Of a stretch of 64,000 bases of DNA, positions 1-64,000 are shown piece by piece; positions within the stretch are counted from its first letter, which is position 1; each line of letters starts with the position of its first letter. The stretch comes from Chryseobacterium sp. Leaf180. GTDB taxonomy: Bacteria; Bacteroidota; Bacteroidia; Flavobacteriales; Weeksellaceae. The notes beneath the pieces are model-generated. The model was not told the origin of the DNA. It saw only the letters and a list, made by a program, of their open reading frames with translations, and did not search any database. The stretch spans positions 340,442 to 404,441 of the forward strand of contig NZ_LMPJ01000001.1 of the NCBI RefSeq assembly GCF_001424585.1, in the 5' to 3' direction. The position numbers were made by a program, and so were the translations under genes.

Positions 1-155
1 ACAATATGGATGTCATAAAACTTGCTGACCACATCATCGACGTCGGTCCGGAAGGCGGAAAACATGGTGGAGAAATCATCGCCAAAGGAACACCTGAGGA
101 AATTATTAAATCTAAAAAATCTCTGACAGGAAAGTATCTGAAAAAAGAGATGTAA
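1..155 (+). CDS. uvrA: Excinuclease ABC subunit A, C-terminal end (partial)
   Basis: The window opens inside this gene. The reading frame that starts at base 3 gives about 50 residues ending in a TAA at 153-155. They contain [17 protein letters not shown], a histidine/glycine turn, GTPEEI and a final TGKYLKKEM. This is the conserved end of UvrA, just after the second ATPase domain (D-loop/H-loop region), where the family has DVIK..D.IIDLGPEGG and GTPEE. UvrA is the DNA-damage sensor of nucleotide excision repair and works in the cytoplasm with UvrB. The body of the gene lies to the left of the window. A rho-independent terminator follows 11 bases later, so it ends a transcript. Confidence 0.93.
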
Positions 156-165
156 ACGAAAGTAT

Positions 166-194
166 AGAATCTGTAAAAGCAGATTCTTTTTTTT
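166..194 (+). terminator. Intrinsic terminator after uvrA
   Basis: AGAATCTG at 166-173 pairs with CAGATTCT at 180-187, with a six-base loop, and is followed directly by a run of T to 194. It sits just after the uvrA stop. Confidence 0.85.
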
Positions 195-337
195 GCAAAA
201 ATTTTCGGGAAAAGATTTATAAAAGTTCTCCTTTTAGATAAATATATACTTTTAGAACTACTGTTAATGAAATTTAATATATTATAAATCAATAAGATAT
301 ATTTTAATGTTAACCAAATGTTAACTGAATATGAACT

Positions 338-363
338 TTGTATGAAGTAAATTCGTATATTTG
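338..363 (+). promoter_or_regulatory. Bacteroidota sigma-A promoter for the 409 gene
   Basis: TATATTTG at 356-363 matches the TAnnTTTG -7 element. A TTG at 338-340 could be the -33 element, but the spacer is only 15 bases, slightly short. Transcription would start near 369, giving a leader of about 40 bases. Confidence 0.55.
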
Positions 364-408
364 ATTTAGAAACATTTACACAGCGTAAATACTTAAAAAT
401 CAAATGTT

Positions 409-813
409 ATGAAACACAGAATACAAATCTTATCCGCTTCTTTATTTCTTTTTGCCGCAGCGGCCTTTTTCGGAAATGTAAATGCACAGACTTCACAGAG
501 CAATGTGATTCCCGAAGTTCAGTTAAATAAAAAGGATGCTTTCACAGAGATCAGAAATCTTTTAATTGATAATTTTGATTTTACCAATTCAGATTATACA
601 CCTGGAATTATTAATTCTGAAGTAAAATTCGATATATCAGAAAAAGGTAAAATCGTGAATGTGCGCTCAAAAGGCGACTGCAAGGTGGTGAGCAAAGAAA
701 TTGAAAACGTACTTTCTCATTTACAGTATAGATTAGACAAAGAAAAACTCAGCAGCAATTTGCTGGCTTCATCGTACGTGATGCCTGTAACTGTTGCGAT
801 TACCGACAGGTAA
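409..813 (+). CDS. Secreted protein with a TonB-C-like domain
   Basis: A 134-residue protein with a clear signal peptide (KHR, then a hydrophobic stretch of about 18 residues, cleavage near VNA-QTS at residue 26). The rest has the shape of the small TonB C-terminal domain: a stretch with VKFDISEKGKIVNV followed by a helix ENVLSHL. That beta-hairpin plus helix pattern (V.F.I...G.I..V) is typical of the many free-standing TonB_C-like periplasmic proteins of Chryseobacterium. It has no TM anchor or proline-rich spanner, so it is unlikely to be an energy transducer itself. It is a single gene with its own promoter at 338-363 and terminator at 838-863. The domain call is from pattern only; the exact role is unknown. 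Confidence 0.75.
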   Translation: MKHRIQILSASLFLFAAAAFFGNVNAQTSQSNVIPEVQLNKKDAFTEIRNLLIDNFDFTNSDYTPGIINSEVKFDISEKGKIVNVRSKGDCKVVSKEIENVLSHLQYRLDKEKLSSNLLASSYVMPVTVAITDR

Positions 814-837
814 ATGCTTTTAGCCATATTTATACAG

Positions 838-863
838 AAACTGCTTGCAAAAGCAGTTTTTTT
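838..863 (+). terminator. Intrinsic terminator
   Basis: AAACTGCTT at 838-846 pairs with AAGCAGTTT at 851-859 around a GCAA loop, and T residues run to 863. It closes the single-gene unit at 409-813. Confidence 0.88.
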
Positions 864-905
864 GTTGCCATTATTTAATTACTTTTGATCATTAATTTCG
901 AGCTT

Positions 906-1418
906 GTGAATGCTATTTTAGATGTTGTTTTGCGGTCGGTCTGCGTTTATCTATTTATGATTGTTGCGATACGGCTTTTCGGCAAAAATCAGCTTTCACA
1001 GCTCAATGCAGGCGATGTTGTTTTGTTGCTGCTGATTTCAAATGCAGTGCAGAATGCAATGGTTGGACAAAATACTTCTCTCGAGGGCGGAATTGTAGCA
1101 GCGCTCGTACTTTTCGTGGCCAATTTTACACTCAAAAGGTTTATGTTTCGATACAAGCGGTTTGGCAAATTTATGGAAGAAGATCCGGTGATTCTTGTGA
1201 AAGACGGTGTTGTTGATCATGCTGCACTGAACCGTGTGAAAATTAGTACCGATGAACTCGATGAATCAGTACGTGAGCACGGTTTGGAAACCTGCAAAGA
1301 TGTAAAATTAGCCATTTTGGAAGTAGATGGAAATATCAGCGTGGTTTCTCAGGATCATGACAGCGGACAGACCCAATATTCGAGAATTAAAAGAAAAAAT
1401 AAAAGAAAATATCATTAA
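906..1418 (+). CDS. DUF421 family membrane protein (YetF-like)
   Basis: This DUF421/YetF-type protein has N-terminal membrane helices followed by the soluble DUF421 core. The stretch RLFGKNQLSQLNAGDVVLLL is the family signature, and the C-terminal part holds EEDPVILVKDG and a DELDESVREHG segment like the YetF cytosolic domain. The function of the family is not settled; spore and envelope roles are reported for Bacillus relatives. The start is uncertain. An in-frame TTG lies at 885, but that TTG is the end of a TACTTTTG box (880-887) that looks like a promoter, so I prefer the GTG at 906, which begins MNAILDVV as in relatives. It is followed two bases later by a GNAT gene, so the two are probably co-transcribed. 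Confidence 0.85.
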   Translation: MNAILDVVLRSVCVYLFMIVAIRLFGKNQLSQLNAGDVVLLLLISNAVQNAMVGQNTSLEGGIVAALVLFVANFTLKRFMFRYKRFGKFMEEDPVILVKDGVVDHAALNRVKISTDELDESVREHGLETCKDVKLAILEVDGNISVVSQDHDSGQTQYSRIKRKNKRKYH

Positions 1419-1420
1419 AA

Positions 1421-1915
1421 ATGAATTACGAAATCCGGGAAATGCGGCCAGAAGACGAAACTCGTGTTCTGGAAATTTTTCAGCAGGGAATAGACAGCGG
1501 AATCGCGACTTTCGATACCATTCTACCGCCAAAAGAAGTCTGGGAAACATCTTTTATAAATGACTGCCGCTGGGTTTTGGAAGATGGAAACAATAATGTA
1601 ATTGGCTGGTGCGCATTAAAACCTGTCAGCAAAAGAGAATGTTTCAGCGGCGTTGCCGAAGTAAGCATCTATCTTGATAAACAGTTTTTAAATAAAGGCC
1701 TCGGAAATATGCTGATGAAAAAATTGATTGCTGACAGCGAAAATCATGGTTTCTGGACGTTGCAGTCCAATATTTTTCCGGAAAATGAATCATCTGTAAA
1801 ATTTCATTTAAAAAACGGATTTCGGCAGGTTGGTATAAGAGAAAAGGTTGGTAAACTGCACGGCGAATGGAAAGATTTGGTAATGCTCGAAAGACGAAGT
1901 CCTAATATTATTTAA
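1421..1915 (+). CDS. GNAT N-acetyltransferase, phosphinothricin acetyltransferase-like
   Basis: A 164-residue single GNAT domain. It opens with IREMRPEDETRVLEIFQQG and then GIATFDT, features of the Pat/MnaT/YwnH group of amino-acid N-acetyltransferases. The acetyl-CoA loop is seen as DKQFLNKGLGNMLMKKL (R/Q-x-x-G-x-G/A pattern with K before G-L-G). The C-terminal NGFRQVG and HGEWKDLVMLER segments also match this group, which acts on methionine derivatives or phosphinothricin-like substrates. It begins two bases after the DUF421 stop with no room for a promoter, so it is co-transcribed. Substrate cannot be told from sequence alone. Confidence 0.88.
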   Translation: MNYEIREMRPEDETRVLEIFQQGIDSGIATFDTILPPKEVWETSFINDCRWVLEDGNNNVIGWCALKPVSKRECFSGVAEVSIYLDKQFLNKGLGNMLMKKLIADSENHGFWTLQSNIFPENESSVKFHLKNGFRQVGIREKVGKLHGEWKDLVMLERRSPNII

Positions 1916-1997
1916 ATTTTTAGATTATAATTTTTTCCAGGAACTCAATGGCATTAGGATTGTTGCTCTTGAATTATTAAAATTTAAAAAAACTTGT

Positions 1998-2135
1998 ATG
2001 AAATTGATTAAAAAAGGCATTGCGCTTGTCTTAGTTTCCGCATTTTTGGCGTCGTGTGTACCGCCAAGACCACCAAAAAGACCTATGCCGCCGGGAGCTG
2101 CCGGAAGACCTGCGCCACCAAGGCCACCAAGATAA
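1998..2135 (+). CDS. Small proline-rich lipoprotein, 45 residues
   Basis: An ATG at 1998 opens a 45-codon frame ending in TAA at 2133-2135. The first 20 residues are a lipoprotein signal: lysines, a hydrophobic stretch, then FLASC with the lipobox cysteine at residue 20. The mature part is only about 26 residues, almost all proline, arginine and glycine (VPPRPPKRPMPPG and similar PP/RP repeats). A strong hairpin terminator follows at once. The compact signal, lipobox and terminator make it a real small gene. A different overlapping frame from 2056 is less convincing. Function is unknown; a short basic polyproline tail on a lipid anchor could bind anionic envelope polymers (inference). Confidence 0.72.
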   Translation: MKLIKKGIALVLVSAFLASCVPPRPPKRPMPPGAAGRPAPPRPPR

Positions 2136-2144
2136 TAAACAAAA

Positions 2145-2168
2145 AACTCAGATTTTTCTGAGTTTTTT
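2145..2168. terminator. Bidirectional intrinsic terminator
   Basis: AACTCAGA (2145-2152) pairs with TCTGAGTT (2157-2164) around TTTT. T follows on the right and A precedes on the left, so it serves both the small lipoprotein gene and the convergent DUF4286 gene whose stop is at 2169. Confidence 0.88.
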
Positions 2169-2486
2169 CTATTTGAAACTTGAGCTGATTTTGTTGAGTG
2201 GCGTTACAAAAAGCATAATTTCATTTCCAAACTGCTGCTCAATTTCCTGATCCAGCGACGCGAGTTTCCCACTCATGAAGTTTTCTCTGTCAGAAAGATC
2301 GGCAAAGAAAAGCAGAACATTGTAGTTTTTCCCTTCATTCAGATACTCGGTGTGTACTTCAGAAATCATAAAATTTTTAATATGTAGGCTGTCTTTAATA
2401 AGGCTTTCAAGAGAATGAAGCAGATTATTATTCCACTCGTGTATTTTGGCTTCTGTAAAGTGAAATGTTATGCTTAGTGCGCTCAT
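2169..2486 (-). CDS. DUF4286 family protein
   Basis: A 105-residue soluble protein with the layout of DUF4286, a ferredoxin-like fold family frequent in Bacteroidota. An N-terminal beta strand (ITFHFTEAKIHEW), a helix, a central strand pair with NYNVLLFFADL, and a second helix ending in LDQEIEQQFGNEIMLFVTPLNKI are visible. No catalytic motif is seen and the function is unknown. It is divergent from gyrA, about 150 bases away. Downstream it shares the bidirectional terminator at 2145-2168 with the small lipoprotein gene. Confidence 0.75.
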   Translation of the reverse strand: MSALSITFHFTEAKIHEWNNNLLHSLESLIKDSLHIKNFMISEVHTEYLNEGKNYNVLLFFADLSDRENFMSGKLASLDQEIEQQFGNEIMLFVTPLNKISSSFK

Positions 2487-2635
2487 TTTTATTATTATTT
2501 TATGAATTTTTAGGATTCTCTATTTGCACAAAATTCGGCAAAAATTTCGTAAATTAGCCCGTTATTAATTATTGAAAATAGAATGTTTTCGGCGATTTAT
2601 TTAAAAAGCTGAAAATCATTACAATAAAAATTTAT

Positions 2636-5227
2636 ATGCAAAAAGAAGGAGAAAGACTGATTCCCATCAACATCGTTGATGAAATGAAATCGTCTTACAT
2701 CGATTACTCGATGTCGGTAATTGTTTCCAGAGCTTTACCAGACGTGCGAGATGGCCTGAAACCCGTACACAGGCGCGTACTTTACGGTATGTACGGTCTG
2801 GGCGTTTTTTCTAACAGAAAGTATCTGAAATCGGCAAGAATCGTTGGAGATGTTTTGGGTAAATATCACCCTCACGGAGATTCTTCTGTGTACGATGCGA
2901 TGGTAAGAATGGCCCAAACCTGGAGTTTACGTTATCCACAGGTAGACGGGCAGGGGAATTTCGGTTCTATGGACGGTGATCCGCCTGCAGCCATGCGTTA
3001 TACCGAAGCCAGATTAAAGAAAATATCAGACGAAATTCTCGCTGATCTAGATAAGGAAACGGTTGATTTTCAGAATAACTTCGACGACAGTTTAACGGAG
3101 CCAACGGTGATGCCAACTAAAGTTCCGAATCTATTGGTAAACGGTACTTCTGGTATTGCCGTCGGTATGGCAACAAATATGGCTCCCCACAATCTTTCTG
3201 AAGCCATTGATGCCATCACTGCGTATATTGATAACCGCGAAATTACCATCGATGAATTGATGCAACACATCATTGCCCCCGATTTTCCTACAGGTGGAAT
3301 TATTTACGGATACGACGGTGTACGCGATGCTTTTCATACAGGCCGTGGCCGCGTGGTTTTGCGTGCAAAAGTTAATTTCGAAGAAGTACACAACAGAAAT
3401 GCGATCATCGTAACGGAGATTCCGTATCAGGTTAACAAGGCGGAGATGATTGCCAGAACTGCTGAACTAGTAAAGGACGAAAAAATTCCGGGAATCTACG
3501 AGATCCGCGATGAGTCTGACAGAAACGGAATGCGAATCGTTTACGAGCTGAAAAATGATGCAATTCCTAATGTTGTCCTTAATCTTTTATATAAATATAC
3601 TTCACTCCAGACTTCTTTCAGTGTCAATAATATTGCATTGGTACACGGAAGACCAGAGCAGCTGAATCTGAAAGATATTATACATCACTTTGTAGAGCAC
3701 AGACATGTAGTGATCGTGCGTCGTACAGAATACGAGCTGAAAAAAGCCCGTGAGAGAGCGCATATTTTAGAAGGTTTCATGAAAGTGATCGGCACTCAGG
3801 ATTCTCTCGACAAAGCGATTTCTATTATCCGTCACAGCGCCAATCCGCAGGCTGCAAAAGAAGGTTTGATTCAGGAATTTGAACTTTCAGATATTCAGGC
3901 TCAGGCGATCTTAGATCTCCGTTTGGCGAGACTTACCGGAATGGAGCTCGATAAAATCCGCGAGGAGTACGATGCCATTATGAAAGAAATTAATAATCTC
4001 GAAGATATTTTGGCCAATGAGCCGAGAAGATTCCTGATTATTAAAGAAGAATTAGCAGAGATAAAAGAAAAATACGGCGACGAAAGACGTACAGAAATTG
4101 ATTATTCTGGAGGTGAAATGTCTATTGAAGACATCATCCCGAACGAGGCGGTTGTACTTACGATTTCTCACGCAGGTTATGTGAAAAGAACGTTGCTCTC
4201 AGAATATAAAATTCAAAGCAGAGGTGGCGTTGGAAATAAAGCTGCGACTACGAGAGATTCAGACTTCCTGGAATATATTGTTTCTGCAACCAATCACCAG
4301 TATATGCTTTTCTTTACCGAGAAAGGAAAATGTTATTGGCTGCGGGTATTTGAAATTCCTGAAGGATCTAAAACGGCAAAGGGAAGAGCCGTACAGAATC
4401 TGATCAATATCGAGCCGGATGATAAGATTAAAGCGTATATCAGAACGAATAATTTAAAAGATGTTGATTACGTTAATCAGATGAGCGTCGTGATGGTGAC
4501 CAAAAACGGAACCATCAAAAAAACATCTCTTGAAGCTTATTCAAGACCTCGTGTAAATGGTGTAAATGCCATCGAAATTCGTGATAATGACCAGCTTTTA
4601 GGTGCTTATCTTACCAACGGAACTTCACAAATCATGATCGCTACCAAGAACGGAAAATGTATCCGTTTTCCGGAAGAAAAAGTAAGAGAAGTGGGCAGAG
4701 GTTCGATCGGTGTTCGTGGAATCAGCATGGAAGATGATGATGAAGCGATTGGAATGATCGTTGTAAATGATCTTGAGAATGATACGGTTTTGGTAGTTTC
4801 AGAAAAGGGATACGGAAAACGAACAGCTGTTCTTGATTACCGTGAAACAAACCGTGGCGGTAAAGGTGTTATTACTTTAAATATAACCGAAAAAACAGGA
4901 CATTTGATTGCGATTCAGAATGTCACAGATGAAGATGGTCTGATGATCATCAACAAATCCGGCGTGGCCATTCGTATGAATATGAATGAGATGCGCGTGA
5001 TGGGAAGAAATACGCAGGGTGTAAAAATGATCAATCTGAAGAAAAGTGATGAGATCGCAGCAATAGCTAAAGTGGAGATGGATAAAGATGTGGTTGATGA
5101 GGAAGAAATTTTAGGCGATACGGAGATAGCAGTAATTCCTCAGGAAAGTACAGATGAAAGCGAACAGAATGATAGTTCAGCCGAAAATTCATCAGATAAT
5201 GAAGAACAAGAAGAAAACGATAATTAA
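2636..5227 (+). CDS. gyrA: DNA gyrase subunit A
   Basis: An 863-residue type IIA topoisomerase subunit that introduces negative supercoils together with GyrB in the cytoplasm. The start [18 protein letters not shown] is the usual Bacteroidota one. The breakage domain holds the [18 protein letters not shown], where residues 83 and 87 are Ser and Asp exactly as in E. coli numbering, so no classical quinolone-resistance change is present. The catalytic tyrosine is Y122 in AMRYTEARL. Near residue 525 is a degenerate GyrA box, QSRGGVG, which together with beta-pinwheel repeats in the C-terminal domain favours GyrA over ParC. The last 40 residues are acidic (runs of D/E/N/S). A TPR protein gene begins 17 bases after the stop, so the two probably share a transcript. 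Confidence 0.97.
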
Positions 5228-5244
5228 ATTTTAAAATTACATTT

Positions 5245-6276
5245 ATGAAAAAGCTTATTTTAGGTATATCATTGATGGCATCTACATTCATTTTCGCACA
5301 GAAAGATGATGTAAATGCAAAGCTTCAGGCAGCAAATAAGGATGCTATGGATGCTTACAACGCAAAAAATTACACTTCAGCGGCTCCAAAATTTATGGAG
5401 GTTTATAATTTATTAAAAACCAGCGGGCAGGATGATAAAATCTATCTTTATTACGCAGGTTTAAATTATGCTCTGTCGAATAACGTAGATGAAGCAGTAA
5501 AAATTTACAGCGAATTGATTAATTCTGGTTATACAGGAGTTCAAACCAATTACACTGCAAAAAATGTAAAAACAGGAGAAGTTACACCTTTGGATAAGGC
5601 TACATGGGATTTGATGAAAGGCAAGTCGAAAGATTACACCGATTTTAAATCTGAGCAGACACCAAGTATTGAGCCGGATTTGTATGAGACACTTGCGACT
5701 TTATATCTGAATGCAAAGAAAAACGACGAAGCCGTAGCCTTGATAGAAAAAGGTTTGGCAAAATATCCAAACAATGCTAAATTGAAAAGTTATTTGGGTA
5801 CTGCATATTATCAGGCGGGCAATAATGAAAAGTTCATGGCAAGTCTGAAGGAAGAGGTGACTAAAAACCCCAATAATGCTGAGAGCTGGTACAATCTTGG
5901 TGTGATGCAGTCAAAAGATCCTGCGATGGCAGATCAGGCAATAACATCTTTCCAGAAAGCAATCCAGCTAAATCCTAAGAATTCTAATGCATATCAGAAT
6001 ATTGTTTATACCGTTCTAGGCGACGAAGAAAAAACGGTGAAAGATATCAATGCGTTGAGAAAAACTGATCCTGATAAAGCGACAACAATGATTGAAGCGA
6101 GAAAAGAACGTTTCAACAAAGCTTTGCCTTATGCTGAAAAGTGGTATCAGGAAATGCCGACTGATATTAATGCGGTAACGACTTTAAAGGAAATTTACAG
6201 CATCACAAAAAATCAGGCGAAAATGAAAGAAATGCAGGGAAAGGAAACTGAACTTGCAGCAAAACAGCCAAAATAA
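5245..6276 (+). CDS. Secreted tetratricopeptide repeat protein
   Basis: 343 residues with a signal peptide (KK, hydrophobic core, cleavage around FAQ-KDD at residue 19). The body is built of TPR units. A first pair is near residues 35-90 (AYNAKNYTSAAPKFMEVYNL and YAGLNYALSNNVDEAVKIY), and clearer repeats follow near 145-240 with the YLGTAYYQAGN, WYNLGVMQ and AITSFQKAIQLNPKN patterns. TPR proteins are scaffolds for protein partners, and here it should work in the periplasm or at the outer membrane. It lies 17 bases after gyrA and ends with a strong terminator, so it is the last gene of a gyrA transcript. Its partner is unknown. Confidence 0.88.
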   Translation: MKKLILGISLMASTFIFAQKDDVNAKLQAANKDAMDAYNAKNYTSAAPKFMEVYNLLKTSGQDDKIYLYYAGLNYALSNNVDEAVKIYSELINSGYTGVQTNYTAKNVKTGEVTPLDKATWDLMKGKSKDYTDFKSEQTPSIEPDLYETLATLYLNAKKNDEAVALIEKGLAKYPNNAKLKSYLGTAYYQAGNNEKFMASLKEEVTKNPNNAESWYNLGVMQSKDPAMADQAITSFQKAIQLNPKNSNAYQNIVYTVLGDEEKTVKDINALRKTDPDKATTMIEARKERFNKALPYAEKWYQEMPTDINAVTTLKEIYSITKNQAKMKEMQGKETELAAKQPK

Positions 6277-6295
6277 TTCAGGTTAAATTCAGACC

Positions 6296-6324
6296 AACCG
6301 GAGCAGAAATGTTCCGGTTTTTTT
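6296..6324 (+). terminator. Intrinsic terminator after the gyrA-TPR unit
   Basis: AACCGGA (6296-6302) pairs with TCCGGTT (6313-6319), followed by T to 6324. Confidence 0.88.
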
Positions 6325-6404
6325 ACGGTTAAAAATTAAATTTAAGACAAAACATTTTAGGAAAATTAGCTTCCATTCGCTCTTAAATTTTTAAGGCAAA
6401 TCCG

Positions 6405-6412
6405 TATATTTG
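6405..6412 (+). promoter_or_regulatory. Promoter -7 box for menB
   Basis: TATATTTG, a perfect TAnnTTTG. The last three bases form the TTG that could be misread as a start codon for menB. Transcription would begin near 6418, leaving a leader of about 13 bases before the ATG at 6431. No clear -33 TTG is seen. Confidence 0.6.
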
Positions 6413-6430
6413 AGAAAAATTACTCATAAA

Positions 6431-7267
6431 ATGATCGACTGGAAAACGGCAAAAGAATACGAAGATATCACCTACAAAAAGTGCAACGGCGTTGCAAGAA
6501 TCGCCTTCAACAGACCAGAAGTGCGCAACGCATTCAGACCGAAAACAACGTCTGAGCTCTACGATGCCTTTTACGATGCATATGAAGATTCATCAATTGG
6601 CGTTGTTTTGCTTTCCGGTGAAGGTCCGAGTGAGAAAGATGGTGGCTGGGCATTTTGCAGCGGCGGCGATCAGAAAGTTCGTGGCCATCAGGGTTACGTA
6701 GGCGATGACGGCAGACACCGTTTGAATATTCTAGAAGTGCAGCGTCTCATCCGGTTCATGCCGAAAGCCGTTATTGCCGTAGTTCCGGGTTGGGCCGTGG
6801 GCGGCGGTCACTCGCTTCATGTGGTTTGTGATCTGACGCTGGCCAGCAAAGAACACGCAATTTTTAAACAGACTGATGCTGATGTAACAAGTTTCGACGG
6901 CGGTTACGGTTCGGCTTATTTAGCTAAAATGGTCGGACAGAAAAAAGCAAGGGAAATTTTCTTTTTGGGCCGAAATTATTCTGCGCAGGAAGCGCTCGAA
7001 ATGGGAATGGTAAATGCCGTAATTCCTCACGCTGAGCTCGAAGATACAGCCTACGAATGGGCACAGGAAATTCTGGCAAAATCTCCAACGTCGATCAGAA
7101 TGCTGAAATTTGCGATGAATCTTACCGATGACGGAATGGTTGGACAGCAGATTTTTGCAGGCGAAGCAACACGACTCGCCTACATGACTGAAGAAGCAAA
7201 AGAAGGCAGAAATGCTTTTCTTGAAAAAAGGAAGCCCGATTTCGGTAAAGATCAATGGATTTCTTAA
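6431..7267 (+). CDS. menB: 1,4-dihydroxy-2-naphthoyl-CoA synthase
   Basis: A 278-residue crotonase-fold enzyme that closes the second ring of menaquinone from o-succinylbenzoyl-CoA. Visible family features are NRPEVRNAFRPKT near residue 27, CSGGDQKVRG at 76-85 (oxyanion hole and CoA site), PGWAVGGGHSLH at 119-130, and TDADVTSFDGGYGSAY at 148-163. The Asp at 149 corresponds to Asp185 of the Mycobacterium enzyme rather than the Gly156 of E. coli, which places this MenB in the bicarbonate-independent group. S154 and D156 match the other catalytic pair. The ATG at 6431 is chosen because the upstream TTG (6410) is inside the promoter box. The next gene starts on the base after the stop, and menA follows two genes later. 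Confidence 0.96.
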   Translation: MIDWKTAKEYEDITYKKCNGVARIAFNRPEVRNAFRPKTTSELYDAFYDAYEDSSIGVVLLSGEGPSEKDGGWAFCSGGDQKVRGHQGYVGDDGRHRLNILEVQRLIRFMPKAVIAVVPGWAVGGGHSLHVVCDLTLASKEHAIFKQTDADVTSFDGGYGSAYLAKMVGQKKAREIFFLGRNYSAQEALEMGMVNAVIPHAELEDTAYEWAQEILAKSPTSIRMLKFAMNLTDDGMVGQQIFAGEATRLAYMTEEAKEGRNAFLEKRKPDFGKDQWIS

Positions 7268-7816
7268 ATGATAGAAAAAAACTTTCACAACAGCCAGATT
7301 TTCGATTTTGAAACTCCCGATTTCGAATCAGTAGAGCTGCAGCCGGTTTCCAAAGACTATTTGAAAATTCTGCTTTTTAATCTTTCCATATTGTTTGTGA
7401 TTTTTCTTGGTGCCGTTTTGTCTGGAATTTTCCTGACAAGAGATGTTTTGCCCGATGAATTGAAATGGTCAGTCATTGCAACACTATCGGTAATCTTTGT
7501 ATTTTCTTTAATAAACATAATTCTCGGTTTTAAATTCCGGAAATATGCCGTGCGCGGACACGATTTGATGTACCAGCAAGGTTTGATCAAGCGAAGCATC
7601 ATCATCATTCCTTTCAACCGGATTCAGCACATCAAAGTAGAGCAGGGCTGGCTTTCGAAAATTCTAAAATTAAAATCGGTTTCAGTTTTTACAGCCGGAA
7701 GCCACGGCGGCGATATTACCATTAAAGGCTTGCCGGAAATCGAAGCAGAGCTCATCAATCAATTTATCGGACAAAAAGTTTCCCAAACTAAAAACGCAGC
7801 TGTTGAACAAGAATAA
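7268..7816 (+). CDS. Membrane PH-domain protein (YdbS-like)
   Basis: 182 residues. Two hydrophobic segments near residues 32-56 and 66-85 form a membrane hairpin. They are followed by a bacterial PH (bPH2, formerly DUF304) domain at about 90-165 with the signature LMYQQGLIKRSIIIIPFNRIQHIKVEQG. The YdbS/YdbT pair in Bacillus has the same arrangement. The gene starts on the base next to the menB stop and its end overlaps the next gene by 14 bases, so it is translationally tied to both. The family has no proven biochemical role; membrane or lipid association is inferred from the fold and the TM hairpin. Confidence 0.87.
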   Translation: MIEKNFHNSQIFDFETPDFESVELQPVSKDYLKILLFNLSILFVIFLGAVLSGIFLTRDVLPDELKWSVIATLSVIFVFSLINIILGFKFRKYAVRGHDLMYQQGLIKRSIIIIPFNRIQHIKVEQGWLSKILKLKSVSVFTAGSHGGDITIKGLPEIEAELINQFIGQKVSQTKNAAVEQE

Positions 7817-9284
7817 TTCGTTTTTCAGTCCGCAGCGGCAGTCGAAAATCGGAATTGTGCTGCTTTTTCTTTACAACGCTGCAGACGTTATCAAAAACTC
7901 GTGGTTTTTTCTGGTTTTTCTCTGGCTTAAGAAAGATAAATTCAATCTGCTTTTTGTCGCAACTGCGGTGATTTTAGGTTTTGTTTTGTTGTTGGTTTCC
8001 GCATTTTTAAGATATTATAATTTTACGTATCAGATTGATGATGAAACGGATGAATTTATCATTAAAAAAGGAATTTTTAATAAATCGGTCACCCGGATTA
8101 AAACCGATAAAGTACAGGAAGTCATAATTTCACAGCCTTTTACCCACCGTATTTTCAACATTTTTAAACTCGAAATCGACAGCCCCGGAAGTAGTGAAAA
8201 AGAAGTTGTCATTCCTGCTTTGAGCAGGCAAAATGCGCTCGATTTAAAATTGTATTTAACAGAAAGTAAAATAGTTGGCATTTCAGAAGAGAATATTCCA
8301 GCGGAGAGATTTGATTTGTTAAATGAAAAAATCCCGTTTTTTAATCTTCTGAGATACGGTTTTACAGCCAATTATATTCAAAGCTTTTTTGCTTTTCTGA
8401 GTGTCATTATTTACGTCATTTCAAAGCTTGAAAACTTTTTACGTGAAAGCGATTATGCCGACCGTTTTGATTACGGAGATTTCCGCGAAGACATTCTGAA
8501 ATACTCTTTGGTCGCAGTTGCCGTTGCTGTTATTATTTTATTTATCATTGGAATTACGGTAAATTCGGTTCGGAACATCATTCAGTATTTTGGTTTTAAA
8601 ATTGTTGAAAACAAACGGAGCTTTTCTCTTGAGCACGGACTTTTCAGTACCAAGAATTTTATTGTCAACAAAAGAAAAGTTCAGGTTGTAGCCGAAACGC
8701 AAAATTGGCTGCAGAAAAAATTAAAAATCTCTTCTCTAAAACTGTTGCAGATCGGCAGCAATGAACATGAGAAAAAATCAGCGAAAATTCCCGGTATTTC
8801 AGACGAAATGAAAAATCAAATTCTCGTTTCGCTCTGGAAAGAAAAACCTGTTTTTACCGAAATTTTAAAACCGAACATCCGTTGGCTTTTATTAAATACC
8901 GTAATTTTCGTTGTTTTTCCATCCGTTTTTGCGATTTATCTTTTTTCTGAATTTATTAAAGAAAATATTTTAGCATTTATTCTGATATTAATTTTTGCTG
9001 AAGCGATACTTTTCGGAATGTTTAAAAAACTGACAATGAAAGTAGGAGAGCGTTTCATCGAAAAAAAATCTGGACTTTGGGATGTCGATACGCATACTTT
9101 TGAGATTGAGAAATTGCAGACTGTGAAAATTTCTCAGTATTTTTGGCAACGGAAAACAAATCTCGGCAAAATCACCTTTTACACCTCTGCAGGAAACTAT
9201 GGTTTGTCTGCGCTCGATTTTTTTAAAGTGAAAAAACTGATGAATTTTGCCCTTTTCAAAATTGAAACTTCAAAAGATATTTAA
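7803..9284 (+). CDS. Multi-PH-domain membrane protein (YdbT-like)
   Basis: 493 residues with paired membrane segments near 14-35 and 43-60, again near 180-205 and 235-255, and again near 360-395. They separate three bPH2-type modules. The module signatures are GIFNKSVTRIKTDKVQEVII, GLFSTKNFIVNKRKVQVV and GLWDVDTHTFEIEKLQTVKI. That threefold pattern is the YdbT family. The start is a TTG at 7803 that overlaps the upstream PH gene by 14 bases; MNKNNSFFSPQRQSK is a plausible N-terminus, and no ATG lies close. With the upstream gene it forms a YdbS-YdbT pair placed between menB and menA. Whether it assists the membrane-bound MenA step is only a guess from position. Confidence 0.86.
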   Translation: MNKNNSFFSPQRQSKIGIVLLFLYNAADVIKNSWFFLVFLWLKKDKFNLLFVATAVILGFVLLLVSAFLRYYNFTYQIDDETDEFIIKKGIFNKSVTRIKTDKVQEVIISQPFTHRIFNIFKLEIDSPGSSEKEVVIPALSRQNALDLKLYLTESKIVGISEENIPAERFDLLNEKIPFFNLLRYGFTANYIQSFFAFLSVIIYVISKLENFLRESDYADRFDYGDFREDILKYSLVAVAVAVIILFIIGITVNSVRNIIQYFGFKIVENKRSFSLEHGLFSTKNFIVNKRKVQVVAETQNWLQKKLKISSLKLLQIGSNEHEKKSAKIPGISDEMKNQILVSLWKEKPVFTEILKPNIRWLLLNTVIFVVFPSVFAIYLFSEFIKENILAFILILIFAEAILFGMFKKLTMKVGERFIEKKSGLWDVDTHTFEIEKLQTVKISQYFWQRKTNLGKITFYTSAGNYGLSALDFFKVKKLMNFALFKIETSKDI

Positions 9285-9290
9285 ACTGAT

Positions 9291-10220
9291 ATGTCAGACT
9301 GGATAAAAGCCGCGAGGCTGCGCACTTTACCGCTTTCTCTGAGCGGAATCATCATGGGATCTTTTCTTGCCAAATGGCGACTTTCGGAAGACGGAAAATT
9401 CTGGGACTGGAAGATTTTTGTCCTTGCTTTGCTGGTCACATTATTATATCAGATTCTTTCAAATTATGCAAATGATTATGGTGATGGTGTGAAAGGTACC
9501 GATCTTAAACGCTTGGACGAAGCTGAAAAACGCGCTGTGGCTTCCGGAAGAATTACCGAAAAACAAATGAAAAATGCGGTGATCCTGTTTGCCTTTTTAT
9601 CTTTGGCGGCCACATTTGCACTTTTATATCTCGCTTTTATCCCAGATTACACCAAAGAATTTTTCATTTTTGTTGGCTTGGGAGTTGCGAGTATTCTGGC
9701 CGCGATTGGCTACACAATCGGGAAAAAACCGTACGGATATATGGGTTTAGGCGACATTTTCGTATTTGCTTTCTTCGGTTTGGTGTCGGTTTGCGGTAGT
9801 TATTTTCTTTTTACCAAAAGCTTCGACTGGGATATTTTGCTTCCTGCATCCGCGATTGGAATGATGAGTGTTGCTGTTCTTAACCTAAACAATATGCGCG
9901 ATATAGAATCTGACCGGCTTTCCGGGAAGAGAAGTCTGGCGCTGAGACTTGGTTTCCGAAAAGCAATGCTTTACCAGATTACGCTTTTGCAGTTTCCTTT
10001 AATTTTAATTTTAATTTTTCTTGGCGTAAATAACTTCGTCTCGATGCAGAAATATTATGTTTTTATTGTCATGATTCTGCTGATTCCGATGGCAAAACTC
10101 CGAAGAAAAATAATGTCGGTAAAAGAGCCGCGCGAGCTCGATCCGTTCCTGCGACAGGTCGGAATTTTAACTTTAATGATTGCAGTTTTGACTGTCGTTG
10201 GCCTAAATTTTTTCAGCTGA
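9291..10220 (+). CDS. menA: 1,4-dihydroxy-2-naphthoate polyprenyltransferase
   Basis: 309 residues, about eight to nine membrane helices, UbiA superfamily. It attaches the isoprenoid tail to dihydroxynaphthoate, giving demethylmenaquinone. The first aspartate-rich motif is NYANDYGDGVKGTD near residues 58-71. The second is NNMRDIESDRLSGKRSLALR near 200. The N-terminal WIKAARLRTLPLSLSGIIMG is typical of MenA. It starts six bases after the YdbT-like gene, so menB, the two PH genes and menA read as one operon. A small membrane protein gene follows 9 bases later. Confidence 0.95.
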   Translation: MSDWIKAARLRTLPLSLSGIIMGSFLAKWRLSEDGKFWDWKIFVLALLVTLLYQILSNYANDYGDGVKGTDLKRLDEAEKRAVASGRITEKQMKNAVILFAFLSLAATFALLYLAFIPDYTKEFFIFVGLGVASILAAIGYTIGKKPYGYMGLGDIFVFAFFGLVSVCGSYFLFTKSFDWDILLPASAIGMMSVAVLNLNNMRDIESDRLSGKRSLALRLGFRKAMLYQITLLQFPLILILIFLGVNNFVSMQKYYVFIVMILLIPMAKLRRKIMSVKEPRELDPFLRQVGILTLMIAVLTVVGLNFFS

Positions 10221-10229
10221 TTATTTTGA

Positions 10230-10541
10230 ATGAAATACTTTAAGTTTTCCAAAATTATTCCCTGGATCTCTGTTGCATTTGCAGTTGGTTACTTTGTTAT
10301 TTTAGCAAAAGAACTGATTTTTGAAGATTTGTATTTATCTGAAATCAGCATCGTGCCAATAATTTTAGGAATAATTTTAATCGCTGATTTGATTTTTTCA
10401 ATCTCAGTTTTAAAACAGAAAAGTAAACCATATCGTATTACCGTCATATTTCAAATCCTGAATATCTTTTACATATTATACCTAATTTATTATTACAACG
10501 GTGGAATGTCGGTAAAAGTTGACAGAAGTATTAATTATTAA
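10230..10541 (+). CDS. Small membrane protein of unknown function
   Basis: 103 residues with three predicted membrane helices (about residues 10-27, 38-62 and 70-90). It is rich in Ile, Leu, Phe and Tyr, and a short basic loop KQKSKPYR lies between helices two and three. I do not recognise a family. It follows menA by 9 bases and precedes the MBL hydrolase by about 20 bases, so it is likely in the same transcript. No catalytic residues or signal cleavage site are visible. Confidence 0.65.
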   Translation: MKYFKFSKIIPWISVAFAVGYFVILAKELIFEDLYLSEISIVPIILGIILIADLIFSISVLKQKSKPYRITVIFQILNIFYILYLIYYYNGGMSVKVDRSINY

Positions 10542-10560
10542 AACCAAAAAAATAAATATT

Positions 10561-11247
10561 ATGAAAGTACAATTTCTTGGACAGAACTGTTTTCTGTTCA
10601 CTTACAAAGACAAAACAATTCTTTGCGACCCGTTTTACAAAATGCAGGCTGCAGAGTCTAAATTTGATATTAAGTCGCAGAAAATCGATTATATTCTGCT
10701 CACGCACGCACACGAAGATCATATTGCAGATGTAGATGATGTTTTGGAAAATCATCCTGAGGCCACATTAATCGGGCAACCAGAAATCTGTGCGTATTTT
10801 AAAAAAGCAAAAAATAAAGACGATGTCAATCTTGGTGGTTCGGCAAAAGTCGATGATCTCAAAATTTCTATGGTTCCTGCGCATCATACAAGTTCGTTCC
10901 CTGATGGATCTTACGGCGGCGTGCCAGTCGGTTATGTTTTCAGACTTCCTGAAGGAAAAAACGTTTATCTGGCGGGAGATACAGGCGTGATGGCAGATAT
11001 GCAGATTTTTCCGGCACTGTATGGAGATTTAGATGTAAGTATTCTTCCGATTGGCGGGCATTACACAATGTGCGCGAGAAAGGCAGCTTTTGCAGCTTCA
11101 GAATTATTAAAAACGAAGAAGGTGATTGGTTGTCATTTTGATACTTTCCCTGCGATCGCAATCGATCATGAAGAAGCGAAAAATCATTTTGCAGTAAAAA
11201 ATATTGAATTGGTTTTACCTAAAGCAGGCGAATCTTTTGAAATTTAA
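10561..11247 (+). CDS. Metal-dependent hydrolase, UPF0173 (MBL fold)
   Basis: 228 residues of the UPF0173/YtkL metallo-beta-lactamase group. The zinc-binding motif LLTHAHEDHIADVDDV lies near residue 44-59. Further ligands are in MVPAHHTSS and in the VYLAGDTGVM strand, where the Asp bridges the metals. The final LDVSILPIGGHYTM and GCHFDTFP segments are family marks. The natural substrate is not established. An upstream in-frame start (10519) overlaps the previous gene and adds a non-conserved leader, so I use the ATG at 10561, which begins MKVQFLGQNC as in relatives. It ends before a 12-base hairpin and faces the SRP RNA gene. Confidence 0.92.
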   Translation: MKVQFLGQNCFLFTYKDKTILCDPFYKMQAAESKFDIKSQKIDYILLTHAHEDHIADVDDVLENHPEATLIGQPEICAYFKKAKNKDDVNLGGSAKVDDLKISMVPAHHTSSFPDGSYGGVPVGYVFRLPEGKNVYLAGDTGVMADMQIFPALYGDLDVSILPIGGHYTMCARKAAFAASELLKTKKVIGCHFDTFPAIAIDHEEAKNHFAVKNIELVLPKAGESFEI

Positions 11248-11256
11248 ACAAAAAAA

Positions 11257-11297
11257 TAAGAGATTAAGTAATTTATAAAAATCTGCTTAATCTCTTA
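11257..11297. terminator. Hairpin between the MBL hydrolase and SRP RNA genes
   Basis: TAAGAGATTAAG (11257-11268) and CTTAATCTCTTA (11286-11297) form a perfect 12-base stem. The adjoining T-run is weak on the right but A-rich on the left, so it may end transcription from both sides. Confidence 0.7.
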
Positions 11298-11317
11298 CAT
11301 TTTAAAAAATAAAAAAT

Positions 11318-11410
11318 GGCAAGCTACCTACATCACACCGCTACGACCAATTACCTTTGCTGCGTTCCCACCCTGGAGGGTTTTTAGGAGCTGGTTGTGT
11401 AGGACTTGCC
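11318..11410 (-). ncRNA. ffs: Small signal recognition particle RNA (4.5S type)
   Basis: The minus strand reads GGCAAG..., with the core CAGGGTGGGAACGCAGC and then AAAGGTAA. This is the SRP Alu-less hairpin with its GGAA-type asymmetric loops, as in other Bacteroidota. The two ends pair (GGCAAG at one end, CTTGCC at the other), giving a single long hairpin of about 93 bases. It binds Ffh and targets nascent membrane proteins. On the minus strand the gene is followed by a T-rich stretch (ATTTTTTATTTTTT), a likely terminator. A TATATTTG box lies 5 bases before the 5' end. The exact ends are good to within a few bases. Confidence 0.9.
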
Positions 11411-11414
11411 GTTG

Positions 11415-11422
11415 CAAATATA
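11415..11422 (-). promoter_or_regulatory. Promoter -7 box of the SRP RNA gene
   Basis: The minus strand reads TATATTTG, ending five bases before the inferred 5' end of the SRP RNA, the right distance for a Bacteroidota -7 element. No clear TTG -33 element is seen in the AT-rich upstream DNA. Confidence 0.6.
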
Positions 11423-11543
11423 GGAATTAAAACTAAAATTGAAAATTTAATTATAAAAAAAATAGTATTTTGAGCCTTTCATGAAGCTAATAATCTGACT
11501 GCGAGCGCTCTTTTTTCTAAAGAATTTTTTTACCAACTCAATC

Positions 11544-12125
11544 ATGACAAAAAGCCCTTTTACATTAGGAATGCTGCTTTTCGCCGCTACCATGCTGATT
11601 TTCTTTACCGTATACTTTTTTTTCTCCGGTGTAGAATATTTTGAAACTTCTCTTAAAGCCAACGCGTTCATCTTACCGATTCTTTACGCAGGCGCAGCAT
11701 TTTGGTCTGTGAAAATGTTCTGGAATAAAAACCAAACCGTAAAATTTAAAGAAGCATTTCAGAAAGCATTTGTCCCGATGTTTATCGGCGGAATTTTTTC
11801 TATTGTCAGTATTTTTCTGTTTTTAAACTTTGTAGATAAGGATGCTAAAAAGCTACTTAACTATCAGTACGTCAACAGACAGCGCACCGAGCTCGACAGC
11901 GAATATTCTAAAGCGAAGAGAATGCTGAAAGAGCCTGAAGATATTGCCGATCTTGAGAAAAAATATCAGGAAAGAAAACAAAGTTTCGCCCCCGATAAAA
12001 TTAAAGATAAAGATATGCTGACGGCCAGTCATTTTTCAGGATATTTTGCCGCAATTCTTATATTTTACTTAGTTTTGTCTTTATTTTTCGGTGCATTCTT
12101 CCGCACAAGAAGTGTGCATCAATAA
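11544..12125 (+). CDS. DUF4199 domain membrane protein
   Basis: 193 residues with helices near 7-27, 40-58, 75-97 and 165-187. This is the layout of DUF4199, a Bacteroidota family. A charged, probably helical stretch (residues 100-155, with YSKAKRMLKEPEDIADLEKK) sits between helices three and four. Family members have no known activity. The gene lies 17 bases upstream of a GT2 glycosyltransferase in the same direction, and this DUF4199-GT2 arrangement suggests co-transcription. The ATG start gives a cytoplasmic N-terminus MTKSPFTLGM. Confidence 0.87.
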   Translation: MTKSPFTLGMLLFAATMLIFFTVYFFFSGVEYFETSLKANAFILPILYAGAAFWSVKMFWNKNQTVKFKEAFQKAFVPMFIGGIFSIVSIFLFLNFVDKDAKKLLNYQYVNRQRTELDSEYSKAKRMLKEPEDIADLEKKYQERKQSFAPDKIKDKDMLTASHFSGYFAAILIFYLVLSLFFGAFFRTRSVHQ

Positions 12126-12142
12126 TTTTATTAAACTTTGAC

Positions 12143-13093
12143 ATGAATTTATCGATAGTAATCCCGTTGCTCAACGAAGAAGAATCTCTGGAGGAGCTAT
12201 ATACGCGGATTGATGATGTCTGCACCGCCAATTCACTTTCGTACGAAGTCTGGTTTATAGACGACGGAAGTACCGATCTCTCGTGGAGCATTATAGAAAA
12301 TCTGAAAGTGCAGCATCCGCAGATTAAAGGCATTAAATTTTCCAGAAATTACGGCAAATCGCAGGCTTTGCATGCCGCCTTTGAGCGGACGAATGGCGAT
12401 GTAATTATCACAATGGACGCCGATCTTCAGGATTTTCCGGAAGAAATACCGGAGCTTTATAAAATGATAACAGAGGAAAATTACGACATCGTTTCTGGCT
12501 GGAAAAAGAAGCGTTTTGATAATGTAATGACCAAAAATATTCCGTCAAAACTCTTCAACGCCGCGGCGAGAAAAGTCTCGGGAGTTCATCTTCACGATTT
12601 TAACTGCGGTTTGAAAGCCTACAAAAAACAGGTGGTAAAATCGATTGATGTGTATGGCGATATGCACCGCTATATTCCGGTTTTGGCTGCCAATGCGGGT
12701 TTCCGGCGAATTACAGAGAAAGAAGTTCCGCACATGGCGCGACCTTACGGTGTTTCAAAATTCGGAACAGAAAGGTTTATCCGCGGATTTTTAGATTTGG
12801 TGACGCTTTGGTTTGTTAGCCGTTTTGGCGGCAGACCGATGCACTTTTTCGGTGCGGTAGGAACGCTGATGTTTATCGTTGGTTTTCTCTCAGCTTTCTG
12901 GCTCGGAATTTCAAAATTAATTGATGTCGCTCGTGGAATTTATGGTCATTTAATTACCAATAATCCGTGGTTTTTTATTGCACTGACGATGATGCTGATG
13001 GGAACTTTGCTTTTTGTCGCCGGATTTTTAGGTGAAATGATCATCCGAACGAACAGAGAACACAAAAATTATAATATCGACGAGATAATATAA
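12143..13093 (+). CDS. Glycosyltransferase family 2, polyprenyl-phosphate sugar type
   Basis: 316 residues. The GT2 catalytic domain spans about 1-225: LSIVIPLLNEEESLEELY, EVWFIDDGSTD (nucleotide binding), FSRNYGKSQAL, and the metal-binding ITMDADLQDFPEEIP. Two C-terminal membrane helices (near 233-258 and 275-300) follow. This is the DPM1/GtrB/ArnC architecture, enzymes that put a sugar on polyprenyl phosphate at the inner face of the cytoplasmic membrane. The lipid-linked sugar could feed GT-C enzymes such as those at 34963 and 38550, although they are not neighbours (inference). It sits between DUF4199 and a small membrane protein in a tight co-directional run. Confidence 0.93.
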   Translation: MNLSIVIPLLNEEESLEELYTRIDDVCTANSLSYEVWFIDDGSTDLSWSIIENLKVQHPQIKGIKFSRNYGKSQALHAAFERTNGDVIITMDADLQDFPEEIPELYKMITEENYDIVSGWKKKRFDNVMTKNIPSKLFNAAARKVSGVHLHDFNCGLKAYKKQVVKSIDVYGDMHRYIPVLAANAGFRRITEKEVPHMARPYGVSKFGTERFIRGFLDLVTLWFVSRFGGRPMHFFGAVGTLMFIVGFLSAFWLGISKLIDVARGIYGHLITNNPWFFIALTMMLMGTLLFVAGFLGEMIIRTNREHKNYNIDEII

Positions 13094-13097
13094 ATTA

Positions 13098-13391
13098 ATG
13101 GGAAAGAAGTGGCTATTTTCTTCAATTTTGGTTTTAGGAAATATACTCTTCCCTTTATTATTTGCAGTAGTTATTGAAAGGGCTTTCAGAAGATGGGAAT
13201 CGTTCATCAAAGCTTTTCTGCATGAAATTGTTTGGTTTCTGTTTCTATTTTTACTAATGATTTTTAATTTTTATTATGAAAAAAAAGTAATTGGCAACAG
13301 AAAATTTAAACTGTCATTTGCGTTACTGACAGTAGACTTTTTAATTATCTCGCCATTTATTTATTTTACGTTAAATGAATTGTTTAAATGA
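13098..13391 (+). CDS. Small membrane protein of unknown function
   Basis: 97 residues with three hydrophobic segments (near 8-26, 40-60 and 72-92). They are joined by basic loops (RAFRRW, KKVIGNRKFK). I do not recognise the family. The gene starts 4 bases after the GT2 stop and overlaps the next gene by 4 bases (ATGA at 13388-13391), so it is translationally coupled to both. Position suggests a partner for the glycosyltransferase or for the downstream lipoprotein, but nothing in the sequence proves it. Confidence 0.65.
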   Translation: MGKKWLFSSILVLGNILFPLLFAVVIERAFRRWESFIKAFLHEIVWFLFLFLLMIFNFYYEKKVIGNRKFKLSFALLTVDFLIISPFIYFTLNELFK

Positions 13392-14101
13392 ATTTTAAAA
13401 AAAATATTCTCTTCGTTTTTTCCGCTTTTGCATTGTTCATTTCATGCGGAAAAGTTCTGCCTGAAGGAAATTTAGAAAAGAAAGAAATTCCTGTCGATCA
13501 GTTTGTTAATCTTGATCTTCAGGGGAAATTCCGTGTGTTCTACGCTCGTGGCGATAAGAATTTTGTAGAAGTGGAAACGTATCCGAATATCGCTGATAAT
13601 CTGGATATTGAAGTCGATGACAAAACACTTTCCATCTCCGAAAAAAGAAAAACTAAAGGTGTCGATTTCTACAATGTTACGATTTATTCCAAATACAATC
13701 TTGAGAAAATTTCGCTTTCAGATTCTGTAGAGATGAATATTTCGAGCGAGATTACAACAGATAATTTTAAACTGAATCTTCAGAATACTGCGACTTTCAT
13801 GGGTTCGCTGAACACGCGTAGAGCAGAAGTGGAAATGCGAAACAGCAGCCGTGCGAATTTTCTGGGCGAAACGAAAGATGCTTTCATTAAAATCTCAGAC
13901 ACTGCAAGTCTCATCGCGCCATACTGGAAAATTCAAGACCTGAAAATAGAATCGGTAAACGGAAATTACGCAGAAGTAAATGTAAAAGATTCCCTCAAAG
14001 GATCGGTGAAAAACACGGCAAAACTGATTTATTACAACGATCCGATTCGGGCTTTCAAAGCTGAAAAAACGACGCGCGTTGAGAATAAAAAACTTCAATA
14101 A
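13388..14101 (+). CDS. Head-GIN domain lipoprotein (DUF2807)
   Basis: 237 residues with a lipoprotein signal ending in FALFISC (lipid cysteine near residue 20). The mature part is a right-handed beta-helix-like head-GIN domain. It shows VNLDLQGKFRVFYARGDKNFVEVETYP, then repeating short strands with NISSEITTDNFKLNLQNTA and EVEMRNSSRANF. The family is widespread as auto-transporter-like or surface adhesin-type lipoproteins in Bacteroidota; the ligand is unknown. It overlaps the small membrane protein gene by 4 bases. The phosphohexomutase gene starts 27 bases later. Confidence 0.88.
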   Translation: MNFKKNILFVFSAFALFISCGKVLPEGNLEKKEIPVDQFVNLDLQGKFRVFYARGDKNFVEVETYPNIADNLDIEVDDKTLSISEKRKTKGVDFYNVTIYSKYNLEKISLSDSVEMNISSEITTDNFKLNLQNTATFMGSLNTRRAEVEMRNSSRANFLGETKDAFIKISDTASLIAPYWKIQDLKIESVNGNYAEVNVKDSLKGSVKNTAKLIYYNDPIRAFKAEKTTRVENKKLQ

Positions 14102-14128
14102 TTTCAAATAAACAAACACAATATTCAT

Positions 14129-15853
14129 ATGCTGGAACTGTCCACTTTAGAAAAGGCCAAACTGTGGCTTCAAGAATCTTTTGACAAAGAAACTAGAGAT
14201 GCCGTGCAACTTTTAATAGAAAGCAATTCGCCGGATCTTGAAGATTCTTTTTACCGTCCTTTAGAATTTGGTACCGGCGGAATGCGCGGCGTAATGGGCG
14301 TTGGTACAAACCGTCTTAATAAATATACACTTGGCCAGGCGACGCAAGGTCTTGCAAATTATATGATTTCGCAGTTTCCGGATGAGCAGATCAGCGTGGC
14401 GATTGCATACGACGTGAGAAATAATTCAAAAGAATTCGGGAAAATTGTTGCTGATGTTTTTACGGCAAACGGCATCAAAGTTTTACTTTTTAAAAATCAC
14501 CGCCCAACACCTGAACTTTCTTTCACGGTGCGCGACAAAAAGTGTCATGGTGGAATCGTTTTGACTGCTTCTCACAATCCACCGGAGTACAACGGTTATA
14601 AAGTCTACTGGAACGACGGTGCACAGATCGTTCCGCCACATGATGAAGCGATTATCAGAGAAGTGTATTCTGTGAAATTTGATGAAATTAAATTCAGTGG
14701 AAATGATGATTTAATTGAATGGATTGGCGACGAGCAGGATGATGTTTATATCGATGCATGTATCGCAAATTCTACTTATCTGGATGTCGGAAAAGGTAAT
14801 TTAAATATTGTTTTTACATCAATTCACGGTACCACGTATGCGACGGTTCCCAAAGCTTTGGAAAAAGCAGGATTCAAAAAAATCGATTTGGTAAAAGAGC
14901 AGATGATCCCGAGCGGAAATTTCCCTACCGTGGCATCGCCCAATCCGGAAGAGCCTGCAGCGCTAGAAATGGCAATGGATTTAGCTAAAATTACCAACGC
15001 AGATATCGTCATCGGAACAGATCCTGACGGTGACAGATTGGGAATTGCGGTAAGAAATCTTGCCGGAGAAATTCAGCTTTTAAACGGAAACCAATGCAAT
15101 ACGATTCTCACGTATTATATTCTTGAGCAGTGGAAAAAACAGGGAAAAATAACCGGAAAAGAATTCATCGGTTCTACAATTGTGACGTCTGATATTTTCT
15201 TTGATATTGCTCAGAAATTCGATGTTGACTGCAAAGTGGGGCTTACCGGCTTTAAATGGATCGGAAAAATGATCCGTGATTTTGAAGGTGAAGAAAAATT
15301 TGTCTGCGGTGGCGAAGAAAGTTTCGGTTTCATGACCGGAGATTTTGTACGCGATAAAGATTCTTGCGGAAGCATCGTTTTGGCTTGTGAAATCGCTGCA
15401 TGGTGCAAAGCAAACGGCAAAACGATGTACGAATATCTGATCGAAATTTATCAGGAAACCGGAATGTACTACGAAGGTTTGATTAATATCGTGAGGAAAG
15501 GCCGCGAAGGTGCCGTAGAAATCGAAAATATGATGAAGCGCTTCCGTGAAAATCCGCCAAAAGAGATCGCAGGATCGTCTGTAGCTGAAGTGAAAGATTT
15601 TAAAGAACAGACCAACTTCATCGTTGCCGAAAACAGAAAAGCGGTGATGGATGATATTCCTAAATCTAACGTATTGATTTACTATACCGCAGATGGAACG
15701 AAAGTTTGCGTAAGACCTTCAGGTACAGAGCCGAAGATTAAATTTTACGTCTCAGTCAAAACTCAGTTGAGTTCAAAAGAAGATTTTGAGCCGACGCTGG
15801 CAAAACTGGAGCAGAAAATTGAAGCCGTGCGCAGAGATCTTGAGCTGGGATAA
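14129..15853 (+). CDS. Phosphohexomutase (phosphoglucomutase/phosphomannomutase family)
   Basis: 574 residues of the alpha-D-phosphohexomutase superfamily, PgcA-like by length. It moves phosphate between C1 and C6 of hexoses for nucleotide-sugar and polysaccharide supply. The phosphoserine loop is TASHNPPEYNG with S148 as catalytic serine. The metal loop is TDPDGDRLG near residue 297, the sugar loop GGEESFGF near 390, and the phosphate-binding loop RPSGTEPKIKFY near 530. The N-terminal FGTGGMRGVMG is a family mark. It sits after a surface-lipoprotein run and before an aminotransferase and kdsB, consistent with envelope sugar supply. Glucose or mannose specificity is not decided here. Confidence 0.95.
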   Translation: MLELSTLEKAKLWLQESFDKETRDAVQLLIESNSPDLEDSFYRPLEFGTGGMRGVMGVGTNRLNKYTLGQATQGLANYMISQFPDEQISVAIAYDVRNNSKEFGKIVADVFTANGIKVLLFKNHRPTPELSFTVRDKKCHGGIVLTASHNPPEYNGYKVYWNDGAQIVPPHDEAIIREVYSVKFDEIKFSGNDDLIEWIGDEQDDVYIDACIANSTYLDVGKGNLNIVFTSIHGTTYATVPKALEKAGFKKIDLVKEQMIPSGNFPTVASPNPEEPAALEMAMDLAKITNADIVIGTDPDGDRLGIAVRNLAGEIQLLNGNQCNTILTYYILEQWKKQGKITGKEFIGSTIVTSDIFFDIAQKFDVDCKVGLTGFKWIGKMIRDFEGEEKFVCGGEESFGFMTGDFVRDKDSCGSIVLACEIAAWCKANGKTMYEYLIEIYQETGMYYEGLINIVRKGREGAVEIENMMKRFRENPPKEIAGSSVAEVKDFKEQTNFIVAENRKAVMDDIPKSNVLIYYTADGTKVCVRPSGTEPKIKFYVSVKTQLSSKEDFEPTLAKLEQKIEAVRRDLELG

Positions 15854-15934
15854 CATTAAAAATGAAGAAAAAATTCTGAAAATTGAATTTTCTGGAAACT
15901 GAAAAGTATTGATAAATCTATTTAAAGTAAAAAA

Positions 15935-17188
15935 GTGAAAGTTTCAAAATTAGCAGCCAATCTTATCGGTTCGGAAATTGTAAAAATAGGAAATGAAGTG
16001 AATGATCTGAAGGCGAAAGGTGCTCAGATTGCCAATTTAACTATTGGAGATTTAGATTCAAATCTGTATCCGATTCCTGAAAAACTGAAAGAGGAAATTG
16101 AGTTGGCATATCAAAATAATTTAACCAATTATCCGCCGGCAAATGGTCTGGCTACTCTGCGGAATGCCGTTTCTGAAGATTTAAAATCCCGCTGGAATTT
16201 GGATTATTCTGCGAATGACATTTTGGTGACTGCCGGTTCGCGACCCCTTATTTATGCTGTTTATAAAACAATTGTAGATGCCGGCGATAAAGTAATTTAC
16301 CCGATTCCTTCTTGGAATAACAACCATTATTGTTACCTGACTTCAGCAGATGCGGTTGAAATTAAAACTACTCCGGAAAATAATTTTCTTCCGACGGCAG
16401 AGCAGATCAAACCTCATTTGAAAGACGCTGTAATGCTATCACTTTGTTCACCTTTAAATCCGACGGGAACGATGTTTACAGAAACTCAGCTTCGGGAAAT
16501 CTGCGAAATTATTTTGGAAGAAAACAAAGGCCGAAGCGAAGATAAAAAGCCTTTGTATCTGATGTATGACCAGATTTATTCTAATCTTACGTTTGGAAAT
16601 GTGCATGTAGATCCGGTTTCGCTTTATCCTGAAATGAAAGAATTCACCGTTTATATCGACGGAATTTCAAAATGTCTTGCGGCAACGGGAGTTCGTGTCG
16701 GTTGGGGATTTGGTCCCACACATATCATGGATAAAATGAAAGCGCTTCTCACGCACGTCGGAGCCTGGGCACCAAAACCAGAGCAGGAAGCAACCGCTAA
16801 ATTTTATGCAGATCCTGAAAATGTAAATTCTTTTGTGAATGATTTTAAACATAAATTGGAAGAAAGCTTGAAAGTTCTTCATCAGGGAATTCAGGATTTG
16901 AAGAACAACGGTTTGTCGGTGGACAGCATAGAGCCGATGGGTGCGATGTATTTGACCATAAAACTCGATTACATTGGAAAAACAAAACCTGACGGCGAAA
17001 AAATTATAACTTCATCAGATCTCGTTTTTTACCTGATTAATGAAGCGGGCGTGGCGCTTGTACCATTTTCGGCTTTCGGCGAAGACAAATCTGAGCCTTG
17101 GTTCCGAGCATCAGTCGGCGGATTGCCGGTCGATGAGATTAAAAATATGATGCCTAAACTTGAACAGGCGTTGAGCAAACTAAAATAA
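15935..17188 (+). CDS. PLP-dependent aminotransferase, aspartate aminotransferase-like (class I/II)
   Basis: 417 residues, fold type I. The start is GTG at 15935 ([10 protein letters not shown]). The order of motifs is [15 protein letters not shown], the substrate loop [21 protein letters not shown] with the Asn that contacts [11 protein letters not shown] with the Asp, and [14 protein letters not shown] with the Schiff-base lysine at K246. A C-terminal Arg (PWFRASVGG) would bind the substrate carboxylate. Relatives in Bacteroidota are annotated as aspartate or methionine-class aminotransferases. It precedes kdsB by 8 bases, so the two are co-transcribed. Confidence 0.9.
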
Positions 17189-17196
17189 TAAGTATA

Positions 17197-17925
17197 GTGA
17201 AAATCATAGCCGTAATTCCTGCAAGATATGAAGCCAGCCGTTTTCCCGGAAAACTGATGCAGATGCTGGGCGACAAAACGGTGATTACCACAACGTATCA
17301 AAATGTCGTGGAAACACATCTTTTCGATGAAGTTTTTGTGGCGACCGATTCTGAAATTATCTTTAATGAAATTGCTGAAAACGGCGGTAAAGCAGTAATG
17401 ACCGGCCAGCACGAAACGGGAAGCGACAGAATTGCAGAAGCGGTAAAAAACATTGCCTGCGACATCGTGATCAATGTGCAGGGCGACGAACCGTTTTTAA
17501 AACTTGAACCGCTACAGCAGTTGATCTTGGCTTTTAAAGAAGATTCTAAAAAAGAAATTTCTCTCGCTTCACTGAAAATTAAGCTGAATGAAAAGGAGGA
17601 AATAAAAAACCCGAATAACGTAAAAGTGATTACGGATAATCAGGATTTTGCGTTGTATTTCAGCCGCTCGGTCATTCCTTATCATCGGGAAAATTCGGCA
17701 AATATTGATTATTATAAACACATAGGTGTGTATGCTTTCAGGAAAGATGCTTTGCTGAAATTTTCTCAGCTGGAAATGAAACCGCTTGAGATTTCAGAAA
17801 AAATTGAGTGCATCCGCTATCTTGAATACGGCATGAAAATTAAGATGATTGAAACCTATTTTGTAGGAGTAGGAATTGATACGCCGGAAGATTTGGATAA
17901 AGCAAGACAGTTGATTGGCGAATAA
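17197..17925 (+). CDS. kdsB: 3-deoxy-manno-octulosonate cytidylyltransferase (CMP-Kdo synthetase)
   Basis: 242 residues. It activates Kdo with CTP for lipid A/LPS core synthesis. The N-terminal nucleotide loop [19 protein letters not shown] is characteristic. It is followed by [24 protein letters not shown] and [13 protein letters not shown] with the metal-binding Asp, and then [12 protein letters not shown] and [10 protein letters not shown]. The start is GTG at 17197. The upstream aminotransferase gene stops eight bases before it. The other Kdo gene in this window, kdsA, is 23 kb away at 40588. A LolA-like secreted protein and a lipoprotein peroxidase follow in the same direction. Confidence 0.96.
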
Positions 17926-17954
17926 ATAATATTAGACCAGAAAAATAAGATTTA

Positions 17955-18617
17955 ATGAAGAGACTACTGATGATTTTTGCGATGTGTTTTTCGCATCTTC
18001 TTTTTTCGCAGACGGCTAAAGAAATTATTGATACAAATATCGAACTTTCGGGTGGTTTGACCAACTGGAAACTTCTGAATTCGGTGATGCTTCAGGGGAA
18101 AGTGATTTTGGGAGTGAATGATGAATATCCTGTAAAAATATTTCAACAGCGCCCCAATCTTACCAAAACCGTTCTTACCATTGCCAATAAAGAAACAGCT
18201 ATTGAAGGCTACGACGGCAAAAAAGGTTACGCGATGAATTATGCCACCAACAAACTTCAGGTTTACCCGGAATATATTTCTGAAAGTTTTGATAACGATT
18301 TTATTGATTGGGAAAACAAAGGTTTTGAAGCAAAATATTTAGGCAAAGAAAAAATCGGGAATCTGTACTGCCACAAGGTTGAGCTGACTAAGAACGTTAA
18401 CAAAAACTATTATTTTTTTGATACGAAAACGTATATGCTGATCAAAGAAATAAAAAAAGATGAAACTTTGCTGTACAGCGATTACAAAAAGGTAGGGAAT
18501 TTGCAAATGCCTTTCCGCATCGAGGCAGCGAGCCCGAAAAAGGACGGAGATTACGTTATTTTGATCAATAAAATTGAGGTAAATAAAGTGTTTCCCGACA
18601 ACACATTTAAATTTTAA
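17955..18617 (+). CDS. Secreted LolA-like outer-membrane lipoprotein-sorting protein
   Basis: 220 residues with a signal peptide (MKRLLMIFAMCFSHLLFSQ, cleavage after residue 19). The body resembles the LolA/LolB half-barrel seen in many Bacteroidota proteins annotated as lipoprotein-sorting or DUF4292-like. It alternates strands with short turns (VMLQGKVILGVNDEY, EGYDGKKGYAMNYATN, YYFFDTKTYMLIKEIKKDE) and ends with a LolA-like DNTFKF. No catalytic residues are seen. A role in lipid or lipoprotein handling is inferred from the fold pattern only. It is 29 bases after kdsB and 11 bases before the peroxidase gene. Confidence 0.7.
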   Translation: MKRLLMIFAMCFSHLLFSQTAKEIIDTNIELSGGLTNWKLLNSVMLQGKVILGVNDEYPVKIFQQRPNLTKTVLTIANKETAIEGYDGKKGYAMNYATNKLQVYPEYISESFDNDFIDWENKGFEAKYLGKEKIGNLYCHKVELTKNVNKNYYFFDTKTYMLIKEIKKDETLLYSDYKKVGNLQMPFRIEAASPKKDGDYVILINKIEVNKVFPDNTFKF

Positions 18618-18628
18618 AAATATTCATT

Positions 18629-19207
18629 ATGAAAAAAATGTTCATCGTTATGCTTTCTTTCGCAGCGTTTTTCAACAGCTGTGCACAGAAAAAAACAGGA
18701 TCGACAACCGAAAAAAGTAAAAAAGCCATGACGAAATCAATCTACGACTTCAAAGTTCCTGCGTTGGAAGAAGGTAAAGAAATTAATTTTGCAGATTACA
18801 AAGGAAAAAAAATCTTAATTGTAAACACAGCGTCAGAGTGTGGGTTTACGCCACAATATGCAGATCTTGAAAAACTTTCGAAAGAATATAAAGACAAACT
18901 TGTGGTAGTAGGATTTCCTGCTAATAATTTTGGCGGACAGGAGCCGGGATCGAACGCTGAAATCGGCGCTTTTTGTCAGAAAAATTATGGTGTAACTTTT
19001 CCTTTAGCGTCTAAAGTTTCTGTGAAAGGTGACGATACTGCACCGATTTTTAAGTATCTAACAGAAAAAAGTGAAAACGGTGTGAAAAACACGACGATTC
19101 TTTGGAATTTCACAAAGTTTTTAATTGACGAAAATGGAAAACTTATCGATTCTTATGTAAGTACAACAAAGCCGACATCAGATTCTATTACAAAACATTT
19201 GAAATAA
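18629..19207 (+). CDS. Lipoprotein glutathione peroxidase-like thiol peroxidase
   Basis: 192 residues with a lipoprotein-type leader (KKMFIVMLSFAAFF, then NSC with Cys at 18), so it should be anchored outside the cytoplasmic membrane. The thioredoxin-fold peroxidase domain follows. The peroxidatic Cys is C71 in NTASECGFTPQY. Q104 lies in GGQEPGS, and W159-N160 in WNFTKF complete the Cys-Gln-Trp-Asn tetrad. A second Cys at 116 (AFCQKNY) suggests reduction by a thioredoxin-like donor rather than glutathione, as in most bacterial members. The periplasmic location is inferred from the lipobox, which is slightly unusual (Phe-Asn-Ser before Cys). A 12-base terminator hairpin follows. Confidence 0.92.
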   Translation: MKKMFIVMLSFAAFFNSCAQKKTGSTTEKSKKAMTKSIYDFKVPALEEGKEINFADYKGKKILIVNTASECGFTPQYADLEKLSKEYKDKLVVVGFPANNFGGQEPGSNAEIGAFCQKNYGVTFPLASKVSVKGDDTAPIFKYLTEKSENGVKNTTILWNFTKFLIDENGKLIDSYVSTTKPTSDSITKHLK

Positions 19208-19220
19208 TTTTATGTCACAT

Positions 19221-19260
19221 AAAAACTCCGCTTAGAGTAATCTTAGCGGAGTTTTTATTT
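19221..19260. terminator. Strong bidirectional terminator
   Basis: AAAAACTCCGCT (19221-19232) and AGCGGAGTTTTT (19245-19256) form a 12-base stem around a 12-base loop, with flanking A and T runs. It lies between the convergent peroxidase gene and the NAD(P)-binding protein gene. Confidence 0.9.
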
Positions 19261-19274
19261 ATAAATGTTTGATT

Positions 19275-19931
19275 TCAATGATCTGTTTTTTCAGCAAAAG
19301 CGAAAATATTTCCGAGTTTTATGCTCGAATATCCGTTGCTTTTTATCTTTGCAGCGTTAATCATTGCTTTTGCTAAAATACAGGTGGGCAAAGGTTTCTG
19401 ACTCTCAAACAAACCTATTTTATTGGCAAATTTCAAAATGCGGCTTCCTAAAACTTCACCTGTTCTTTTAGAATTTCTACGCTCGAGCATTCCGGGTTTT
19501 AAGATGGTGATTTTTTCAAAATGGAGATTTTTTACGTTAGTTTCGAGTTCGCCTTTCATCCGCGAATAAAAGATCTTCGAATTAGGATCTGCGCCGTAAG
19601 AAGAAACCAAAATATAATCTTCAACGCCGTTTTCTTTCGCAGCCTTCGCAAAATCCAGCTGATAATCGTGATCGACCCTGTATTGCGCTTCTTTGCTTCC
19701 GGCATCTTTCAGCGTCGTTCCGAGACAGGAAAAAGCAACATCGCCCTTTACCAGATTTTTCCAGGTTTCAGTTTTTTCGAAATCGATCAAATGTACGTTC
19801 AGTTTATGATGTGAATTTTGTACAGGTTTTCGCACAAAGACATGAACTTCGGTAAATTCTGCGTCTTCTAAAAGCTGACTTACGAGATCTTTTCCTGTGG
19901 CGCCGGTCGCTCCGATAATTAAAGCTTTCAT
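19275..19931 (-). CDS. NAD(P)H-binding Rossmann protein (NmrA/TIP30-like, atypical SDR)
   Basis: 218 residues. The N-terminal dinucleotide-binding motif IGATGATGKDLVSQLL (G-x-x-G-x-x-G) is followed by VHVFVRKP, the DVAFSCLGTT strand and a YILVSSYGAD segment. The Ser/Tyr pair and SRMKGELE (Y-x3-K region: FYSRMKGE) match atypical SDRs close to eukaryotic TIP30. The substrate is unknown, and redox sensing is possible since such proteins bind NADPH. It is a single gene, convergent with the peroxidase and divergent from the MmcQ-like gene. Confidence 0.87.
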   Translation of the reverse strand: MKALIIGATGATGKDLVSQLLEDAEFTEVHVFVRKPVQNSHHKLNVHLIDFEKTETWKNLVKGDVAFSCLGTTLKDAGSKEAQYRVDHDYQLDFAKAAKENGVEDYILVSSYGADPNSKIFYSRMKGELETNVKNLHFEKITILKPGMLERRNSKRTGEVLGSRILKFANKIGLFESQKPLPTCILAKAMINAAKIKSNGYSSIKLGNIFAFAEKTDH

Positions 19932-20012
19932 TTTATTTAAATTGAAATTTATATTTTTGATAAGGTCATTTAAAACTTAGGTAAAAGTTTAGACTTATAA
20001 AATTGCTGCGAA

Positions 20013-20366
20013 ATGGATGCCAACGAAATTTTAGAATATTGTCTTGCAAAGAAAGGCGTAACCGAAACTTTTCCTTTTGACCAGGAAACGCTGGTGATGA
20101 AAGTCGGTTTAAAGATGTTTTTGCTGATGTCTCTGGATAAACAGCCACTGAGCATCGCCGTGAAAACCGATCCCGAATGGAGTCTGGAACTTCGCGAGAA
20201 ACATTCCCAGATCGAAGGTGCTTTTCACATGAATAAAACCCACTGGAATTCTGTTTTGCTCGAAGGTTTAAAAAAAGATTTAATTTTAAAAATGATTGAT
20301 CATTCTTATGAGTTGGTTTTCAGATCGCTGACGAAAAAGGTGAGGGAAGAGATTGAGGGTAAATAG
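20013..20366 (+). CDS. MmcQ/YjbR family protein
   Basis: 117 residues. The family pattern is clear: EILEYCLAKKGVTETFPFDQETLVMKVG at the N-terminus, then KMFLLMSL, ISIA/LSIAVKTDPE, AFHMNKTHWNSVLL and the C-terminal helix LIDHSYELVFRSL-like segment. The domain has a DNA-binding-like fold, but no activity is established. It is divergent from the NAD(P)-binding protein gene, about 80 bases away. Confidence 0.9.
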   Translation: MDANEILEYCLAKKGVTETFPFDQETLVMKVGLKMFLLMSLDKQPLSIAVKTDPEWSLELREKHSQIEGAFHMNKTHWNSVLLEGLKKDLILKMIDHSYELVFRSLTKKVREEIEGK

Positions 20367-20451
20367 TTTAATATAAAATATTTATCAAAATTTTTAAGGT
20401 TTATGTTTCGTCACTTTTTATAATTCTTTTTCTTTGTGAAAATTTAATCGT

Positions 20452-20838
20452 ATGTTCTCGAGAATAATTTGCCGGTTTTTACTATGTTTTCTTTTTGCAA
20501 TGGCAGTTTCATGTGAAAGAATTATAGAGCAGAACCGTTACAGAAATGAGTCTGAAAACTACACTTCGCCTTTTCAGGGCAAATGGTCTGGCACATACAC
20601 CAATAACAGCGAAGTGAGCACTTTTCAGCTGACCGTGTACAAGTCTGGAAGTGTGGAAGTGAGTCGCCCTGTAGGAAACAGTTTTGATACTTTGTATGGA
20701 AGAGTAGGCGAAAGCGGCGTTCTGAATTCTGTGCAGTCAGCAAGTTCAGGATTTATTCTAAACGGAAATCTGCAGACAAAAACCGGAGTCTGGAAACAGG
20801 GAAATGCCTCAGGAACATGGACGATTATAAAAAACTGA
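20452..20838 (+). CDS. Small lipoprotein of unknown function
   Basis: 128 residues. The leader is MFSRIICRFLLCFLFAMAVSC with Cys 21 as the lipid site. The mature part is a small beta-rich domain with FQGKWSGTYTNNSEVSTFQLTV and GTWTIIKN at the end, similar to lipocalin-like or META-type small domains that start with a GxWxG motif. No close family is recognised. It is preceded by a TTTT/TTG-poor upstream region and followed by a startless membrane-protein-like frame at 20843. Confidence 0.72.
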   Translation: MFSRIICRFLLCFLFAMAVSCERIIEQNRYRNESENYTSPFQGKWSGTYTNNSEVSTFQLTVYKSGSVEVSRPVGNSFDTLYGRVGESGVLNSVQSASSGFILNGNLQTKTGVWKQGNASGTWTIIKN

Positions 20839-20842
20839 AAAG

Positions 20843-21043
20843 ATTAAAATAATACTGATCATCATCATTGTTTTAATTCTCGTTTTGGGATTAAAAACAA
20901 TTCTTACCGAACATTACAACGATTTAAGAGGAAGGAAAGTCTTGTTGAAGAAAAATAAAAGATTTAAAATTTTGCTGTCTTTTATTAGCAGCGGAATTTT
21001 GTTTGCTAAAATCGATGATTTGTTACAGATTATTTTTGTATAA
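20843..21043 (+). CDS. Possible small membrane protein lacking a standard start codon
   Basis: An open frame of about 67 codons ends in TAA at 21041-21043. It has a hydrophobic helix (IILIIIIVLILVLGL), then a charged stretch (TEHYNDLRGRKVLLKKNKRFK) and a second hydrophobic part (ILLSFISSGILFA), looking like a real small membrane protein. No ATG or GTG is in frame. The first plausible starts are ATT at 20843, CTG at 20855 or TTG at 20885, and an in-frame stop lies at 20828. It could be a decayed gene whose ATG was lost, an uncommon start, or a chance frame. It follows the lipoprotein at 20452 by a few bases. Confidence 0.35.
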   Translation: MKIILIIIIVLILVLGLKTILTEHYNDLRGRKVLLKKNKRFKILLSFISSGILFAKIDDLLQIIFV

Positions 21044-21052
21044 AAATTTTAA

Positions 21053-21973
21053 TTAAAATTTAAAATTCTCAGTCAGCATTTTATCCTCGTCAAGTTTTTC
21101 AATGAGCTTTTCAAGGCCTTCAAATTTAATTTCTTCATGAAGAAAATCGCGGAATTTTACCGTAATATTTTCATCATAAATATCTTCCTTAAAATTTAAA
21201 ATATATACTTCTACAGAAAGTTTTTCGCCGTTCACCGTTGGATTTGTCCCAATGCTTAGCATTCCTTTGTGAAATTTATTTTTAACAAAAACTTCGACGA
21301 TGTACGCACCTTTTTTTGGAAGAAGTTTCAGAGATTCGGTCTCTATATTAGCCGTCGGATATCCGATCGTACGACCGATTTTTTTGCCGTGAACCACTTT
21401 TCCGCGTACTGAGTAAGCATAACCGAGCATTTCGTTAGCCAATTGAATGTTGCCTTCCAAAAGTGCTTTCCTGATTTTTGTAGAGCTGATATTATTTTCG
21501 TGAATGTTAATGGCTTCCATCTGTTCAACTTCAAAACCAAGTTCTGAAGAAAGCTTCTGAAGAAGTTCGAAATTTCCACTCTTGTTTTTACCGAAAACAT
21601 GGTCGTAACCGACAATCAGATATTTGACGTTTAATTTTTTAACGAGAATCTCACGGACAAATTCTTCTCCGGTAAGATTTCTGAAATCTTCATCAAACTC
21701 CTGTAGAAAAAGAAAATCGATGGCGTATTTGTCGATCAATTCCTGCTTTTCGTACAGTGTGTTGAGAAGCTTTAAATCTTCGTCAGGATTAAAAACAAAG
21801 CGTGGATGCGGCCAGAAGGTCAGAATGGCGGCAGAAAGATTTTTTTCGTCTGCAATTGTGATCAGTTCGTCGATGATGCTTTTGTGACCGAGATGCACAC
21901 CGTCGAACATCCCGAGGGAAAGTGCCAAGGGTTTTTCTGACTGATATTTCTGCAAATCTGAGAAGATCTTCAA
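21053..21973 (-). CDS. ribF: Bifunctional riboflavin kinase/FMN adenylyltransferase
   Basis: 306 residues. It phosphorylates riboflavin to FMN and adenylates FMN to FAD. The N-terminal adenylyltransferase domain has SLGMFDGVHLGHKSIID (nucleotidyl transferase HxGH) near residue 20-35 and TFWPHPRFVF. The C-terminal kinase domain has GKKIGRTIGYPTANIE near 200-215, GAYIVEVFV and GTNPTVNGE. The start is TTG at 21973 (MKIFSDLQKYQ). The minus strand has TATATTTG at 21991-21998, 18 bases before that start, which supports it. It is divergent from atpD. Confidence 0.95.
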   Translation of the reverse strand: MKIFSDLQKYQSEKPLALSLGMFDGVHLGHKSIIDELITIADEKNLSAAILTFWPHPRFVFNPDEDLKLLNTLYEKQELIDKYAIDFLFLQEFDEDFRNLTGEEFVREILVKKLNVKYLIVGYDHVFGKNKSGNFELLQKLSSELGFEVEQMEAINIHENNISSTKIRKALLEGNIQLANEMLGYAYSVRGKVVHGKKIGRTIGYPTANIETESLKLLPKKGAYIVEVFVKNKFHKGMLSIGTNPTVNGEKLSVEVYILNFKEDIYDENITVKFRDFLHEEIKFEGLEKLIEKLDEDKMLTENFKF

Positions 21974-21990
21974 CTGAAAAAATTTGAGTG

Positions 21991-21998
21991 CAAATATA
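21991..21998 (-). promoter_or_regulatory. Promoter -7 box of ribF
   Basis: The minus strand reads TATATTTG at 21998-21991, giving a leader of about 12 bases before the TTG start of ribF. A minus-strand TTG at 22013-22011 is the only candidate -33 element, but the spacer is just 12 bases. Confidence 0.5.
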
Positions 21999-22078
21999 AA
22001 AATAATGTCGCAATATTTTTCTCCTAAAATTTCAGTTGCTAAAAGATTAAAATAATTAAATCTTATCCAAAATTATGA

Positions 22079-23683
<1,605 letters not shown>

Positions 23684-23753
23684 TTAGAACTAAGATCTTA
23701 GATACGAGACATTAGATTTCTTAGTTATCTGAAATCTTCAAATCTAAATTAAA
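23684..23753 (+). repeat. AGAT/TTAGA-rich spacer between atpD and atpC
   Basis: A 70-base spacer made of overlapping TTAGA, AGATCT and ATCT words. It includes a perfect 12-base palindrome CTAAGATCTTAG at 23690-23701 and further near-copies (TTAGATTTCTTAG, ATCTGAAATCT). It looks like low-complexity intergenic sequence of the kind scattered in Chryseobacterium genomes. It has no coding capacity. It may form weak hairpins between the two genes. Confidence 0.55.
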
Positions 23754-24035
23754 ATGAATATAAAAATTTTAACACCAGAACATGTAGTTTTTGAAGGCGA
23801 AGTAAATTCGGTTTTGTTGCCTGGTAAAAATGGTGAATTTCACATCATGAAAAATCACGCGGGCATCGTTTCTTCTCTTGTTGGCGGAAAAGTGAAGTTG
23901 TACACCAACTCAGTTTCAGAGCCTTTCGCAAAGAATTTCAGCAAAGAAAACGAAAAAGATTCCGTTTTTTCTTACCCAATCAAAAGCGGTGTGGTAGAAT
24001 TTAATCATGAGAAAGGAATTATCCTTTGCGAATAA
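23754..24035 (+). CDS. atpC: F0F1 ATP synthase subunit epsilon, short form
   Basis: 93 residues covering only the N-terminal beta-sandwich: MNIKILTPEHVVFEGEVNSVLLPGKNGEFHIMKNHAGIVSS-type segments are visible (ILTPEHVVFEGEV, LLPGKNGEF, NHAGIVSSL). The C-terminal two-helix domain that inhibits ATP hydrolysis in E. coli is absent, which is common in Bacteroidota and some other groups. The gene follows atpD after a 70-base AGAT-rich spacer and is closed by a strong terminator at 24067-24094. Confidence 0.95.
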   Translation: MNIKILTPEHVVFEGEVNSVLLPGKNGEFHIMKNHAGIVSSLVGGKVKLYTNSVSEPFAKNFSKENEKDSVFSYPIKSGVVEFNHEKGIILCE

Positions 24036-24066
24036 TTAAAATATCAAGCTAAATATATTTTTCAGA

Positions 24067-24094
24067 AAAGTGTAACTTTGGTTACACTTTTTTT
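24067..24094 (+). terminator. Intrinsic terminator after atpDC
   Basis: AAAGTGTAAC (24067-24076) and GTTACACTTT (24081-24090) form a 10-base stem with a TTTG loop and a T-run to 24094. Confidence 0.92.
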
Positions 24095-24115
24095 ATGCCT
24101 GTAAAAAACTGATTC

Positions 24116-24937
24116 ATGCAGAAAATCTTAATCATTTTATTTACATTTTTCACCTTATTTTTCATCGCGCAGGATATTAAAACGAAACGCGGCATCGTAA
24201 GTATCGATGGCGTACACGTGGCAAAAGTTTCGCATCACGCGAAGCAGTACACATTTTTAGATCTCAAAGAAACGCCCATTTTCTCCGTTGAATTTATCGA
24301 TAAAAGCATCGTCGATTCTGTCCGCGATAGTTACATCAAAATAAACCGGGTCTACAACCGCGATAAAATTCTAGAACTGGATTACATTTCGCCTTCCGCA
24401 TTTTCGGGTGAAGAAAAATCTGCCGTGTACACCTGTATTAAAAGTTTGAAAATTATCGATGAGCGAGGCATCAACATCAAGAATCTGGATGATTTATTTC
24501 AAAAAGAACCCAAACGTAAACTTGACAGCAAAACTAAAGAAGCCTATACGACGAGAAGTAAAATTGACCGTTTGAATATCACGGTCAACAGTGTAGGCGA
24601 AATTTTAAGCAACGGCGTTCCCGTCGGATATTTTACCAATCTGCCGGTAAGTTTTGGCTCCGAAGATACGGTTTCAGACAAGTCTTTTATGGATATCGAA
24701 ATTTACGATGTCAAAAGTAAATTCATCGGAAAATACATCACGACAACCAAACAGATCAAATCTGCCGGCGGAAAAACGTTTACACTCTACAGACAAATGT
24801 CGGGTCAGGCAGCGCTTTTAAAATTTCCGACTTATAAAGCAATTGCCGAACGTATGGCGATTATGGATCCAACTTTTATTAAAATTCAGGATAAAGTAAT
24901 CGTGGGTGAAGTGATGCGCGACGGCATCGAAAAATAG
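24116..24937 (+). CDS. Secreted protein of unknown function
   Basis: 273 residues with a signal peptide (MQKILIILFTFFTLFFIAQ, cleavage near residue 19). The mature part opens with a short repeated-strand segment (KRGIVSIDGVHVAKVS), then a middle region with a DSVRDSYIKINRVYNRD stretch, and a C-terminal domain with ILSNGVPVGYFTNLPVSFG and KFIGKYITTTK. The two halves may be diverged copies (SIDGVHVAKV and SNGVPVGYF each precede a strand-rich region), but I could not prove it. No family is recognised. It abuts the convergent radical SAM gene with no spacer between the stop codons (24935-24937 and 24938-24940). Confidence 0.7.
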   Translation: MQKILIILFTFFTLFFIAQDIKTKRGIVSIDGVHVAKVSHHAKQYTFLDLKETPIFSVEFIDKSIVDSVRDSYIKINRVYNRDKILELDYISPSAFSGEEKSAVYTCIKSLKIIDERGINIKNLDDLFQKEPKRKLDSKTKEAYTTRSKIDRLNITVNSVGEILSNGVPVGYFTNLPVSFGSEDTVSDKSFMDIEIYDVKSKFIGKYITTTKQIKSAGGKTFTLYRQMSGQAALLKFPTYKAIAERMAIMDPTFIKIQDKVIVGEVMRDGIEK

Positions 24938-27127
24938 CTATAAACTGAGAATCACGCCGTTTTCCTTTAGCTGCTGAATAGGTTTTGAAAACCAGAACAA
25001 TTCGAAATCATCGAAACTATTCTCAAAATCATTTTTAATTTGCTGAAGTGTGACGCGTTTCGGATTTTCAAATGTATTCTCTGAGATTATTTTTTGTAAC
25101 CATTCTGCTTTTTCCTTTTCCAGCTCAATTTTTACAATGTTTGTTTTCAGATGAAAGGTAAGTCGCGTGTATGGCCAGGAATTCTGTTTTTTTGTTTTCA
25201 GGTAATTCTCAACAATGAAGTTTTGTGTTAAGAAAATGATTTTAAGATTTCCTTTAAAAATAAATTCTTCCTCATCCAAAAGGCAGTCGTGAATATAATC
25301 CGGATGAACGGTGGTTTTCGGGATTTTAAAATCAAACCAATCCTGCAGCGGCAATTCAAAATTAATACCGTGCATGTAATTGAAGAGCGATTTTTTTAAA
25401 CCAAAACTGAATTTGCTGTGATCAATTCCTGTTTTATCGGTAAAATCAATATCATTATTGGCAAAAAGAATTTCATTTTGCATAGGAATCACGCCAAATT
25501 CTTCCGGATTTTTTCCAACCGGAGAATGCGCTGTCATCGCAAACTGATGCCAGAAGCCACTTTGCAAAATTCCCATTTCAAAAAGCTGTCGAACCATTTC
25601 AAGCGAATCTACCGTTTCCTGAATGGTCTGCGTAGGATAACCGTACATTAAATATGCATGAACCATAATTCCCGCTTCGGTAAAATTACGTGTTACTTTT
25701 GCCACCTGATCAACAGAAACGCCTTTGTCAATAAGTTTCAGCAAACGGTCACTCGCAACTTCCAATCCGCCAGAAACTGCGACGCAGCCTGAAAGTTTCA
25801 GTAAAAAAGAAAGATCGCGTGTAAAACTCTTTTCAAAACGAATATTCGTCCACCAGGTTACAACGAGATTTCGCCTTAAAATTTCCAAAGCAACTTCACG
25901 CATCAAGGCGGGCGGAGCAGCTTCATCCACGAAATGAAATCCGGTTTCGCCCGTTGTCGCAATGAGTTCTTGCATTCGGTCTACTAAAATTCTTGCTGAA
26001 ACAGGTTCGTAAATCCTGATGTAATCCAGCGAAATGTCGCAGAATGTGCATTTCCCCCAATAGCAGCCGTGCGCCATCGTCAGTTTATTCCAACGGCCGT
26101 CGCTCCACAAACTGTGCATCGGATTGGCGATTTCAATCACCGAAATATATTCACCGAGTTTCAAATCAGAATAATCCGGCGTGCCGATTTGTGACTGTTT
26201 GTAATCTGGTTTTGTGGAATCATTTTTATAAACGACATGCTCATTTTCCAGAAGAAATGTACGCTTGTATTTTCGTTCTTTTAGAGAATTTAAAATATTA
26301 AAAGAAAGTTCTTCCAGCGGAACTTCGCCGTCATCGAGCGTAATAAAATCAAAAAATTCAAAGACCCGCAGGTCTCTAATTTCTCTTAATTCAGTATTGG
26401 GAAAACCGCCACCCATAGCGGTTTTTATGGTTGGAAACTTCTCTTTTATGAGTTTTGCACAGCGAAAAGCAGAGTACAAATTTCCGGGAAAAGGAACGGA
26501 AAAACAGATCAGTTTTGGTTGTATTTCGTGAAGTTTTGTCTCCAGAATTTCCAAAGTAAAACCGTCTATAAAAGTCTGTGAAGAATTGAGTTTTGAATAT
26601 AGTTCGTCAAAAGAATTGGCACTTTTCCCCAATCTTTCAGCATATCTGCTGAATCCAAAGTCGCCATCAACAATTTCAACAATATAATCAGATAAATCTT
26701 CTAAGTATAATGTTGCTAAGTGTTTAGCTTTATCCTGCATTCCCATATTTCCGAACGCAAAATCAAGATCATCAAGCTGATTAAATCTCGAACCTTCTGG
26801 TAAAAAATTCATTGAGCAGATCTGTCGTGCCAACGTCGGATTTTTTCCCTGGAGAAAAGAAATAACTTGATCTATCGTTTTTACGTATTCATTTCTCAGC
26901 GCAAAAATCCGCTGTGAATTTTCTGAAATTTTAGAAAAATCTGTCTGAACCTCAAAAACTTTGTGTAAACCTTCTGATGAAAACAGTTTCAAGATCACCT
27001 CGATGCCCAAATCCATCTGGTAACTTGAGATACTTTTGGTATTCAAAAAACCTTTGATGTATGCTGTGGCCGGATAGGGCGTATTGAGTTGCGTAAAAGG
27101 TGGAGTGATGAGCAGAAGATCTTTCAA
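24938..27127 (-). CDS. Radical SAM protein with non-canonical cluster motif
   Basis: 729 residues from a TTG start at 27127 (MKDLLLITPPFTQLNTPYPA). The N-terminal region (about 1-320) has a B12-binding-like fold (IQPKLICFSVPFPGNLYSA and TAMGGGFPNTELREI) but lacks the DxHxxG cobalamin motif. The radical SAM core has GCYWGKCTFCDISLDY with cysteines near 355, 360 and 363, a CX4CX2C spacing instead of CX3CX2C. It continues with FVDEAAPPALM, GLEVASDRLLKLIDKGV and MYGYPTQT, typical of B12-type radical SAM proteins. The C-terminal part (550-729) is family-specific. The -7 box TAACTTTG and a TTG 17 bases above it fix the start. Substrate unknown. Confidence 0.85.
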   Translation of the reverse strand: MKDLLLITPPFTQLNTPYPATAYIKGFLNTKSISSYQMDLGIEVILKLFSSEGLHKVFEVQTDFSKISENSQRIFALRNEYVKTIDQVISFLQGKNPTLARQICSMNFLPEGSRFNQLDDLDFAFGNMGMQDKAKHLATLYLEDLSDYIVEIVDGDFGFSRYAERLGKSANSFDELYSKLNSSQTFIDGFTLEILETKLHEIQPKLICFSVPFPGNLYSAFRCAKLIKEKFPTIKTAMGGGFPNTELREIRDLRVFEFFDFITLDDGEVPLEELSFNILNSLKERKYKRTFLLENEHVVYKNDSTKPDYKQSQIGTPDYSDLKLGEYISVIEIANPMHSLWSDGRWNKLTMAHGCYWGKCTFCDISLDYIRIYEPVSARILVDRMQELIATTGETGFHFVDEAAPPALMREVALEILRRNLVVTWWTNIRFEKSFTRDLSFLLKLSGCVAVSGGLEVASDRLLKLIDKGVSVDQVAKVTRNFTEAGIMVHAYLMYGYPTQTIQETVDSLEMVRQLFEMGILQSGFWHQFAMTAHSPVGKNPEEFGVIPMQNEILFANNDIDFTDKTGIDHSKFSFGLKKSLFNYMHGINFELPLQDWFDFKIPKTTVHPDYIHDCLLDEEEFIFKGNLKIIFLTQNFIVENYLKTKKQNSWPYTRLTFHLKTNIVKIELEKEKAEWLQKIISENTFENPKRVTLQQIKNDFENSFDDFELFWFSKPIQQLKENGVILSL

Positions 27128-27139
27128 GAAAAATTTTTG

Positions 27140-27167
27140 CAAAGTTAAGATTATATAAATTATCGCC
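27140..27167 (-). promoter_or_regulatory. Promoter of the radical SAM gene
   Basis: On the minus strand, TTG (27167-27165), a 17-base spacer and TAACTTTG (27147-27140) match the Bacteroidota consensus. The start TTG at 27127 lies 13 bases further. It overlaps the longer frame that begins at 27169, so that extension would be untranscribed. Confidence 0.75.
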
Positions 27168-27218
27168 AATCGTTTTGCAGCTTTGTATTCTCTCGCAAAA
27201 TTTTAATAATTTCACGGT

Positions 27219-28544
27219 ATGAAAATTTCCAAATTGACTGCCGCATTGCTTTTTCTACTACTTAACAGCCAGATTTCCGCGCAAAATATTGAGAATTCTG
27301 CTTCTTTAAAACCATTTAACGAAAGTTTAAATCAGAAAAAGGTGACGCAGATTTTGTTTCTTGGCGATTCGCATATTCAGGCAGATTATCTCACGGCATA
27401 TCTGAGAAAAAAACTTCAGGATAAGTATGGAAATGCGGGACGCGGATTGGTTTTTCCTTCGCAGATTGCAAATACAAACGGTGCCGAAGATGTTATTTCT
27501 GCGACCAATCAAACCTGGGAAACCTACAGATTGGTTCATGAACAGAACAGATTTTTGCAGCTGGGCGCAAGTGGTTTTGTGATTGGTAATAACGCAGATT
27601 CTTTTCTTGAAATTCAGCTTAAAAATCCTGAAGACAGTTTTGATAAGGTGATTATTTTTAATGACCAAAAAATGAACGGACAGCCTTTAGAAGTGTATGC
27701 TGAAACAAATTCTCTGAAAAATTTTGTACAGAAAAAGTCTGAAAGAATTAATTATCAGGCAACTGAAGGTGAAACATTTCATGAAATTGTCGCAAAAAAT
27801 TACAGCACAACTACAAAACTACGACAGTTAAACGGCGACCGGATTTTGCAGCCAAAAGCCGGAAGTTCGTTTTTGGTCGAGCGAAACAGCTTTACCTACA
27901 ACCCGGAATTTGAAAAAAATATTCAGAAACTTTTTGATGCAAAGTTTACGGATTTTAAAACTGAAATATCTTTTCCAACGCCGCAGCAGGTTTTTTTAAT
28001 TAAAAGCAATGCTTCCGGCGGAAATCTTTTTTACGGTTTTCAGTTTTTAAAAAATACTCAGAAAGGAGTTGTTTTAAATTCTGTAGGTGTGAATGGCGCG
28101 ACGTATGCGGATTTTCTCAAGTTTCCTTTGCAGACCGAACAGCTTAAAACGATTCCGACAGATCTTTTGGTAATTGCTTTGGGAACCAATGAAGCTTTTG
28201 GAAAAACAACTAAGGAAGAGCTCCAAAACAATATTTCAGCCCTGATTGTAAAATTCAGAGCGGGAAATCCGGCGCTTCCGGTTTTGCTGATCGCTCCTCC
28301 AGACAATTTACCTAAAAATGCGCGTGTTGTAGAATTCATTTCCTGGATCAAGGAAAGTGCAGAGCAGAATAATGCCGCCTTTTTCGATCTGTACAGTGCG
28401 ACTGGCGGCAAAGGATATTTTAAACGCGCGCAGTCCCGAAAGGAGGCGAGTGGCGACGGCGTTCATTATTTGAAACCGGGTTATGAGTTTCAGGCGGAGC
28501 AGATCTGGAAAGCGTTTGAAAATGTTTCGTCAAACAATAATTAA
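27219..28544 (+). CDS. SGNH/GDSL hydrolase with LysM-like insert
   Basis: 441 residues with a signal peptide ending near residue 21 (SAQ-NIE). The SGNH blocks are ILFLGDSHIQAD with nucleophile S51, LVIALGTNEAF near 320, and SGDGVHYL with D413 and H416 as the D-x-x-H pair. Between blocks, residues about 177-220 form a LysM-like module (YQATEGETFHEIVAKNYS, then KLRQLNGDRILQPKAGSSFLV), which would bind peptidoglycan or chitin-like GlcNAc polymers. This suggests esterase or acetyl-transfer work on the cell wall or capsule (inference). The stop codon overlaps that of the convergent MBOAT gene in a shared TTAA at 28541-28544. Confidence 0.88.
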   Translation: MKISKLTAALLFLLLNSQISAQNIENSASLKPFNESLNQKKVTQILFLGDSHIQADYLTAYLRKKLQDKYGNAGRGLVFPSQIANTNGAEDVISATNQTWETYRLVHEQNRFLQLGASGFVIGNNADSFLEIQLKNPEDSFDKVIIFNDQKMNGQPLEVYAETNSLKNFVQKKSERINYQATEGETFHEIVAKNYSTTTKLRQLNGDRILQPKAGSSFLVERNSFTYNPEFEKNIQKLFDAKFTDFKTEISFPTPQQVFLIKSNASGGNLFYGFQFLKNTQKGVVLNSVGVNGATYADFLKFPLQTEQLKTIPTDLLVIALGTNEAFGKTTKEELQNNISALIVKFRAGNPALPVLLIAPPDNLPKNARVVEFISWIKESAEQNNAAFFDLYSATGGKGYFKRAQSRKEASGDGVHYLKPGYEFQAEQIWKAFENVSSNNN

Positions 28545-30202
28545 AACTGTAGATAAATAGGTAAAACCTGTTCGGCAGATTTGAAGTAGCCGTAAGCAAT
28601 CAGAAATCCAAAAAATACGATCATGTAGGCAAGCAGCGGAACTCTTTTCAATCTTAAGATGGTTTTTTCAGCAAGAGATTCCGGGATGAGATGAATGGCC
28701 ATTGCCAAAGCAATCATCCAGATTACTTCGCGGTAATTTTCATAGAAAGGCTGAAAAGCATTGACATCAAAATTGAAGAAAATCTGACGAAGCATAGAAA
28801 TCGCAGCATCAAAATTCTCCGCACGGAAAAATATCCACCCAAAACAAACAAAGTGGAACGTAATGATTCCCATGAAAACCCGATAAACAAAAGTATTATT
28901 AATGCCTGAAAGTGTTTTTCCAGTTGTCAGCATCCAGATTTTGTGCAATCCTAAACCGACGCCGTGAATCGCTCCCCAAATAATAAAGTTCCAGCTGGCG
29001 CCATGCCAGAATCCTCCGAGAAGCATCGTCGTTAAAAGATTGAAATTCGCAGCAATTCCTTTTGAATTTTTCGTTATTAAAGCCGGTAAAAGGAATATTA
29101 AAAGTAATGATCCTGAAACGAGCGCTGCATATAATGTACTTAAGTTGAACAATTTAACCGACATAAAATACGCTCCGCCGAGAAAAGCCAAAACAAAAAT
29201 TATTGAGGCTACCGAAAATTTTCTGTTTCCGCCAAGAGGAATGTACAGATAATCTTTGAGCCAGGAAGAAAGGGAAATGTGCCATCTTCGCCAGAATTCT
29301 GTAATATTTTTACTCTGATACGGTGAGTGAAAGTTTGCCGGAATTTTCACACCAAGCCACAGCGCAATACCAATTGCGATGTCGCTGTAACCACTGAAAT
29401 CGCAGTAAATGACCATTGCGTAACCGTAAACGGCAAAAAGATTTTCGAGTCCGACATGCAGCGAAGGATTATCAAAAATATAATTGACAAGATTGAGCGT
29501 AATATAATCTGAGATGATGAGTTTCTTAATTAAACCTGAAATAATGAGATAAAAACCCATTGCAAAATCTCTTTCAGACAGGAAGTACGGCTTGTTGATT
29601 TGCGGAACAAAATCGTGCGCACGCACAATCGGTCCCATCATAAGTTTGGGGAAAAATGAAAGGAAAAGAAGATAATCTGTGAACTTTTTTGCGGGTTTGA
29701 AATCTCCGCGGTATACATCAATGGTGTAACTCAGATTTTCAAAAGTGAAAAATGAGATGCCGATTGGCAGAATGATATTTAAAGGATGCACTTTTGCTGC
29801 TGCAAAATCATTGTAAAGGGAGAGGAAAAAATTGGTGTATTTGAAGTAAAAAAGCAATCCCAGATTAAAGATGATGCTTAAAATCAGAAGAAATAAACGT
29901 TTGCTTTTATCCGAACTTTTAAAAATCCAGTTAGAAAGAATATAGTTTATTACTGCAGAAAAAATAACCAGACCTACAAACCACCCGCTCGCTTTATAAA
30001 AAAAATACAGCGAAAAAAATGTAAAAACATATCTTCGTGCCGTGATGTGATTCCGCAGAATGTAAAACAGAATGATGAACAGCGTGAAAAAATACACGAA
30101 AAAACCGTTGTTAAAAAGCAGCGGATTTTTGCTGTCATACACAAACTGCTGCAAAAAAGCGTTCCAGTCGATGGAGGCAAGCAGATTTTCTATCTGAATC
30201 AT
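28541..30202 (-). CDS. MBOAT O-acyltransferase (AlgI/DltB-type)
   Basis: 553 residues, about 11-12 membrane helices. It carries the MBOAT catalytic histidine in GGFWHGASWNFIIWGAIHG near residue 395, and the flanking WRRWHISLSSWLKDYLYIPLGG near 307-328. YTIDVYRGDFKP and MMGPIVRAHDFVP at the N-terminal half are AlgI-like. Such proteins move acyl groups (usually acetyl) across the membrane for transfer to sugar polymers. The gene overlaps the upstream SGNH gene by 4 bases (30199-30202), so the pair is translationally coupled. The downstream convergent neighbour is a second SGNH hydrolase, making a three-gene cassette. Confidence 0.93.
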   Translation of the reverse strand: MIQIENLLASIDWNAFLQQFVYDSKNPLLFNNGFFVYFFTLFIILFYILRNHITARRYVFTFFSLYFFYKASGWFVGLVIFSAVINYILSNWIFKSSDKSKRLFLLILSIIFNLGLLFYFKYTNFFLSLYNDFAAAKVHPLNIILPIGISFFTFENLSYTIDVYRGDFKPAKKFTDYLLFLSFFPKLMMGPIVRAHDFVPQINKPYFLSERDFAMGFYLIISGLIKKLIISDYITLNLVNYIFDNPSLHVGLENLFAVYGYAMVIYCDFSGYSDIAIGIALWLGVKIPANFHSPYQSKNITEFWRRWHISLSSWLKDYLYIPLGGNRKFSVASIIFVLAFLGGAYFMSVKLFNLSTLYAALVSGSLLLIFLLPALITKNSKGIAANFNLLTTMLLGGFWHGASWNFIIWGAIHGVGLGLHKIWMLTTGKTLSGINNTFVYRVFMGIITFHFVCFGWIFFRAENFDAAISMLRQIFFNFDVNAFQPFYENYREVIWMIALAMAIHLIPESLAEKTILRLKRVPLLAYMIVFFGFLIAYGYFKSAEQVLPIYLQF

Positions 30203-31548
30203 TGTGCAACTGTTTTTTTTGAGGTGAATTTTTTATAATCAGCGATTATCGCATCAAAAATATGTTTTGCGAGAATGTCGGTGCCTCTGCCGTTTGGGTG
30301 AACATAATCTTTATTGGCAAGCGGCGGCTCCATGGAAGCCCATTTTACGATCGAGTTTTCGCCACCCATGGTTTCAAAAAGATTAAAGAAAGAAAAACCA
30401 TTATCAAAAGCCATTTTTGCCTGTGTTTCCACCAGATTTTTCACGCCTTTTGCGGACTGAAATTCTCCATTGTATCGGAAAGCACGGTCGGCAGTACTTA
30501 CCATCATTAAATCGCTGTTCGGAAAAGCTTTTTTAAATTTCTCCAAAACAGGCGTCATCAATTTTACGTAATAAGAATATTCCGTATCATCTGGCCGGAA
30601 AAGAAGATTCACGCCGTACTGCATAATCACGAGGTCATACTGATCTTTCTGCTGAATTTCCTGTAAAAAGTTTTCATCAATTTTTTTAAACTCAACACCG
30701 GTAATTCCGCGGAAAGAATAATTGTCTAGAATAATTCCGTGATCAGATTCGATGCTGATGCCGTAGAATGGAGTAGTGGGCGAATTGCTTTTCAAACTGA
30801 CTGTACGAAGTGAATCTTTTGAAAGCAGCTGTCGGTTTACGTTTCCGGAATTCTCCAGAGCAATATTCTGGCTGTCATATCGTACAGTCGCACCGCCAGA
30901 ATTTCTGCCAAAAATTAAATATTTACTGGTAAAAGTATTGTGCGGAAGTGTTTTGTCTGTAAAACTGGTATTTCCTGCACCTTTAAAGCTGAAACCGGAA
31001 ATGTACATATTAGTTGCACCTTTATCCATGAAATTTGTCACAGACCAACCAGAAGCCTTAATCTCAGACGTTTCTCTGATCGGCGCCACTTTGCTTTGCA
31101 TTGGAAGAAATCCGACACCATTGCCGCCGTATTTCTGCTGAAGTAACTGACGCAGTTTTTTAGTAAGCAGATCACCTTCGATCATACTGTCACCGAAGTA
31201 AGCAATTCTGATCTTACCTTTTTTATTTTTAATTAAAGAATCAAGCTTTTCGACAAGATGTACGAGTGATGCTTCGTTTGTTTCGGCAGAAAAATTGGTT
31301 ATTAAATCGGCTTTTTTATAAAGCTCAAAGTTTTTCTTGATATTCTGTTTCGTTTCGGAATCAGCGAAATTAGAATTTTCTTCCTTTTTATTTATAAGCT
31401 CAGGCTTGATAATTTCCGAGATCAGATTGATATTTTTAAACGGCTTCCAGTCAAAATGAAAAGCATAGGCGAGTACCGAAAACAGTATGTAGACGGCGAA
31501 GCAGACGGAGAGTAGAGTCACTACCCGCCAATTTCTATTATGGTTCAT
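30199..31548 (-). CDS. Membrane-anchored SGNH hydrolase partner of MBOAT
   Basis: 449 residues from an ATG at 31548. A single TM helix lies near residues 8-28 (VVTLLSVCFAVYILFSVLAY), then a periplasmic SGNH domain with IAYFGDSMIEGD near 120-135, VIMQYGVNLL near 305, and NKDYVHPNGRGTD near the end holding the catalytic His. It resembles the acetyltransferase partners (AlgJ/AlgX-like) that take an acyl group delivered by an MBOAT. The upstream TTG at 31602, which would add 18 residues, is the -33 element of the gene's own promoter, so the ATG is preferred. The gene overlaps the MBOAT gene by 4 bases. Confidence 0.88.
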   Translation of the reverse strand: MNHNRNWRVVTLLSVCFAVYILFSVLAYAFHFDWKPFKNINLISEIIKPELINKKEENSNFADSETKQNIKKNFELYKKADLITNFSAETNEASLVHLVEKLDSLIKNKKGKIRIAYFGDSMIEGDLLTKKLRQLLQQKYGGNGVGFLPMQSKVAPIRETSEIKASGWSVTNFMDKGATNMYISGFSFKGAGNTSFTDKTLPHNTFTSKYLIFGRNSGGATVRYDSQNIALENSGNVNRQLLSKDSLRTVSLKSNSPTTPFYGISIESDHGIILDNYSFRGITGVEFKKIDENFLQEIQQKDQYDLVIMQYGVNLLFRPDDTEYSYYVKLMTPVLEKFKKAFPNSDLMMVSTADRAFRYNGEFQSAKGVKNLVETQAKMAFDNGFSFFNLFETMGGENSIVKWASMEPPLANKDYVHPNGRGTDILAKHIFDAIIADYKKFTSKKTVAQ

Positions 31549-31571
31549 AAATTTTGAGGGAATACGTGCTG

Positions 31572-31602
31572 CAAATTTAATCAGTTTTGCTAATCCCCAC
31601 AA
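31572..31602 (-). promoter_or_regulatory. Promoter of the SGNH-MBOAT operon
   Basis: The minus strand reads TTG (31602-31600), a 20-base spacer, then TAAATTTG (31579-31572). This matches the TTG-N17-23-TAnnTTTG consensus and places the transcript start near 31566, about 18 bases before the ATG at 31548. It lies immediately after the terminator of the preceding gene. Confidence 0.75.
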
Positions 31603-31612
31603 GGATGAATTT

Positions 31613-31645
31613 TAAAAAAAATAAGCACCCGGAAAAGGTGCTTAT
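31613..31645 (-). terminator. Intrinsic terminator of the glucosaminidase-like gene
   Basis: ATAAGCACC (31621-31629) and GGTGCTTAT (31637-31645) form a 9-base stem. On the minus strand it is followed by a T-run (plus-strand A-run 31613-31620). It ends the gene at 31669-32136. Confidence 0.9.
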
Positions 31646-31668
31646 CTGTACTTTACAACTGTGAAAAA

Positions 31669-32136
31669 TCAGTCGTTCTTCATTTTGTATTTAGACATAA
31701 TCAGATTAATTCTTCTCATCCATTCTCTTGGCTGTGTAGAATATCCTGCGGAAGCAATTGATTTAACCCATTTTGATACATCGCTGCTGCCTTTAAGCCC
31801 TGCATAATATCCTTTGTTTACAACCAGTTTGCAGAAACCTTCATAGCTTTCTTTCACGCTGGCAAAACTTTTGTATTTGGAAGTTGGATTGTTTTTTCCT
31901 ACGATACCAAAGTGGTTGTTGTAGGTTTTGGAACTTTTGCTCGTTCCACCGCCGCTCTCTACGAATGCAATCGCAAGGATCACTGAGCTTGGGATGCCGT
32001 ATTTGCTGGAAAGCTCATTGGCAATTTTTTTATTCTGTTCTAAATAAGAATGCGTCTGCGCATTTGATAAAATCGAGGTAAAACTAAACATTACACTCAA
32101 AATAACAATTCTTAAGTACCTAAAGCTGTGTTTCAT
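31669..32136 (-). CDS. Secreted glucosaminidase-domain protein
   Basis: 155 residues with a signal peptide (KHSFRYLRIVILSVMFSFTSILSNAQ, cleavage near 27). The remainder is a compact FlgJ/GH73-like glucosaminidase domain. YGIPSSVILAIAFVESGGG contains the catalytic Glu. YNNHFGIVG and KYKSFASVKESYEGFCKLV are the usual partners, and AGYSTQPREWMRRINLIMSKY closes the domain. It should hydrolyse the GlcNAc-MurNAc bond of peptidoglycan in the periplasm. It is transcribed alone, with a TATATTTG box at 32162-32169 and a terminator at 31613-31645. Confidence 0.9.
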   Translation of the reverse strand: MKHSFRYLRIVILSVMFSFTSILSNAQTHSYLEQNKKIANELSSKYGIPSSVILAIAFVESGGGTSKSSKTYNNHFGIVGKNNPTSKYKSFASVKESYEGFCKLVVNKGYYAGLKGSSDVSKWVKSIASAGYSTQPREWMRRINLIMSKYKMKND

Positions 32137-32161
32137 AATTGTTTTTTCTGAATTGATGGGG

Positions 32162-32169
32162 CAAATATA
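32162..32169 (-). promoter_or_regulatory. Promoter -7 box of the glucosaminidase-like gene
   Basis: The minus strand reads TATATTTG at 32169-32162, putting the transcript start about 20 bases before the start codon at 32136. No good -33 TTG was found. Confidence 0.5.
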
Positions 32170-32291
32170 TAGGGGGCATTTCTACCCACCTAATTTTTAA
32201 CAGAATATAACGCCCAATCATGCTCTCATGCTTTCAAATAGTTAAAAATAGTTAAAATTTTGCATTTATAAATAATTCAATTTTTGGGTAT

Positions 32292-32328
32292 TAAAAAAGA
32301 AAACCGTTACAATAACTGTAACGGTTTT
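32292..32328 (-). terminator. Intrinsic terminator after the alpha-oxoamine synthase gene
   Basis: AAAACCGTTACA (32300-32311) and TGTAACGGTTTT (32317-32328) form a 12-base stem with a 5-base loop. The minus-strand side runs into TCTTTTTTAA. Confidence 0.92.
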
Positions 32329-32353
32329 TATTATTTTATTGCAAATTCATAAT

Positions 32354-33616
32354 TTACATCTGCTTATACTCAATATTCATTGATTTTTCCATTTCACGGT
32401 ATTCACCAGACTTCAGTTTAGATTTAATGCCCTCAAATGCTGCTAAAGTTTCGTTAATCTCTGAATCTGTGTGCGATGCAGTCGGAATTAATCTTAGTAA
32501 AATCATCCCTTTCGGTATTACTGGATAAACGACAACTGATGTAAAAACACCATAGTTTTCTCTTAAATCTTTTGCTAATAGTGTTGCTTCAATCGTAGTA
32601 CCTTCAATGAAAACCGGCGTAACGCAAGTGTTTGTATTTCCAAGGTTGAAACCGAGATCTTTCAGTCCGTTTTGAAGTTTATACACGTTTTCCCAAAGTT
32701 TATCTTTAATCTCCGGACGCGTTCTTAATAACTCAAGACGCTTCAAACCACCTATTACCATTGGCATTGTCAACGATTTAGCAAATATCTGTGAACGCAG
32801 ATTATATTTTAAATAACGGATGATTGTTTCGTCTCCAGAAAGAAAAGCTCCAAAACCAGCCATAGATTTGGCAAACGTAGAAAAATAAACATCAATCTGA
32901 TCCTGGCAACCCTGCTCTTCACCCGCTCCGGCTCCAGTTTTACCCAAAGTTCCGAAGCCGTGTGCGTCGTCTACTAAAAGTCTGAAATTGAATTTAGATT
33001 TTAAATCACAAATCTCTTTCAGCTTGCCCTGCATACCGCGCATTCCGAAAACACCTTCGGTAATGACAAGAATTCCGCCGCCATGCTCTTCAGCAACTTT
33101 AGTAGCTCTTGCTAAGTTTTTTTCTAAACTCTCAATATCGTTATGTTTAAAAGTAAAACTTTTCCCCATGTGAAGACGAACTCCATCCACGATACACGCG
33201 TGAGAATCGGCATCGTAAACAATAACGTCATGTCTTGTCACCAATGCATCGATCGCAGAAACCATTCCCTGATAACCGAAATTCAGTAGATAAGCAGCTT
33301 CCTTATGAGTGAATTCTGCAAGCTCTTTTTCCAGTTGCTGGTGCTGTGCAGTTTCTCCTGACATTGCTCTTGCGCCCATCGGATAAAACATTCCGAATTC
33401 TGCGGCAGCTTTTGCATCAGCTTCCAAAACTTCCGGATGGTTGCAAAGCCCCAAGTAGTCATTAGCACTCCAGAAAATAACTTCTTTACCCTGAAATTTC
33501 ATTCTTGGCCCGATTGGTCCTTCCAGCTTCGGAAAAACAAAATATCCTTCTGCGTAATCGGCAAACTGACCGAGTGGGCCGGGATTTTGTCTGATTCGAT
33601 CAAATATATCTAACAT
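32354..33616 (-). CDS. Alpha-oxoamine synthase, probable cysteate fatty acyltransferase (CfaA/SulA type)
   Basis: 420 residues, PLP fold type I. Motifs are WSANDYLGLCNHPEVL near residue 49-64, YLLNFGYQGMVSAIDAL, HMGKSFTFKHND, VDDAHGFGTLGKTGAG near 217, and STFAKSMAGFGAF with the Schiff-base lysine K250. The family joins an acyl thioester to an amino acid with loss of CO2 (AONS, KBL, SPT, and the capnine-forming cysteate acyltransferase of Bacteroidota). Its neighbour upstream is a cysteine-synthase-like enzyme, the arrangement expected for sulfonolipid synthesis, so I favour cysteate plus acyl-ACP as substrates over serine. That assignment is inference. Serine palmitoyltransferase is the main alternative. 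Confidence 0.85.
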   Translation of the reverse strand: MLDIFDRIRQNPGPLGQFADYAEGYFVFPKLEGPIGPRMKFQGKEVIFWSANDYLGLCNHPEVLEADAKAAAEFGMFYPMGARAMSGETAQHQQLEKELAEFTHKEAAYLLNFGYQGMVSAIDALVTRHDVIVYDADSHACIVDGVRLHMGKSFTFKHNDIESLEKNLARATKVAEEHGGGILVITEGVFGMRGMQGKLKEICDLKSKFNFRLLVDDAHGFGTLGKTGAGAGEEQGCQDQIDVYFSTFAKSMAGFGAFLSGDETIIRYLKYNLRSQIFAKSLTMPMVIGGLKRLELLRTRPEIKDKLWENVYKLQNGLKDLGFNLGNTNTCVTPVFIEGTTIEATLLAKDLRENYGVFTSVVVYPVIPKGMILLRLIPTASHTDSEINETLAAFEGIKSKLKSGEYREMEKSMNIEYKQM

Positions 33617-33650
33617 GTGTAGGAAAATTATGTAATTAATTAATGATAAG

Positions 33651-33680
33651 AAAAAAACCTTTCACGAAGAAAAGGCTTTT
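33651..33680 (-). terminator. Terminator-like hairpin between the two PLP genes
   Basis: On the minus strand AAAAGCCTTT pairs with AAAGGTTTTT (10 bases with one G-U) around an 8-base loop, followed by T residues. It lies after the stop of the 33702 gene and before the start at 33616. It may reduce rather than abolish read-through into the downstream gene, because I see no separate promoter box for that gene. Confidence 0.6.
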
Positions 33681-33701
33681 ATAATAGTTGTTTATTATCT
33701 T

Positions 33702-34739
33702 TTACTTTATAAACTCAGTTTTAAAAACTTCGTCGTAATTGTGAAAACAGTTGTTGATGAAACCCTGTTCCTCCATCCACTTGTCACTGTAAACTTTTGT
33801 GATATATCTTGAACCGTGATCAGGATAAATCATCACCACAAGATCGTTTACCATAAACTCATGCGACTGCGCGTACTGTATTAATCCCTGCGTTACTGCG
33901 CCGGTTGTATAACCACCCATGATAGCTTCTTTCAAAGCAATTTCCCGGGTGCGGTATGCCGACATTTCATCATTGACGCGAACAAATTCATCCACTTTAT
34001 CAAAAAGCAGTGCAGAGGGAATTAAGTTTTTTCCCATGCCTTCTATCTGGTAAGGATGTACATCTTCTTTATGAATCTCACCTGTTTCATGAAAACTCTT
34101 CAGAATGGAACCGTCAGCATCAACACCGATAATTTTAATGTCTGGATTTTTTTCTTTTAAATATTTAGCAGAACCAGAAAGTGTACCACCAGTTCCTGTA
34201 CAGGCAAAGAGATGCGTAATTTTACCTTCTGTCTGTTCCCAGATTTCCGGGCCGGTTGTCTTGTAATGTGCATCAATGTTCAGCTCATTATAGTACTGAT
34301 TGATGTACAGTGAATTTGGCGTCTCTGCAGCGATTCTTTTTGCCACCTCATAATAAGAACGTGGATCTGCTGCCGGAACATTTGCCGGACAAACATATAC
34401 CGTAGCGCCAAGCGCCTTTAAATAGGCGATCTTTTCAGGTTTTGTTTTATCGCTTACCGCGAGAATACATTTATAACCTTTAATTATACAAACCATGGCC
34501 AGCGAAAAGCCTGTATTTCCGGAAGTGGTTTCTACGACCACAGAACCTTCTTTCAACAAGCCTCTCTTCTCAGCATTATCTATAATGTGAGATGCAATTC
34601 TATCTTTCGTCGAATGTCCAGGATTATATGATTCTAACTTGGCATAAACAGTTGCAGGAATATCTTTCGTGACGGTATTGATTTTTACCATCGGCGTGCT
34701 TCCTATTAAGCCAAGAATATTATCGTAAACATTACCCAT
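33702..34739 (-). CDS. PLP-dependent cysteine synthase-like enzyme, probable cysteate synthase
   Basis: 345 residues, fold type II, cysteine synthase/CBS superfamily. LIGSTPMVKI is near residue 11-20. The PLP lysine is K45 in NPGHSTKDRIAS, compared with NPxxSVKDR in CysK, so the usual Ser-Val is Ser-Thr. The substrate loop VVETTSGNTGFSLAM, the CTGTGGTLSGSAKYLK phosphate loop and GGYTTGAVTQG (C-terminal PLP contact) follow. It lies 85 bases upstream of an alpha-oxoamine synthase. In sulfonolipid producers a CysK-like protein makes cysteate from O-phosphoserine (or an activated serine) and sulfite, and I infer that job here. Ordinary O-acetylserine sulfhydrylase remains possible. Confidence 0.82.
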   Translation of the reverse strand: MGNVYDNILGLIGSTPMVKINTVTKDIPATVYAKLESYNPGHSTKDRIASHIIDNAEKRGLLKEGSVVVETTSGNTGFSLAMVCIIKGYKCILAVSDKTKPEKIAYLKALGATVYVCPANVPAADPRSYYEVAKRIAAETPNSLYINQYYNELNIDAHYKTTGPEIWEQTEGKITHLFACTGTGGTLSGSAKYLKEKNPDIKIIGVDADGSILKSFHETGEIHKEDVHPYQIEGMGKNLIPSALLFDKVDEFVRVNDEMSAYRTREIALKEAIMGGYTTGAVTQGLIQYAQSHEFMVNDLVVMIYPDHGSRYITKVYSDKWMEEQGFINNCFHNYDEVFKTEFIK

Positions 34740-34962
34740 TATTTATTATTTTTCAATAAAAATCTGACAGCGAAAATACAAAAAAATAAATAATTTTTAA
34801 AACTTTAATAATTTATCAAGAGTAGGCGAGAATATCACTGTATAACTCTGTATTTTCGAGCGGCGAAAGGCTTTCAAAAAGCACGCCAAGCCTTTAAATT
34901 TTGTTAAAATGAATTTAAAATGAAGTAAAAACCTTAATTTCGCGCATATTGATTTAAAATCT

Positions 34963-37900
34963 ATGAAAAATTGGACTTTCAGGCAGTGGAACACCTCGCT
35001 CGGATGGGTTATTTTTGCCATTGCACTCATTACTTATCTCTCGACAATAGAGCCCAATCTCAGCTTTTGGGATTGCGGAGAATACATCTCATCTGCTGTA
35101 AAACTTGAAGTGACACATGCGCCAGGTGCAGCACTTTTTCAGATTGTAGGAGCAGTCGCGGCCATGTTTGCATTTGGAAATGATCATTTGTATTCGATCG
35201 TGATCAACGGAATGTCGGCTACTTTCAGTGCCTTTACTATTCTTTTTTTATTCTGGACGATCACGCATTTCCTTCGAAGACTTTTCAATAAAGATTTTGA
35301 TGAAATAAATACCGCACAGGAAATTACCATTCTTTTTGCCGGAGCAATAGGTGCTTTGTGTTTTACTTTTTCAGATTCTTTCTGGTTTTCGGCGGTGGAA
35401 GGGGAAGTTTATTCAATGGCGTCGCTCTTCATCGCACTTATTCTGTGGCTCGTTACCAAGTGGGAAAACGAATATCTGCAACCTGACAATGAGCGATGGA
35501 TTATCTTGATTTTCTTTATTATTGGGCTTTCGGTAGGCGTTCATATGATGTGTATGTTGGCACTTCCAGCGGTTTGTTTAGTTTATTACGCAAGAAAATA
35601 TTCTTTCACATGGAAGAGTTTTTTGATCGCTAATTTAATTACACTTTTAATATTAGCATTTGTATTCAAAATCATTTTTCCTGTGATAATGACGATGTTT
35701 GGGAAGCTGGAAATTTTCTTTGTTAATGGATTGTCTCTACCTTTCCACTCAGGTACGATTGCAGGATTTATTATTATGGTTGCTCTTTGCTATTTCGCCA
35801 TAAAATACGCCAGAAATTCAAAAAGAAATATTTTTCAGACCGCAGCTTTGTCTGTAGTTTATATGATTATTGGATTTTCTTGCTGGATGGTGATTCCAAT
35901 CAGAGCCAACGCAAATCCACCGATGAATTTGAATAATCCGGATACTGCAATTGGTATGCGCGATTATTATAACAGAGTTCAATACGGTGACTGGCCAACG
36001 ATTTACGGACAAAACTACACGGCTTTTCTTGATGCCAACGGAATTGAGAAAAATGAAGATGGTGGATATCAAACCGAAATAACAGACGCAGTTTACGAAA
36101 AAGACGAGAAAACTAAGCGTTATATAAAAACCAGCGACCGCTTCAATTACGTTTTTAACAAATCTCACGTGAGTTTTATGCCAAGAATGTTCAGTGAGGA
36201 CAAAGACGTGATGGCCAATTATATTTCCATGTATGGCGCACCGGATTTTCAGTTTAACTATTATAATGAAGATGCTGCAAACAGCCCGGAAGCAAAACAG
36301 ATTTTTGAAGAACTTCGCGCAAAATACGAGGATGGAAGCATTAAGGCTGAAGATTATTTAAATGTAAAGAAATATGATATTATTAAAGTTCAGCGACCTT
36401 CTCTGGGACAGAATCTTTCGTATTTTATTGAATTTCAAAACGGATATTATTTCTTGAGATATCTGATGTGGAATTTCGCAGGAAGACAGAATGACCTTGA
36501 AGGTTCGTATGAAGATACCAAAGGAAACTGGATCTCCGGGATTTCTTTTATCGACAATCTACGTCTGCCTGATCAGAATACGCTTCCCGCAAAATTTAAA
36601 AACGAAAGCACAGTAGCATTTTTCTTTTTACCGTTTATTTTAGGTTTAATCGGATTCCTGTTTCAGCTGAATAAAGATTTCGGAAGATTCTACAGCGTTT
36701 TGTCTTTATTTATTCTGACCAGCGTTGGCATCGTATTTTACACCGGAATGAAACCGTTTGAGCCACGCGAAAGAGATTACGCACTGGTTGGGTCTTTCTA
36801 CGCATTCGCCATTTGGATCGGACTTGGAGCCGGAGCCATTCTCTGGTTTTTACAGACTAAAGTTAAATCTTCAGCAGCCAACATCGGTGTCGGAATTTTA
36901 CTTCTTGGCGTACCTTTTATGATGGGCTTCCAGAATTATAATGTGCACGACAGAAGTGAAAAGTATGCGGCGTACGATTATTCTTATTCAGTTTTAAAAT
37001 CGCTTCCTAAAGATGATATTTTATTTGTGTACGGCGATAATGACACCTATCCGGTTTGGGGATTGCAGGAAACCGAGCGCTTCCGTGATGATGTAAGAGT
37101 TGTAAACTTCACGCTGCTTTCTACTCCTTGGAATATCGATCAGGTAAAACGCAGAACCTACAATGCAGCGGCGGTTCCGAGCCAGCTTACACATGAAGAT
37201 TACCGCGACGGTGTCAATGATCAGATTTATCTGATGCAGCCGGGCGAGATGGAAAGTGTGATTTCTAATCTTCGCGATGCAGGAATGAATCCCAATGATT
37301 ATAAAAATCTTGAGAAGTATATAAAACAGGATTCGATGACGGTTAAAGATGCATTGAATTTCTTAAAAATGGAATCTCCTGCGAAAGATGAGATTAAAAA
37401 AATGATCTTTGGTGAAGCGCGTTATGAGAAATATAATTTCCTTCCGACACGTAACTTTATGATTCCGGTAAATAAAGAAAACGCAGTAAAAGCCGGTATT
37501 ATTAAAGCTTCCGATTTACCGAATGCAGTTGATAATTTAAAAGTTTCTTACAAAGCAAGCACACTCTACAAAAACAACCTGATGCTGTTTGATATTTTTG
37601 CCAATTTCGACTGGAAAAGATCTATAAACTTCTCTTCAGGTGGAATCTACGACAGCGAAAATATTTTCTATCTTGATGATTATCTGCAGTTCGACGGTTT
37701 CAGTTACCGTTTGGTGCCGATTTACACGCCGAAAAACAGCGACGGAGATCTGGGCAGAGTAGACGCTGAATCTTTATATAACGTAGTGAAAAATTACCGT
37801 TGGGGGAATTTCAAAGATTTAAAAAATCATTACGACGAAACGGCGACTTCAAATATTATTTCTTACCGATCAGCGGCGAGCAGAGCTGCTTCAGCATTAG

Positions 37901-38448
37901 CTTTATCTGGGCAGAAAGCGAAGGCGATTGAGATTCTGAATCTTGCCGCGAAAGAAATTCCTGTTGAAAAATACAACGATCCGCGTTCTTTAAGCTCGAT
38001 GGTTTCTGCATACATCATCGCAGGCGAGGAACAGAAAGGTCTGCAGCTGGCCGAAAAATTAAAGAAAGAAATTTTCAAAGAATACGATTATTACACAGGT
38101 CTCAGCAAAGAAGATCAGCGTTTTGTCGGTCGCCAGATGCGTTCAAAACCGATGGAATATTCGCTTGTGGTGACCTCGGTTACCGATGCGTACAATAAAA
38201 TCGGGCAGGAGCAGAAAGGATACGCTTATCTGGTAAAATCCATTGAGCCGATCGACAGGAAGTTTAATGATTTCATCAAAGAACTTCAGCAGATTGGAAA
38301 AGAAAAAGCAATTTCTGAGTCTGAAAATGTACAGAAAATCACGCCTTTCTATCAGTATCTTTTTGATATAATGGAGCCTTATGATTCAACCTATTCAAAA
38401 GAAAAAGAAGATCAGATTACACGTGCCATCATGCGCGTGACACAGTAG
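34963..38448 (+). CDS. DUF2723 GT-C-like membrane glycosyltransferase
   Basis: 1161 residues. The first 300 or so residues are multi-helix with LGWVIFAIALITYLSTIEP and SFWDCGEYISSAVKLEVTHAPG near 30-55, where the acidic pair Asp-Cys-Gly-Glu stands in for the GT-C catalytic acidic residues. More TM helices follow to about 620, and the C-terminal 500 residues are largely soluble, with helical repeat-like parts (about 950-1050). The family is found across Bacteroidota and is related to the eukaryotic protein O-mannosyltransferase TMEM260. It is presumed to glycosylate proteins or lipids outside the membrane, but the donor is not known. It starts with an ATG, MKNWTFRQWN, and ends with a strong terminator. 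Confidence 0.9.
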   Translation: MKNWTFRQWNTSLGWVIFAIALITYLSTIEPNLSFWDCGEYISSAVKLEVTHAPGAALFQIVGAVAAMFAFGNDHLYSIVINGMSATFSAFTILFLFWTITHFLRRLFNKDFDEINTAQEITILFAGAIGALCFTFSDSFWFSAVEGEVYSMASLFIALILWLVTKWENEYLQPDNERWIILIFFIIGLSVGVHMMCMLALPAVCLVYYARKYSFTWKSFLIANLITLLILAFVFKIIFPVIMTMFGKLEIFFVNGLSLPFHSGTIAGFIIMVALCYFAIKYARNSKRNIFQTAALSVVYMIIGFSCWMVIPIRANANPPMNLNNPDTAIGMRDYYNRVQYGDWPTIYGQNYTAFLDANGIEKNEDGGYQTEITDAVYEKDEKTKRYIKTSDRFNYVFNKSHVSFMPRMFSEDKDVMANYISMYGAPDFQFNYYNEDAANSPEAKQIFEELRAKYEDGSIKAEDYLNVKKYDIIKVQRPSLGQNLSYFIEFQNGYYFLRYLMWNFAGRQNDLEGSYEDTKGNWISGISFIDNLRLPDQNTLPAKFKNESTVAFFFLPFILGLIGFLFQLNKDFGRFYSVLSLFILTSVGIVFYTGMKPFEPRERDYALVGSFYAFAIWIGLGAGAILWFLQTKVKSSAANIGVGILLLGVPFMMGFQNYNVHDRSEKYAAYDYSYSVLKSLPKDDILFVYGDNDTYPVWGLQETERFRDDVRVVNFTLLSTPWNIDQVKRRTYNAAAVPSQLTHEDYRDGVNDQIYLMQPGEMESVISNLRDAGMNPNDYKNLEKYIKQDSMTVKDALNFLKMESPAKDEIKKMIFGEARYEKYNFLPTRNFMIPVNKENAVKAGIIKASDLPNAVDNLKVSYKASTLYKNNLMLFDIFANFDWKRSINFSSGGIYDSENIFYLDDYLQFDGFSYRLVPIYTPKNSDGDLGRVDAESLYNVVKNYRWGNFKDLKNHYDETATSNIISYRSAASRAASALALSGQKAKAIEILNLAAKEIPVEKYNDPRSLSSMVSAYIIAGEEQKGLQLAEKLKKEIFKEYDYYTGLSKEDQRFVGRQMRSKPMEYSLVVTSVTDAYNKIGQEQKGYAYLVKSIEPIDRKFNDFIKELQQIGKEKAISESENVQKITPFYQYLFDIMEPYDSTYSKEKEDQITRAIMRVTQ

Positions 38449-38470
38449 GAATTTATTTTAAATCAATAAA

Positions 38471-38498
38471 AAAACGGAGTTTCGGCTCCGTTTTTTTT
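38471..38498 (+). terminator. Intrinsic terminator after DUF2723
   Basis: AAAACGGAG (38471-38479) and CTCCGTTTT (38486-38494) form a 9-base stem with a TTTCGG loop and a T-run to 38498. Confidence 0.9.
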
Positions 38499-38501
38499 AT
38501 G

Positions 38502-38532
38502 TTGATAATCCTGAATTTTCCTATTATATTTG
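38502..38532 (+). promoter_or_regulatory. Promoter of the GT-C-like/DUF1697/kdsA operon
   Basis: TTG at 38502-38504, 20 bases, then TATATTTG at 38525-38532. It fits the consensus and puts the transcript start near 38538, 12 bases ahead of the ATG at 38550. Confidence 0.8.
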
Positions 38533-38549
38533 TTGAACAAAAAACAACA

Positions 38550-40034
38550 ATGACCATTTTTCAAAACCGGAATCTTCCCCTGCTGGCCGTCGTGCTGGGC
38601 ATTTGTGTGAAGCTGCTTTTTTTGCTCACGCATCACATTCAGGAAGACGCTTTTATCACGTGGCGTGTGGCGCAGAATCTTTTAGATTACGGTGTGATCG
38701 GCTTCAATGGCGAGACAAAAATTTCGGCTTCCACCACGCATCTTTATGTTTTTGTTTCTTTCATTTTTAATTTAATTTTTGGGAAAGCGTATTTTATCAT
38801 TCCGATTCTCGTTTTCAATACCATTCTATTTTCATTAGGAAGCTGGCTTTTGGCAAAACTTATTTTAAAAGATTTCTGGCACCAGGCAATTTTCATTTTT
38901 CTTTTTGGAATTTTGCCACCTTCCATAAAAATTTCTGTTCTGGGAATGGAATACGGTATTCTTTTCTTTCTGGAAATGGCTTTGCTTTATTTTGGCTTTC
39001 AAAAAGAGAAAAAATGGGCGCTTATTATTCTGCCAATTCTCATTTTATTTACCAGAATCGATACCGTTATTTTTCTTGGAATCGTTTTTCTGATCGATGT
39101 TTTCTGGACAAAAAAAATCCGCTGGAATTATATTTTCGGAGGAATTTTAGGTTTGGCAGCTACAATTGCTTTCAACTGGTTTTATTTCGGTGAAATTGTC
39201 AACAATACGATTGTGGCTAAAAAACTTCGTTACGACAGCAATTTTACGGCAAGTCAGAACTGGGATTATTTCAGGCTGAATTTCAGTAATTTTTGGTCGA
39301 TGGTCAAACTTCCCGGTGATTTTAATCCACTGTTTTTTGTCATCGCGTTCTTCGAAATTCTCTGTTTTATTTATCTCATTCGTCAGAAAAAGAGCAGAAA
39401 TTATTTCCTTTGTATTCTCTTTGTTTTCGCGTGGACGAAGCAGATAATTTTCATGTCGCAAAAAAGTCTTTTCGACTGGTATTACTGGGTCCCGCAGATT
39501 TTACTTTTCGTTCCTGTTTTAGTTTTTGTCATTGAACAAAAGACGCGGAGAAACTGGTGGCTTGCTTCGCTGATTATGTTTTATATCGTTCCGATGCTAG
39601 CTTTTCAGACGGTTCATTCTATCGCGACAGGAAACGGCGAATGGAATTACAGACGCTCGATTGGTTTGTTTTTAAATCATTTTGAAAAAGATAAAAACCA
39701 ATGGATTCTGCTCGAACCTGCGGGTTATGTTCCTTATTTTTCTGGTTTAAAAACAATTGATGAAGTAGGTTTGGTTGATCAGAAAATTCAGCAGGAAATT
39801 AAAAAAGACAAAAAGAATTACTGGATTAATACAGTAAAAAACCGTCAGCCAAAATATCTTTTGTCCTACGAAAATCTTTTTGATGGAGTAAATGGCGAAT
39901 TCTACAGGAAAAATTATCGTCTTTTAAAAGAATTTAGAATTAAAGATCATCTGAAAAGCGAAAATAAAATTCTGGAGAAAATTTACCGGCTGAAACCTTC
40001 AGGAACCGATTATAATTTATACATCAAAAAATGA
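38550..40034 (+). CDS. GT-C-fold-like membrane protein (ArnT/PMT-like)
   Basis: 494 residues from the ATG at 38550. There are about ten to twelve membrane helices. After the first helix comes HHIQEDAFITWRVAQNLLDYG, with an acidic Glu-Asp pair in the place where GT-C enzymes such as ArnT keep their catalytic acid. The C-terminal 110 residues are soluble (NRQPKYLLSYENLFDG). The function is not known; a polyprenyl-linked sugar transferase is the likeliest guess. An upstream frame from 38499 overlaps the promoter and is rejected. The stop overlaps the DUF1697 start by 4 bases, so it heads an operon with DUF1697 and kdsA. Confidence 0.8.
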   Translation: MTIFQNRNLPLLAVVLGICVKLLFLLTHHIQEDAFITWRVAQNLLDYGVIGFNGETKISASTTHLYVFVSFIFNLIFGKAYFIIPILVFNTILFSLGSWLLAKLILKDFWHQAIFIFLFGILPPSIKISVLGMEYGILFFLEMALLYFGFQKEKKWALIILPILILFTRIDTVIFLGIVFLIDVFWTKKIRWNYIFGGILGLAATIAFNWFYFGEIVNNTIVAKKLRYDSNFTASQNWDYFRLNFSNFWSMVKLPGDFNPLFFVIAFFEILCFIYLIRQKKSRNYFLCILFVFAWTKQIIFMSQKSLFDWYYWVPQILLFVPVLVFVIEQKTRRNWWLASLIMFYIVPMLAFQTVHSIATGNGEWNYRRSIGLFLNHFEKDKNQWILLEPAGYVPYFSGLKTIDEVGLVDQKIQQEIKKDKKNYWINTVKNRQPKYLLSYENLFDGVNGEFYRKNYRLLKEFRIKDHLKSENKILEKIYRLKPSGTDYNLYIKK

Positions 40035-40591
40035 GATATTGCGCATTTCTTCGCGGCGTCAACGTGAAAGGAACATCCATGAAAATGGCCGAAGTCTGCA
40101 CCGTTTTTTCTGACGCCGGAATGTCTGACGTTTCATCGGTTTTGGCTTCCGGGAATATTATTTTTTCTTCAGACGATAATCCAGAAATTTTAAAAAAAAT
40201 TCTTGAAAAAGCCTTGTCAGACTATTTTGATTATGAAGCTTTTCTATTCATTAAATCTGACGAAGAGATCAATGCAATTCTCAAAAATAATTCTTTTGAC
40301 AAAAACGCAGAACTTCATCAGTATGCGTTTGTGGGCAATGACGGAATCGAGAAAATTCTCCTAAACGAGTTTGAAAAGACATCGCATGATGATTCTGAAA
40401 AAGCGCAAATTGTTGCCAATAATTTTTACTGGCAGATTGCAAAAGGCAATACATTAAACTCAGAATTCGGGAAAATTTTAGGCAGGAAAAATCTGAGAGA
40501 TCAGTTTACCAGCAGAAATATCAATACATTTGAAAAAATTTTAAATAAAATTTCAATCCATTTTAATAATAAAAAATCTGATAAAAAATGA
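40031..40591 (+). CDS. DUF1697 domain protein
   Basis: 186 residues with the DUF1697 pattern: YCAFLRGVNVKGTSMKMAEV at the start, SVLASGNIIFSS near residue 35-47, and later IAKGNTLNSEFGKILGRKN. The family is of unknown function and consists of small soluble proteins. It starts in the ATGA overlap at 40031 with the GT-C-like gene and ends in the ATGA overlap with kdsA at 40588, so three proteins are translationally coupled. Presence next to kdsA is probably operon convenience rather than a functional link. Confidence 0.9.
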   Translation: MRYCAFLRGVNVKGTSMKMAEVCTVFSDAGMSDVSSVLASGNIIFSSDDNPEILKKILEKALSDYFDYEAFLFIKSDEEINAILKNNSFDKNAELHQYAFVGNDGIEKILLNEFEKTSHDDSEKAQIVANNFYWQIAKGNTLNSEFGKILGRKNLRDQFTSRNINTFEKILNKISIHFNNKKSDKK

Positions 40592-41397
40592 TTCAGCATT
40601 TAGAAAATATAAAGCACAAAGATTCTAAAAACTTTTTTTTAATCGCCGGTCCGTGCATTATCGAAGGCGAAGATATGGCAATGCGTATTGCGGAAAAAGT
40701 GATTTCGCTGACGGACAAATTTAATATTCCGTATATTTTTAAAGGAAGTTTTAAAAAAGCTAACCGAAGCCGAGTAGATTCTTTCACAACGATTGGCGAA
40801 GAGAAATCGCTTGAAATTTTAAGAAAAGTGGGAGAGAAGTTCAATATTCCGACGACGACAGATATTCATGAAAACGACCACGCAGCGCTGGCTGCACAGT
40901 ATGTGGATGTTCTGCAGATTCCTGCATTTTTGGTTCGTCAGACCGACCTTTTGGTGGCCGCAGCGGCAACAGGAAAATGTGTAACGCTGAAGAAAGGGCA
41001 ATTTATGTCTCCTGAATCGATGAAATTTGCAGTTCAGAAAATCACCGATTCAAACAATGAAAAAGTAGCTATTATCGAGCGTGGAAATTCATTTGGATAC
41101 ACCGATCTTATTGTAGATTACCGCGGAATTCCGACCATGCGCGATTATGCGCCTGTGATTTTAGACGTGACACATTCTCTTCAACAGCCAAATCAAAGTT
41201 CAGGCGTTACCGGTGGAAGACCCGAACTGATCGAAACTGTTGCAAAAGCGGGAATCGCAGTTGGCGCAGACGGAATTTTTATTGAGACACATCCAACACC
41301 GGAAATAGCACTTTCTGATGGTGCAAACATGCTGAGACTCGATCTTTTAGAAGATTTGTTACAAAAACTCACGAGAGTTCGTGAATCTATATTGTAA
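40588..41397 (+). CDS. kdsA: 3-deoxy-8-phosphooctulonate synthase (Kdo-8-P synthase)
   Basis: 269 residues, TIM-barrel. It condenses PEP with arabinose 5-phosphate to make Kdo-8-phosphate, the first committed step to LPS Kdo. FLIAGPCIIEGED holds Cys23, which marks the metal-dependent class (E. coli-type enzymes have Asn there). The other metal ligands are His in DVTHSLQQP, Glu in FIETHP and Asp in LSDGANML. FKGSFKKANRSR binds phosphate and PEP. The gene overlaps DUF1697 by 4 bases. kdsB is far away at 17197, so the two Kdo genes are not clustered. Confidence 0.97.
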   Translation: MIQHLENIKHKDSKNFFLIAGPCIIEGEDMAMRIAEKVISLTDKFNIPYIFKGSFKKANRSRVDSFTTIGEEKSLEILRKVGEKFNIPTTTDIHENDHAALAAQYVDVLQIPAFLVRQTDLLVAAAATGKCVTLKKGQFMSPESMKFAVQKITDSNNEKVAIIERGNSFGYTDLIVDYRGIPTMRDYAPVILDVTHSLQQPNQSSGVTGGRPELIETVAKAGIAVGADGIFIETHPTPEIALSDGANMLRLDLLEDLLQKLTRVRESIL

Positions 41398-41439
41398 TTG
41401 TTAAAAAATACTTAAATTTAGAATTCTAAAACAGTTCTT

Positions 41440-43644
41440 TTGAAAAAAATAGTTCTCCCGCTTATTCTTGCGGTTCCCACGTTCCTGTTTTCTCAGCAAA
41501 AAAAAAGAGATACAGCAAGAACCTCTGATATTGAAGAAGTGGTCTTCCAGAAAAAAGCAGTGGGACAGACCAATGATCTCACGACCGTAAAAATTTCTGC
41601 CAAGGATGCGCAGAATGTAGCGAGTATTTCCGGAGGAATCGAAGGAATTTTAAAAACTTTGCCGTCTGTAAACTCAAATACAGAGCTTTCTTCGCAATAT
41701 ATGGTGCGTGGCGGAAACTACGACGAAAATCTTATTTACATCAATGATATTGAGATTTACCGTCCTTTTCTGATCAGAAATTCTCAGCAGGAAGGTTTAA
41801 GTATCATCAATCCCGATATGGTTTCTACGGTCAATTTTTCTGCCGGAGGTTTTGAGCCAAGATATGGCGATAAAATGTCTTCGGCTTTAAATATTTACTA
41901 CCGCGAACCTGAAAAATCTGAAGTTTCCGGAGAAGCAAGTTTAATTGGTGGAAGGCTTTCTGCAGGTTTGGCAACGAAAAACAAAAAACTGACCGCTTTA
42001 TTTTCAGGTAGATTCAGGAATACGAATCTTGTTTTAAATACACTGAATGAAGACACGGATTTTAATCCGGTATATTACGATTTTCAGACCTATCTAAATT
42101 ACCATCTGAGCGATAAATTCACGTTTTCATTTATCGGATATTATTCGAAAAATGACTATGAAATGATTCCGAAAGAGCGAAGTGTAGATTTTGGAACCGT
42201 TCAAAGACCGATAAACCTGAATGTTTTTTACAACGGAAAAGAAAACGACATGTACAAAAACATGATGGGAACTTTTTCGATGAACTACAAACCTTCAGAT
42301 AAATGGCGTTTCACACTCGACAGTTTCTCTTATCAGAACCGTGAAAGAGAATATTATACAGTCGCTTCAAGCTATATTTTACAGACTTTTAATCCGATTA
42401 CAGGTGAACCAATTACGTCCTACGATGTGGGCGGACAGATCGAGCATGCACGAAATGATCTTTTTGTAAGAACGTATGGAACACAGTTTAGAACTCGTTT
42501 TTCGCCGAATGTAAATACGGATATCGAGGTTGGATTTAAATATGAAAAAGAAAATCTGCGCGATCTGACGAATGAATATAAATTAGTCGATTCATCAGGT
42601 TACAGCGTACCGCGACCACCGGATGATCCGCGTTTTCCGGATGTTTCCGATCTCGATCTATTTTACAGCATTCAGGGAAATAATCATATTCAACCGACCA
42701 GAATGTCTGCTTACGCACAGTATTCGCAGAAATTTTTCTGGGGTGAAAGCAAAGTTTTTGTCAACGCCGGAGCGAGAGTCGCGCATTGGAGTTTTAATAA
42801 TGAAACCATTTTTTCTCCACGTGCGCAGTTTGCGATAAAACCAAATTGGAATACCGACATGCTTTTCAAGCTTTCAGGTGGAATTTATTATCAGGCACCT
42901 TTTTATAAAGAAATTAAAGATCTTCAGGGAAATTTCAATCCAAATATCAAATCTCAGCGGTCGATACAGGCGATTCTGGCGAATGATTATGAATTTACTT
43001 TTGATAACCGTCCCTTTAAACTGACAACTGAACTGTATTATAAAAAGCTGGATAACCTCATTCCGTATTACATGGATAATGTGAGAATCAGATATTCCGG
43101 GAAAAATAATGCAACGGGATATGCGTATGGCATAGATGCGAGACTTTTTGGCGAATTTGTTCCCGGTATTGATTCATGGTTAAGTGCCAGTTACGCTCGG
43201 GTTTTTGAGAACATTGACGGTCGGGGTGATATTCCAAGACCTACAGATCAGCGTTTAAGATTCTCGATGTTTTACCAAGATTATATGCCTAAATTCCCTT
43301 CAATGCGCGTCAATCTTACGCTGACCTATGCAATGGGATTGCCAAATGGTGCGCCGATTTTCACAGACCCTTATCAGTATCAGAAAACCTTGCCATCGTA
43401 TAAAAGAGTAGATATCGGACTTTCGAAAGTTTTTATCGATTCGAAAGAGAAAAAACAGACCTACGGATTCTGGAGTAATTTTGAAGAAATTATTTTGGGC
43501 GTGCAGGTTTTTAATGCCTTTAACATCAATAACACCGTCGCAAATCAGTGGATAACCGATGCTAATACCAATCTGATGTATCCGGTTCCGGTGCGGCTTA
43601 CAGGACGGTTTTTTAATGTGAGATTAGAATTTAAAATTAAATAA
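41440..43644 (+). CDS. TonB-dependent receptor
   Basis: 734 residues from a TTG at 41440. The signal peptide (MKKIVLPLILAVPTFLFSQ) is cleaved near 19. The short N-terminal stretch TSDIEEVVFQ lies where the TonB box is expected. The plug domain spans about 40-170 (GIEGILKTLPSVNSN, YMVRGGNYDENLIYIND, RYGDKMSSALNI). The rest is the 22-strand barrel with alternating aromatic strands, ending in RFFNVRLEFKIK. It lacks the carboxypeptidase-regulatory-like N-terminal domain common in SusC-type receptors. The ligand cannot be told. It is a single gene after kdsA, with a bidirectional terminator behind it. Confidence 0.93.
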   Translation: MKKIVLPLILAVPTFLFSQQKKRDTARTSDIEEVVFQKKAVGQTNDLTTVKISAKDAQNVASISGGIEGILKTLPSVNSNTELSSQYMVRGGNYDENLIYINDIEIYRPFLIRNSQQEGLSIINPDMVSTVNFSAGGFEPRYGDKMSSALNIYYREPEKSEVSGEASLIGGRLSAGLATKNKKLTALFSGRFRNTNLVLNTLNEDTDFNPVYYDFQTYLNYHLSDKFTFSFIGYYSKNDYEMIPKERSVDFGTVQRPINLNVFYNGKENDMYKNMMGTFSMNYKPSDKWRFTLDSFSYQNREREYYTVASSYILQTFNPITGEPITSYDVGGQIEHARNDLFVRTYGTQFRTRFSPNVNTDIEVGFKYEKENLRDLTNEYKLVDSSGYSVPRPPDDPRFPDVSDLDLFYSIQGNNHIQPTRMSAYAQYSQKFFWGESKVFVNAGARVAHWSFNNETIFSPRAQFAIKPNWNTDMLFKLSGGIYYQAPFYKEIKDLQGNFNPNIKSQRSIQAILANDYEFTFDNRPFKLTTELYYKKLDNLIPYYMDNVRIRYSGKNNATGYAYGIDARLFGEFVPGIDSWLSASYARVFENIDGRGDIPRPTDQRLRFSMFYQDYMPKFPSMRVNLTLTYAMGLPNGAPIFTDPYQYQKTLPSYKRVDIGLSKVFIDSKEKKQTYGFWSNFEEIILGVQVFNAFNINNTVANQWITDANTNLMYPVPVRLTGRFFNVRLEFKIK

Positions 43645-43645
43645 A

Positions 43646-43675
43646 AAAGAAACCCGATTTGGGTTTCTTTTTTTT
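43646..43675. terminator. Bidirectional intrinsic terminator
   Basis: AAAGAAACCC (43646-43655) and GGGTTTCTTT (43661-43670) form a 10-base stem with A-run and T-run flanks. It lies between the receptor and the convergent lipoprotein gene. Confidence 0.92.
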
Positions 43676-43678
43676 GTC

Positions 43679-44269
43679 TTACTTCAAGGTTTTAAGTTCA
43701 TTCAAAAGTTTATTCTGTTTTATAATGAATTTTTCAAGACTGTCAGTTTTCAAAGGATGCGCATTTTGATATTTTTCGATTTCGGGAAGCGTTTTTCTTA
43801 CTTTAAGAAGGTTATAATATGCATAAATCTTATGATTGTTGAATCTCATTTGATCTTTGAGCTTCTTAAGTTTTGAAATTTTATTTTCAAACTTCTCAGA
43901 GCTTGCACCCATTATTTTTAAGACTTCTTTTTTTGCAACAGGATCATGTAAGTTCGAAATTTTTCTATATGCCTCCAGATAATAATCTTTAGAGTTATTA
44001 ATCATTTCATTATAGAGATCATTCATAATTTTACTGTCATCGTGAATCTGCACAATTTTCTCATCAAGATCTTTTAATTGCTTATTTTTCTCGGAAATTT
44101 CAGAATACATTCCGTTGACAATGTCTTGGGTATTTCTTAATCTTTTAATTGGAAAGTCAGATGATGTGCCTTTAGAAGCGGTTTCTACTATTTTCGTAGC
44201 CGTCACTTTATCTTTCTGACGACAGCTCGAAACAAATAAAAATGAGATGATAACGACTGTAATTTTCAT
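43679..44269 (-). CDS. Coiled-coil lipoprotein of unknown function
   Basis: 196 residues. The leader KITVVIISFLFVSSC gives a lipid cysteine at residue 16. The mature protein is nearly all helical and charged, with heptad-like stretches (SEISEKNKQLKDLDEKIVQI near 60-80 and KFENKISKLKKLKDQM near 125-140) that suggest a coiled coil. I do not recognise the family. It is a single gene that converges on the TonB-dependent receptor and shares the terminator at 43646-43675. A structural or partner-binding role at the membrane is only a guess. Confidence 0.72.
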   Translation of the reverse strand: MKITVVIISFLFVSSCRQKDKVTATKIVETASKGTSSDFPIKRLRNTQDIVNGMYSEISEKNKQLKDLDEKIVQIHDDSKIMNDLYNEMINNSKDYYLEAYRKISNLHDPVAKKEVLKIMGASSEKFENKISKLKKLKDQMRFNNHKIYAYYNLLKVRKTLPEIEKYQNAHPLKTDSLEKFIIKQNKLLNELKTLK

Positions 44270-44302
44270 TTATGCTAAACTTTAAGTTTTAAAAATAAAA
44301 AT

Positions 44303-44336
44303 ACAAAAAAAAGAGCCTGAAAAAATCAAGCTCTCT
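44303..44336 (-). terminator. Intrinsic terminator of rpoD
   Basis: On the minus strand AGAGCTTG pairs with CAGGCTCT (one G-U) around ATTTTTT, then a run of T. It lies just after the rpoD stop. Confidence 0.85.
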
Positions 44337-44355
44337 TATTCAAATTAATCTGAAA

Positions 44356-45222
44356 TTATTTACCCAAATAAGACTTCAAAATCTTACTTCTGGTATTGTG
44401 TTTCAGTCTTTTAATTGCTTTTTCTTTGATCTGACGAACTCTTTCTCTAGTAAGATCAAAAGTTTCACCAATTTCTTCCAAAGTCATGGGATGTTTTCCG
44501 TTCAGTCCGAAATACAGTCTTACCAAATCAGCCTCTCTTGGCGTCAAAGTGTTCAATGCTCTTTCAATTTCAATCTGAAGAGATTCCAACATCAGATCTT
44601 TATCCGGGCTTGGCGATTCCCCAGAACGCAAAACGTCATATAAGTTAGAATCTTCACCTTCTACCAATGGAGCATCCATCGACAGGTGTCTTCCGGAGTT
44701 TTTCATTGATTCTTTGATGTCTTCTTCACTCATATCCAAAACTTCAGCCAATTCTTCCGGAGAAGGTGGTCTTTCATTTTCTTGCTCAAGGTGTGCGTAC
44801 GCTTTGTTGATTTTGTTGATTGAACCAATTTTGTTCAATGGCAATCTTACAATTCTCGACTGTTCTGCCAAAGCCTGTAAAATCGACTGACGAATCCACC
44901 AAACCGCATAAGAAATAAATTTGAAACCTCTCGTTTCGTCATATCTTTTTGCAGCTTTCATCAAACCAAGATTTCCTTCGTTGATCAAATCGGGAAGAGA
45001 AAGACCTTGATTCTGATACTGTTTCGAAACCGAAACCACAAAACGAAGGTTAGCTTTAATCAGTTTTTCTAAAGCGGCACGGTCACCCGCACGGATTTTC
45101 TGAGCTAAATCTACCTCTTCATCTGCCGTAATCAGTTCAACTTTACCAATTTCCTGCAAATACTTGTCTAAAGATGCAGTTTCCCTGTTGGTAACCTGCT
45201 TTGTTATTTTTAATTGTCTCAT
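44356..45222 (-). CDS. rpoD: Primary sigma factor RpoD (sigma-70/SigA)
   Basis: 288 residues. The housekeeping sigma factor that selects promoters for RNA polymerase. It lacks region 1.1, as in Bacteroidota, and begins [17 protein letters not shown] with region 1.2 at 18-50. Region 2 is near 55-125 ([33 protein letters not shown]). Region 3 ([13 protein letters not shown]) and region 4.2 ([20 protein letters not shown]) follow. Bacteroidota sigma factors read TTG and TAnnTTTG promoters, and several such boxes are seen in this window. It is a single gene with a terminator behind it. Confidence 0.97.
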
Positions 45223-45310
45223 TCTTATTTTGTCTCAAAAAGAGTTACATATTAATATACGTTCACAACGGCGAAAAGGTTACAGTCTTATTAATTTATT
45301 TTTAAAGGAC

Positions 45311-45338
45311 AAAAAAAACAGAACCGAAGTCCTGTTTT
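45311..45338 (-). terminator. Intrinsic terminator with UUCG-type loop
   Basis: On the minus strand AAAACAGGAC pairs with GTTCTGTTTT around a TTCG loop, followed by eight T. It ends the S1/P1 nuclease gene. Confidence 0.92.
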
Positions 45339-45360
45339 TATATGATTTTCATAATGAAAT

Positions 45361-46152
45361 TTACAATATATCGTTCAGCAGTTTTGCCAGACGGAGACCG
45401 CCGTAGAGTAGCTGCCTTTCCATGATTGCATTAAATTTATACTGATAATCGTAAGAAAGTTTAGAGTCTGCAGGCGTCTGAGCGTAGATTTTATTGGCAA
45501 TCTGATGAGAATCAAAAAGCCAGTTTTCCAAAGTTCCTGACTGAATTTGAGAAACTTCATTTTTTGTTTTAATGTCCAGAAGATTTGCATATTCTGTATA
45601 GCTGTATTTCTGAGAATCAACCAGTTTACCGTCCCAAAGAGAATGAAGGTTCGTTTTCTCACCAAAATACGTCAACTGAATTTTGTTTCCTCCCAAATCT
45701 TCAGATCTTCCTGTATGCATTGGCTGCGACAAATCTCCCATCATGTGAATCAGGAAAATCAAAGCAATTTTTTTGTCTTTTTCTGCCGTTGCCGGATTTT
45801 TGATCTGTGCAGAAAGCGTTTTTATCTGGCTGTAAAGATTGCTCCCGGCCTGCGCATTAAGATTTTTTTCGAAAGAAGGAAAATCTTTAGACGGATCAAT
45901 ATTTACATAATGCCACGCTGAAGTTTCTTTGTAAACGCCCGTCGTATCAGACTTTATGAAATCCGGCCAGTTGGCCCAATATGCCATTTTTTCATGTCCG
46001 AGAAGTTTCTTGATTTCTCTGCGGGCTTTTCCGGAAAGATGGTTCTCTGCAATTTCTGCAATAATTCTGTGCCCTGTAAGTCCCCATGCATACGAATAGA
46101 CCGACGCGATGAAGCAAAAAGCAAAGAGAATTTTCGACTGAATATTGTTCAT
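45361..46152 (-). CDS. Secreted S1/P1-type nuclease
   Basis: 263 residues from the ATG at 46152. The signal peptide is cleaved at SYA-WGLTGHR. The freed N-terminal Trp is a zinc ligand in the P1/S1 family, with His in GHRIIAEIA. Further zinc ligands are visible in YWANWPDFIKSD, SAWHYVNIDP and LIHMMGDLSQPMHTGRSEDLGGN, and LHSLWDGKLV. The enzyme cuts single-stranded nucleic acid, releasing 5'-nucleotides, and should act outside the cytoplasm for phosphate or nucleoside supply. An upstream start at 46194 lies ahead of the TATCTTTG promoter box (46172-46179) and is rejected. It is monocistronic, next to rpoD. Confidence 0.93.
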   Translation of the reverse strand: MNNIQSKILFAFCFIASVYSYAWGLTGHRIIAEIAENHLSGKARREIKKLLGHEKMAYWANWPDFIKSDTTGVYKETSAWHYVNIDPSKDFPSFEKNLNAQAGSNLYSQIKTLSAQIKNPATAEKDKKIALIFLIHMMGDLSQPMHTGRSEDLGGNKIQLTYFGEKTNLHSLWDGKLVDSQKYSYTEYANLLDIKTKNEVSQIQSGTLENWLFDSHQIANKIYAQTPADSKLSYDYQYKFNAIMERQLLYGGLRLAKLLNDIL

Positions 46153-46171
46153 TTTTTTATTTTTCTGTGTG

Positions 46172-46179
46172 CAAAGATA
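46172..46179 (-). promoter_or_regulatory. Promoter -7 box of the S1/P1 nuclease gene
   Basis: The minus strand reads TATCTTTG (46179-46172), giving a start about 14 bases before the ATG at 46152. A TTG lies only 12 bases upstream, so the -33 element is unclear. Confidence 0.5.
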
Positions 46180-46222
46180 AACTTCAGAAGACAATCTTAT
46201 GTAAATTAAACTTAAACTTTTA

Positions 46223-46876
46223 TCAGCTTTTTACCAGAATTTTTTCTGCTGCTTTTTTGCTTAAAATTTCTTTCTTACCGTTAATTTCTATTTGAAGCGA
46301 ACGGTCAAATTCTTCAATTTTTACGATTTTCAGCTCAGTATCGAGTAGGAGATTGCGCTCTGTGAGATAATTGAGAAGCGCATCATCCGAAAGCGTAACG
46401 GCTTTGAAAATGACAGTTTCACCGGTTTTGCAGGTGCTGAGTTTTCTTAAATCCTGAGCAATAATATTTCCGTCTTTATCAGGAATAGGTTCACCGTGAG
46501 GATCAAATTTCGGATAATCTAAAATTTCATCCATTTTGTCAAAAAACAGTTTTGAATGTACATGCTCAAGCTGTTCCGCGATTTCGTGGACATTTTCCCA
46601 ACCGAAATTCATTTTTTTCACCAGAAACATTTCGGTTAAACGGTGCTTTCTTACGATCAAGGCTGCTTCACGGTGACCATTTTCAGTAATTTTCAAAGGT
46701 TTGTACGATTCGTAAATAACCCAGTTTTTCTCTGAAAACTTCTTCATCATATTATTCACACTCGGCATTTTCACATCAAGAAACTTGCTGAGCTCATTGA
46801 TCGTCACGTTTCCGTTTGGGTCCACCAGATGGAAAAGTGCCTTCAGATAATTTTCTTCTGTAAGCGTATTTTTCAA
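46223..46876 (-). CDS. Metal-dependent transcriptional regulator (DtxR/MntR family)
   Basis: 217 residues. A winged helix covers residues 1-65 (EENYLKALFHLV, TINELSKFLDVKMPSVNNMMKKF). A metal-binding dimerisation domain follows with NFGWENVHEIAEQLEHVHSKLFFDKMD, where Glu and His ligands sit, then DPHGEPIPD, a DtxR-family signature. A C-terminal FeoA/SH3-like domain (about 150-217) ends in KKAAEKILV. It probably represses Mn or Fe uptake genes when metal is plentiful. No such genes are adjacent, so its targets are elsewhere. It is divergent from the threonine aldolase-like gene, about 80 bases away. Confidence 0.93.
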   Translation of the reverse strand: MKNTLTEENYLKALFHLVDPNGNVTINELSKFLDVKMPSVNNMMKKFSEKNWVIYESYKPLKITENGHREAALIVRKHRLTEMFLVKKMNFGWENVHEIAEQLEHVHSKLFFDKMDEILDYPKFDPHGEPIPDKDGNIIAQDLRKLSTCKTGETVIFKAVTLSDDALLNYLTERNLLLDTELKIVKIEEFDRSLQIEINGKKEILSKKAAEKILVKS

Positions 46877-46958
46877 AAGTTAGATTCTTTTAATTACAAA
46901 TCTAACAAAATTTAAAATAAAATTTTCTGCAGAATCTTTTGTTTTTTATTTTTACCAG

Positions 46959-48002
46959 ATGAAATTTTCCTTTAAAAATGATTACGCAGAAGGCTGCCAT
47001 CCCAATATTTTAAAACTGCTTACAGAAACGAATGATATTCAGCAAGCTGGTTACGGTGAAGATCAATATTCTGTTGAAGCGAAGCATTTAATTCGCAAAA
47101 AACTGAATGATCAATTGGCAGACATTTATTTTGTTTCTGGCGGAACACAGGCAAATCTCATCGTTATTTCTTCACTTTTAAAGCCTTATCAGTGTGCAAT
47201 TTCGGCGTCTTCCGGACATATTTTAAATAATGAAACCGGCGCAATTGAAGCAACTGGGCATAAAATTATAAGTGTCGATTCTGGTGACGGAAAACTTTGG
47301 GTTTCGGATATTCAAAATGTGCTCGATGCTCATCAAAATATTCCGCATCAGGTGATGCCTAAACTCGTTTATCTTTCAAATTCTACGGAAGTCGGAACGG
47401 TTTACACCAAACAGGAACTGACAGAAATTTCTAATTTTTGCCGAAAAAATTGGCTGTATTTATTTTTGGACGGTGCGCGGCTTGGTCAGGCATTGACTTC
47501 AGAAAAAAATGATCTTGAGTTTTCAGATTTGGCGCAGTTAGTCGATGTTTTTTATCTCGGCGGCACAAAAAATGGAGCGTTACTGGGCGAAGCAATCATC
47601 ATTTTAAATGAAAATTTAAAGCAGGATTTTGCTTTTAATATCAAACAGAAAGGAGCGTTACTGGCGAAGGGTAGGCTGCTGGGAATACAGTTTCTTGGTT
47701 TAATGCAGGATGATCTTTATTTTGAACTGGCAAAACATGCCAATCTTCAGGCGATGAAAATAAAAAACTCGATGCTGGAAAACCAGACCGAGTTTTTATC
47801 TGATACATTTACAAACCAGATTTTCCCGGTTCTGAAAAATGATCTGATTGAGAAATTAGCCGAAAAATTTGAATTTTACGTCTGGAAAAAAATCAGCGAA
47901 GAAAAATCTGCCATCCGAATCATTACTTCTTGGAATACACCCGACGCAGCTGTAAACGATTTTATTGAAACTTTTCAGCAATATTTTATGGAGAAAAGCT
48001 GA
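46959..48002 (+). CDS. Threonine aldolase family protein (LtaA/LtaE-like)
   Basis: 347 residues, PLP fold type I. NDYAEGCHPNILKLL starts the protein as in aldolases. GYGEDQYSVEAKHLI, FVSGGTQANLIV, SASSGHILNNETGAIEATG with His87 stacking on PLP, FLDGARLGQAL with the Asp that touches the pyridine nitrogen, and FYLGGTKNGALLG with Lys204 as Schiff-base residue are all visible. These enzymes cleave threonine and allo-threonine to glycine and acetaldehyde, so low-specificity aldolase is the best call. Its stop lies one base before the stop of the convergent lipoprotein gene. Confidence 0.92.
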   Translation: MKFSFKNDYAEGCHPNILKLLTETNDIQQAGYGEDQYSVEAKHLIRKKLNDQLADIYFVSGGTQANLIVISSLLKPYQCAISASSGHILNNETGAIEATGHKIISVDSGDGKLWVSDIQNVLDAHQNIPHQVMPKLVYLSNSTEVGTVYTKQELTEISNFCRKNWLYLFLDGARLGQALTSEKNDLEFSDLAQLVDVFYLGGTKNGALLGEAIIILNENLKQDFAFNIKQKGALLAKGRLLGIQFLGLMQDDLYFELAKHANLQAMKIKNSMLENQTEFLSDTFTNQIFPVLKNDLIEKLAEKFEFYVWKKISEEKSAIRIITSWNTPDAAVNDFIETFQQYFMEKS

Positions 48003-48003
48003 C

Positions 48004-48504
48004 TTATTTTAAAGCGCGCATCACGATTAGACAGTCTGCTTTTTCTAGCGTGCCGCCGTCTTTGTAGACAATTTTTTTCTCGTCTGCATACATCGTCTGG
48101 CCGTTTTCTTCTTTCACATTTCCAATTCCTTCAATGAGTTTATCATCTTTTTGGAGAAAGAAGATATCGCGTTTGCTGGTCGTGCCTTCCGACTTAAATT
48201 CATACGTGAGTTTCAAAGTATCACCAGATTTAAAACCAACGACGTCACCTTTTGAGCTGTCTTTTTCGTTATTTTTATAAAATATTTTACCGGTAACCGT
48301 TCCGAGATTATCATCAAGACTAACAAAAACACTGTCTTTACCGGTGTTTCCGACGTAACACATCGATTTGATTTCCAGATCCTGTGGCGACATATCTTTG
48401 ACAGAAGTTGTGTCTTTATTTTCCGGAACTAGTACTTTTTTTTCCTGTTTATTGCAGCTTATTAAGCCTAAAACCAAGATAAAAGGAATGAATAATTTTT
48501 TCAT
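48004..48504 (-). CDS. Small lipoprotein of unknown function
   Basis: 166 residues. The leader MKKLFIPFILVLGLISC places the lipid cysteine at residue 17. The mature part is beta-strand rich, with a repeated pattern of short strands (MCYVGNTGKDSVFVSLDD, GTVTGKIFYKN, DTLKLTYEFKSEGTT) and many charged residues. No family is recognised. It converges on the aldolase gene with only one base between stop codons, and no terminator is seen between them. Confidence 0.75.
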   Translation of the reverse strand: MKKLFIPFILVLGLISCNKQEKKVLVPENKDTTSVKDMSPQDLEIKSMCYVGNTGKDSVFVSLDDNLGTVTGKIFYKNNEKDSSKGDVVGFKSGDTLKLTYEFKSEGTTSKRDIFFLQKDDKLIEGIGNVKEENGQTMYADEKKIVYKDGGTLEKADCLIVMRALK

Positions 48505-48693
48505 TTTAAATATTTGTTATGGATAATTCTGGCTAAAATTAGTCATTAATCAGCGAGTAAAACAAATTAGAAATGAATTTTATGCTCTCAAATAAAATCT
48601 AACATGTAGAAATTTAATGTAATCTCCGTGAAAAATAATTGCTTTGAAAACCATAGGCTTGCGATTTTTGAAAACAAAATCATCACGAAAAGT

Positions 48694-48723
48694 TTGTTAT
48701 AGCCGATGAATACTATATATTTG
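48694..48723 (+). promoter_or_regulatory. Promoter of tRNA-Asp
   Basis: TTG at 48694-48696, a 19-base spacer and TATATTTG at 48716-48723. This is a full match to the Bacteroidota consensus and puts the transcript start near 48730, about 30 bases before the tRNA. Confidence 0.82.
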
Positions 48724-48761
48724 CAGGAGAAATGAACGGTAAAATGTTTATTTCGGTTTTA

Positions 48762-48838
48762 GATCCGGTAGTTCAGCTGGTTAGAATGCCGCCCTGTCAC
48801 GGCGGAGGTCGCGGGTTCGAGTCCCGTCCGGATCGCCA
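48762..48838 (+). tRNA. tRNA-Asp (GTC anticodon)
   Basis: A 77-base tRNA including an encoded CCA. The acceptor stem GATCCGG (48762-48768) pairs with CCGGATC (48828-48834), with discriminator G at 48835. The anticodon stem CCGCC (48789-48793) pairs with GGCGG (48801-48805), and the loop CTGTCAC carries GTC at 48796-48798. The T-arm GCGGGTTCGAGTCCCGT and the D-arm sequence TAGTTCAGCTGGTTAGA are standard. It has its own promoter and a hairpin behind it. Confidence 0.97.
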
Positions 48839-48844
48839 AATAAT

Positions 48845-48882
48845 AAAAATGCTTTAAGACTTTTAGTTTTAGAGCATTTTTA
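48845..48882 (+). terminator. Intrinsic terminator after tRNA-Asp
   Basis: AAAAATGCT (48845-48853) pairs with AGCATTTTT (48873-48881) around an extended loop, with T residues after it. Confidence 0.8.
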
Positions 48883-49114
48883 CTTTTACAAAGTGATCAG
48901 ATCCTTCTGAAAGAGTTTTATAAAAATATCCTATAATTTATATTATGTTAAATCGGATATTTGTTACGTTTTATTAAACCCTTTTAAACTCTTATCAATC
49001 CAAAAATCACAGTCTATTCATCTACTTCAAAATTATTAATAAATTTATATCAAAAACTTGATTTGGTGCAATTATAGATGTCTTTTATGATACTAAATCA
49101 ATAAACTTTTTGAT

Positions 49115-50125
49115 ATGAACTCACAGAAAAATAATGAAGATCATACGTTAAGAGGAAAAACGGTAGTGATTACCGGAGGTTCCAGTGGCGTTGGTCGTGC
49201 AACCGTAGAAGCTTTTGCTCTCGAAGGATGTAATATTGTCATCGCTGCACGCGGTGAAGAAGCTTTGAACGATACCGTAAGAATTTGTGAAGAATTGGGT
49301 GTAAAAGCTTTAGCGGTTCCTACCGATGTATCTGTCGGAACTGAAATGGATAATTTGATTGAGAAAGCCGTTGAAGAATTTGGCCGAATAGACATTTTCA
49401 TTAATAATGCTGGCGTTATGGCGAGCGGAAAATTTGACGAAATCCCTTTAGAACTGCACGAGCAGGTTGTAAAAACAAATCTTTTCGGTTATATGCACGG
49501 TGCGTACAGCGTTTTGCCACTTTTTAAAAGACAGAATGAAGGAATTTTAATTAACAATATTTCTATTGGCGGATTTATGCCGGCGCCTTACAGCGCGGTC
49601 TACTCTGCTTCAAAATTCGGAATTCGTGGTATGATGGAATGTCTTCAGGGTGAGATTTCTGAGTTTAAAAATATTCATATTTCAAATTTATATCCACAGA
49701 TTCAGCGGTCTACAGGAAATACACATTCAGCAAAGTATTCCGGTTTGGATTTTAAAATTCCGCCTTTTGCTGCAGATCCGCGAGATACTGCAGAAAAAAT
49801 TCTTCAGCTTGCTAAAAATCCAAAAAAAGAATTCTTCCCGGATTTTACGTCTAAACTTCTTACAGGAATGTATAAAATATTCCCTAAAACCGTTATCAAT
49901 ACAGCATCCGCAGGAATGCGCGTTTTAATGAAATTAAAAAATGCTCCTGCAGATCCCGGCAATGTTTTCGAACCGTCATCTGAACCGCGCCGTATTTATG
50001 GTGAAACGATTTTGCCTGTTCCGCAAAAGCGTACAAAAATGGCAATGGCTGCCGGTTTGGTCTTAGGCTTATCCTACATGTATTTCACCTCCGGAAAGTC
50101 AAAATCGAAAGATTCTGAAAATTAA
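49115..50125 (+). CDS. Membrane-anchored short-chain dehydrogenase
   Basis: 336 residues, classical SDR. TGGSSGVGRATVEAF near residue 22-36 is the cofactor loop, NNAG near 98, NISIGGF holds the catalytic Ser, and YSASK near 160 gives Tyr and Lys. The chain is longer than the usual 250-280. A C-terminal extension (about 245-336) includes a proline-rich piece and a hydrophobic tail MAMAAGLVLGLSYMYFTSG, which would anchor it in the membrane with a short KSKSKDSEN tail. Such tailed SDRs act on lipids or steroid-like substrates in some relatives (family knowledge, not proven here). It is a single gene after tRNA-Asp. Confidence 0.9.
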   Translation: MNSQKNNEDHTLRGKTVVITGGSSGVGRATVEAFALEGCNIVIAARGEEALNDTVRICEELGVKALAVPTDVSVGTEMDNLIEKAVEEFGRIDIFINNAGVMASGKFDEIPLELHEQVVKTNLFGYMHGAYSVLPLFKRQNEGILINNISIGGFMPAPYSAVYSASKFGIRGMMECLQGEISEFKNIHISNLYPQIQRSTGNTHSAKYSGLDFKIPPFAADPRDTAEKILQLAKNPKKEFFPDFTSKLLTGMYKIFPKTVINTASAGMRVLMKLKNAPADPGNVFEPSSEPRRIYGETILPVPQKRTKMAMAAGLVLGLSYMYFTSGKSKSKDSEN

Positions 50126-50145
50126 AAAAAATTACTTCAATCATT

Positions 50146-50170
50146 AAACGGCATTAAGCCGTTTTTTTTT
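50146..50170 (+). terminator. Intrinsic terminator after the SDR gene
   Basis: AAACGGC (50146-50152) and GCCGTTT (50158-50164) form a 7-base stem with a 5-base loop and a T-run. Confidence 0.9.
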
Positions 50171-50247
50171 ATGAAAATTTCGGCGGGAATATTTTCGTGC
50201 TTAAGTGGTAGGTTTTTTGTTTTGCTGAAATAAATTATAAATATAAA

Positions 50248-51102
50248 ATGGAGAAATTAGGATTTATCGGACTTGGAAATATGGGTTATCCGATGGCTAA
50301 AAATTTAGAAAAAGCAGGATTTCCACTGACAGTTTATAATCGGTCTATAGAAAAGACAGATGATTTCAGTAAGGAATCTGTTGTCGCCAAAAACATTCCG
50401 GAATTGGTGAAATCTTCAGATATTATTTTTACGATGCTTACTGACGATCAGGCAGTTCGCGAAGTATACGCGCAGATTTTAAAGGAAGATATTTCAGAAA
50501 AACTGTTTATCGACATGAGTACGATTTCGCTGGAGACTTCAAAATATATTGCTTCAGCGGTTATTGTAAAAGAAGCAGGATTTCTCGACGCGCCTGTTGC
50601 CGGAAGCACAAAACCAGCAGCAGACGCTACACTAATCATAATGGTTGGCGGAAGCGGTGAAGAATTGCATCGCGCAACGCCATACCTCGAAAAATTAGGG
50701 AAACAAATCGTTCATACAGGCGAAAACGGTAAAGGAATTTCTGCAAAACTGGCGATTAATTACTTTCTTTCAACAATCTATCAGGGCTTGGCCGAAACCA
50801 TTTTATTTTCTGATAAACTCGGTCTTGACCGTCTTGATATGCTCGAAATTATCAACGAAAGCGCGACCGGAAATGGTGCTACCAAAGTAAAAACTCCCCT
50901 TTTAATTCAGCAAAAATTTAATCCTGCTTTTGCATTGGATTTAATGCTTAAAGATGTAAAACTTGCAGTTGATGCCGGTGCAGATTTTCCTCTTTCTAAA
51001 GTTTTACAAAAAACCTATCAAAGCGCACACGAAGCAGGTTTTGGTAAAGAAGATGTAATCGGAATTATTAATTATTTAAAAAAAACGAATGAAAAATCTT
51101 AA
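50248..51102 (+). CDS. 3-hydroxyisobutyrate dehydrogenase family oxidoreductase
   Basis: 284 residues of the beta-hydroxyacid dehydrogenase group. The NAD(P) loop GFIGLGNMGYPMAKNLEKAGF spans residues 5-25. TMLTDDQAVREVY, the substrate loop DAPVAGSTKPAADATL near 113-128 and the catalytic-lysine region GKGISAKLAINYF near 160-172 follow in order. Glyoxylate, succinic semialdehyde and hydroxyisobutyrate enzymes all share this outline, so the substrate is open. The next gene (DoxX) overlaps its end by 14 bases. Confidence 0.92.
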   Translation: MEKLGFIGLGNMGYPMAKNLEKAGFPLTVYNRSIEKTDDFSKESVVAKNIPELVKSSDIIFTMLTDDQAVREVYAQILKEDISEKLFIDMSTISLETSKYIASAVIVKEAGFLDAPVAGSTKPAADATLIIMVGGSGEELHRATPYLEKLGKQIVHTGENGKGISAKLAINYFLSTIYQGLAETILFSDKLGLDRLDMLEIINESATGNGATKVKTPLLIQQKFNPAFALDLMLKDVKLAVDAGADFPLSKVLQKTYQSAHEAGFGKEDVIGIINYLKKTNEKS

Positions 51103-51484
51103 AACTTTATTCTTTTTTGCGCGGCTACCTATTGCTGTTTCTCTCGCATTTCACGGATTGGTAAGGCTTCCGAAACTGCAGGAATTCAGCGGTTGGATGA
51201 TGAAAACTATGGAAAAATCGATGATTCCAGAGATTATTACTTTGCCTTTCAGTTACGCACTACCCTTTTTCGAAGCGATTATCGGAATTCTTCTGCTGAT
51301 TGGCTACAGAAGTCAGGAAGTAATTTTTGCTGCGATCACCTTGATGTCAATTCTGATTGTCGGCAGCTGCAGCATTGAAAACTGGGATACGGTAAGTTCG
51401 CAGATTCTGCACTGTCTGTACCTTTTTGCACTGCTCATTTTTATAAATCAGGTAAAGCCTTTGGTTAAAATTTCTGATATTTAA
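51089..51484 (+). CDS. DoxX family membrane protein
   Basis: 131 residues with four membrane helices (near 4-24, 48-72, 75-95 and 100-122). The pattern VSLAFHGLVRLPKL, then LPFFEAIIGILLLIGY matches DoxX-type proteins of about 130 residues. The family is linked to membrane redox or quinone-type metabolism, but there is no proven activity. It begins 14 bases inside the oxidoreductase gene, so the two are translationally coupled. The ligase-associated operon starts 65 bases after it. Confidence 0.87.
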   Translation: MKNLKTLFFFARLPIAVSLAFHGLVRLPKLQEFSGWMMKTMEKSMIPEIITLPFSYALPFFEAIIGILLLIGYRSQEVIFAAITLMSILIVGSCSIENWDTVSSQILHCLYLFALLIFINQVKPLVKISDI

Positions 51485-51549
51485 TCTCACTCGTTTTCAA
51501 AGTTTATTTGGTTGGATTTTTGAATGCTAAAACGTCCAAACCACAGCTA

Positions 51550-52569
51550 TTGAAACTAATTACATTTACTAATAAGGGAATTTACTGTCCGCAGGGAAAA
51601 TTTTACATTGATCCGTGGCGGCCTGTCGATCTCGCCGTCATTACGCATGGTCATGCCGATCACGCGCGGTGGGGAATGAAAAAATACCTCTGTCATCATT
51701 TCACAAAACCGATACTGCACCAAAGAATTTCGCCCGATATTGAGTGTCAGACTCTACAATATGGTGAAGTTTTAGACATCAACGGCGTAAAATTATCGAT
51801 GCATCCTGCGGGTCATATTATTGGTTCTGCGCAGATCAGATTGGAATATAGAGGTTATGTAAGTGTAATTTCCGGAGATTATAAAGTGCAGTATGATGGA
51901 TTAAGTACGCCTTTTGAAGTGGTAAAATGTAATGAGTTTGTTACCGAAAGTACGTTCGGACTGCCTATTTACAACTGGCTCGAGGTCGAAGATCTCAATA
52001 AAAGAATGCAGAACTGGGTTCTGAAAAATATTGAAAACGGAAAAACCTCAGTATTTATTGGCTATTCTTTAGGGAAGGCGCAGCGTGTGATGAAAGCAGT
52101 CGAAGGCATTTCTAAAATTCATGTTCACTACTCGATCGGAAAACTTAATAAAGCTTTTGAAGAAGTAGGCATTAAACTTCCCGATTACGAAATGCCGGAT
52201 TTTCGGGAAAGCATCAAACATACGCAGGGCGAAATTGTCATCGTTCCGCCGGCGCTTTTAGATTCAAATGTTATAAAAAAAATTCCAAATGCAGCAACTG
52301 CGATTTGCTCTGGTTGGATGCAGGTGCGCGGTGCGCGGCGTTGGCGAAGTGCGGATGCAGGTTTTCCGATGAGCGACCACGCTGACTGGAATGGGCTTTT
52401 AAAGGCCATAAAAGCGACAGAAGCTGAACTCGTTCATGTAACGCACGGTCAGACCGAAGTTTTTTCAAAATATTTAAATGAAATCGGGATTAAAGCAGAC
52501 GTTGTCGAAACGCAGTTTGGTGATGAAGAGGAAACTGAAAAAGAAACCGCGAAAACTACTGAAGAATGA
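51550..52569 (+). CDS. Ligase-associated DNA damage response exonuclease (MBL fold)
   Basis: 339 residues from the TTG at 51550 (MKLITFTNKGIYCPQGKFY), which fits family length. A longer TTG start at 51508 adds a 14-residue leader with no conservation that I can see. The metallo-beta-lactamase motif is VITHGHADHARWGMKKY near residue 43-59. PAGHIIGSAQIRLE, SVISGDYKVQYDGL and PMSDHADWNGLL (beta-CASP-type Asp-His) are in order, as in CPSF/SNM1-like nucleases. It is the first gene of the four-gene ligase-associated repair cluster; the ligase start overlaps its stop by 4 bases. Confidence 0.92.
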   Translation: MKLITFTNKGIYCPQGKFYIDPWRPVDLAVITHGHADHARWGMKKYLCHHFTKPILHQRISPDIECQTLQYGEVLDINGVKLSMHPAGHIIGSAQIRLEYRGYVSVISGDYKVQYDGLSTPFEVVKCNEFVTESTFGLPIYNWLEVEDLNKRMQNWVLKNIENGKTSVFIGYSLGKAQRVMKAVEGISKIHVHYSIGKLNKAFEEVGIKLPDYEMPDFRESIKHTQGEIVIVPPALLDSNVIKKIPNAATAICSGWMQVRGARRWRSADAGFPMSDHADWNGLLKAIKATEAELVHVTHGQTEVFSKYLNEIGIKADVVETQFGDEEETEKETAKTTEE

Positions 52570-54146
52570 GACATTTTGCCGAGCTGATCAACGCCGTAGA
52601 AAGCACCAACAAGACAAATGCGAGGATTGATGCCATTATCGATTATCTTGAACGCGCACCGGATGAAGATAAAGTCTGGTTTATTGCTTTATTTACGGGC
52701 AAGAGACCGAAACGCAACATCAATTCAAATTATATTAAAGAATGGGCACTAGAAATTGTGGATATCCCGTTTTGGCTTTTTCAGGAAAGTTATTCCGCGG
52801 TGGGAGATTTAGGCGAAACTTTATCGCTGATTCTTCCTGCACCAACCCACAAGATCGAAAAATCGCTTTCAGAATGGATGAATGAAATCATCAATCTTAA
52901 AATAAAATCTGACCAAGAAAAAAAAGATTTTGTTTTGGATTCTTGGGATGGTTTGGATTATACCGAACGGTTAATTTTCAATAAATTACTTGGCGGAAGT
53001 TTCAGAATCGGTGTTTCTTCAAAAACGCTGATTAATGCTTTGGTTAAATTTTCCGGGCATGAGGCGAGTTCGCTGATGCACAGCATGATGGGAAAGTGGC
53101 TGCCTTCTGAAGTGACTTTCCAGGAACTTATTTCTGCTGAAAAAGTTAATACAGACAATTCGCGACCCTACCCTTTTTGCCTCGCCTATCCGCTGGAAAA
53201 AGATCTTGAAGAACTTGGAGAGCCTGATTCTTGGCAGATTGAGTACAAATGGGACGGCATTCGTGGTCAGGTAATCCGGAGAAACGACGAGGTTTTTATC
53301 TGGTCCCGCGGTGAAGAACTTATTACAGAACAGTTCCCGGAAATACTGGAAGATGTACAGAAAATGACTGGAAATTTTGTGATTGACGGTGAAATTCTGG
53401 CGGTTCATGAAGGTAATGTTTTAAACTTTAATGAACTCCAGAAGCGTCTAAACCGTAAAACTTTAACGAAGAAAATGCTCGGCGAAATTCCGATCGAGCT
53501 TTTTGCTTATGATCTTCTGGAGCTTGAAGGAAACGATCTCCGTGAAAAACCTATGTCTGCGCGACGTGCGATGCTTGAAGAACTTTTGCTCAATAATCCA
53601 TCAGAAAAAATACATCTCTCCCAAATCATCGAGTTTGATGAATGGAAAAATCTTGATTTAATAAGAGAAAATTCACGCGAAATCAACAGTGAAGGTTTGA
53701 TGCTGAAAAGTAAAAACTCACATTATCATTCGGGAAGAAAAAAAGGCGATTGGTGGAAATGGAAAATCAATCCGCTGACGATCGATGCCGTTCTCATTTA
53801 TGCTCAAAAAGGCAGTGGCAGACGAAGTGCGTATTATACAGATTATAGTTTTGCCGTGAAAAGTGGCGATAAACTGGTTACAATTGCCAAAGCGTATTCA
53901 GGTCTTACCGATAAAGAAATCATGGAAGTCAGCAAGTTTGTCAACAAAAATGCGCTTGAAAAATTTGGTCCGGTAAGAACGGTAAAACCTGAACTGGTTT
54001 TTGAAATTGCATTTGAAGGAATCGGTTTCAGCAACCGTCATAAAAGCGGTGTGGCATTGCGTTTTCCCAGGATTTTGAGATGGCGTAAAGACAAGACAGT
54101 GAATGATATTGATGATATTGAAGAAATTAAAAAGCTGATACAGTAA
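52566..54146 (+). CDS. ATP-dependent DNA ligase
   Basis: 526 residues. The N-terminal DNA-binding domain (about 1-200) is followed by the nucleotidyltransferase core. Motif I is EYKWDGIRGQV with the AMP-accepting lysine K228. Motif III/IIIa is FVIDGEILAV, and motif V is GLMLKSKNSHYHSGRKKGDW with WWKWK. An OB-fold domain closes the protein. It seals nicks with ATP, unlike the NAD-dependent LigA of bacterial replication. Its coding start overlaps the exonuclease stop by 4 bases. In Bacteroidota this ligase travels with the nuclease, helicase and PdeM as a DNA-damage repair set. Confidence 0.95.
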   Translation: MRHFAELINAVESTNKTNARIDAIIDYLERAPDEDKVWFIALFTGKRPKRNINSNYIKEWALEIVDIPFWLFQESYSAVGDLGETLSLILPAPTHKIEKSLSEWMNEIINLKIKSDQEKKDFVLDSWDGLDYTERLIFNKLLGGSFRIGVSSKTLINALVKFSGHEASSLMHSMMGKWLPSEVTFQELISAEKVNTDNSRPYPFCLAYPLEKDLEELGEPDSWQIEYKWDGIRGQVIRRNDEVFIWSRGEELITEQFPEILEDVQKMTGNFVIDGEILAVHEGNVLNFNELQKRLNRKTLTKKMLGEIPIELFAYDLLELEGNDLREKPMSARRAMLEELLLNNPSEKIHLSQIIEFDEWKNLDLIRENSREINSEGLMLKSKNSHYHSGRKKGDWWKWKINPLTIDAVLIYAQKGSGRRSAYYTDYSFAVKSGDKLVTIAKAYSGLTDKEIMEVSKFVNKNALEKFGPVRTVKPELVFEIAFEGIGFSNRHKSGVALRFPRILRWRKDKTVNDIDDIEEIKKLIQ

Positions 54147-54184
54147 ATTTTAAATCTCATCTGAATTTCCAATAAAAACTAAAT

Positions 54185-56644
54185 TTGAGCAACTACGAAC
54201 ATACCGAAGGCTATAAAATCATTCAAAACTGGATGAAGGAAAAAGGAAATACTCCGTTTAAATTTCAGGTCGATACTTGGCAGAAGTTTGGAAACGGATA
54301 TAGCGGTATGGTCGTGGCGCCAACTGGTTTTGGGAAAACTTTTTCAGTTTTTTTAGCTCTTATTTCTGATTTTCTTACACATCCCGAGCAGTATAAAAAA
54401 GGTCTGAAAATGATCTGGATCACACCTCTCCGATCCCTGGCAAAAGACATTGCAAAAGCAATGCAGGAAGCGATTGATGAGATTGGTCTCGATTGGGCAG
54501 TTGGCGTAAGAAATGGTGATACTGATCCGAAAGAAAGATTAAAGCAGGTGAAAAATATGCCTGAAATTTTGGTCGTAACCCCAGAAAGTCTTCAGCTTTT
54601 ATTGGCGCAGAAAAACAATCAGCGGTTTTTTACAGGTTTAAAATGCATCGCAGTAGATGAATGGCACGAACTTCTCGGTTCTAAACGTGGTGTTATTGTC
54701 GAACTGTGCATTTCTCAGTTGAAATTTTATATTCCGAAAATGCGCATCTGGGGAATTTCTGCCACCATTGGAAATCTGGAGGAAGCGATGGATGTTTTAA
54801 TTCCTTATGATGAAAAGAAAACAAAAATAACGGCGAAAGAGCAGAAAAAAATTGAGATTCTCTCCGTTTTTCCCGATGAAGTGGAAATTCTTCCGTGGGC
54901 TGGACATCTCGGACAGAAATTAGCCGATAAAGTCGTTCCGATTATTTTAGAATCAAAATCGACAATCGTTTTTACAAACACACGTAGCCAAAGCGAAATG
55001 TGGTATCAACTTTTACTGAATGCTTATCCTGATTTTGCCGGACAAATTGCAATTCACCACAGTTCGATCGATGCACATTTAAGAATCTGGATTGAAGAAA
55101 ATTTAAGTTCAGGTAAACTGAAAGCGGTCGTTTCTACTTCATCGCTTGATCTCGGAATCGATTTTAAACCTGTTGATACAGTGATTCAAATCGGTTCTGC
55201 GAAAGGAGTCGCACGTTTTCTGCAGCGTGCCGGAAGAAGTGGCCACTCTCCTTTTGAAACTTCCAAAATCTACTGCGTTCCCACACATTCATTAGAGTTA
55301 ATCGAAGTTGCCGCTTTAAAAGAAGCCGTAAAACAAAAAGTCAACGAACCACGTGAACCCCAGGTTTTATGTTTCGACGTTCTTGTACAGTTTGTTATGA
55401 CTTTAGCAGTCGGCGACGGCTTTTTTCCGAATGAAGTTTACGAACGCGTAAAAAAAGTATATTCTTTCCAGGAAATGACTGCGCAAGAATGGAAAAGCAT
55501 TATCGAATTTCTCACCATTGGCGGCAGCGCGCTGAAAAGCTACGAAGAATATCACAAAGTCGTTGTGATGGAAGATGGTTTGCATAAAGTAACTTCCAGA
55601 AAAATCGCCATGCTTCACCGGATGAATATGGGTGCTATAGTAAGTGATGCGATGCTAAAAGTGAAATTTATTTCCGGCGGATATATCGGAATGGTGGAAG
55701 AATATTTTATTTCAAAACTAAAAAAAGACGATAAATTTATTCTTGCCGGCCGCGTTTTGGAAGTTGCGATGGTGAAAGATATGACGGTTTTTGTACGCAT
55801 GTCTAAAGGGAAAGCATATGCACCAAGTTATCTCGGCGGAAGGTTGCCTCTGAGTTCAAATCTCGGTCAGTTCTTGCGCGAAAAACTCTCCGGTGCGCTC
55901 AATCCAAAATCTACTGAAAAAGAATTGACTTTTTTGCATCCGCTTCTGGTTAATCAGGAAGCGCGGTCGCACATTCCAAGCGCTGATGAATTTTTGGTTG
56001 AAATGATAAAAAACCGCGAAGGTTTTCACGTATTCATGTATCCGTTTGAAGGTAGATTGGTTCACGAGGTAATGGCAGCGCTTATCGCTTATCGGATTTC
56101 TAAACTGGCGCCAATCTCATTTTCAATGGCGATGAATGATTATGGTTTTGAATTATTCAGCGACAAAGCCATACCTTTGTCTGCAGATAATTTAGAAAAA
56201 ATTCTTTCGCGTGAAAATCTGATGAGTGATGTTATTTCCAGCATTAATTCAGCAGAAATGGCAAGCAGAAAGTTTCGCGATATTGCAGTAATTTCCGGAA
56301 TGGTGATTCAGAATATGCCGGGTAGACAGCGAACCAATAAATCGCTTCAGAGCTCGGCAGGATTGATTTTTAAGGTTTTGGAGGATCACGATCCCAACCA
56401 TTTTCTTGTGAGACAGGCTTATACTGAAGTTTTTAATATGCAGCTTCAGGAGCAGCGTCTGGTACAGGCTTTTAAAAGAATTGAAAAATCTAAAATTATT
56501 TTGAAGGAAGCCAAGCATTTTACACCACTTAGTTTCCCGATAAAAATTGACAGTTTACGGCAAACGCTCTCCAGTGAAGGTTTGGACGCAAGAATCAAAA
56601 GACTTCTGCAACAATCCGGGAGAAATATTGTCGATGAAGTTTAA
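54185..56644 (+). CDS. Ligase-associated DEXH-box helicase (Lhr-like)
   Basis: 819 residues of superfamily 2. The start is a TTG at 54185 (MSNYEHTEGYKIIQNW). The box TAAATTTG covers it, so a promoter here is possible, and ATG 54233 is an alternative start. Walker A is VVAPTGFGKTFS with K51, and motif II is DEWH at 158-161 rather than DEAD. TPLRSLAKDI (Ia), ISATIGNLEEAM (III), FTNTRSQSEMWY and RAGRSGHSPFET (VI) follow. The C-terminal part beyond 430 is the Lhr-specific region. It unwinds 3' tailed DNA in the family and is likely to feed the exonuclease and PdeM of this operon. Confidence 0.93.
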   Translation: MSNYEHTEGYKIIQNWMKEKGNTPFKFQVDTWQKFGNGYSGMVVAPTGFGKTFSVFLALISDFLTHPEQYKKGLKMIWITPLRSLAKDIAKAMQEAIDEIGLDWAVGVRNGDTDPKERLKQVKNMPEILVVTPESLQLLLAQKNNQRFFTGLKCIAVDEWHELLGSKRGVIVELCISQLKFYIPKMRIWGISATIGNLEEAMDVLIPYDEKKTKITAKEQKKIEILSVFPDEVEILPWAGHLGQKLADKVVPIILESKSTIVFTNTRSQSEMWYQLLLNAYPDFAGQIAIHHSSIDAHLRIWIEENLSSGKLKAVVSTSSLDLGIDFKPVDTVIQIGSAKGVARFLQRAGRSGHSPFETSKIYCVPTHSLELIEVAALKEAVKQKVNEPREPQVLCFDVLVQFVMTLAVGDGFFPNEVYERVKKVYSFQEMTAQEWKSIIEFLTIGGSALKSYEEYHKVVVMEDGLHKVTSRKIAMLHRMNMGAIVSDAMLKVKFISGGYIGMVEEYFISKLKKDDKFILAGRVLEVAMVKDMTVFVRMSKGKAYAPSYLGGRLPLSSNLGQFLREKLSGALNPKSTEKELTFLHPLLVNQEARSHIPSADEFLVEMIKNREGFHVFMYPFEGRLVHEVMAALIAYRISKLAPISFSMAMNDYGFELFSDKAIPLSADNLEKILSRENLMSDVISSINSAEMASRKFRDIAVISGMVIQNMPGRQRTNKSLQSSAGLIFKVLEDHDPNHFLVRQAYTEVFNMQLQEQRLVQAFKRIEKSKIILKEAKHFTPLSFPIKIDSLRQTLSSEGLDARIKRLLQQSGRNIVDEV

Positions 56645-56665
56645 TGTAAAAATGAGAATTAATAA

Positions 56666-57310
56666 GTGCAGATAGCGAGTAAAATCATTCATGCGGGAGG
56701 AGAAGAATTTGAACTGACCAATCAGCGGGCGGCATTTTGGAAAAGCGAAAAAACGCTGATTTTTTCAGATTTACACATCGGAAAAGCGGCGCATTTCAGG
56801 AAAAACGGTATTGCAATCGCAAGTCATATGATGTCTGCGGATCTTGACAGATTGGCAAATCTTATTCAGATATTTAAACCGGAAAAATTTGTTATTGTCG
56901 GCGATCTGCTTCATGCAGGATCCAATTCTGAAGTAGACGAATTCTGTTCCTGGAAAAAAGAATTTTCCGATATTCAGTTTTGTCTTGTAGAAGGTAATCA
57001 CGACCGTATATCCAAAAAACTTGAAGACAAATTGTGTCTGGATATACGGTGTGATAAGCTAGAAATTAATAAAATCCTGTTTGTACATGATTTTGATAAA
57101 TCAAAGGAAATTTTTCAGATAACGGGACATATTCATCCAGGTTATATGCTTCGCACTGCGGTTTCGCGGATTAAGCTTCCTTGTTTTGTGCACACAGAAA
57201 AGCAGCTGCTTCTGCCCGCTTTCAGTGAATTCACTGGTTTAGACACGCGAAGTATTCCAAAGAAAGGCCGCTATTACGTGTTTACTCCGTCAGAGATTCA
57301 TGAGATTTGA
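56666..57310 (+). CDS. pdeM: Ligase-associated DNA damage response endonuclease PdeM
   Basis: 214 residues of the calcineurin-like metallophosphoesterase family. FSDLHIGKAAHFRKNG near residue 33 has the first Asp-x-His, VIVGDLLHAG gives GD, VEGNHDR gives GNHD, and ITGHIHPGYM holds the late histidines. The start is GTG at 56666, since the ATG 14 bases upstream runs into a stop. It is the last gene of the ligase-associated cluster. The family is a manganese-dependent DNA nuclease/phosphodiesterase. Its end overlaps the convergent HTH gene by 13 bases. Confidence 0.92.
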   Translation: MQIASKIIHAGGEEFELTNQRAAFWKSEKTLIFSDLHIGKAAHFRKNGIAIASHMMSADLDRLANLIQIFKPEKFVIVGDLLHAGSNSEVDEFCSWKKEFSDIQFCLVEGNHDRISKKLEDKLCLDIRCDKLEINKILFVHDFDKSKEIFQITGHIHPGYMLRTAVSRIKLPCFVHTEKQLLLPAFSEFTGLDTRSIPKKGRYYVFTPSEIHEI

Positions 57311-57639
57311 TTCACTTCTCTGAACCACTGATAAATGTCGCCACGGGAAGGAATATTCAGTTTCTTTCTGATTCTGTTTTTTCTGTTCTGAATCGCTTTA
57401 GGAGTAACAAAAGTGCATGTTGCGATCTCTTTTGTAGACATTCCCAAACGTAAATAGATACAGAAAGTTAACTCAGAATTTTGAAGACCAGGATAGATGG
57501 TATCCAGTTTCTTGAAAAACTCAGGATAAGTCGATTTGAATTTGCTTAGCAAACGCGGAGAATTTTCGCGGGCAAGCCTCATCACTTCTTCCTCGTCTCC
57601 GGTGAGGTTTTGGCTGTATTCAGCAGTATTGTACTTCAT
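57298..57639 (-). CDS. LuxR-type HTH transcriptional regulator
   Basis: 113 residues. An N-terminal helical part with EEVMRLARENSPRLL is followed by the C-terminal LuxR/GerE helix-turn-helix: LRLGMSTKEIATCTFVTPKA, then RIRKKLNIPSRGDIYQWF. The chain is short, with no sensor or receiver domain. It is transcribed toward the repair operon and overlaps the pdeM end by 13 bases. Its promoter is at 57727-57759. A link to repair-gene control is only suggested by position. Confidence 0.85.
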   Translation of the reverse strand: MKYNTAEYSQNLTGDEEEVMRLARENSPRLLSKFKSTYPEFFKKLDTIYPGLQNSELTFCIYLRLGMSTKEIATCTFVTPKAIQNRKNRIRKKLNIPSRGDIYQWFREVNQIS

Positions 57640-57726
57640 TTTAGTTTTATTTTGTAAGGTTTAATATAAAATCAGAATTGCACAATATTCACTAAAATTA
57701 TAAGACTAAAAATTAAAAATTCGTAA

Positions 57727-57759
57727 CAAATATATTATATTTTATTTCTACTAAATCAA
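57727..57759 (-). promoter_or_regulatory. Promoter of the LuxR-type regulator
   Basis: On the minus strand TTG (57759-57757), a 22-base spacer and TATATTTG (57734-57727). The transcript start would be near 57720, leaving a leader of about 80 bases before the start at 57639. Confidence 0.78.
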
Positions 57760-57932
57760 TTTTCCACCACAACATCTATAGTTATATTGCTTAACATCTC
57801 AAAAATAGTATTTTTAAATCAGTGAAATTTATGATCGTAGTCACAGGTTTTAATTTTTATTATATTTTTTCCTTTTAGTCCCCCTTTTTATGAACATAAA
57901 AGAATCGTAACCTTCACGTTTAAAATTATTTG

Positions 57933-57963
57933 CAAAAAAAATGACCGGCAAAAGCCAGTCATT
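57933..57963 (-). terminator. Intrinsic terminator of the CinA-C gene
   Basis: On the minus strand ATGACTGGC and GCCGGTCAT pair around a TTTT loop with one G-U pair, then a long T-run. It lies downstream of the CinA stop at 57985. Confidence 0.9.
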
Positions 57964-57984
57964 AATTTTTAAACAATAGTAGAG

Positions 57985-58485
57985 TTATCTTAAAATTATT
58001 GCTCTTCTCATTTCACTTTTTAAACATCCTAAAATGAATTCGCTGAAATACATTTGCGCATCGAGTGATTCCGTACGCGGATGCAGTTCGAGTTTTTTAG
58101 ATAAAATCACTTCACCTTTGTAGGAAAAAGAAAAGTAAGAAAAAATTTTGTCAATCGACTCTTTTACTGGAGAGCAATAACCCGTAACGGCAACTGACCA
58201 ATCGGTTTTAAAAATTTTTGCGACGTTCAAAGCCATTTCACCGGAAATATCTTCGCTTACACAGTTTGATTTCTTTGCCGCATTTTCATTTACTTTTAAA
58301 AGATTTACTTTCTGCTCAAGCGTAAAGGCAGTCAGTCCGCCACTGTAAAATGAAGAAGCATTCGGCATTTGAGAGAAAGCAAGCTGCAGCAAACCTGATG
58401 TTACACTTTCGGCTACAGAAATTGTTTCCTTTGAGGTGATCATCGTTTGACTTATAAAGTCTAAAAGTTTTTTTTGAAATTCCAT
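57985..58485 (-). CDS. CinA C-terminal domain protein (nicotinamide nucleotide amidase-type)
   Basis: 166 residues from the ATG at 58485 (MEFQKKLLDFISQ). An upstream ATG at 58515 adds 10 residues and is less likely because relatives begin at the MEFQ-type helix. Motifs are ISVAESVTSGLLQLAFSQ near residue 22-39, SSFYSGGLTAFTLEQKV near 44-60, EMALNVAKIF and AVTGYCSP near 99-115. Stand-alone CinA-C (PncC) deamidates nicotinamide mononucleotide to NaMN, part of NAD recycling. A nicotinamidase, pncA, lies 3 kb away at 61698, so NAD salvage is a plausible shared theme. It is a single gene with a terminator. Confidence 0.86.
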   Translation of the reverse strand: MEFQKKLLDFISQTMITSKETISVAESVTSGLLQLAFSQMPNASSFYSGGLTAFTLEQKVNLLKVNENAAKKSNCVSEDISGEMALNVAKIFKTDWSVAVTGYCSPVKESIDKIFSYFSFSYKGEVILSKKLELHPRTESLDAQMYFSEFILGCLKSEMRRAIILR

Positions 58486-58700
58486 GTGACTTGTGGTGTA
58501 AAGTTTACGCAACATGACTGTTGCTTATAATTTTGTAACGATCACTATTCATGCCATATCCCAGATTATCAGGTTAAAACAAAAAATATTTATCATATTG
58601 TTTTGAATTGTTGATTTTTTGGTGAGATTTTTGAAGTTAAATTTTTAAGATTTAAACTAAAGTCTTCGATCAAAAAAATAAATCCAAACAATATATTATT

Positions 58701-59207
58701 ATGTCAACAGAAAATTTATCACAACAGGACGCTGTGAAAAAAATTAAAGAACTGTCTGAAGATGCCAGAATCTGTATGTTCTGTACAGAATTGGACAGTC
58801 TTCCAATCAATGCAAGACCTATGAGTCTTCAGGAAACCGATGAGCAGGGAAATCTTTGGTTCATAAGCAGTGAAGCAAGTAATAAGAATTTTGAAATAAA
58901 AGAAGATAAAAGAGTTCAGCTTTTTTTCATGAACAATGGAAAGTCCCAATATCTTTCAATCTATGGTGAAGCGACGATCTACAAAGACCGCTCAACCATT
59001 GAAGAAAAGTGGTCTCCGATGGCGAACGCCTGGTTCGACGGAAAAGACGATCCTAAAGTGTCTATTATTCGTGTAGAGCCGAGAGAAACGTATTACTGGG
59101 ATACAAAAGCCGGTAAATTAGTTACGCTTTTAAGCTTTGTTGCGGCAGCCGTTACCGGAAAGAAAACAGATAATTCTGACGGTGTAGAAGGATTGGCGCA
59201 AGTGTAA
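58701..59207 (+). CDS. Pyridoxamine 5'-phosphate oxidase-like stress protein (general stress protein 26 type)
   Basis: 168 residues of the PNPOx-like flavin-binding split-barrel superfamily. ARICMFCTELDSLPINARPM near 25-44 and GNLWFISSEASNKNFEIKED are typical of the general stress protein 26 group, and QYLSIYGEATIYKDR and ETYYWDTKAGKLV continue it. It is too different from true PdxH (no PLP-binding set), so FMN/FAD binding in stress response is the best inference. It lies upstream of a hypothetical gene in the same direction, 42 bases away. Confidence 0.88.
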   Translation: MSTENLSQQDAVKKIKELSEDARICMFCTELDSLPINARPMSLQETDEQGNLWFISSEASNKNFEIKEDKRVQLFFMNNGKSQYLSIYGEATIYKDRSTIEEKWSPMANAWFDGKDDPKVSIIRVEPRETYYWDTKAGKLVTLLSFVAAAVTGKKTDNSDGVEGLAQV

Positions 59208-59249
59208 AAAAGAATGATAATCTGATCTAACTGTAAAACTGAAAGCGAG

Positions 59250-59591
59250 ATGAATGAAGATGACAACAATGTAACGTTTCAGGAAAGTTTTGTAATCAAT
59301 CAAAGCTCAGTATCGGAAGATCAGATTATCAGTTTTAAAGAGGAGAAATCTTTTATTCTGAATTCTCTGCAACGTTTGAAAATAAGTACCGTTTGCGAAA
59401 TCAGAAGAAAGATAATTGATTCTTTTATTACTGAATACATTTCGAATATTCCCTATTCTTCAACAGCAAATATCTTTAATGAAAATTTGCGAAGTACAGA
59501 AATGCATTTTGAAAATGCAAAAAACTCTTACATTAAAGTTATAAAAGAACAGGAATATTTAAACAAAATCATTGCAACACTGAATTTCTGA
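59250..59591 (+). CDS. Hypothetical protein, 113 residues
   Basis: A 113-residue soluble protein rich in Glu, Asn and Ile, predicted mostly helical. No motif or signal peptide is visible and I do not recognise a family. Its stop TGA at 59589-59591 is inside the terminator hairpin (59576-59606), an economical arrangement. It lies downstream of the stress protein and is probably co-transcribed with it. Confidence 0.65.
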   Translation: MNEDDNNVTFQESFVINQSSVSEDQIISFKEEKSFILNSLQRLKISTVCEIRRKIIDSFITEYISNIPYSSTANIFNENLRSTEMHFENAKNSYIKVIKEQEYLNKIIATLNF

Positions 59592-59606
59592 ATTCAGTGT
59601 TTTTTA
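59576..59606 (+). terminator. Intrinsic terminator overlapping a stop codon
   Basis: AACACTGAATT (59576-59586) and AATTCAGTGTT (59591-59601) form an 11-base stem with a TCTG loop and T residues after. The TGA stop of the upstream gene is part of the loop and stem. Confidence 0.92.
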
Positions 59607-59607
59607 T

Positions 59608-60198
59608 TTAATCTGCAATAAACTTTTTCTTCGCAAGTTCTTTACGCACTCTGCTTAGACTTTCCGGAGTTATGCCCAAATATGATGCAATCATCCACTG
59701 TGGAACTCGCATCATGAGATCAGGATACATTTTTATAAACTTTAAATAGCGCTCTTCCGCGGTTTCTCCGAGTAAAGAATTGATTCTGTCCTGCAGGCTT
59801 TTTACATGTTTCTGCAAAATAAGATTATTTTTTTCAATGCTGTTTGGAAATTCATTCAGCAGTTTATTGAAAAAATCTTCAGGTAAAAAAAGAATTTCAG
59901 AGTCTTCCACAGCTTCAATATAATACACCGATTTTTCGTGAAAATGAAGACTGCTTCGGTCAGAAATCAGCCAGTTTTCAGGCGCAAACTGAATGATGTG
60001 CTCTTTTCCGTTTTTATCGATCGAATACATTCTCAGTAAACCTTTCTGCACATAGAAAGTATATTTGCAGACTTCCCCGGCCTGCAAAAGAAAATCATGT
60101 TTTGAAATATCGCGCGTTTCGTACTGCACGCCGCAGAGATTGAGACGGTCTTCCGGAATTTCCAGGATTTTCGAAAGATAAAAATTCAGAAAACTCAT
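59608..60198 (-). CDS. Crp/Fnr-type transcriptional regulator
   Basis: 196 residues. A cyclic-nucleotide-like beta-roll covers about 15-115 (DISKHDFLLQAGEVCKYTFY and LLRMYSIDKNGKEHIIQFAPE). It is followed by a dimer helix and a C-terminal HTH (ERYLKFIKMYPDLMMRVPQWMIASYLGITPESLSRVRKEL). The recognition helix is ITPESLSRVRKEL. The GEL-type cAMP residues are not clearly present, so another ligand or none is likely. Its gene lies three bases after ytxJ, so they are co-transcribed. Confidence 0.9.
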   Translation of the reverse strand: MSFLNFYLSKILEIPEDRLNLCGVQYETRDISKHDFLLQAGEVCKYTFYVQKGLLRMYSIDKNGKEHIIQFAPENWLISDRSSLHFHEKSVYYIEAVEDSEILFLPEDFFNKLLNEFPNSIEKNNLILQKHVKSLQDRINSLLGETAEERYLKFIKMYPDLMMRVPQWMIASYLGITPESLSRVRKELAKKKFIAD

Positions 60199-60201
60199 TT
60201 T

Positions 60202-60579
60202 TTAAATAAGATTTAAACTGATTGCCTGATGCGAAGCATGATCTTTCACATCGCCGTTGTCCAGCACAATAAGCTGTGGACTTTCATGACGTACGCCAAG
60301 AATCTCTGCGATTTTATTTGAAATTGAACGGTGAGCGAGAAGATCAAGAAAATAAAGTTTCGCATCCACTTTATCAGCGTTTTCAATTTCTTTTTCAAAA
60401 TTCCTTAAAACTGTTTTACTGATAAAACAGCTTGTAGAATGTTTGAAAATTGCCACTTTCTGATTCTTGGATTCGGCGATTGCCTGCTGCAGATCTTCTT
60501 CTGTATTTATTTTATTCCAGAAAGATTTTGTCTGAATCTCCTCTTCTTTTCCGCCAAATATTTTATCAAAAATGCTCAT
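60202..60579 (-). CDS. ytxJ: Bacillithiol system redox-active protein YtxJ
   Basis: 125 residues, thioredoxin-like fold. The active-site segment is KHSTSCFISK with a single Cys at about residue 52, as in monothiol YtxJ. QLIVLDNG and HASHQAISL resemble the cis-Pro region and C-terminal end. YtxJ is found in genomes that make bacillithiol and may de-bacillithiolate proteins. It is preceded by a DUF1569 gene with a 4-base overlap and followed by the Crp/Fnr gene. Confidence 0.9.
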   Translation of the reverse strand: MSIFDKIFGGKEEEIQTKSFWNKINTEEDLQQAIAESKNQKVAIFKHSTSCFISKTVLRNFEKEIENADKVDAKLYFLDLLAHRSISNKIAEILGVRHESPQLIVLDNGDVKDHASHQAISLNLI

Positions 60580-61034
60580 ATATTAAACTGTTTTAGGTGA
60601 TGATCAAGATGTTTATATTCAAAAAATCCCCAACTCTCTACCGTCATTTTTCCGAAAAGCGGATGACTGTGCGGAAGTTTCTGCGATTTGAAAATTTCTA
60701 AATAATCCTTAATCGACTGTATTAAATGTTGTTTTGAACTTTCAAAATCACAATCAAAATTAACGATAAGTTTTTTAAAAGTAGGCATATTGTGTGGAAT
60801 TCCGCTGTTGAAAATCTGCATTTCGTATTTTGCAGCAGCACCGAGCGTGCAAATCACAAAATTGGAACTTTTTATACAGATTTCGCCCGTCGCAATTTTC
60901 AGAATCAAACTGCAGTGTTCCAGCATCTGCGCGACGTTCATTCTTCCCCATTTTGATTTATGGTTTATAGATAAAAAATTAATTCTGTCTAAAATTTCTT
61001 TAACGTCACCATCATTGTGCAGACTTTTCTTCAT
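60576..61034 (-). CDS. DUF1569 protein, DinB/bacillithiol-transferase-like fold
   Basis: 152 residues. The DinB-like four-helix pattern is seen in WGRMNVAQMLEHCSLIL near 29-45 (His as a metal ligand) and in KHLDHHLKQF at the C-terminus (more His), with LPHSHPLFGKMTVESWGFFE between them. DUF1569 belongs to the DinB/YfiT superfamily, some members of which transfer bacillithiol or another thiol to toxic electrophiles. The neighbour YtxJ is a bacillithiol-related protein, which fits. The start overlaps the upstream gene by 23 bases. Confidence 0.85.
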   Translation of the reverse strand: MKKSLHNDGDVKEILDRINFLSINHKSKWGRMNVAQMLEHCSLILKIATGEICIKSSNFVICTLGAAAKYEMQIFNSGIPHNMPTFKKLIVNFDCDFESSKQHLIQSIKDYLEIFKSQKLPHSHPLFGKMTVESWGFFEYKHLDHHLKQFNI

Positions 61035-61611
61035 TTGATTTTTTAATTAAGTAACTCAGGATATCACCAGCAACAACTGCATTTTCATCTTTTGAAAAGT
61101 ACATAAGCCTGCAAATATCTGGTTTTGACACTGAAGAAACTGCAAGATAATCGTAAAAGTATTTTATCTGAAGATCTTTATAATTGATAATTTCCTTTCC
61201 GATAGAAATTCCGGACATAGAGATAGAAACCCCTGAAATCGTAACAACTTCTCCACTAAGAACTTTATTTATAATAGCATCGGTAAGATTGTATAAATGA
61301 ACATCCCAAAGGGTGTTGATAATATCATTATAAAGCTGATGTTTCTCCTTCAATTTATAGCGGTAGAAAGATTTGAAATTAACTTTAATTTGTTTACCCT
61401 GTTTCGGTTTAAAGTAAAAAAGATATTCCCTGCCGATATATAATTCAAGACCTTTTATAAATTCGACTCCATATCTTACACTTTCCAGATCATCTTTTTT
61501 AATAGTCTGAATATTGTTTTTACCTACTTTCATCAGAATTTCACCGTCTGTGATAATCAGTTTCTTTTTCCTGAGATCAAATACTCCGGTTATATATTCA
61601 AATTCTTTCAT
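61012..61611 (-). CDS. Hypothetical protein, 199 residues
   Basis: A soluble protein of 199 residues. The N-terminal half is beta-strand rich (VFDLRKKKLIITDGEILM, SVRYGVEFIKGLELYIG, YLFYFKPKQG) and might be a PH-like or split barrel domain. The C-terminal half has NKVLSGEVVTISGVSISMSGI and a helical end. No family is recognised. It is first in the run of four minus-strand genes leading to ytxJ and the Crp/Fnr gene, and overlaps DUF1569 by 23 bases. Confidence 0.6.
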   Translation of the reverse strand: MKEFEYITGVFDLRKKKLIITDGEILMKVGKNNIQTIKKDDLESVRYGVEFIKGLELYIGREYLFYFKPKQGKQIKVNFKSFYRYKLKEKHQLYNDIINTLWDVHLYNLTDAIINKVLSGEVVTISGVSISMSGISIGKEIINYKDLQIKYFYDYLAVSSVSKPDICRLMYFSKDENAVVAGDILSYLIKKSNEEKSAQ

Positions 61612-61697
61612 GTGTCTATATGTCAGATATTTTTTGTTTGGATGAATTTTTGACTTTTGGTTTTGGTAAATTTATCGAAAATTAGAACGAATAACTT

Positions 61698-62303
61698 ATG
61701 AAAAAAGCATTAATAATAGTCGATGTTCAAAATGATTTTTGCGAAGGCGGCGCATTGGCTGTGCCTGGAGCCAACGAAATCATTCCCTATATCAATCTTC
61801 TGACAAAAGAAAATCAGTACGATCAGATCGTTCTGACACAAGATTGGCATCCGGCACACCATAAAAGTTTTGCAAGCAATAATGGCAGACAGGTCGGTGA
61901 AACGATTATTTTGAATGAAATTCCGCAGTTTATGTGGCCGGATCATTGTATTCAGGGAACTAAGGGTGCAGAATTCCATCCAGATCTTGACCGCTCAAAA
62001 GTGACGCACATTATCCAAAAAGGTAAAAATGAAGTGGTCGACAGTTACAGCGCATTTCAGGATAATAATCATTTTATGAAAACCGGACTCGATGATTTTT
62101 TAAAGTTTCACGAGATTCAGTTACTAGAGATTGTTGGTCTTGCTACCGATTACTGTGTAAAATTTACCTGTCAGGATGCCGTTTCAAACGGATATATTAC
62201 CTGCCTGCATTTCAACGGAACGCGTGCGGTAAATGCGAAACCCGAGAACGGGAAAAATGCGATTTACGACATGATTGAAAAAGGGGTAACCGTTTTAGCA
62301 TAA
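61698..62303 (+). CDS. pncA: Nicotinamidase/pyrazinamidase
   Basis: 201 residues, isochorismatase fold. It deamidates nicotinamide to nicotinate in NAD salvage. The catalytic triad is Asp9 (IIVDVQNDF), a Lys near residue 108 (IIQKGKNEV) and Cys153 (ATDYCVKFT). Metal ligands are D49 and H51 in TQDWHP plus H83 in MWPDHC. YGQ-type cis peptide appears as GLATDYC. It is a single gene, divergent from the 199-residue hypothetical, with a 15-base terminator hairpin that also ends the convergent gene. Confidence 0.95.
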   Translation: MKKALIIVDVQNDFCEGGALAVPGANEIIPYINLLTKENQYDQIVLTQDWHPAHHKSFASNNGRQVGETIILNEIPQFMWPDHCIQGTKGAEFHPDLDRSKVTHIIQKGKNEVVDSYSAFQDNNHFMKTGLDDFLKFHEIQLLEIVGLATDYCVKFTCQDAVSNGYITCLHFNGTRAVNAKPENGKNAIYDMIEKGVTVLA

Positions 62304-62338
62304 ATAAAAGAGACGCTTTATGTGCGTCTCTTTTATTT
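62302..62338. terminator. Bidirectional intrinsic terminator, 15-base stem
   Basis: AAATAAAAGAGACGC (62302-62316) pairs with GCGTCTCTTTTATTT (62324-62338). It starts inside the pncA stop codon and ends on the last base of the minus-strand pseudouridine synthase stop, so both genes use the same hairpin. Confidence 0.92.
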
Positions 62339-63507
62339 TAAAGCATTTTTAAGTTATTCACTTCAAGTTCTGTGAGAATTCTCCAGTGTCCACGCTTGAT
62401 GTTTTTCTTGGTCATCCCGGCAAACATTACACGGTCTAAAGCTTCCACTTCATAACCCAATCTTTGGAAAATACGTCTGATAACACGGTTCCAGCCAATG
62501 TGAATTTCAATTCCGATTTCATTTTTCGGTTTTCCCTCGATGAAAGAAATCTGATCAACCGTGGCAACACCTTCTTCCAGACGAATGCCCTCAACGATCA
62601 GTTTCATGTCTTCGTTTGTCAGTTTTTTATCTAAAGTAACATGATAAATCTTCTTGGCATCAAATGAAGGATGCGTCAGTTTTTTTGTCATGTGACCGTC
62701 ATTTGTAAGCAAAATTACACCAGTTGTTGATCGGTCTAATCTTCCAACAGGAAAAACGCGGTAAGGCGACGCATTCGCAACCAAATCCATTACAGTTTTT
62801 CTTGCTTTATCATCTTTTGTGGTTGAAATATAACCTTTCGGCTTATTTAAAAGAATATACACAGGTTTTTCCGGAGTGATGTTTTGTCCGTCGAAAACAA
62901 CTTTATCACTTTTCTGAACCTGGTAACCCATTTCGTTTACCACCTTTCCGTTTACTTCAACGAGTCCCTGCGTAATCAAATCGTCAGCTTCTCGCCTGCT
63001 GCAAATCCCTGAGTTCGCAATATATTTATTAAGACGGATTGTGTCTTTATGAATGTCTTTTTCGACTTTCTTTAACCTCCTTTTTTGAACGAAAGAACGT
63101 GCACGGTCATCATCTCGGTCACCTTCAGCGCCGGGTTTTCTTCCGTATTTCAAGCTTCCGCGCTCATATTTATTTCGTACATCGAAAGATTTCCCGGCGT
63201 TGTTTCCACCACGTTTGTTGCCGCCAGTTCCGCGGCCCTGAGATTTTCTTTCCTCGCTTGGGTTGGTTACGTAAGATTTTTTCTCGCCCTCATTTGCACC
63301 TTCTTTTTGTTCACCAGAATCATTTCCGTAAGGCCTGAATTCTGATTTTTTGAAAGGTCGCGAGCTGCTGTCTTTTGAGAATGGCTTTTTAAAAGGTTTA
63401 GAATCTGATGAGTTTCCCGATCTTGGCGTACGAGAACTTCCTGAGTTTCTCGACGAAGCTCCGGTTCTTTTTGGCCTTTCTGAATTGTTTCGATCTCTAC
63501 TGCTCAT
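62338..63507 (-). CDS. rluB: Pseudouridine synthase, RluB/RsuA family, with disordered N-terminal tail
   Basis: 389 residues. The first 140 or so are low complexity: Arg, Ser, Gly, Lys, Asn and Asp blocks (KPFKKPFSKDSSSRPFKK and GGNKRGGNNAG). An S4 domain follows (IRLNKYIANSGICSRREADDLI near 158-180). The catalytic domain then has PVGRLDRSTTGVILLTNDG with the catalytic Asp, and TVMDLVANASPYRVFPVG and RRIFQRLGYEVEALDRV. This is the RluB/RsuA family, which makes a pseudouridine in rRNA (position 2605 of 23S for RluB). The basic tail should bind rRNA; such tails occur in Bacteroidota members. Confidence 0.9.
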   Translation of the reverse strand: MSSRDRNNSERPKRTGASSRNSGSSRTPRSGNSSDSKPFKKPFSKDSSSRPFKKSEFRPYGNDSGEQKEGANEGEKKSYVTNPSEERKSQGRGTGGNKRGGNNAGKSFDVRNKYERGSLKYGRKPGAEGDRDDDRARSFVQKRRLKKVEKDIHKDTIRLNKYIANSGICSRREADDLITQGLVEVNGKVVNEMGYQVQKSDKVVFDGQNITPEKPVYILLNKPKGYISTTKDDKARKTVMDLVANASPYRVFPVGRLDRSTTGVILLTNDGHMTKKLTHPSFDAKKIYHVTLDKKLTNEDMKLIVEGIRLEEGVATVDQISFIEGKPKNEIGIEIHIGWNRVIRRIFQRLGYEVEALDRVMFAGMTKKNIKRGHWRILTELEVNNLKML

Positions 63508-63521
63508 GCTAAATATTTTTG

Positions 63522-63529
63522 CAAAGATA
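63522..63529 (-). promoter_or_regulatory. Promoter -7 box of the pseudouridine synthase gene
   Basis: The minus strand reads TATCTTTG (63529-63522), about 15 bases before the start at 63507. The -33 TTG is not seen. Confidence 0.45.
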
Positions 63530-63562
63530 GTGATTTACCCAGAAGATAAACATTTAGAATCA

Positions 63563-63570
63563 TAACTTTG
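63563..63570 (+). promoter_or_regulatory. Candidate promoter -7 box of aroB
   Basis: TAACTTTG at 63563-63570 is a TAnnTTTG match about 38 bases before the aroB ATG. No -33 TTG is seen. Weak on its own, but it is divergent from the rluB box. Confidence 0.35.
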
Positions 63571-63607
63571 TCATTCTCTGAAGCCCGCAACATTATACCT
63601 TATATAT

Positions 63608-64000
63608 ATGATTAGTTTTTTGGATCAGGATTTCAGTCAGCTTAATGACTATTTAAGCAATACTGTTTTCAGCAAAATATACATTCTTGTCGACGAAAAC
63701 ACCCATGAATATTGCCTCCCGACTTTGCTGGGAAATATTTCCGGTGATTTTCAGTTTGAGATAATTGAAATTGAAGCCGGGGAAGAAATGAAAAATATTG
63801 AAACCGCCGTTCAGCTTTGGGAAATCCTCACCGAAATGCAGGCCGACCGAAAAGCTTTAATGATGAATCTCGGTGGCGGTGTGATTTCAGATTTAGGCGG
63901 ATTTGTTGCATCGACTTTCAAGCGTGGAATTCGCTTCATCAATGTTCCCACTACTCTTTTGGCAATGTGCGATGCTTCTGTCGGTGGCAAAACAGGGATT
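63608..64000 (+). CDS. aroB: 3-dehydroquinate synthase, N-terminal part (partial)
   Basis: The frame from the ATG at 63608 runs to the window end (131 codons). It holds KIYILVDENTHEYCLP near residue 22, NIETAVQLWEIL, MMNLGGGVISDLGGFVASTFKRGI near 89-111, and PTTLLAMCDASVGGKTGI at the end. These are the NAD-binding GGGV.D..GF..S...RG and VPTTLLA..D.S.GGKTG motifs of AroB. The enzyme turns DAHP into 3-dehydroquinate in the shikimate pathway. The rest of the gene is beyond the window. It is divergent from the pseudouridine synthase gene. Confidence 0.95.
   Translation, partial: MISFLDQDFSQLNDYLSNTVFSKIYILVDENTHEYCLPTLLGNISGDFQFEIIEIEAGEEMKNIETAVQLWEILTEMQADRKALMMNLGGGVISDLGGFVASTFKRGIRFINVPTTLLAMCDASVGGKTGI

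Follow-up and report, generated by a model that had tools for sequence, protein, structure and literature searches.

The adjacent capA and CFAT genes of Chryseobacterium sp. Leaf180 very probably encode the enzymes that open sulfonolipid (capnine) synthesis by catalysing its first two steps, and the pair is, as judged by sequence comparison, the orthologue of a known module. It was also found that CFAT comes in two old forms, which are interleaved within Chryseobacterium. The genes were analysed within a 64,000-nucleotide stretch of DNA (the window), part of contig C1 of a 3.35 Mb genome. The features of the locus were as follows:

33702–34739, minus strand: capA (Cys), predicted cysteate synthase, PLP fold type II, 345 aa; identified by scores and signature residues
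33653–33680, minus strand: terminator-like hairpin in the capA–CFAT spacer; identified by folding and conservation
32354–33616, minus strand: CFAT (capB, sulA), predicted cysteate fatty-acyl(-ACP) transferase of the alpha-oxoamine synthase family, 420 aa, type 2; identified by scores and residues
32777–32779, minus strand: codon of K280, a position that is Lys in cysteate acyltransferases and Ala in serine palmitoyltransferases
32328–32300, minus strand: terminator-like hairpin downstream of CFAT, a 13-pair stem followed by CTTTTTTAAT

Gene order and identity of the two enzymes

The capA gene lay first and CFAT second, head to tail, with a spacer of 85 bases (33617–33701). The original prediction had described a CysK-like gene followed on the same strand, after 85 bases, by an acyltransferase, and both open reading frames were recovered at the limits listed above. 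The catalytic lysines it had named, K45 in NPGHSTKDRIAS and K250 in STFAKSMAGF, were both present.

Of 80 named loci, 77 had the end of capA 8–116 bases ahead of CFAT, hence the arrangement is not due to chance; among these 77, 75 had a spacer of 67–116 bases. In 22 of the 23 relatives from the same genus, capA immediately preceded CFAT, and in the remaining genome (G021) the locus broke off next to CFAT, as if a contig ended there. The three named loci without a linked CapA were L173 (contig edge), L191 (Riemerella) and L192 (a Bergeyella MAG), and no CapA was found in the available stretch around the CFAT of the latter two. A CFAT-like match at E<=1e-100 was recorded in 148 of 392 genomes sampled over the phylum. 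CapA and CFAT were unlinked in the genomes examined of genus g3 of family f3, probably Flavobacterium. Therefore, the linkage is not universal.

The assignment of the 32354–33616 product as a cysteate fatty-acyltransferase (CFAT/CapB/SulA) is a well-supported prediction. When compared with characterised acyltransferases, as had been recommended, it was nearest to the cysteate enzymes, scoring 650 bits against the solved chain 28eh ("Cysteate-C-fatty acyltransferase") and 569 bits against 7u7h (SulA of Alistipes finegoldii). The scores were 228 bits against a serine palmitoyltransferase and 208 bits against a KBL-type enzyme, so that, judged by bit scores, the grouping with either of these enzymes that would have spoken against the original prediction was not seen. 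The SulA residues N53, H140, D217, H220, K251, K281 and R376 corresponded to N52, H139, D216, H219, K250, K280 and R375 of CFAT, all seven being kept. According to PMC9304779, SulA takes cysteate, not serine or phosphoserine, and Lys281 marks the cysteate enzymes, with Ala in its place in serine palmitoyltransferases. The search for residues that separate cysteate from serine users, proposed at the outset, gave K280 at the site of SulA Lys281 and Ala in the serine palmitoyltransferase of Sphingobacterium multivorum (3a2b), an alpha-oxoamine synthase with the same condensation chemistry as CFAT that matched the window enzyme at 228 bits only. Position 280 was Lys in 138 of 138 CFAT rows (80 named loci, L204, L206 and 56 neighbourhood rows), and it was Asn and Ala in the two other alpha-oxoamine synthases of the genome, one a KBL over its cut-off and one under every NCBIfam cut-off.

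The 33702–34739 product is predicted, also with good support, to be a cysteate synthase of the CapA/Cys type, and its Schiff-base lysine was Lys45. The best NCBIfam family was NF053679 (CysteaSynCapA, 535.5 bits), followed by cystathionine beta-synthase at 357 bits; the former score was 65 bits below the cut-off of 600 and thus short of family membership by score. When the same model was applied to nine CapA-like proteins of other genomes, three were over the cut-off (622–650 bits) and six under (474–555 bits), the linked CapA of C. indologenes scoring 543.9 and that of a Cloacibacterium MAG 536.9. Since six of the nine relatives miss it, C. indologenes included, this threshold is apparently set too high for the branch, and the assignment was not based on it. 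The C. indologenes miss counts because the species belongs to the same genus as C. gleum, whose cysteate synthase is reported.

Among solved chains, CapA was closest to 9k2p (431.5 bits), with a cystathionine beta-synthase next at 253 bits. The 9k2p chain shares the GKN signature with CapA, and its entry name does not mention cysteate synthase. The genome's own cystathionine-beta-synthase-like paralogue (C10, 245 kb) likewise matched NF053679 best (439 bits), slightly ahead of cystathionine beta-synthase (422 bits). CapA was split from paralogues at 26 positions, conserved in >95% of 96 CapA rows and in <30% of 21 paralogues, which comprised L002, from the genome itself, and 20 hand-picked from longer lists. 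The pair K237-N238 occurred in 96 of 96 CapA rows and was E-D in all 21 chosen paralogues. His308 (PDHGSRY) was dropped as a CapA marker since His was also present in 15 of the 21 paralogues. A plain cysteine or cystathionine synthase was ruled out for the first gene by the scores and signature positions.

It could be argued that the acyltransferase is a serine palmitoyltransferase or KBL, that its neighbour is a cysteine or cystathionine synthase, and that their adjacency has no pathway meaning. The two proteins do share the alpha-oxoamine synthase and PALP families with such enzymes, and the top NCBIfam names for the acyltransferase were glycine C-acetyltransferase (285.1 bits) and serine palmitoyltransferase (281.5 bits), a CFAT model being absent among the 11 families listed for it. 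However, these values were far below the respective cut-offs of 460 and 640, the solved CFAT chains scored 569–650 bits versus 228, position 280 was Lys and not Ala, a separate KBL was already present in the genome, and CapA stood apart from the chosen paralogues at the 26 positions. The argument was therefore regarded as extremely improbable, and serine palmitoyltransferase, KBL and BioF identities were ruled out by the scores and K280. The reading of the pair as a capnine module was upheld by the CFAT scores and K280, together with a first gene that was closest to the CapA model and to chain 9k2p.

Proposed reactions and comparison with known systems

In the proposed sequence, CapA would exchange the phosphate of O-phosphoserine for sulfite by PLP-dependent beta-replacement, resulting in the formation of L-cysteate. 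Cysteate would then be taken up by CFAT as the external aldimine, at Lys250, and condensed with acyl-ACP to yield CO2 and 3-ketocapnine; completion of the lipid would fall to a short-chain reductase from an unlinked gene and to an N-acyltransferase. In this reading, the reactions were taken from papers, and the sequence-based identities, active-site residues, conserved adjacency and conserved hairpin came from the present analysis.

The same two reactions are assigned to CapA and CapB of Capnocytophaga (Liu et al. 2022, via PMC10191378): in that review, CapA performs the phosphoserine sulfonation, CapB the condensation of cysteate with acyl-ACP and CapC the reduction. Capnocytophaga has CapC, whereas no CapC-like or other reductase gene was found at the capA–CFAT locus of the window. 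Of the short-chain dehydrogenases/reductases (SDRs) in the genome, 19 carried PF13561 and 17 were scanned against NCBIfam, with up to 25 families listed for each. A clear reductase orthologue was sought by means of the SDR of the G026 operon and NCBIfam, and weak matches only were obtained. L021 (G000:C8:277.7 kb) had the highest listed score to KdsR NF049977, 225.7 bits with a cut-off of 400, and was the best match of the G026 operon SDR, at only 36% over 190 aa; it is a weak candidate for the reductase. In three other families an SDR gene was located between capA and CFAT (L056, L058 and, with one more ORF, L057), and in L059 an SDR adjoined CFAT, positions in keeping with a reductase acting in this pathway. 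In C. gleum, too, the reductases with activity are unlinked (PMC11211663).

In the same paper, both C. gleum enzymes, cysteate synthase and CFAT, are described as already identified and as the first two of the de novo pathway, and the C. gleum CFAT, one of six tried in E. coli, was active. PMC9304779 reports that its product depended on acyl-CoA and cysteate. Cys1 and cfat1 of Chryseobacterium gleum DSM 16776 (Hou et al. 2022, via PMC11211663) are the same two enzymes as those of the window. The capnine module is thus not new, since both enzymes are reported in this very genus. SulA of Alistipes finegoldii belongs to the same family as the window CFAT (PMC9304779). According to PMC10191378, however, Alistipes obtains cysteate from an archaeal-type cysteate synthase, not from CapA, whereas the window locus has CapA. 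Sulfonolipids of related bacteria are tied to gliding, inflammation and choanoflagellate development in PMC11211663 and PMC10191378.

The hairpin in the capA–CFAT spacer

The spacer hairpin, AAAAGCCTTTTCTTCGTGAAAGGTTTTT on the minus strand, had 11 pairs, a folding energy of −8.4 kcal/mol and a T-run after the stem. The original prediction had recognised a hairpin between the genes (33651–33680; 33653–33680 here) and had taken it to weaken the case for co-transcription. The hairpin itself was confirmed and proved to be a conserved part of the locus. The stem GCCTTTT...AAAAGGC recurred in the spacer across the genus, and a variant was present in two sister genera. Under one fixed rule, a hairpin followed by T-rich sequence was detected in 82 of 88 distinct spacers versus 1 of 176 dinucleotide shuffles. 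Among the six spacers missed by the rule, a similar stem was visible by eye in five and not in L164. An earlier control, in which 96 of 101 real spacers and 13 of 130 mononucleotide shuffles were positive, was replaced by this matched dinucleotide control, since its shuffles kept single bases only, its rule was less strict and its step was coarser.

In the window, 36 bases separated the stem from the CFAT start codon, and therefore a promoter after the hairpin is unlikely. It was proposed, from the conservation, that the hairpin is probably a partial terminator or attenuator inside one transcript. Such a transcript would start upstream of capA, partial termination at the hairpin would lower CFAT relative to CapA, and the hairpin at 32328–32300 probably ends the transcript.

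The pair could also be a capnine module in which the spacer hairpin is a full terminator, dividing capA and CFAT into two separate transcription units. In favour of this, a stem with a T-run is kept in 82 of 88 distinct spacers. It was nevertheless considered unlikely, as just 36 bases remain before the CFAT start codon, the spacer length is held to 67–116 bases in nearly all linked loci, and no promoter-like site was found in the minus-strand spacer by a search for sigma-70 type sites only, which does not cover Bacteroidota promoters. A partial terminator inside one transcript remained the preferred reading.

Two forms of CFAT

The closest named matches of the window CFAT were from Chryseobacterium species, at 96%. 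Identity to it was 94–96% in 28 of the 80 named loci (type 2) and 83–88% in the other 52, which include sister genera, with none between; the CFAT of G131 was at 93%. Identity of CapA to that of the window was 90–94% in nearly all Chryseobacterium of either CFAT kind, and that of the neighbouring DUF2723 protein was about 75–79%.

The CFAT, CapA and DUF2723 trees were built by a quick method with SH-aLRT support only, and the groups for the tree tests were named after the CFAT data had been seen. The CapA and DUF2723 trees included 74 of 83 loci, 31 of the window type and 43 of the remaining types, those of sister genera among them; loci were kept if CapA was near-complete and >850 DUF2723 residues were aligned. 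Distances were calculated for 51 of these 74, hand-picked Chryseobacterium rows (31 + 20). The rpoB tree was composed of 20 of 24 same-genus genomes and 2 outgroups.

Type 2 formed a single clade on the CFAT DNA tree (SH-aLRT 97). On the CFAT protein tree, calculated with a simple model and with 14 near-copies left out, type 2 was again one clade (support 100), its named rows being all Chryseobacterium apart from two MAGs that bear different labels. A second clade (23 rows, support 97) contained the majority of the type 1 rows of Chryseobacterium. On the CapA tree, type 2 needed 10 changes and its single origin was rejected with a p-AU of 2e-64. On the tree of the neighbouring DUF2723 gene, which was flagged for long branches, the window among them, 13 changes were needed and a single origin was rejected with a p-AU of 3e-41. 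The unlinked rpoB of the 20 same-genus genomes also rejected it, more weakly than the linked genes (p-AU 0.0058), and placed G019 (type 2) as sister to G014 (type 1) with support of 100/100. Because the capA, DUF2723 and rpoB trees all reject a single origin of the window form, one old CFAT form seems to have been repeatedly replaced in place by the other, between species.

The extent of the putatively exchanged segment was followed per 100 bases in L122 (type 2) versus L169 (type 1). Identity was 83–100% over the upstream gene, capA and the spacer, with one step at 75%, fell to 69–83% over the CFAT body past the first 100 bases and to 64–68% over the CFAT end and the stretch just after, and was mostly 84–93% further downstream, with two steps at 74%. 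The CFAT amino-acid difference was 2.7–3.6% within types and 12.9% between them, and the third-position difference was 0.36 and 0.44, respectively. The types were nearly fixed for different residues at 25 positions, none of which was among the seven active-site residues.

Alternatively, the two forms could be paralogues of one old duplication that were sorted by differential loss without recombination. The age of both forms agrees with this, the third-position difference within types being like that of CapA (0.37–0.40). However, one CFAT of these types was present in each of the 24 same-genus genomes, both types lay directly behind capA, and in L122 versus L169 identity is reduced across the CFAT body plus the next ~150 bases and rises again thereafter. 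An additional CFAT copy, at about 60% identity and with stop codons, was detected in G004 and G005. Paralogy was considered quite improbable. A further possibility, somewhat less likely than not, is that Chryseobacterium maintains two ancient and functionally distinct CFAT forms, alike in the seven active-site residues but differing in the 25 near-fixed positions and the C-terminal tail, that were exchanged many times between species by recombination confined to CFAT, downstream of the conserved attenuator. If so, the choice of sulfonolipid chain or carrier would be a swappable surface trait.

The CFAT of C. indologenes (L189) was of type 1. Since this species is a near relative of C. gleum, the C. 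gleum CFAT is probably of type 1 as well. The window enzyme, in contrast, is of type 2 and about 84–86% identical to Chryseobacterium type 1, and the characterised C. gleum enzyme would, if the above proposal is true, represent just one of them. No account of two CFAT forms was found in the searched open-access literature.

The pathway assignment is solid but ordinary, and the strain should, we infer from its genes, produce capnine-based sulfonolipids. More weight belongs to the side results, namely the conservation of the hairpin and the interleaving of two forms of CFAT. The presence of a conserved hairpin within the pair makes the control of CapA and CFAT expression testable. As the two forms are interleaved, one biochemical reference may not describe all species of the genus, and a comparison of the two amounts to a natural experiment on whether the enzyme's non-catalytic part selects the acyl chain or the ACP.

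Forms and copies of the acyltransferase gene

The cysteate fatty-acyltransferase (CFAT) of Chryseobacterium was found in two deeply separated yet interleaved forms, when the window gene (32354-33616) was considered together with 80 loci of other genomes (L116-L195) and the further loci L204 and L206. Judged from the sequences, such interleaving is consistent with an exchange in which the CFAT gene alone was replaced. Second CFAT copies retained an open reading frame in genomes G360 (L072) and G410 (L073). Those of two other genomes are probably decaying genes:

G004:C3:85805-87043, ~60% identity, internal stop codons
G005:C7:219642-220874, ~60% identity, internal stop codons

Genes adjoining CFAT

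In three families, capA and CFAT lay on either side of a short-chain reductase (SDR) gene, and in a fourth an SDR gene adjoined CFAT:

L056:4413-5273 (+), capA/CFAT locus
L057:5541-6134 (+), capA/CFAT locus
L058:4500-5375 (-), capA/CFAT locus
L059:5461-6318 (-), CFAT locus

These SDRs, two of the four assigned by Pfam, are likely the capnine reductases of those genomes. A VOC (glyoxalase/dioxygenase-superfamily) protein of ~350 aa was encoded next or close to CFAT in five distant genomes:

L061:3559-4608 (-)
L063:6561-7613 (+)
L084:5707-6768 (+)
L085:3285-4343 (-)
L106:5621-6655 (+)

Pfam was run on one of the five, and a part in sulfonolipid modification is conceivable.

Possible cysteate source and acyl supply

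In family f38, CFAT carried the diagnostic lysine at all seven loci examined (L086-L089, L113-L115), and the closest CapA match in three other sampled genomes (L261-L263) was a cystathionine-synthase-like protein. An archaeal-type enzyme was reported as the cysteate source in Alistipes (PMC10191378); it may also supply cysteate in these f38 genomes.

In two families of the phylum other than that of the window, an AMP-ligase and an acyl-carrier domain preceded CFAT in fusion proteins:

L084:2226-5576 (+), ~1110 aa, domains by Pfam (the one fusion so checked)
L085:4571-7897 (-), ~1110 aa

Both fusions kept the CFAT lysine. An enzyme of this kind could charge itself with its acyl chain.
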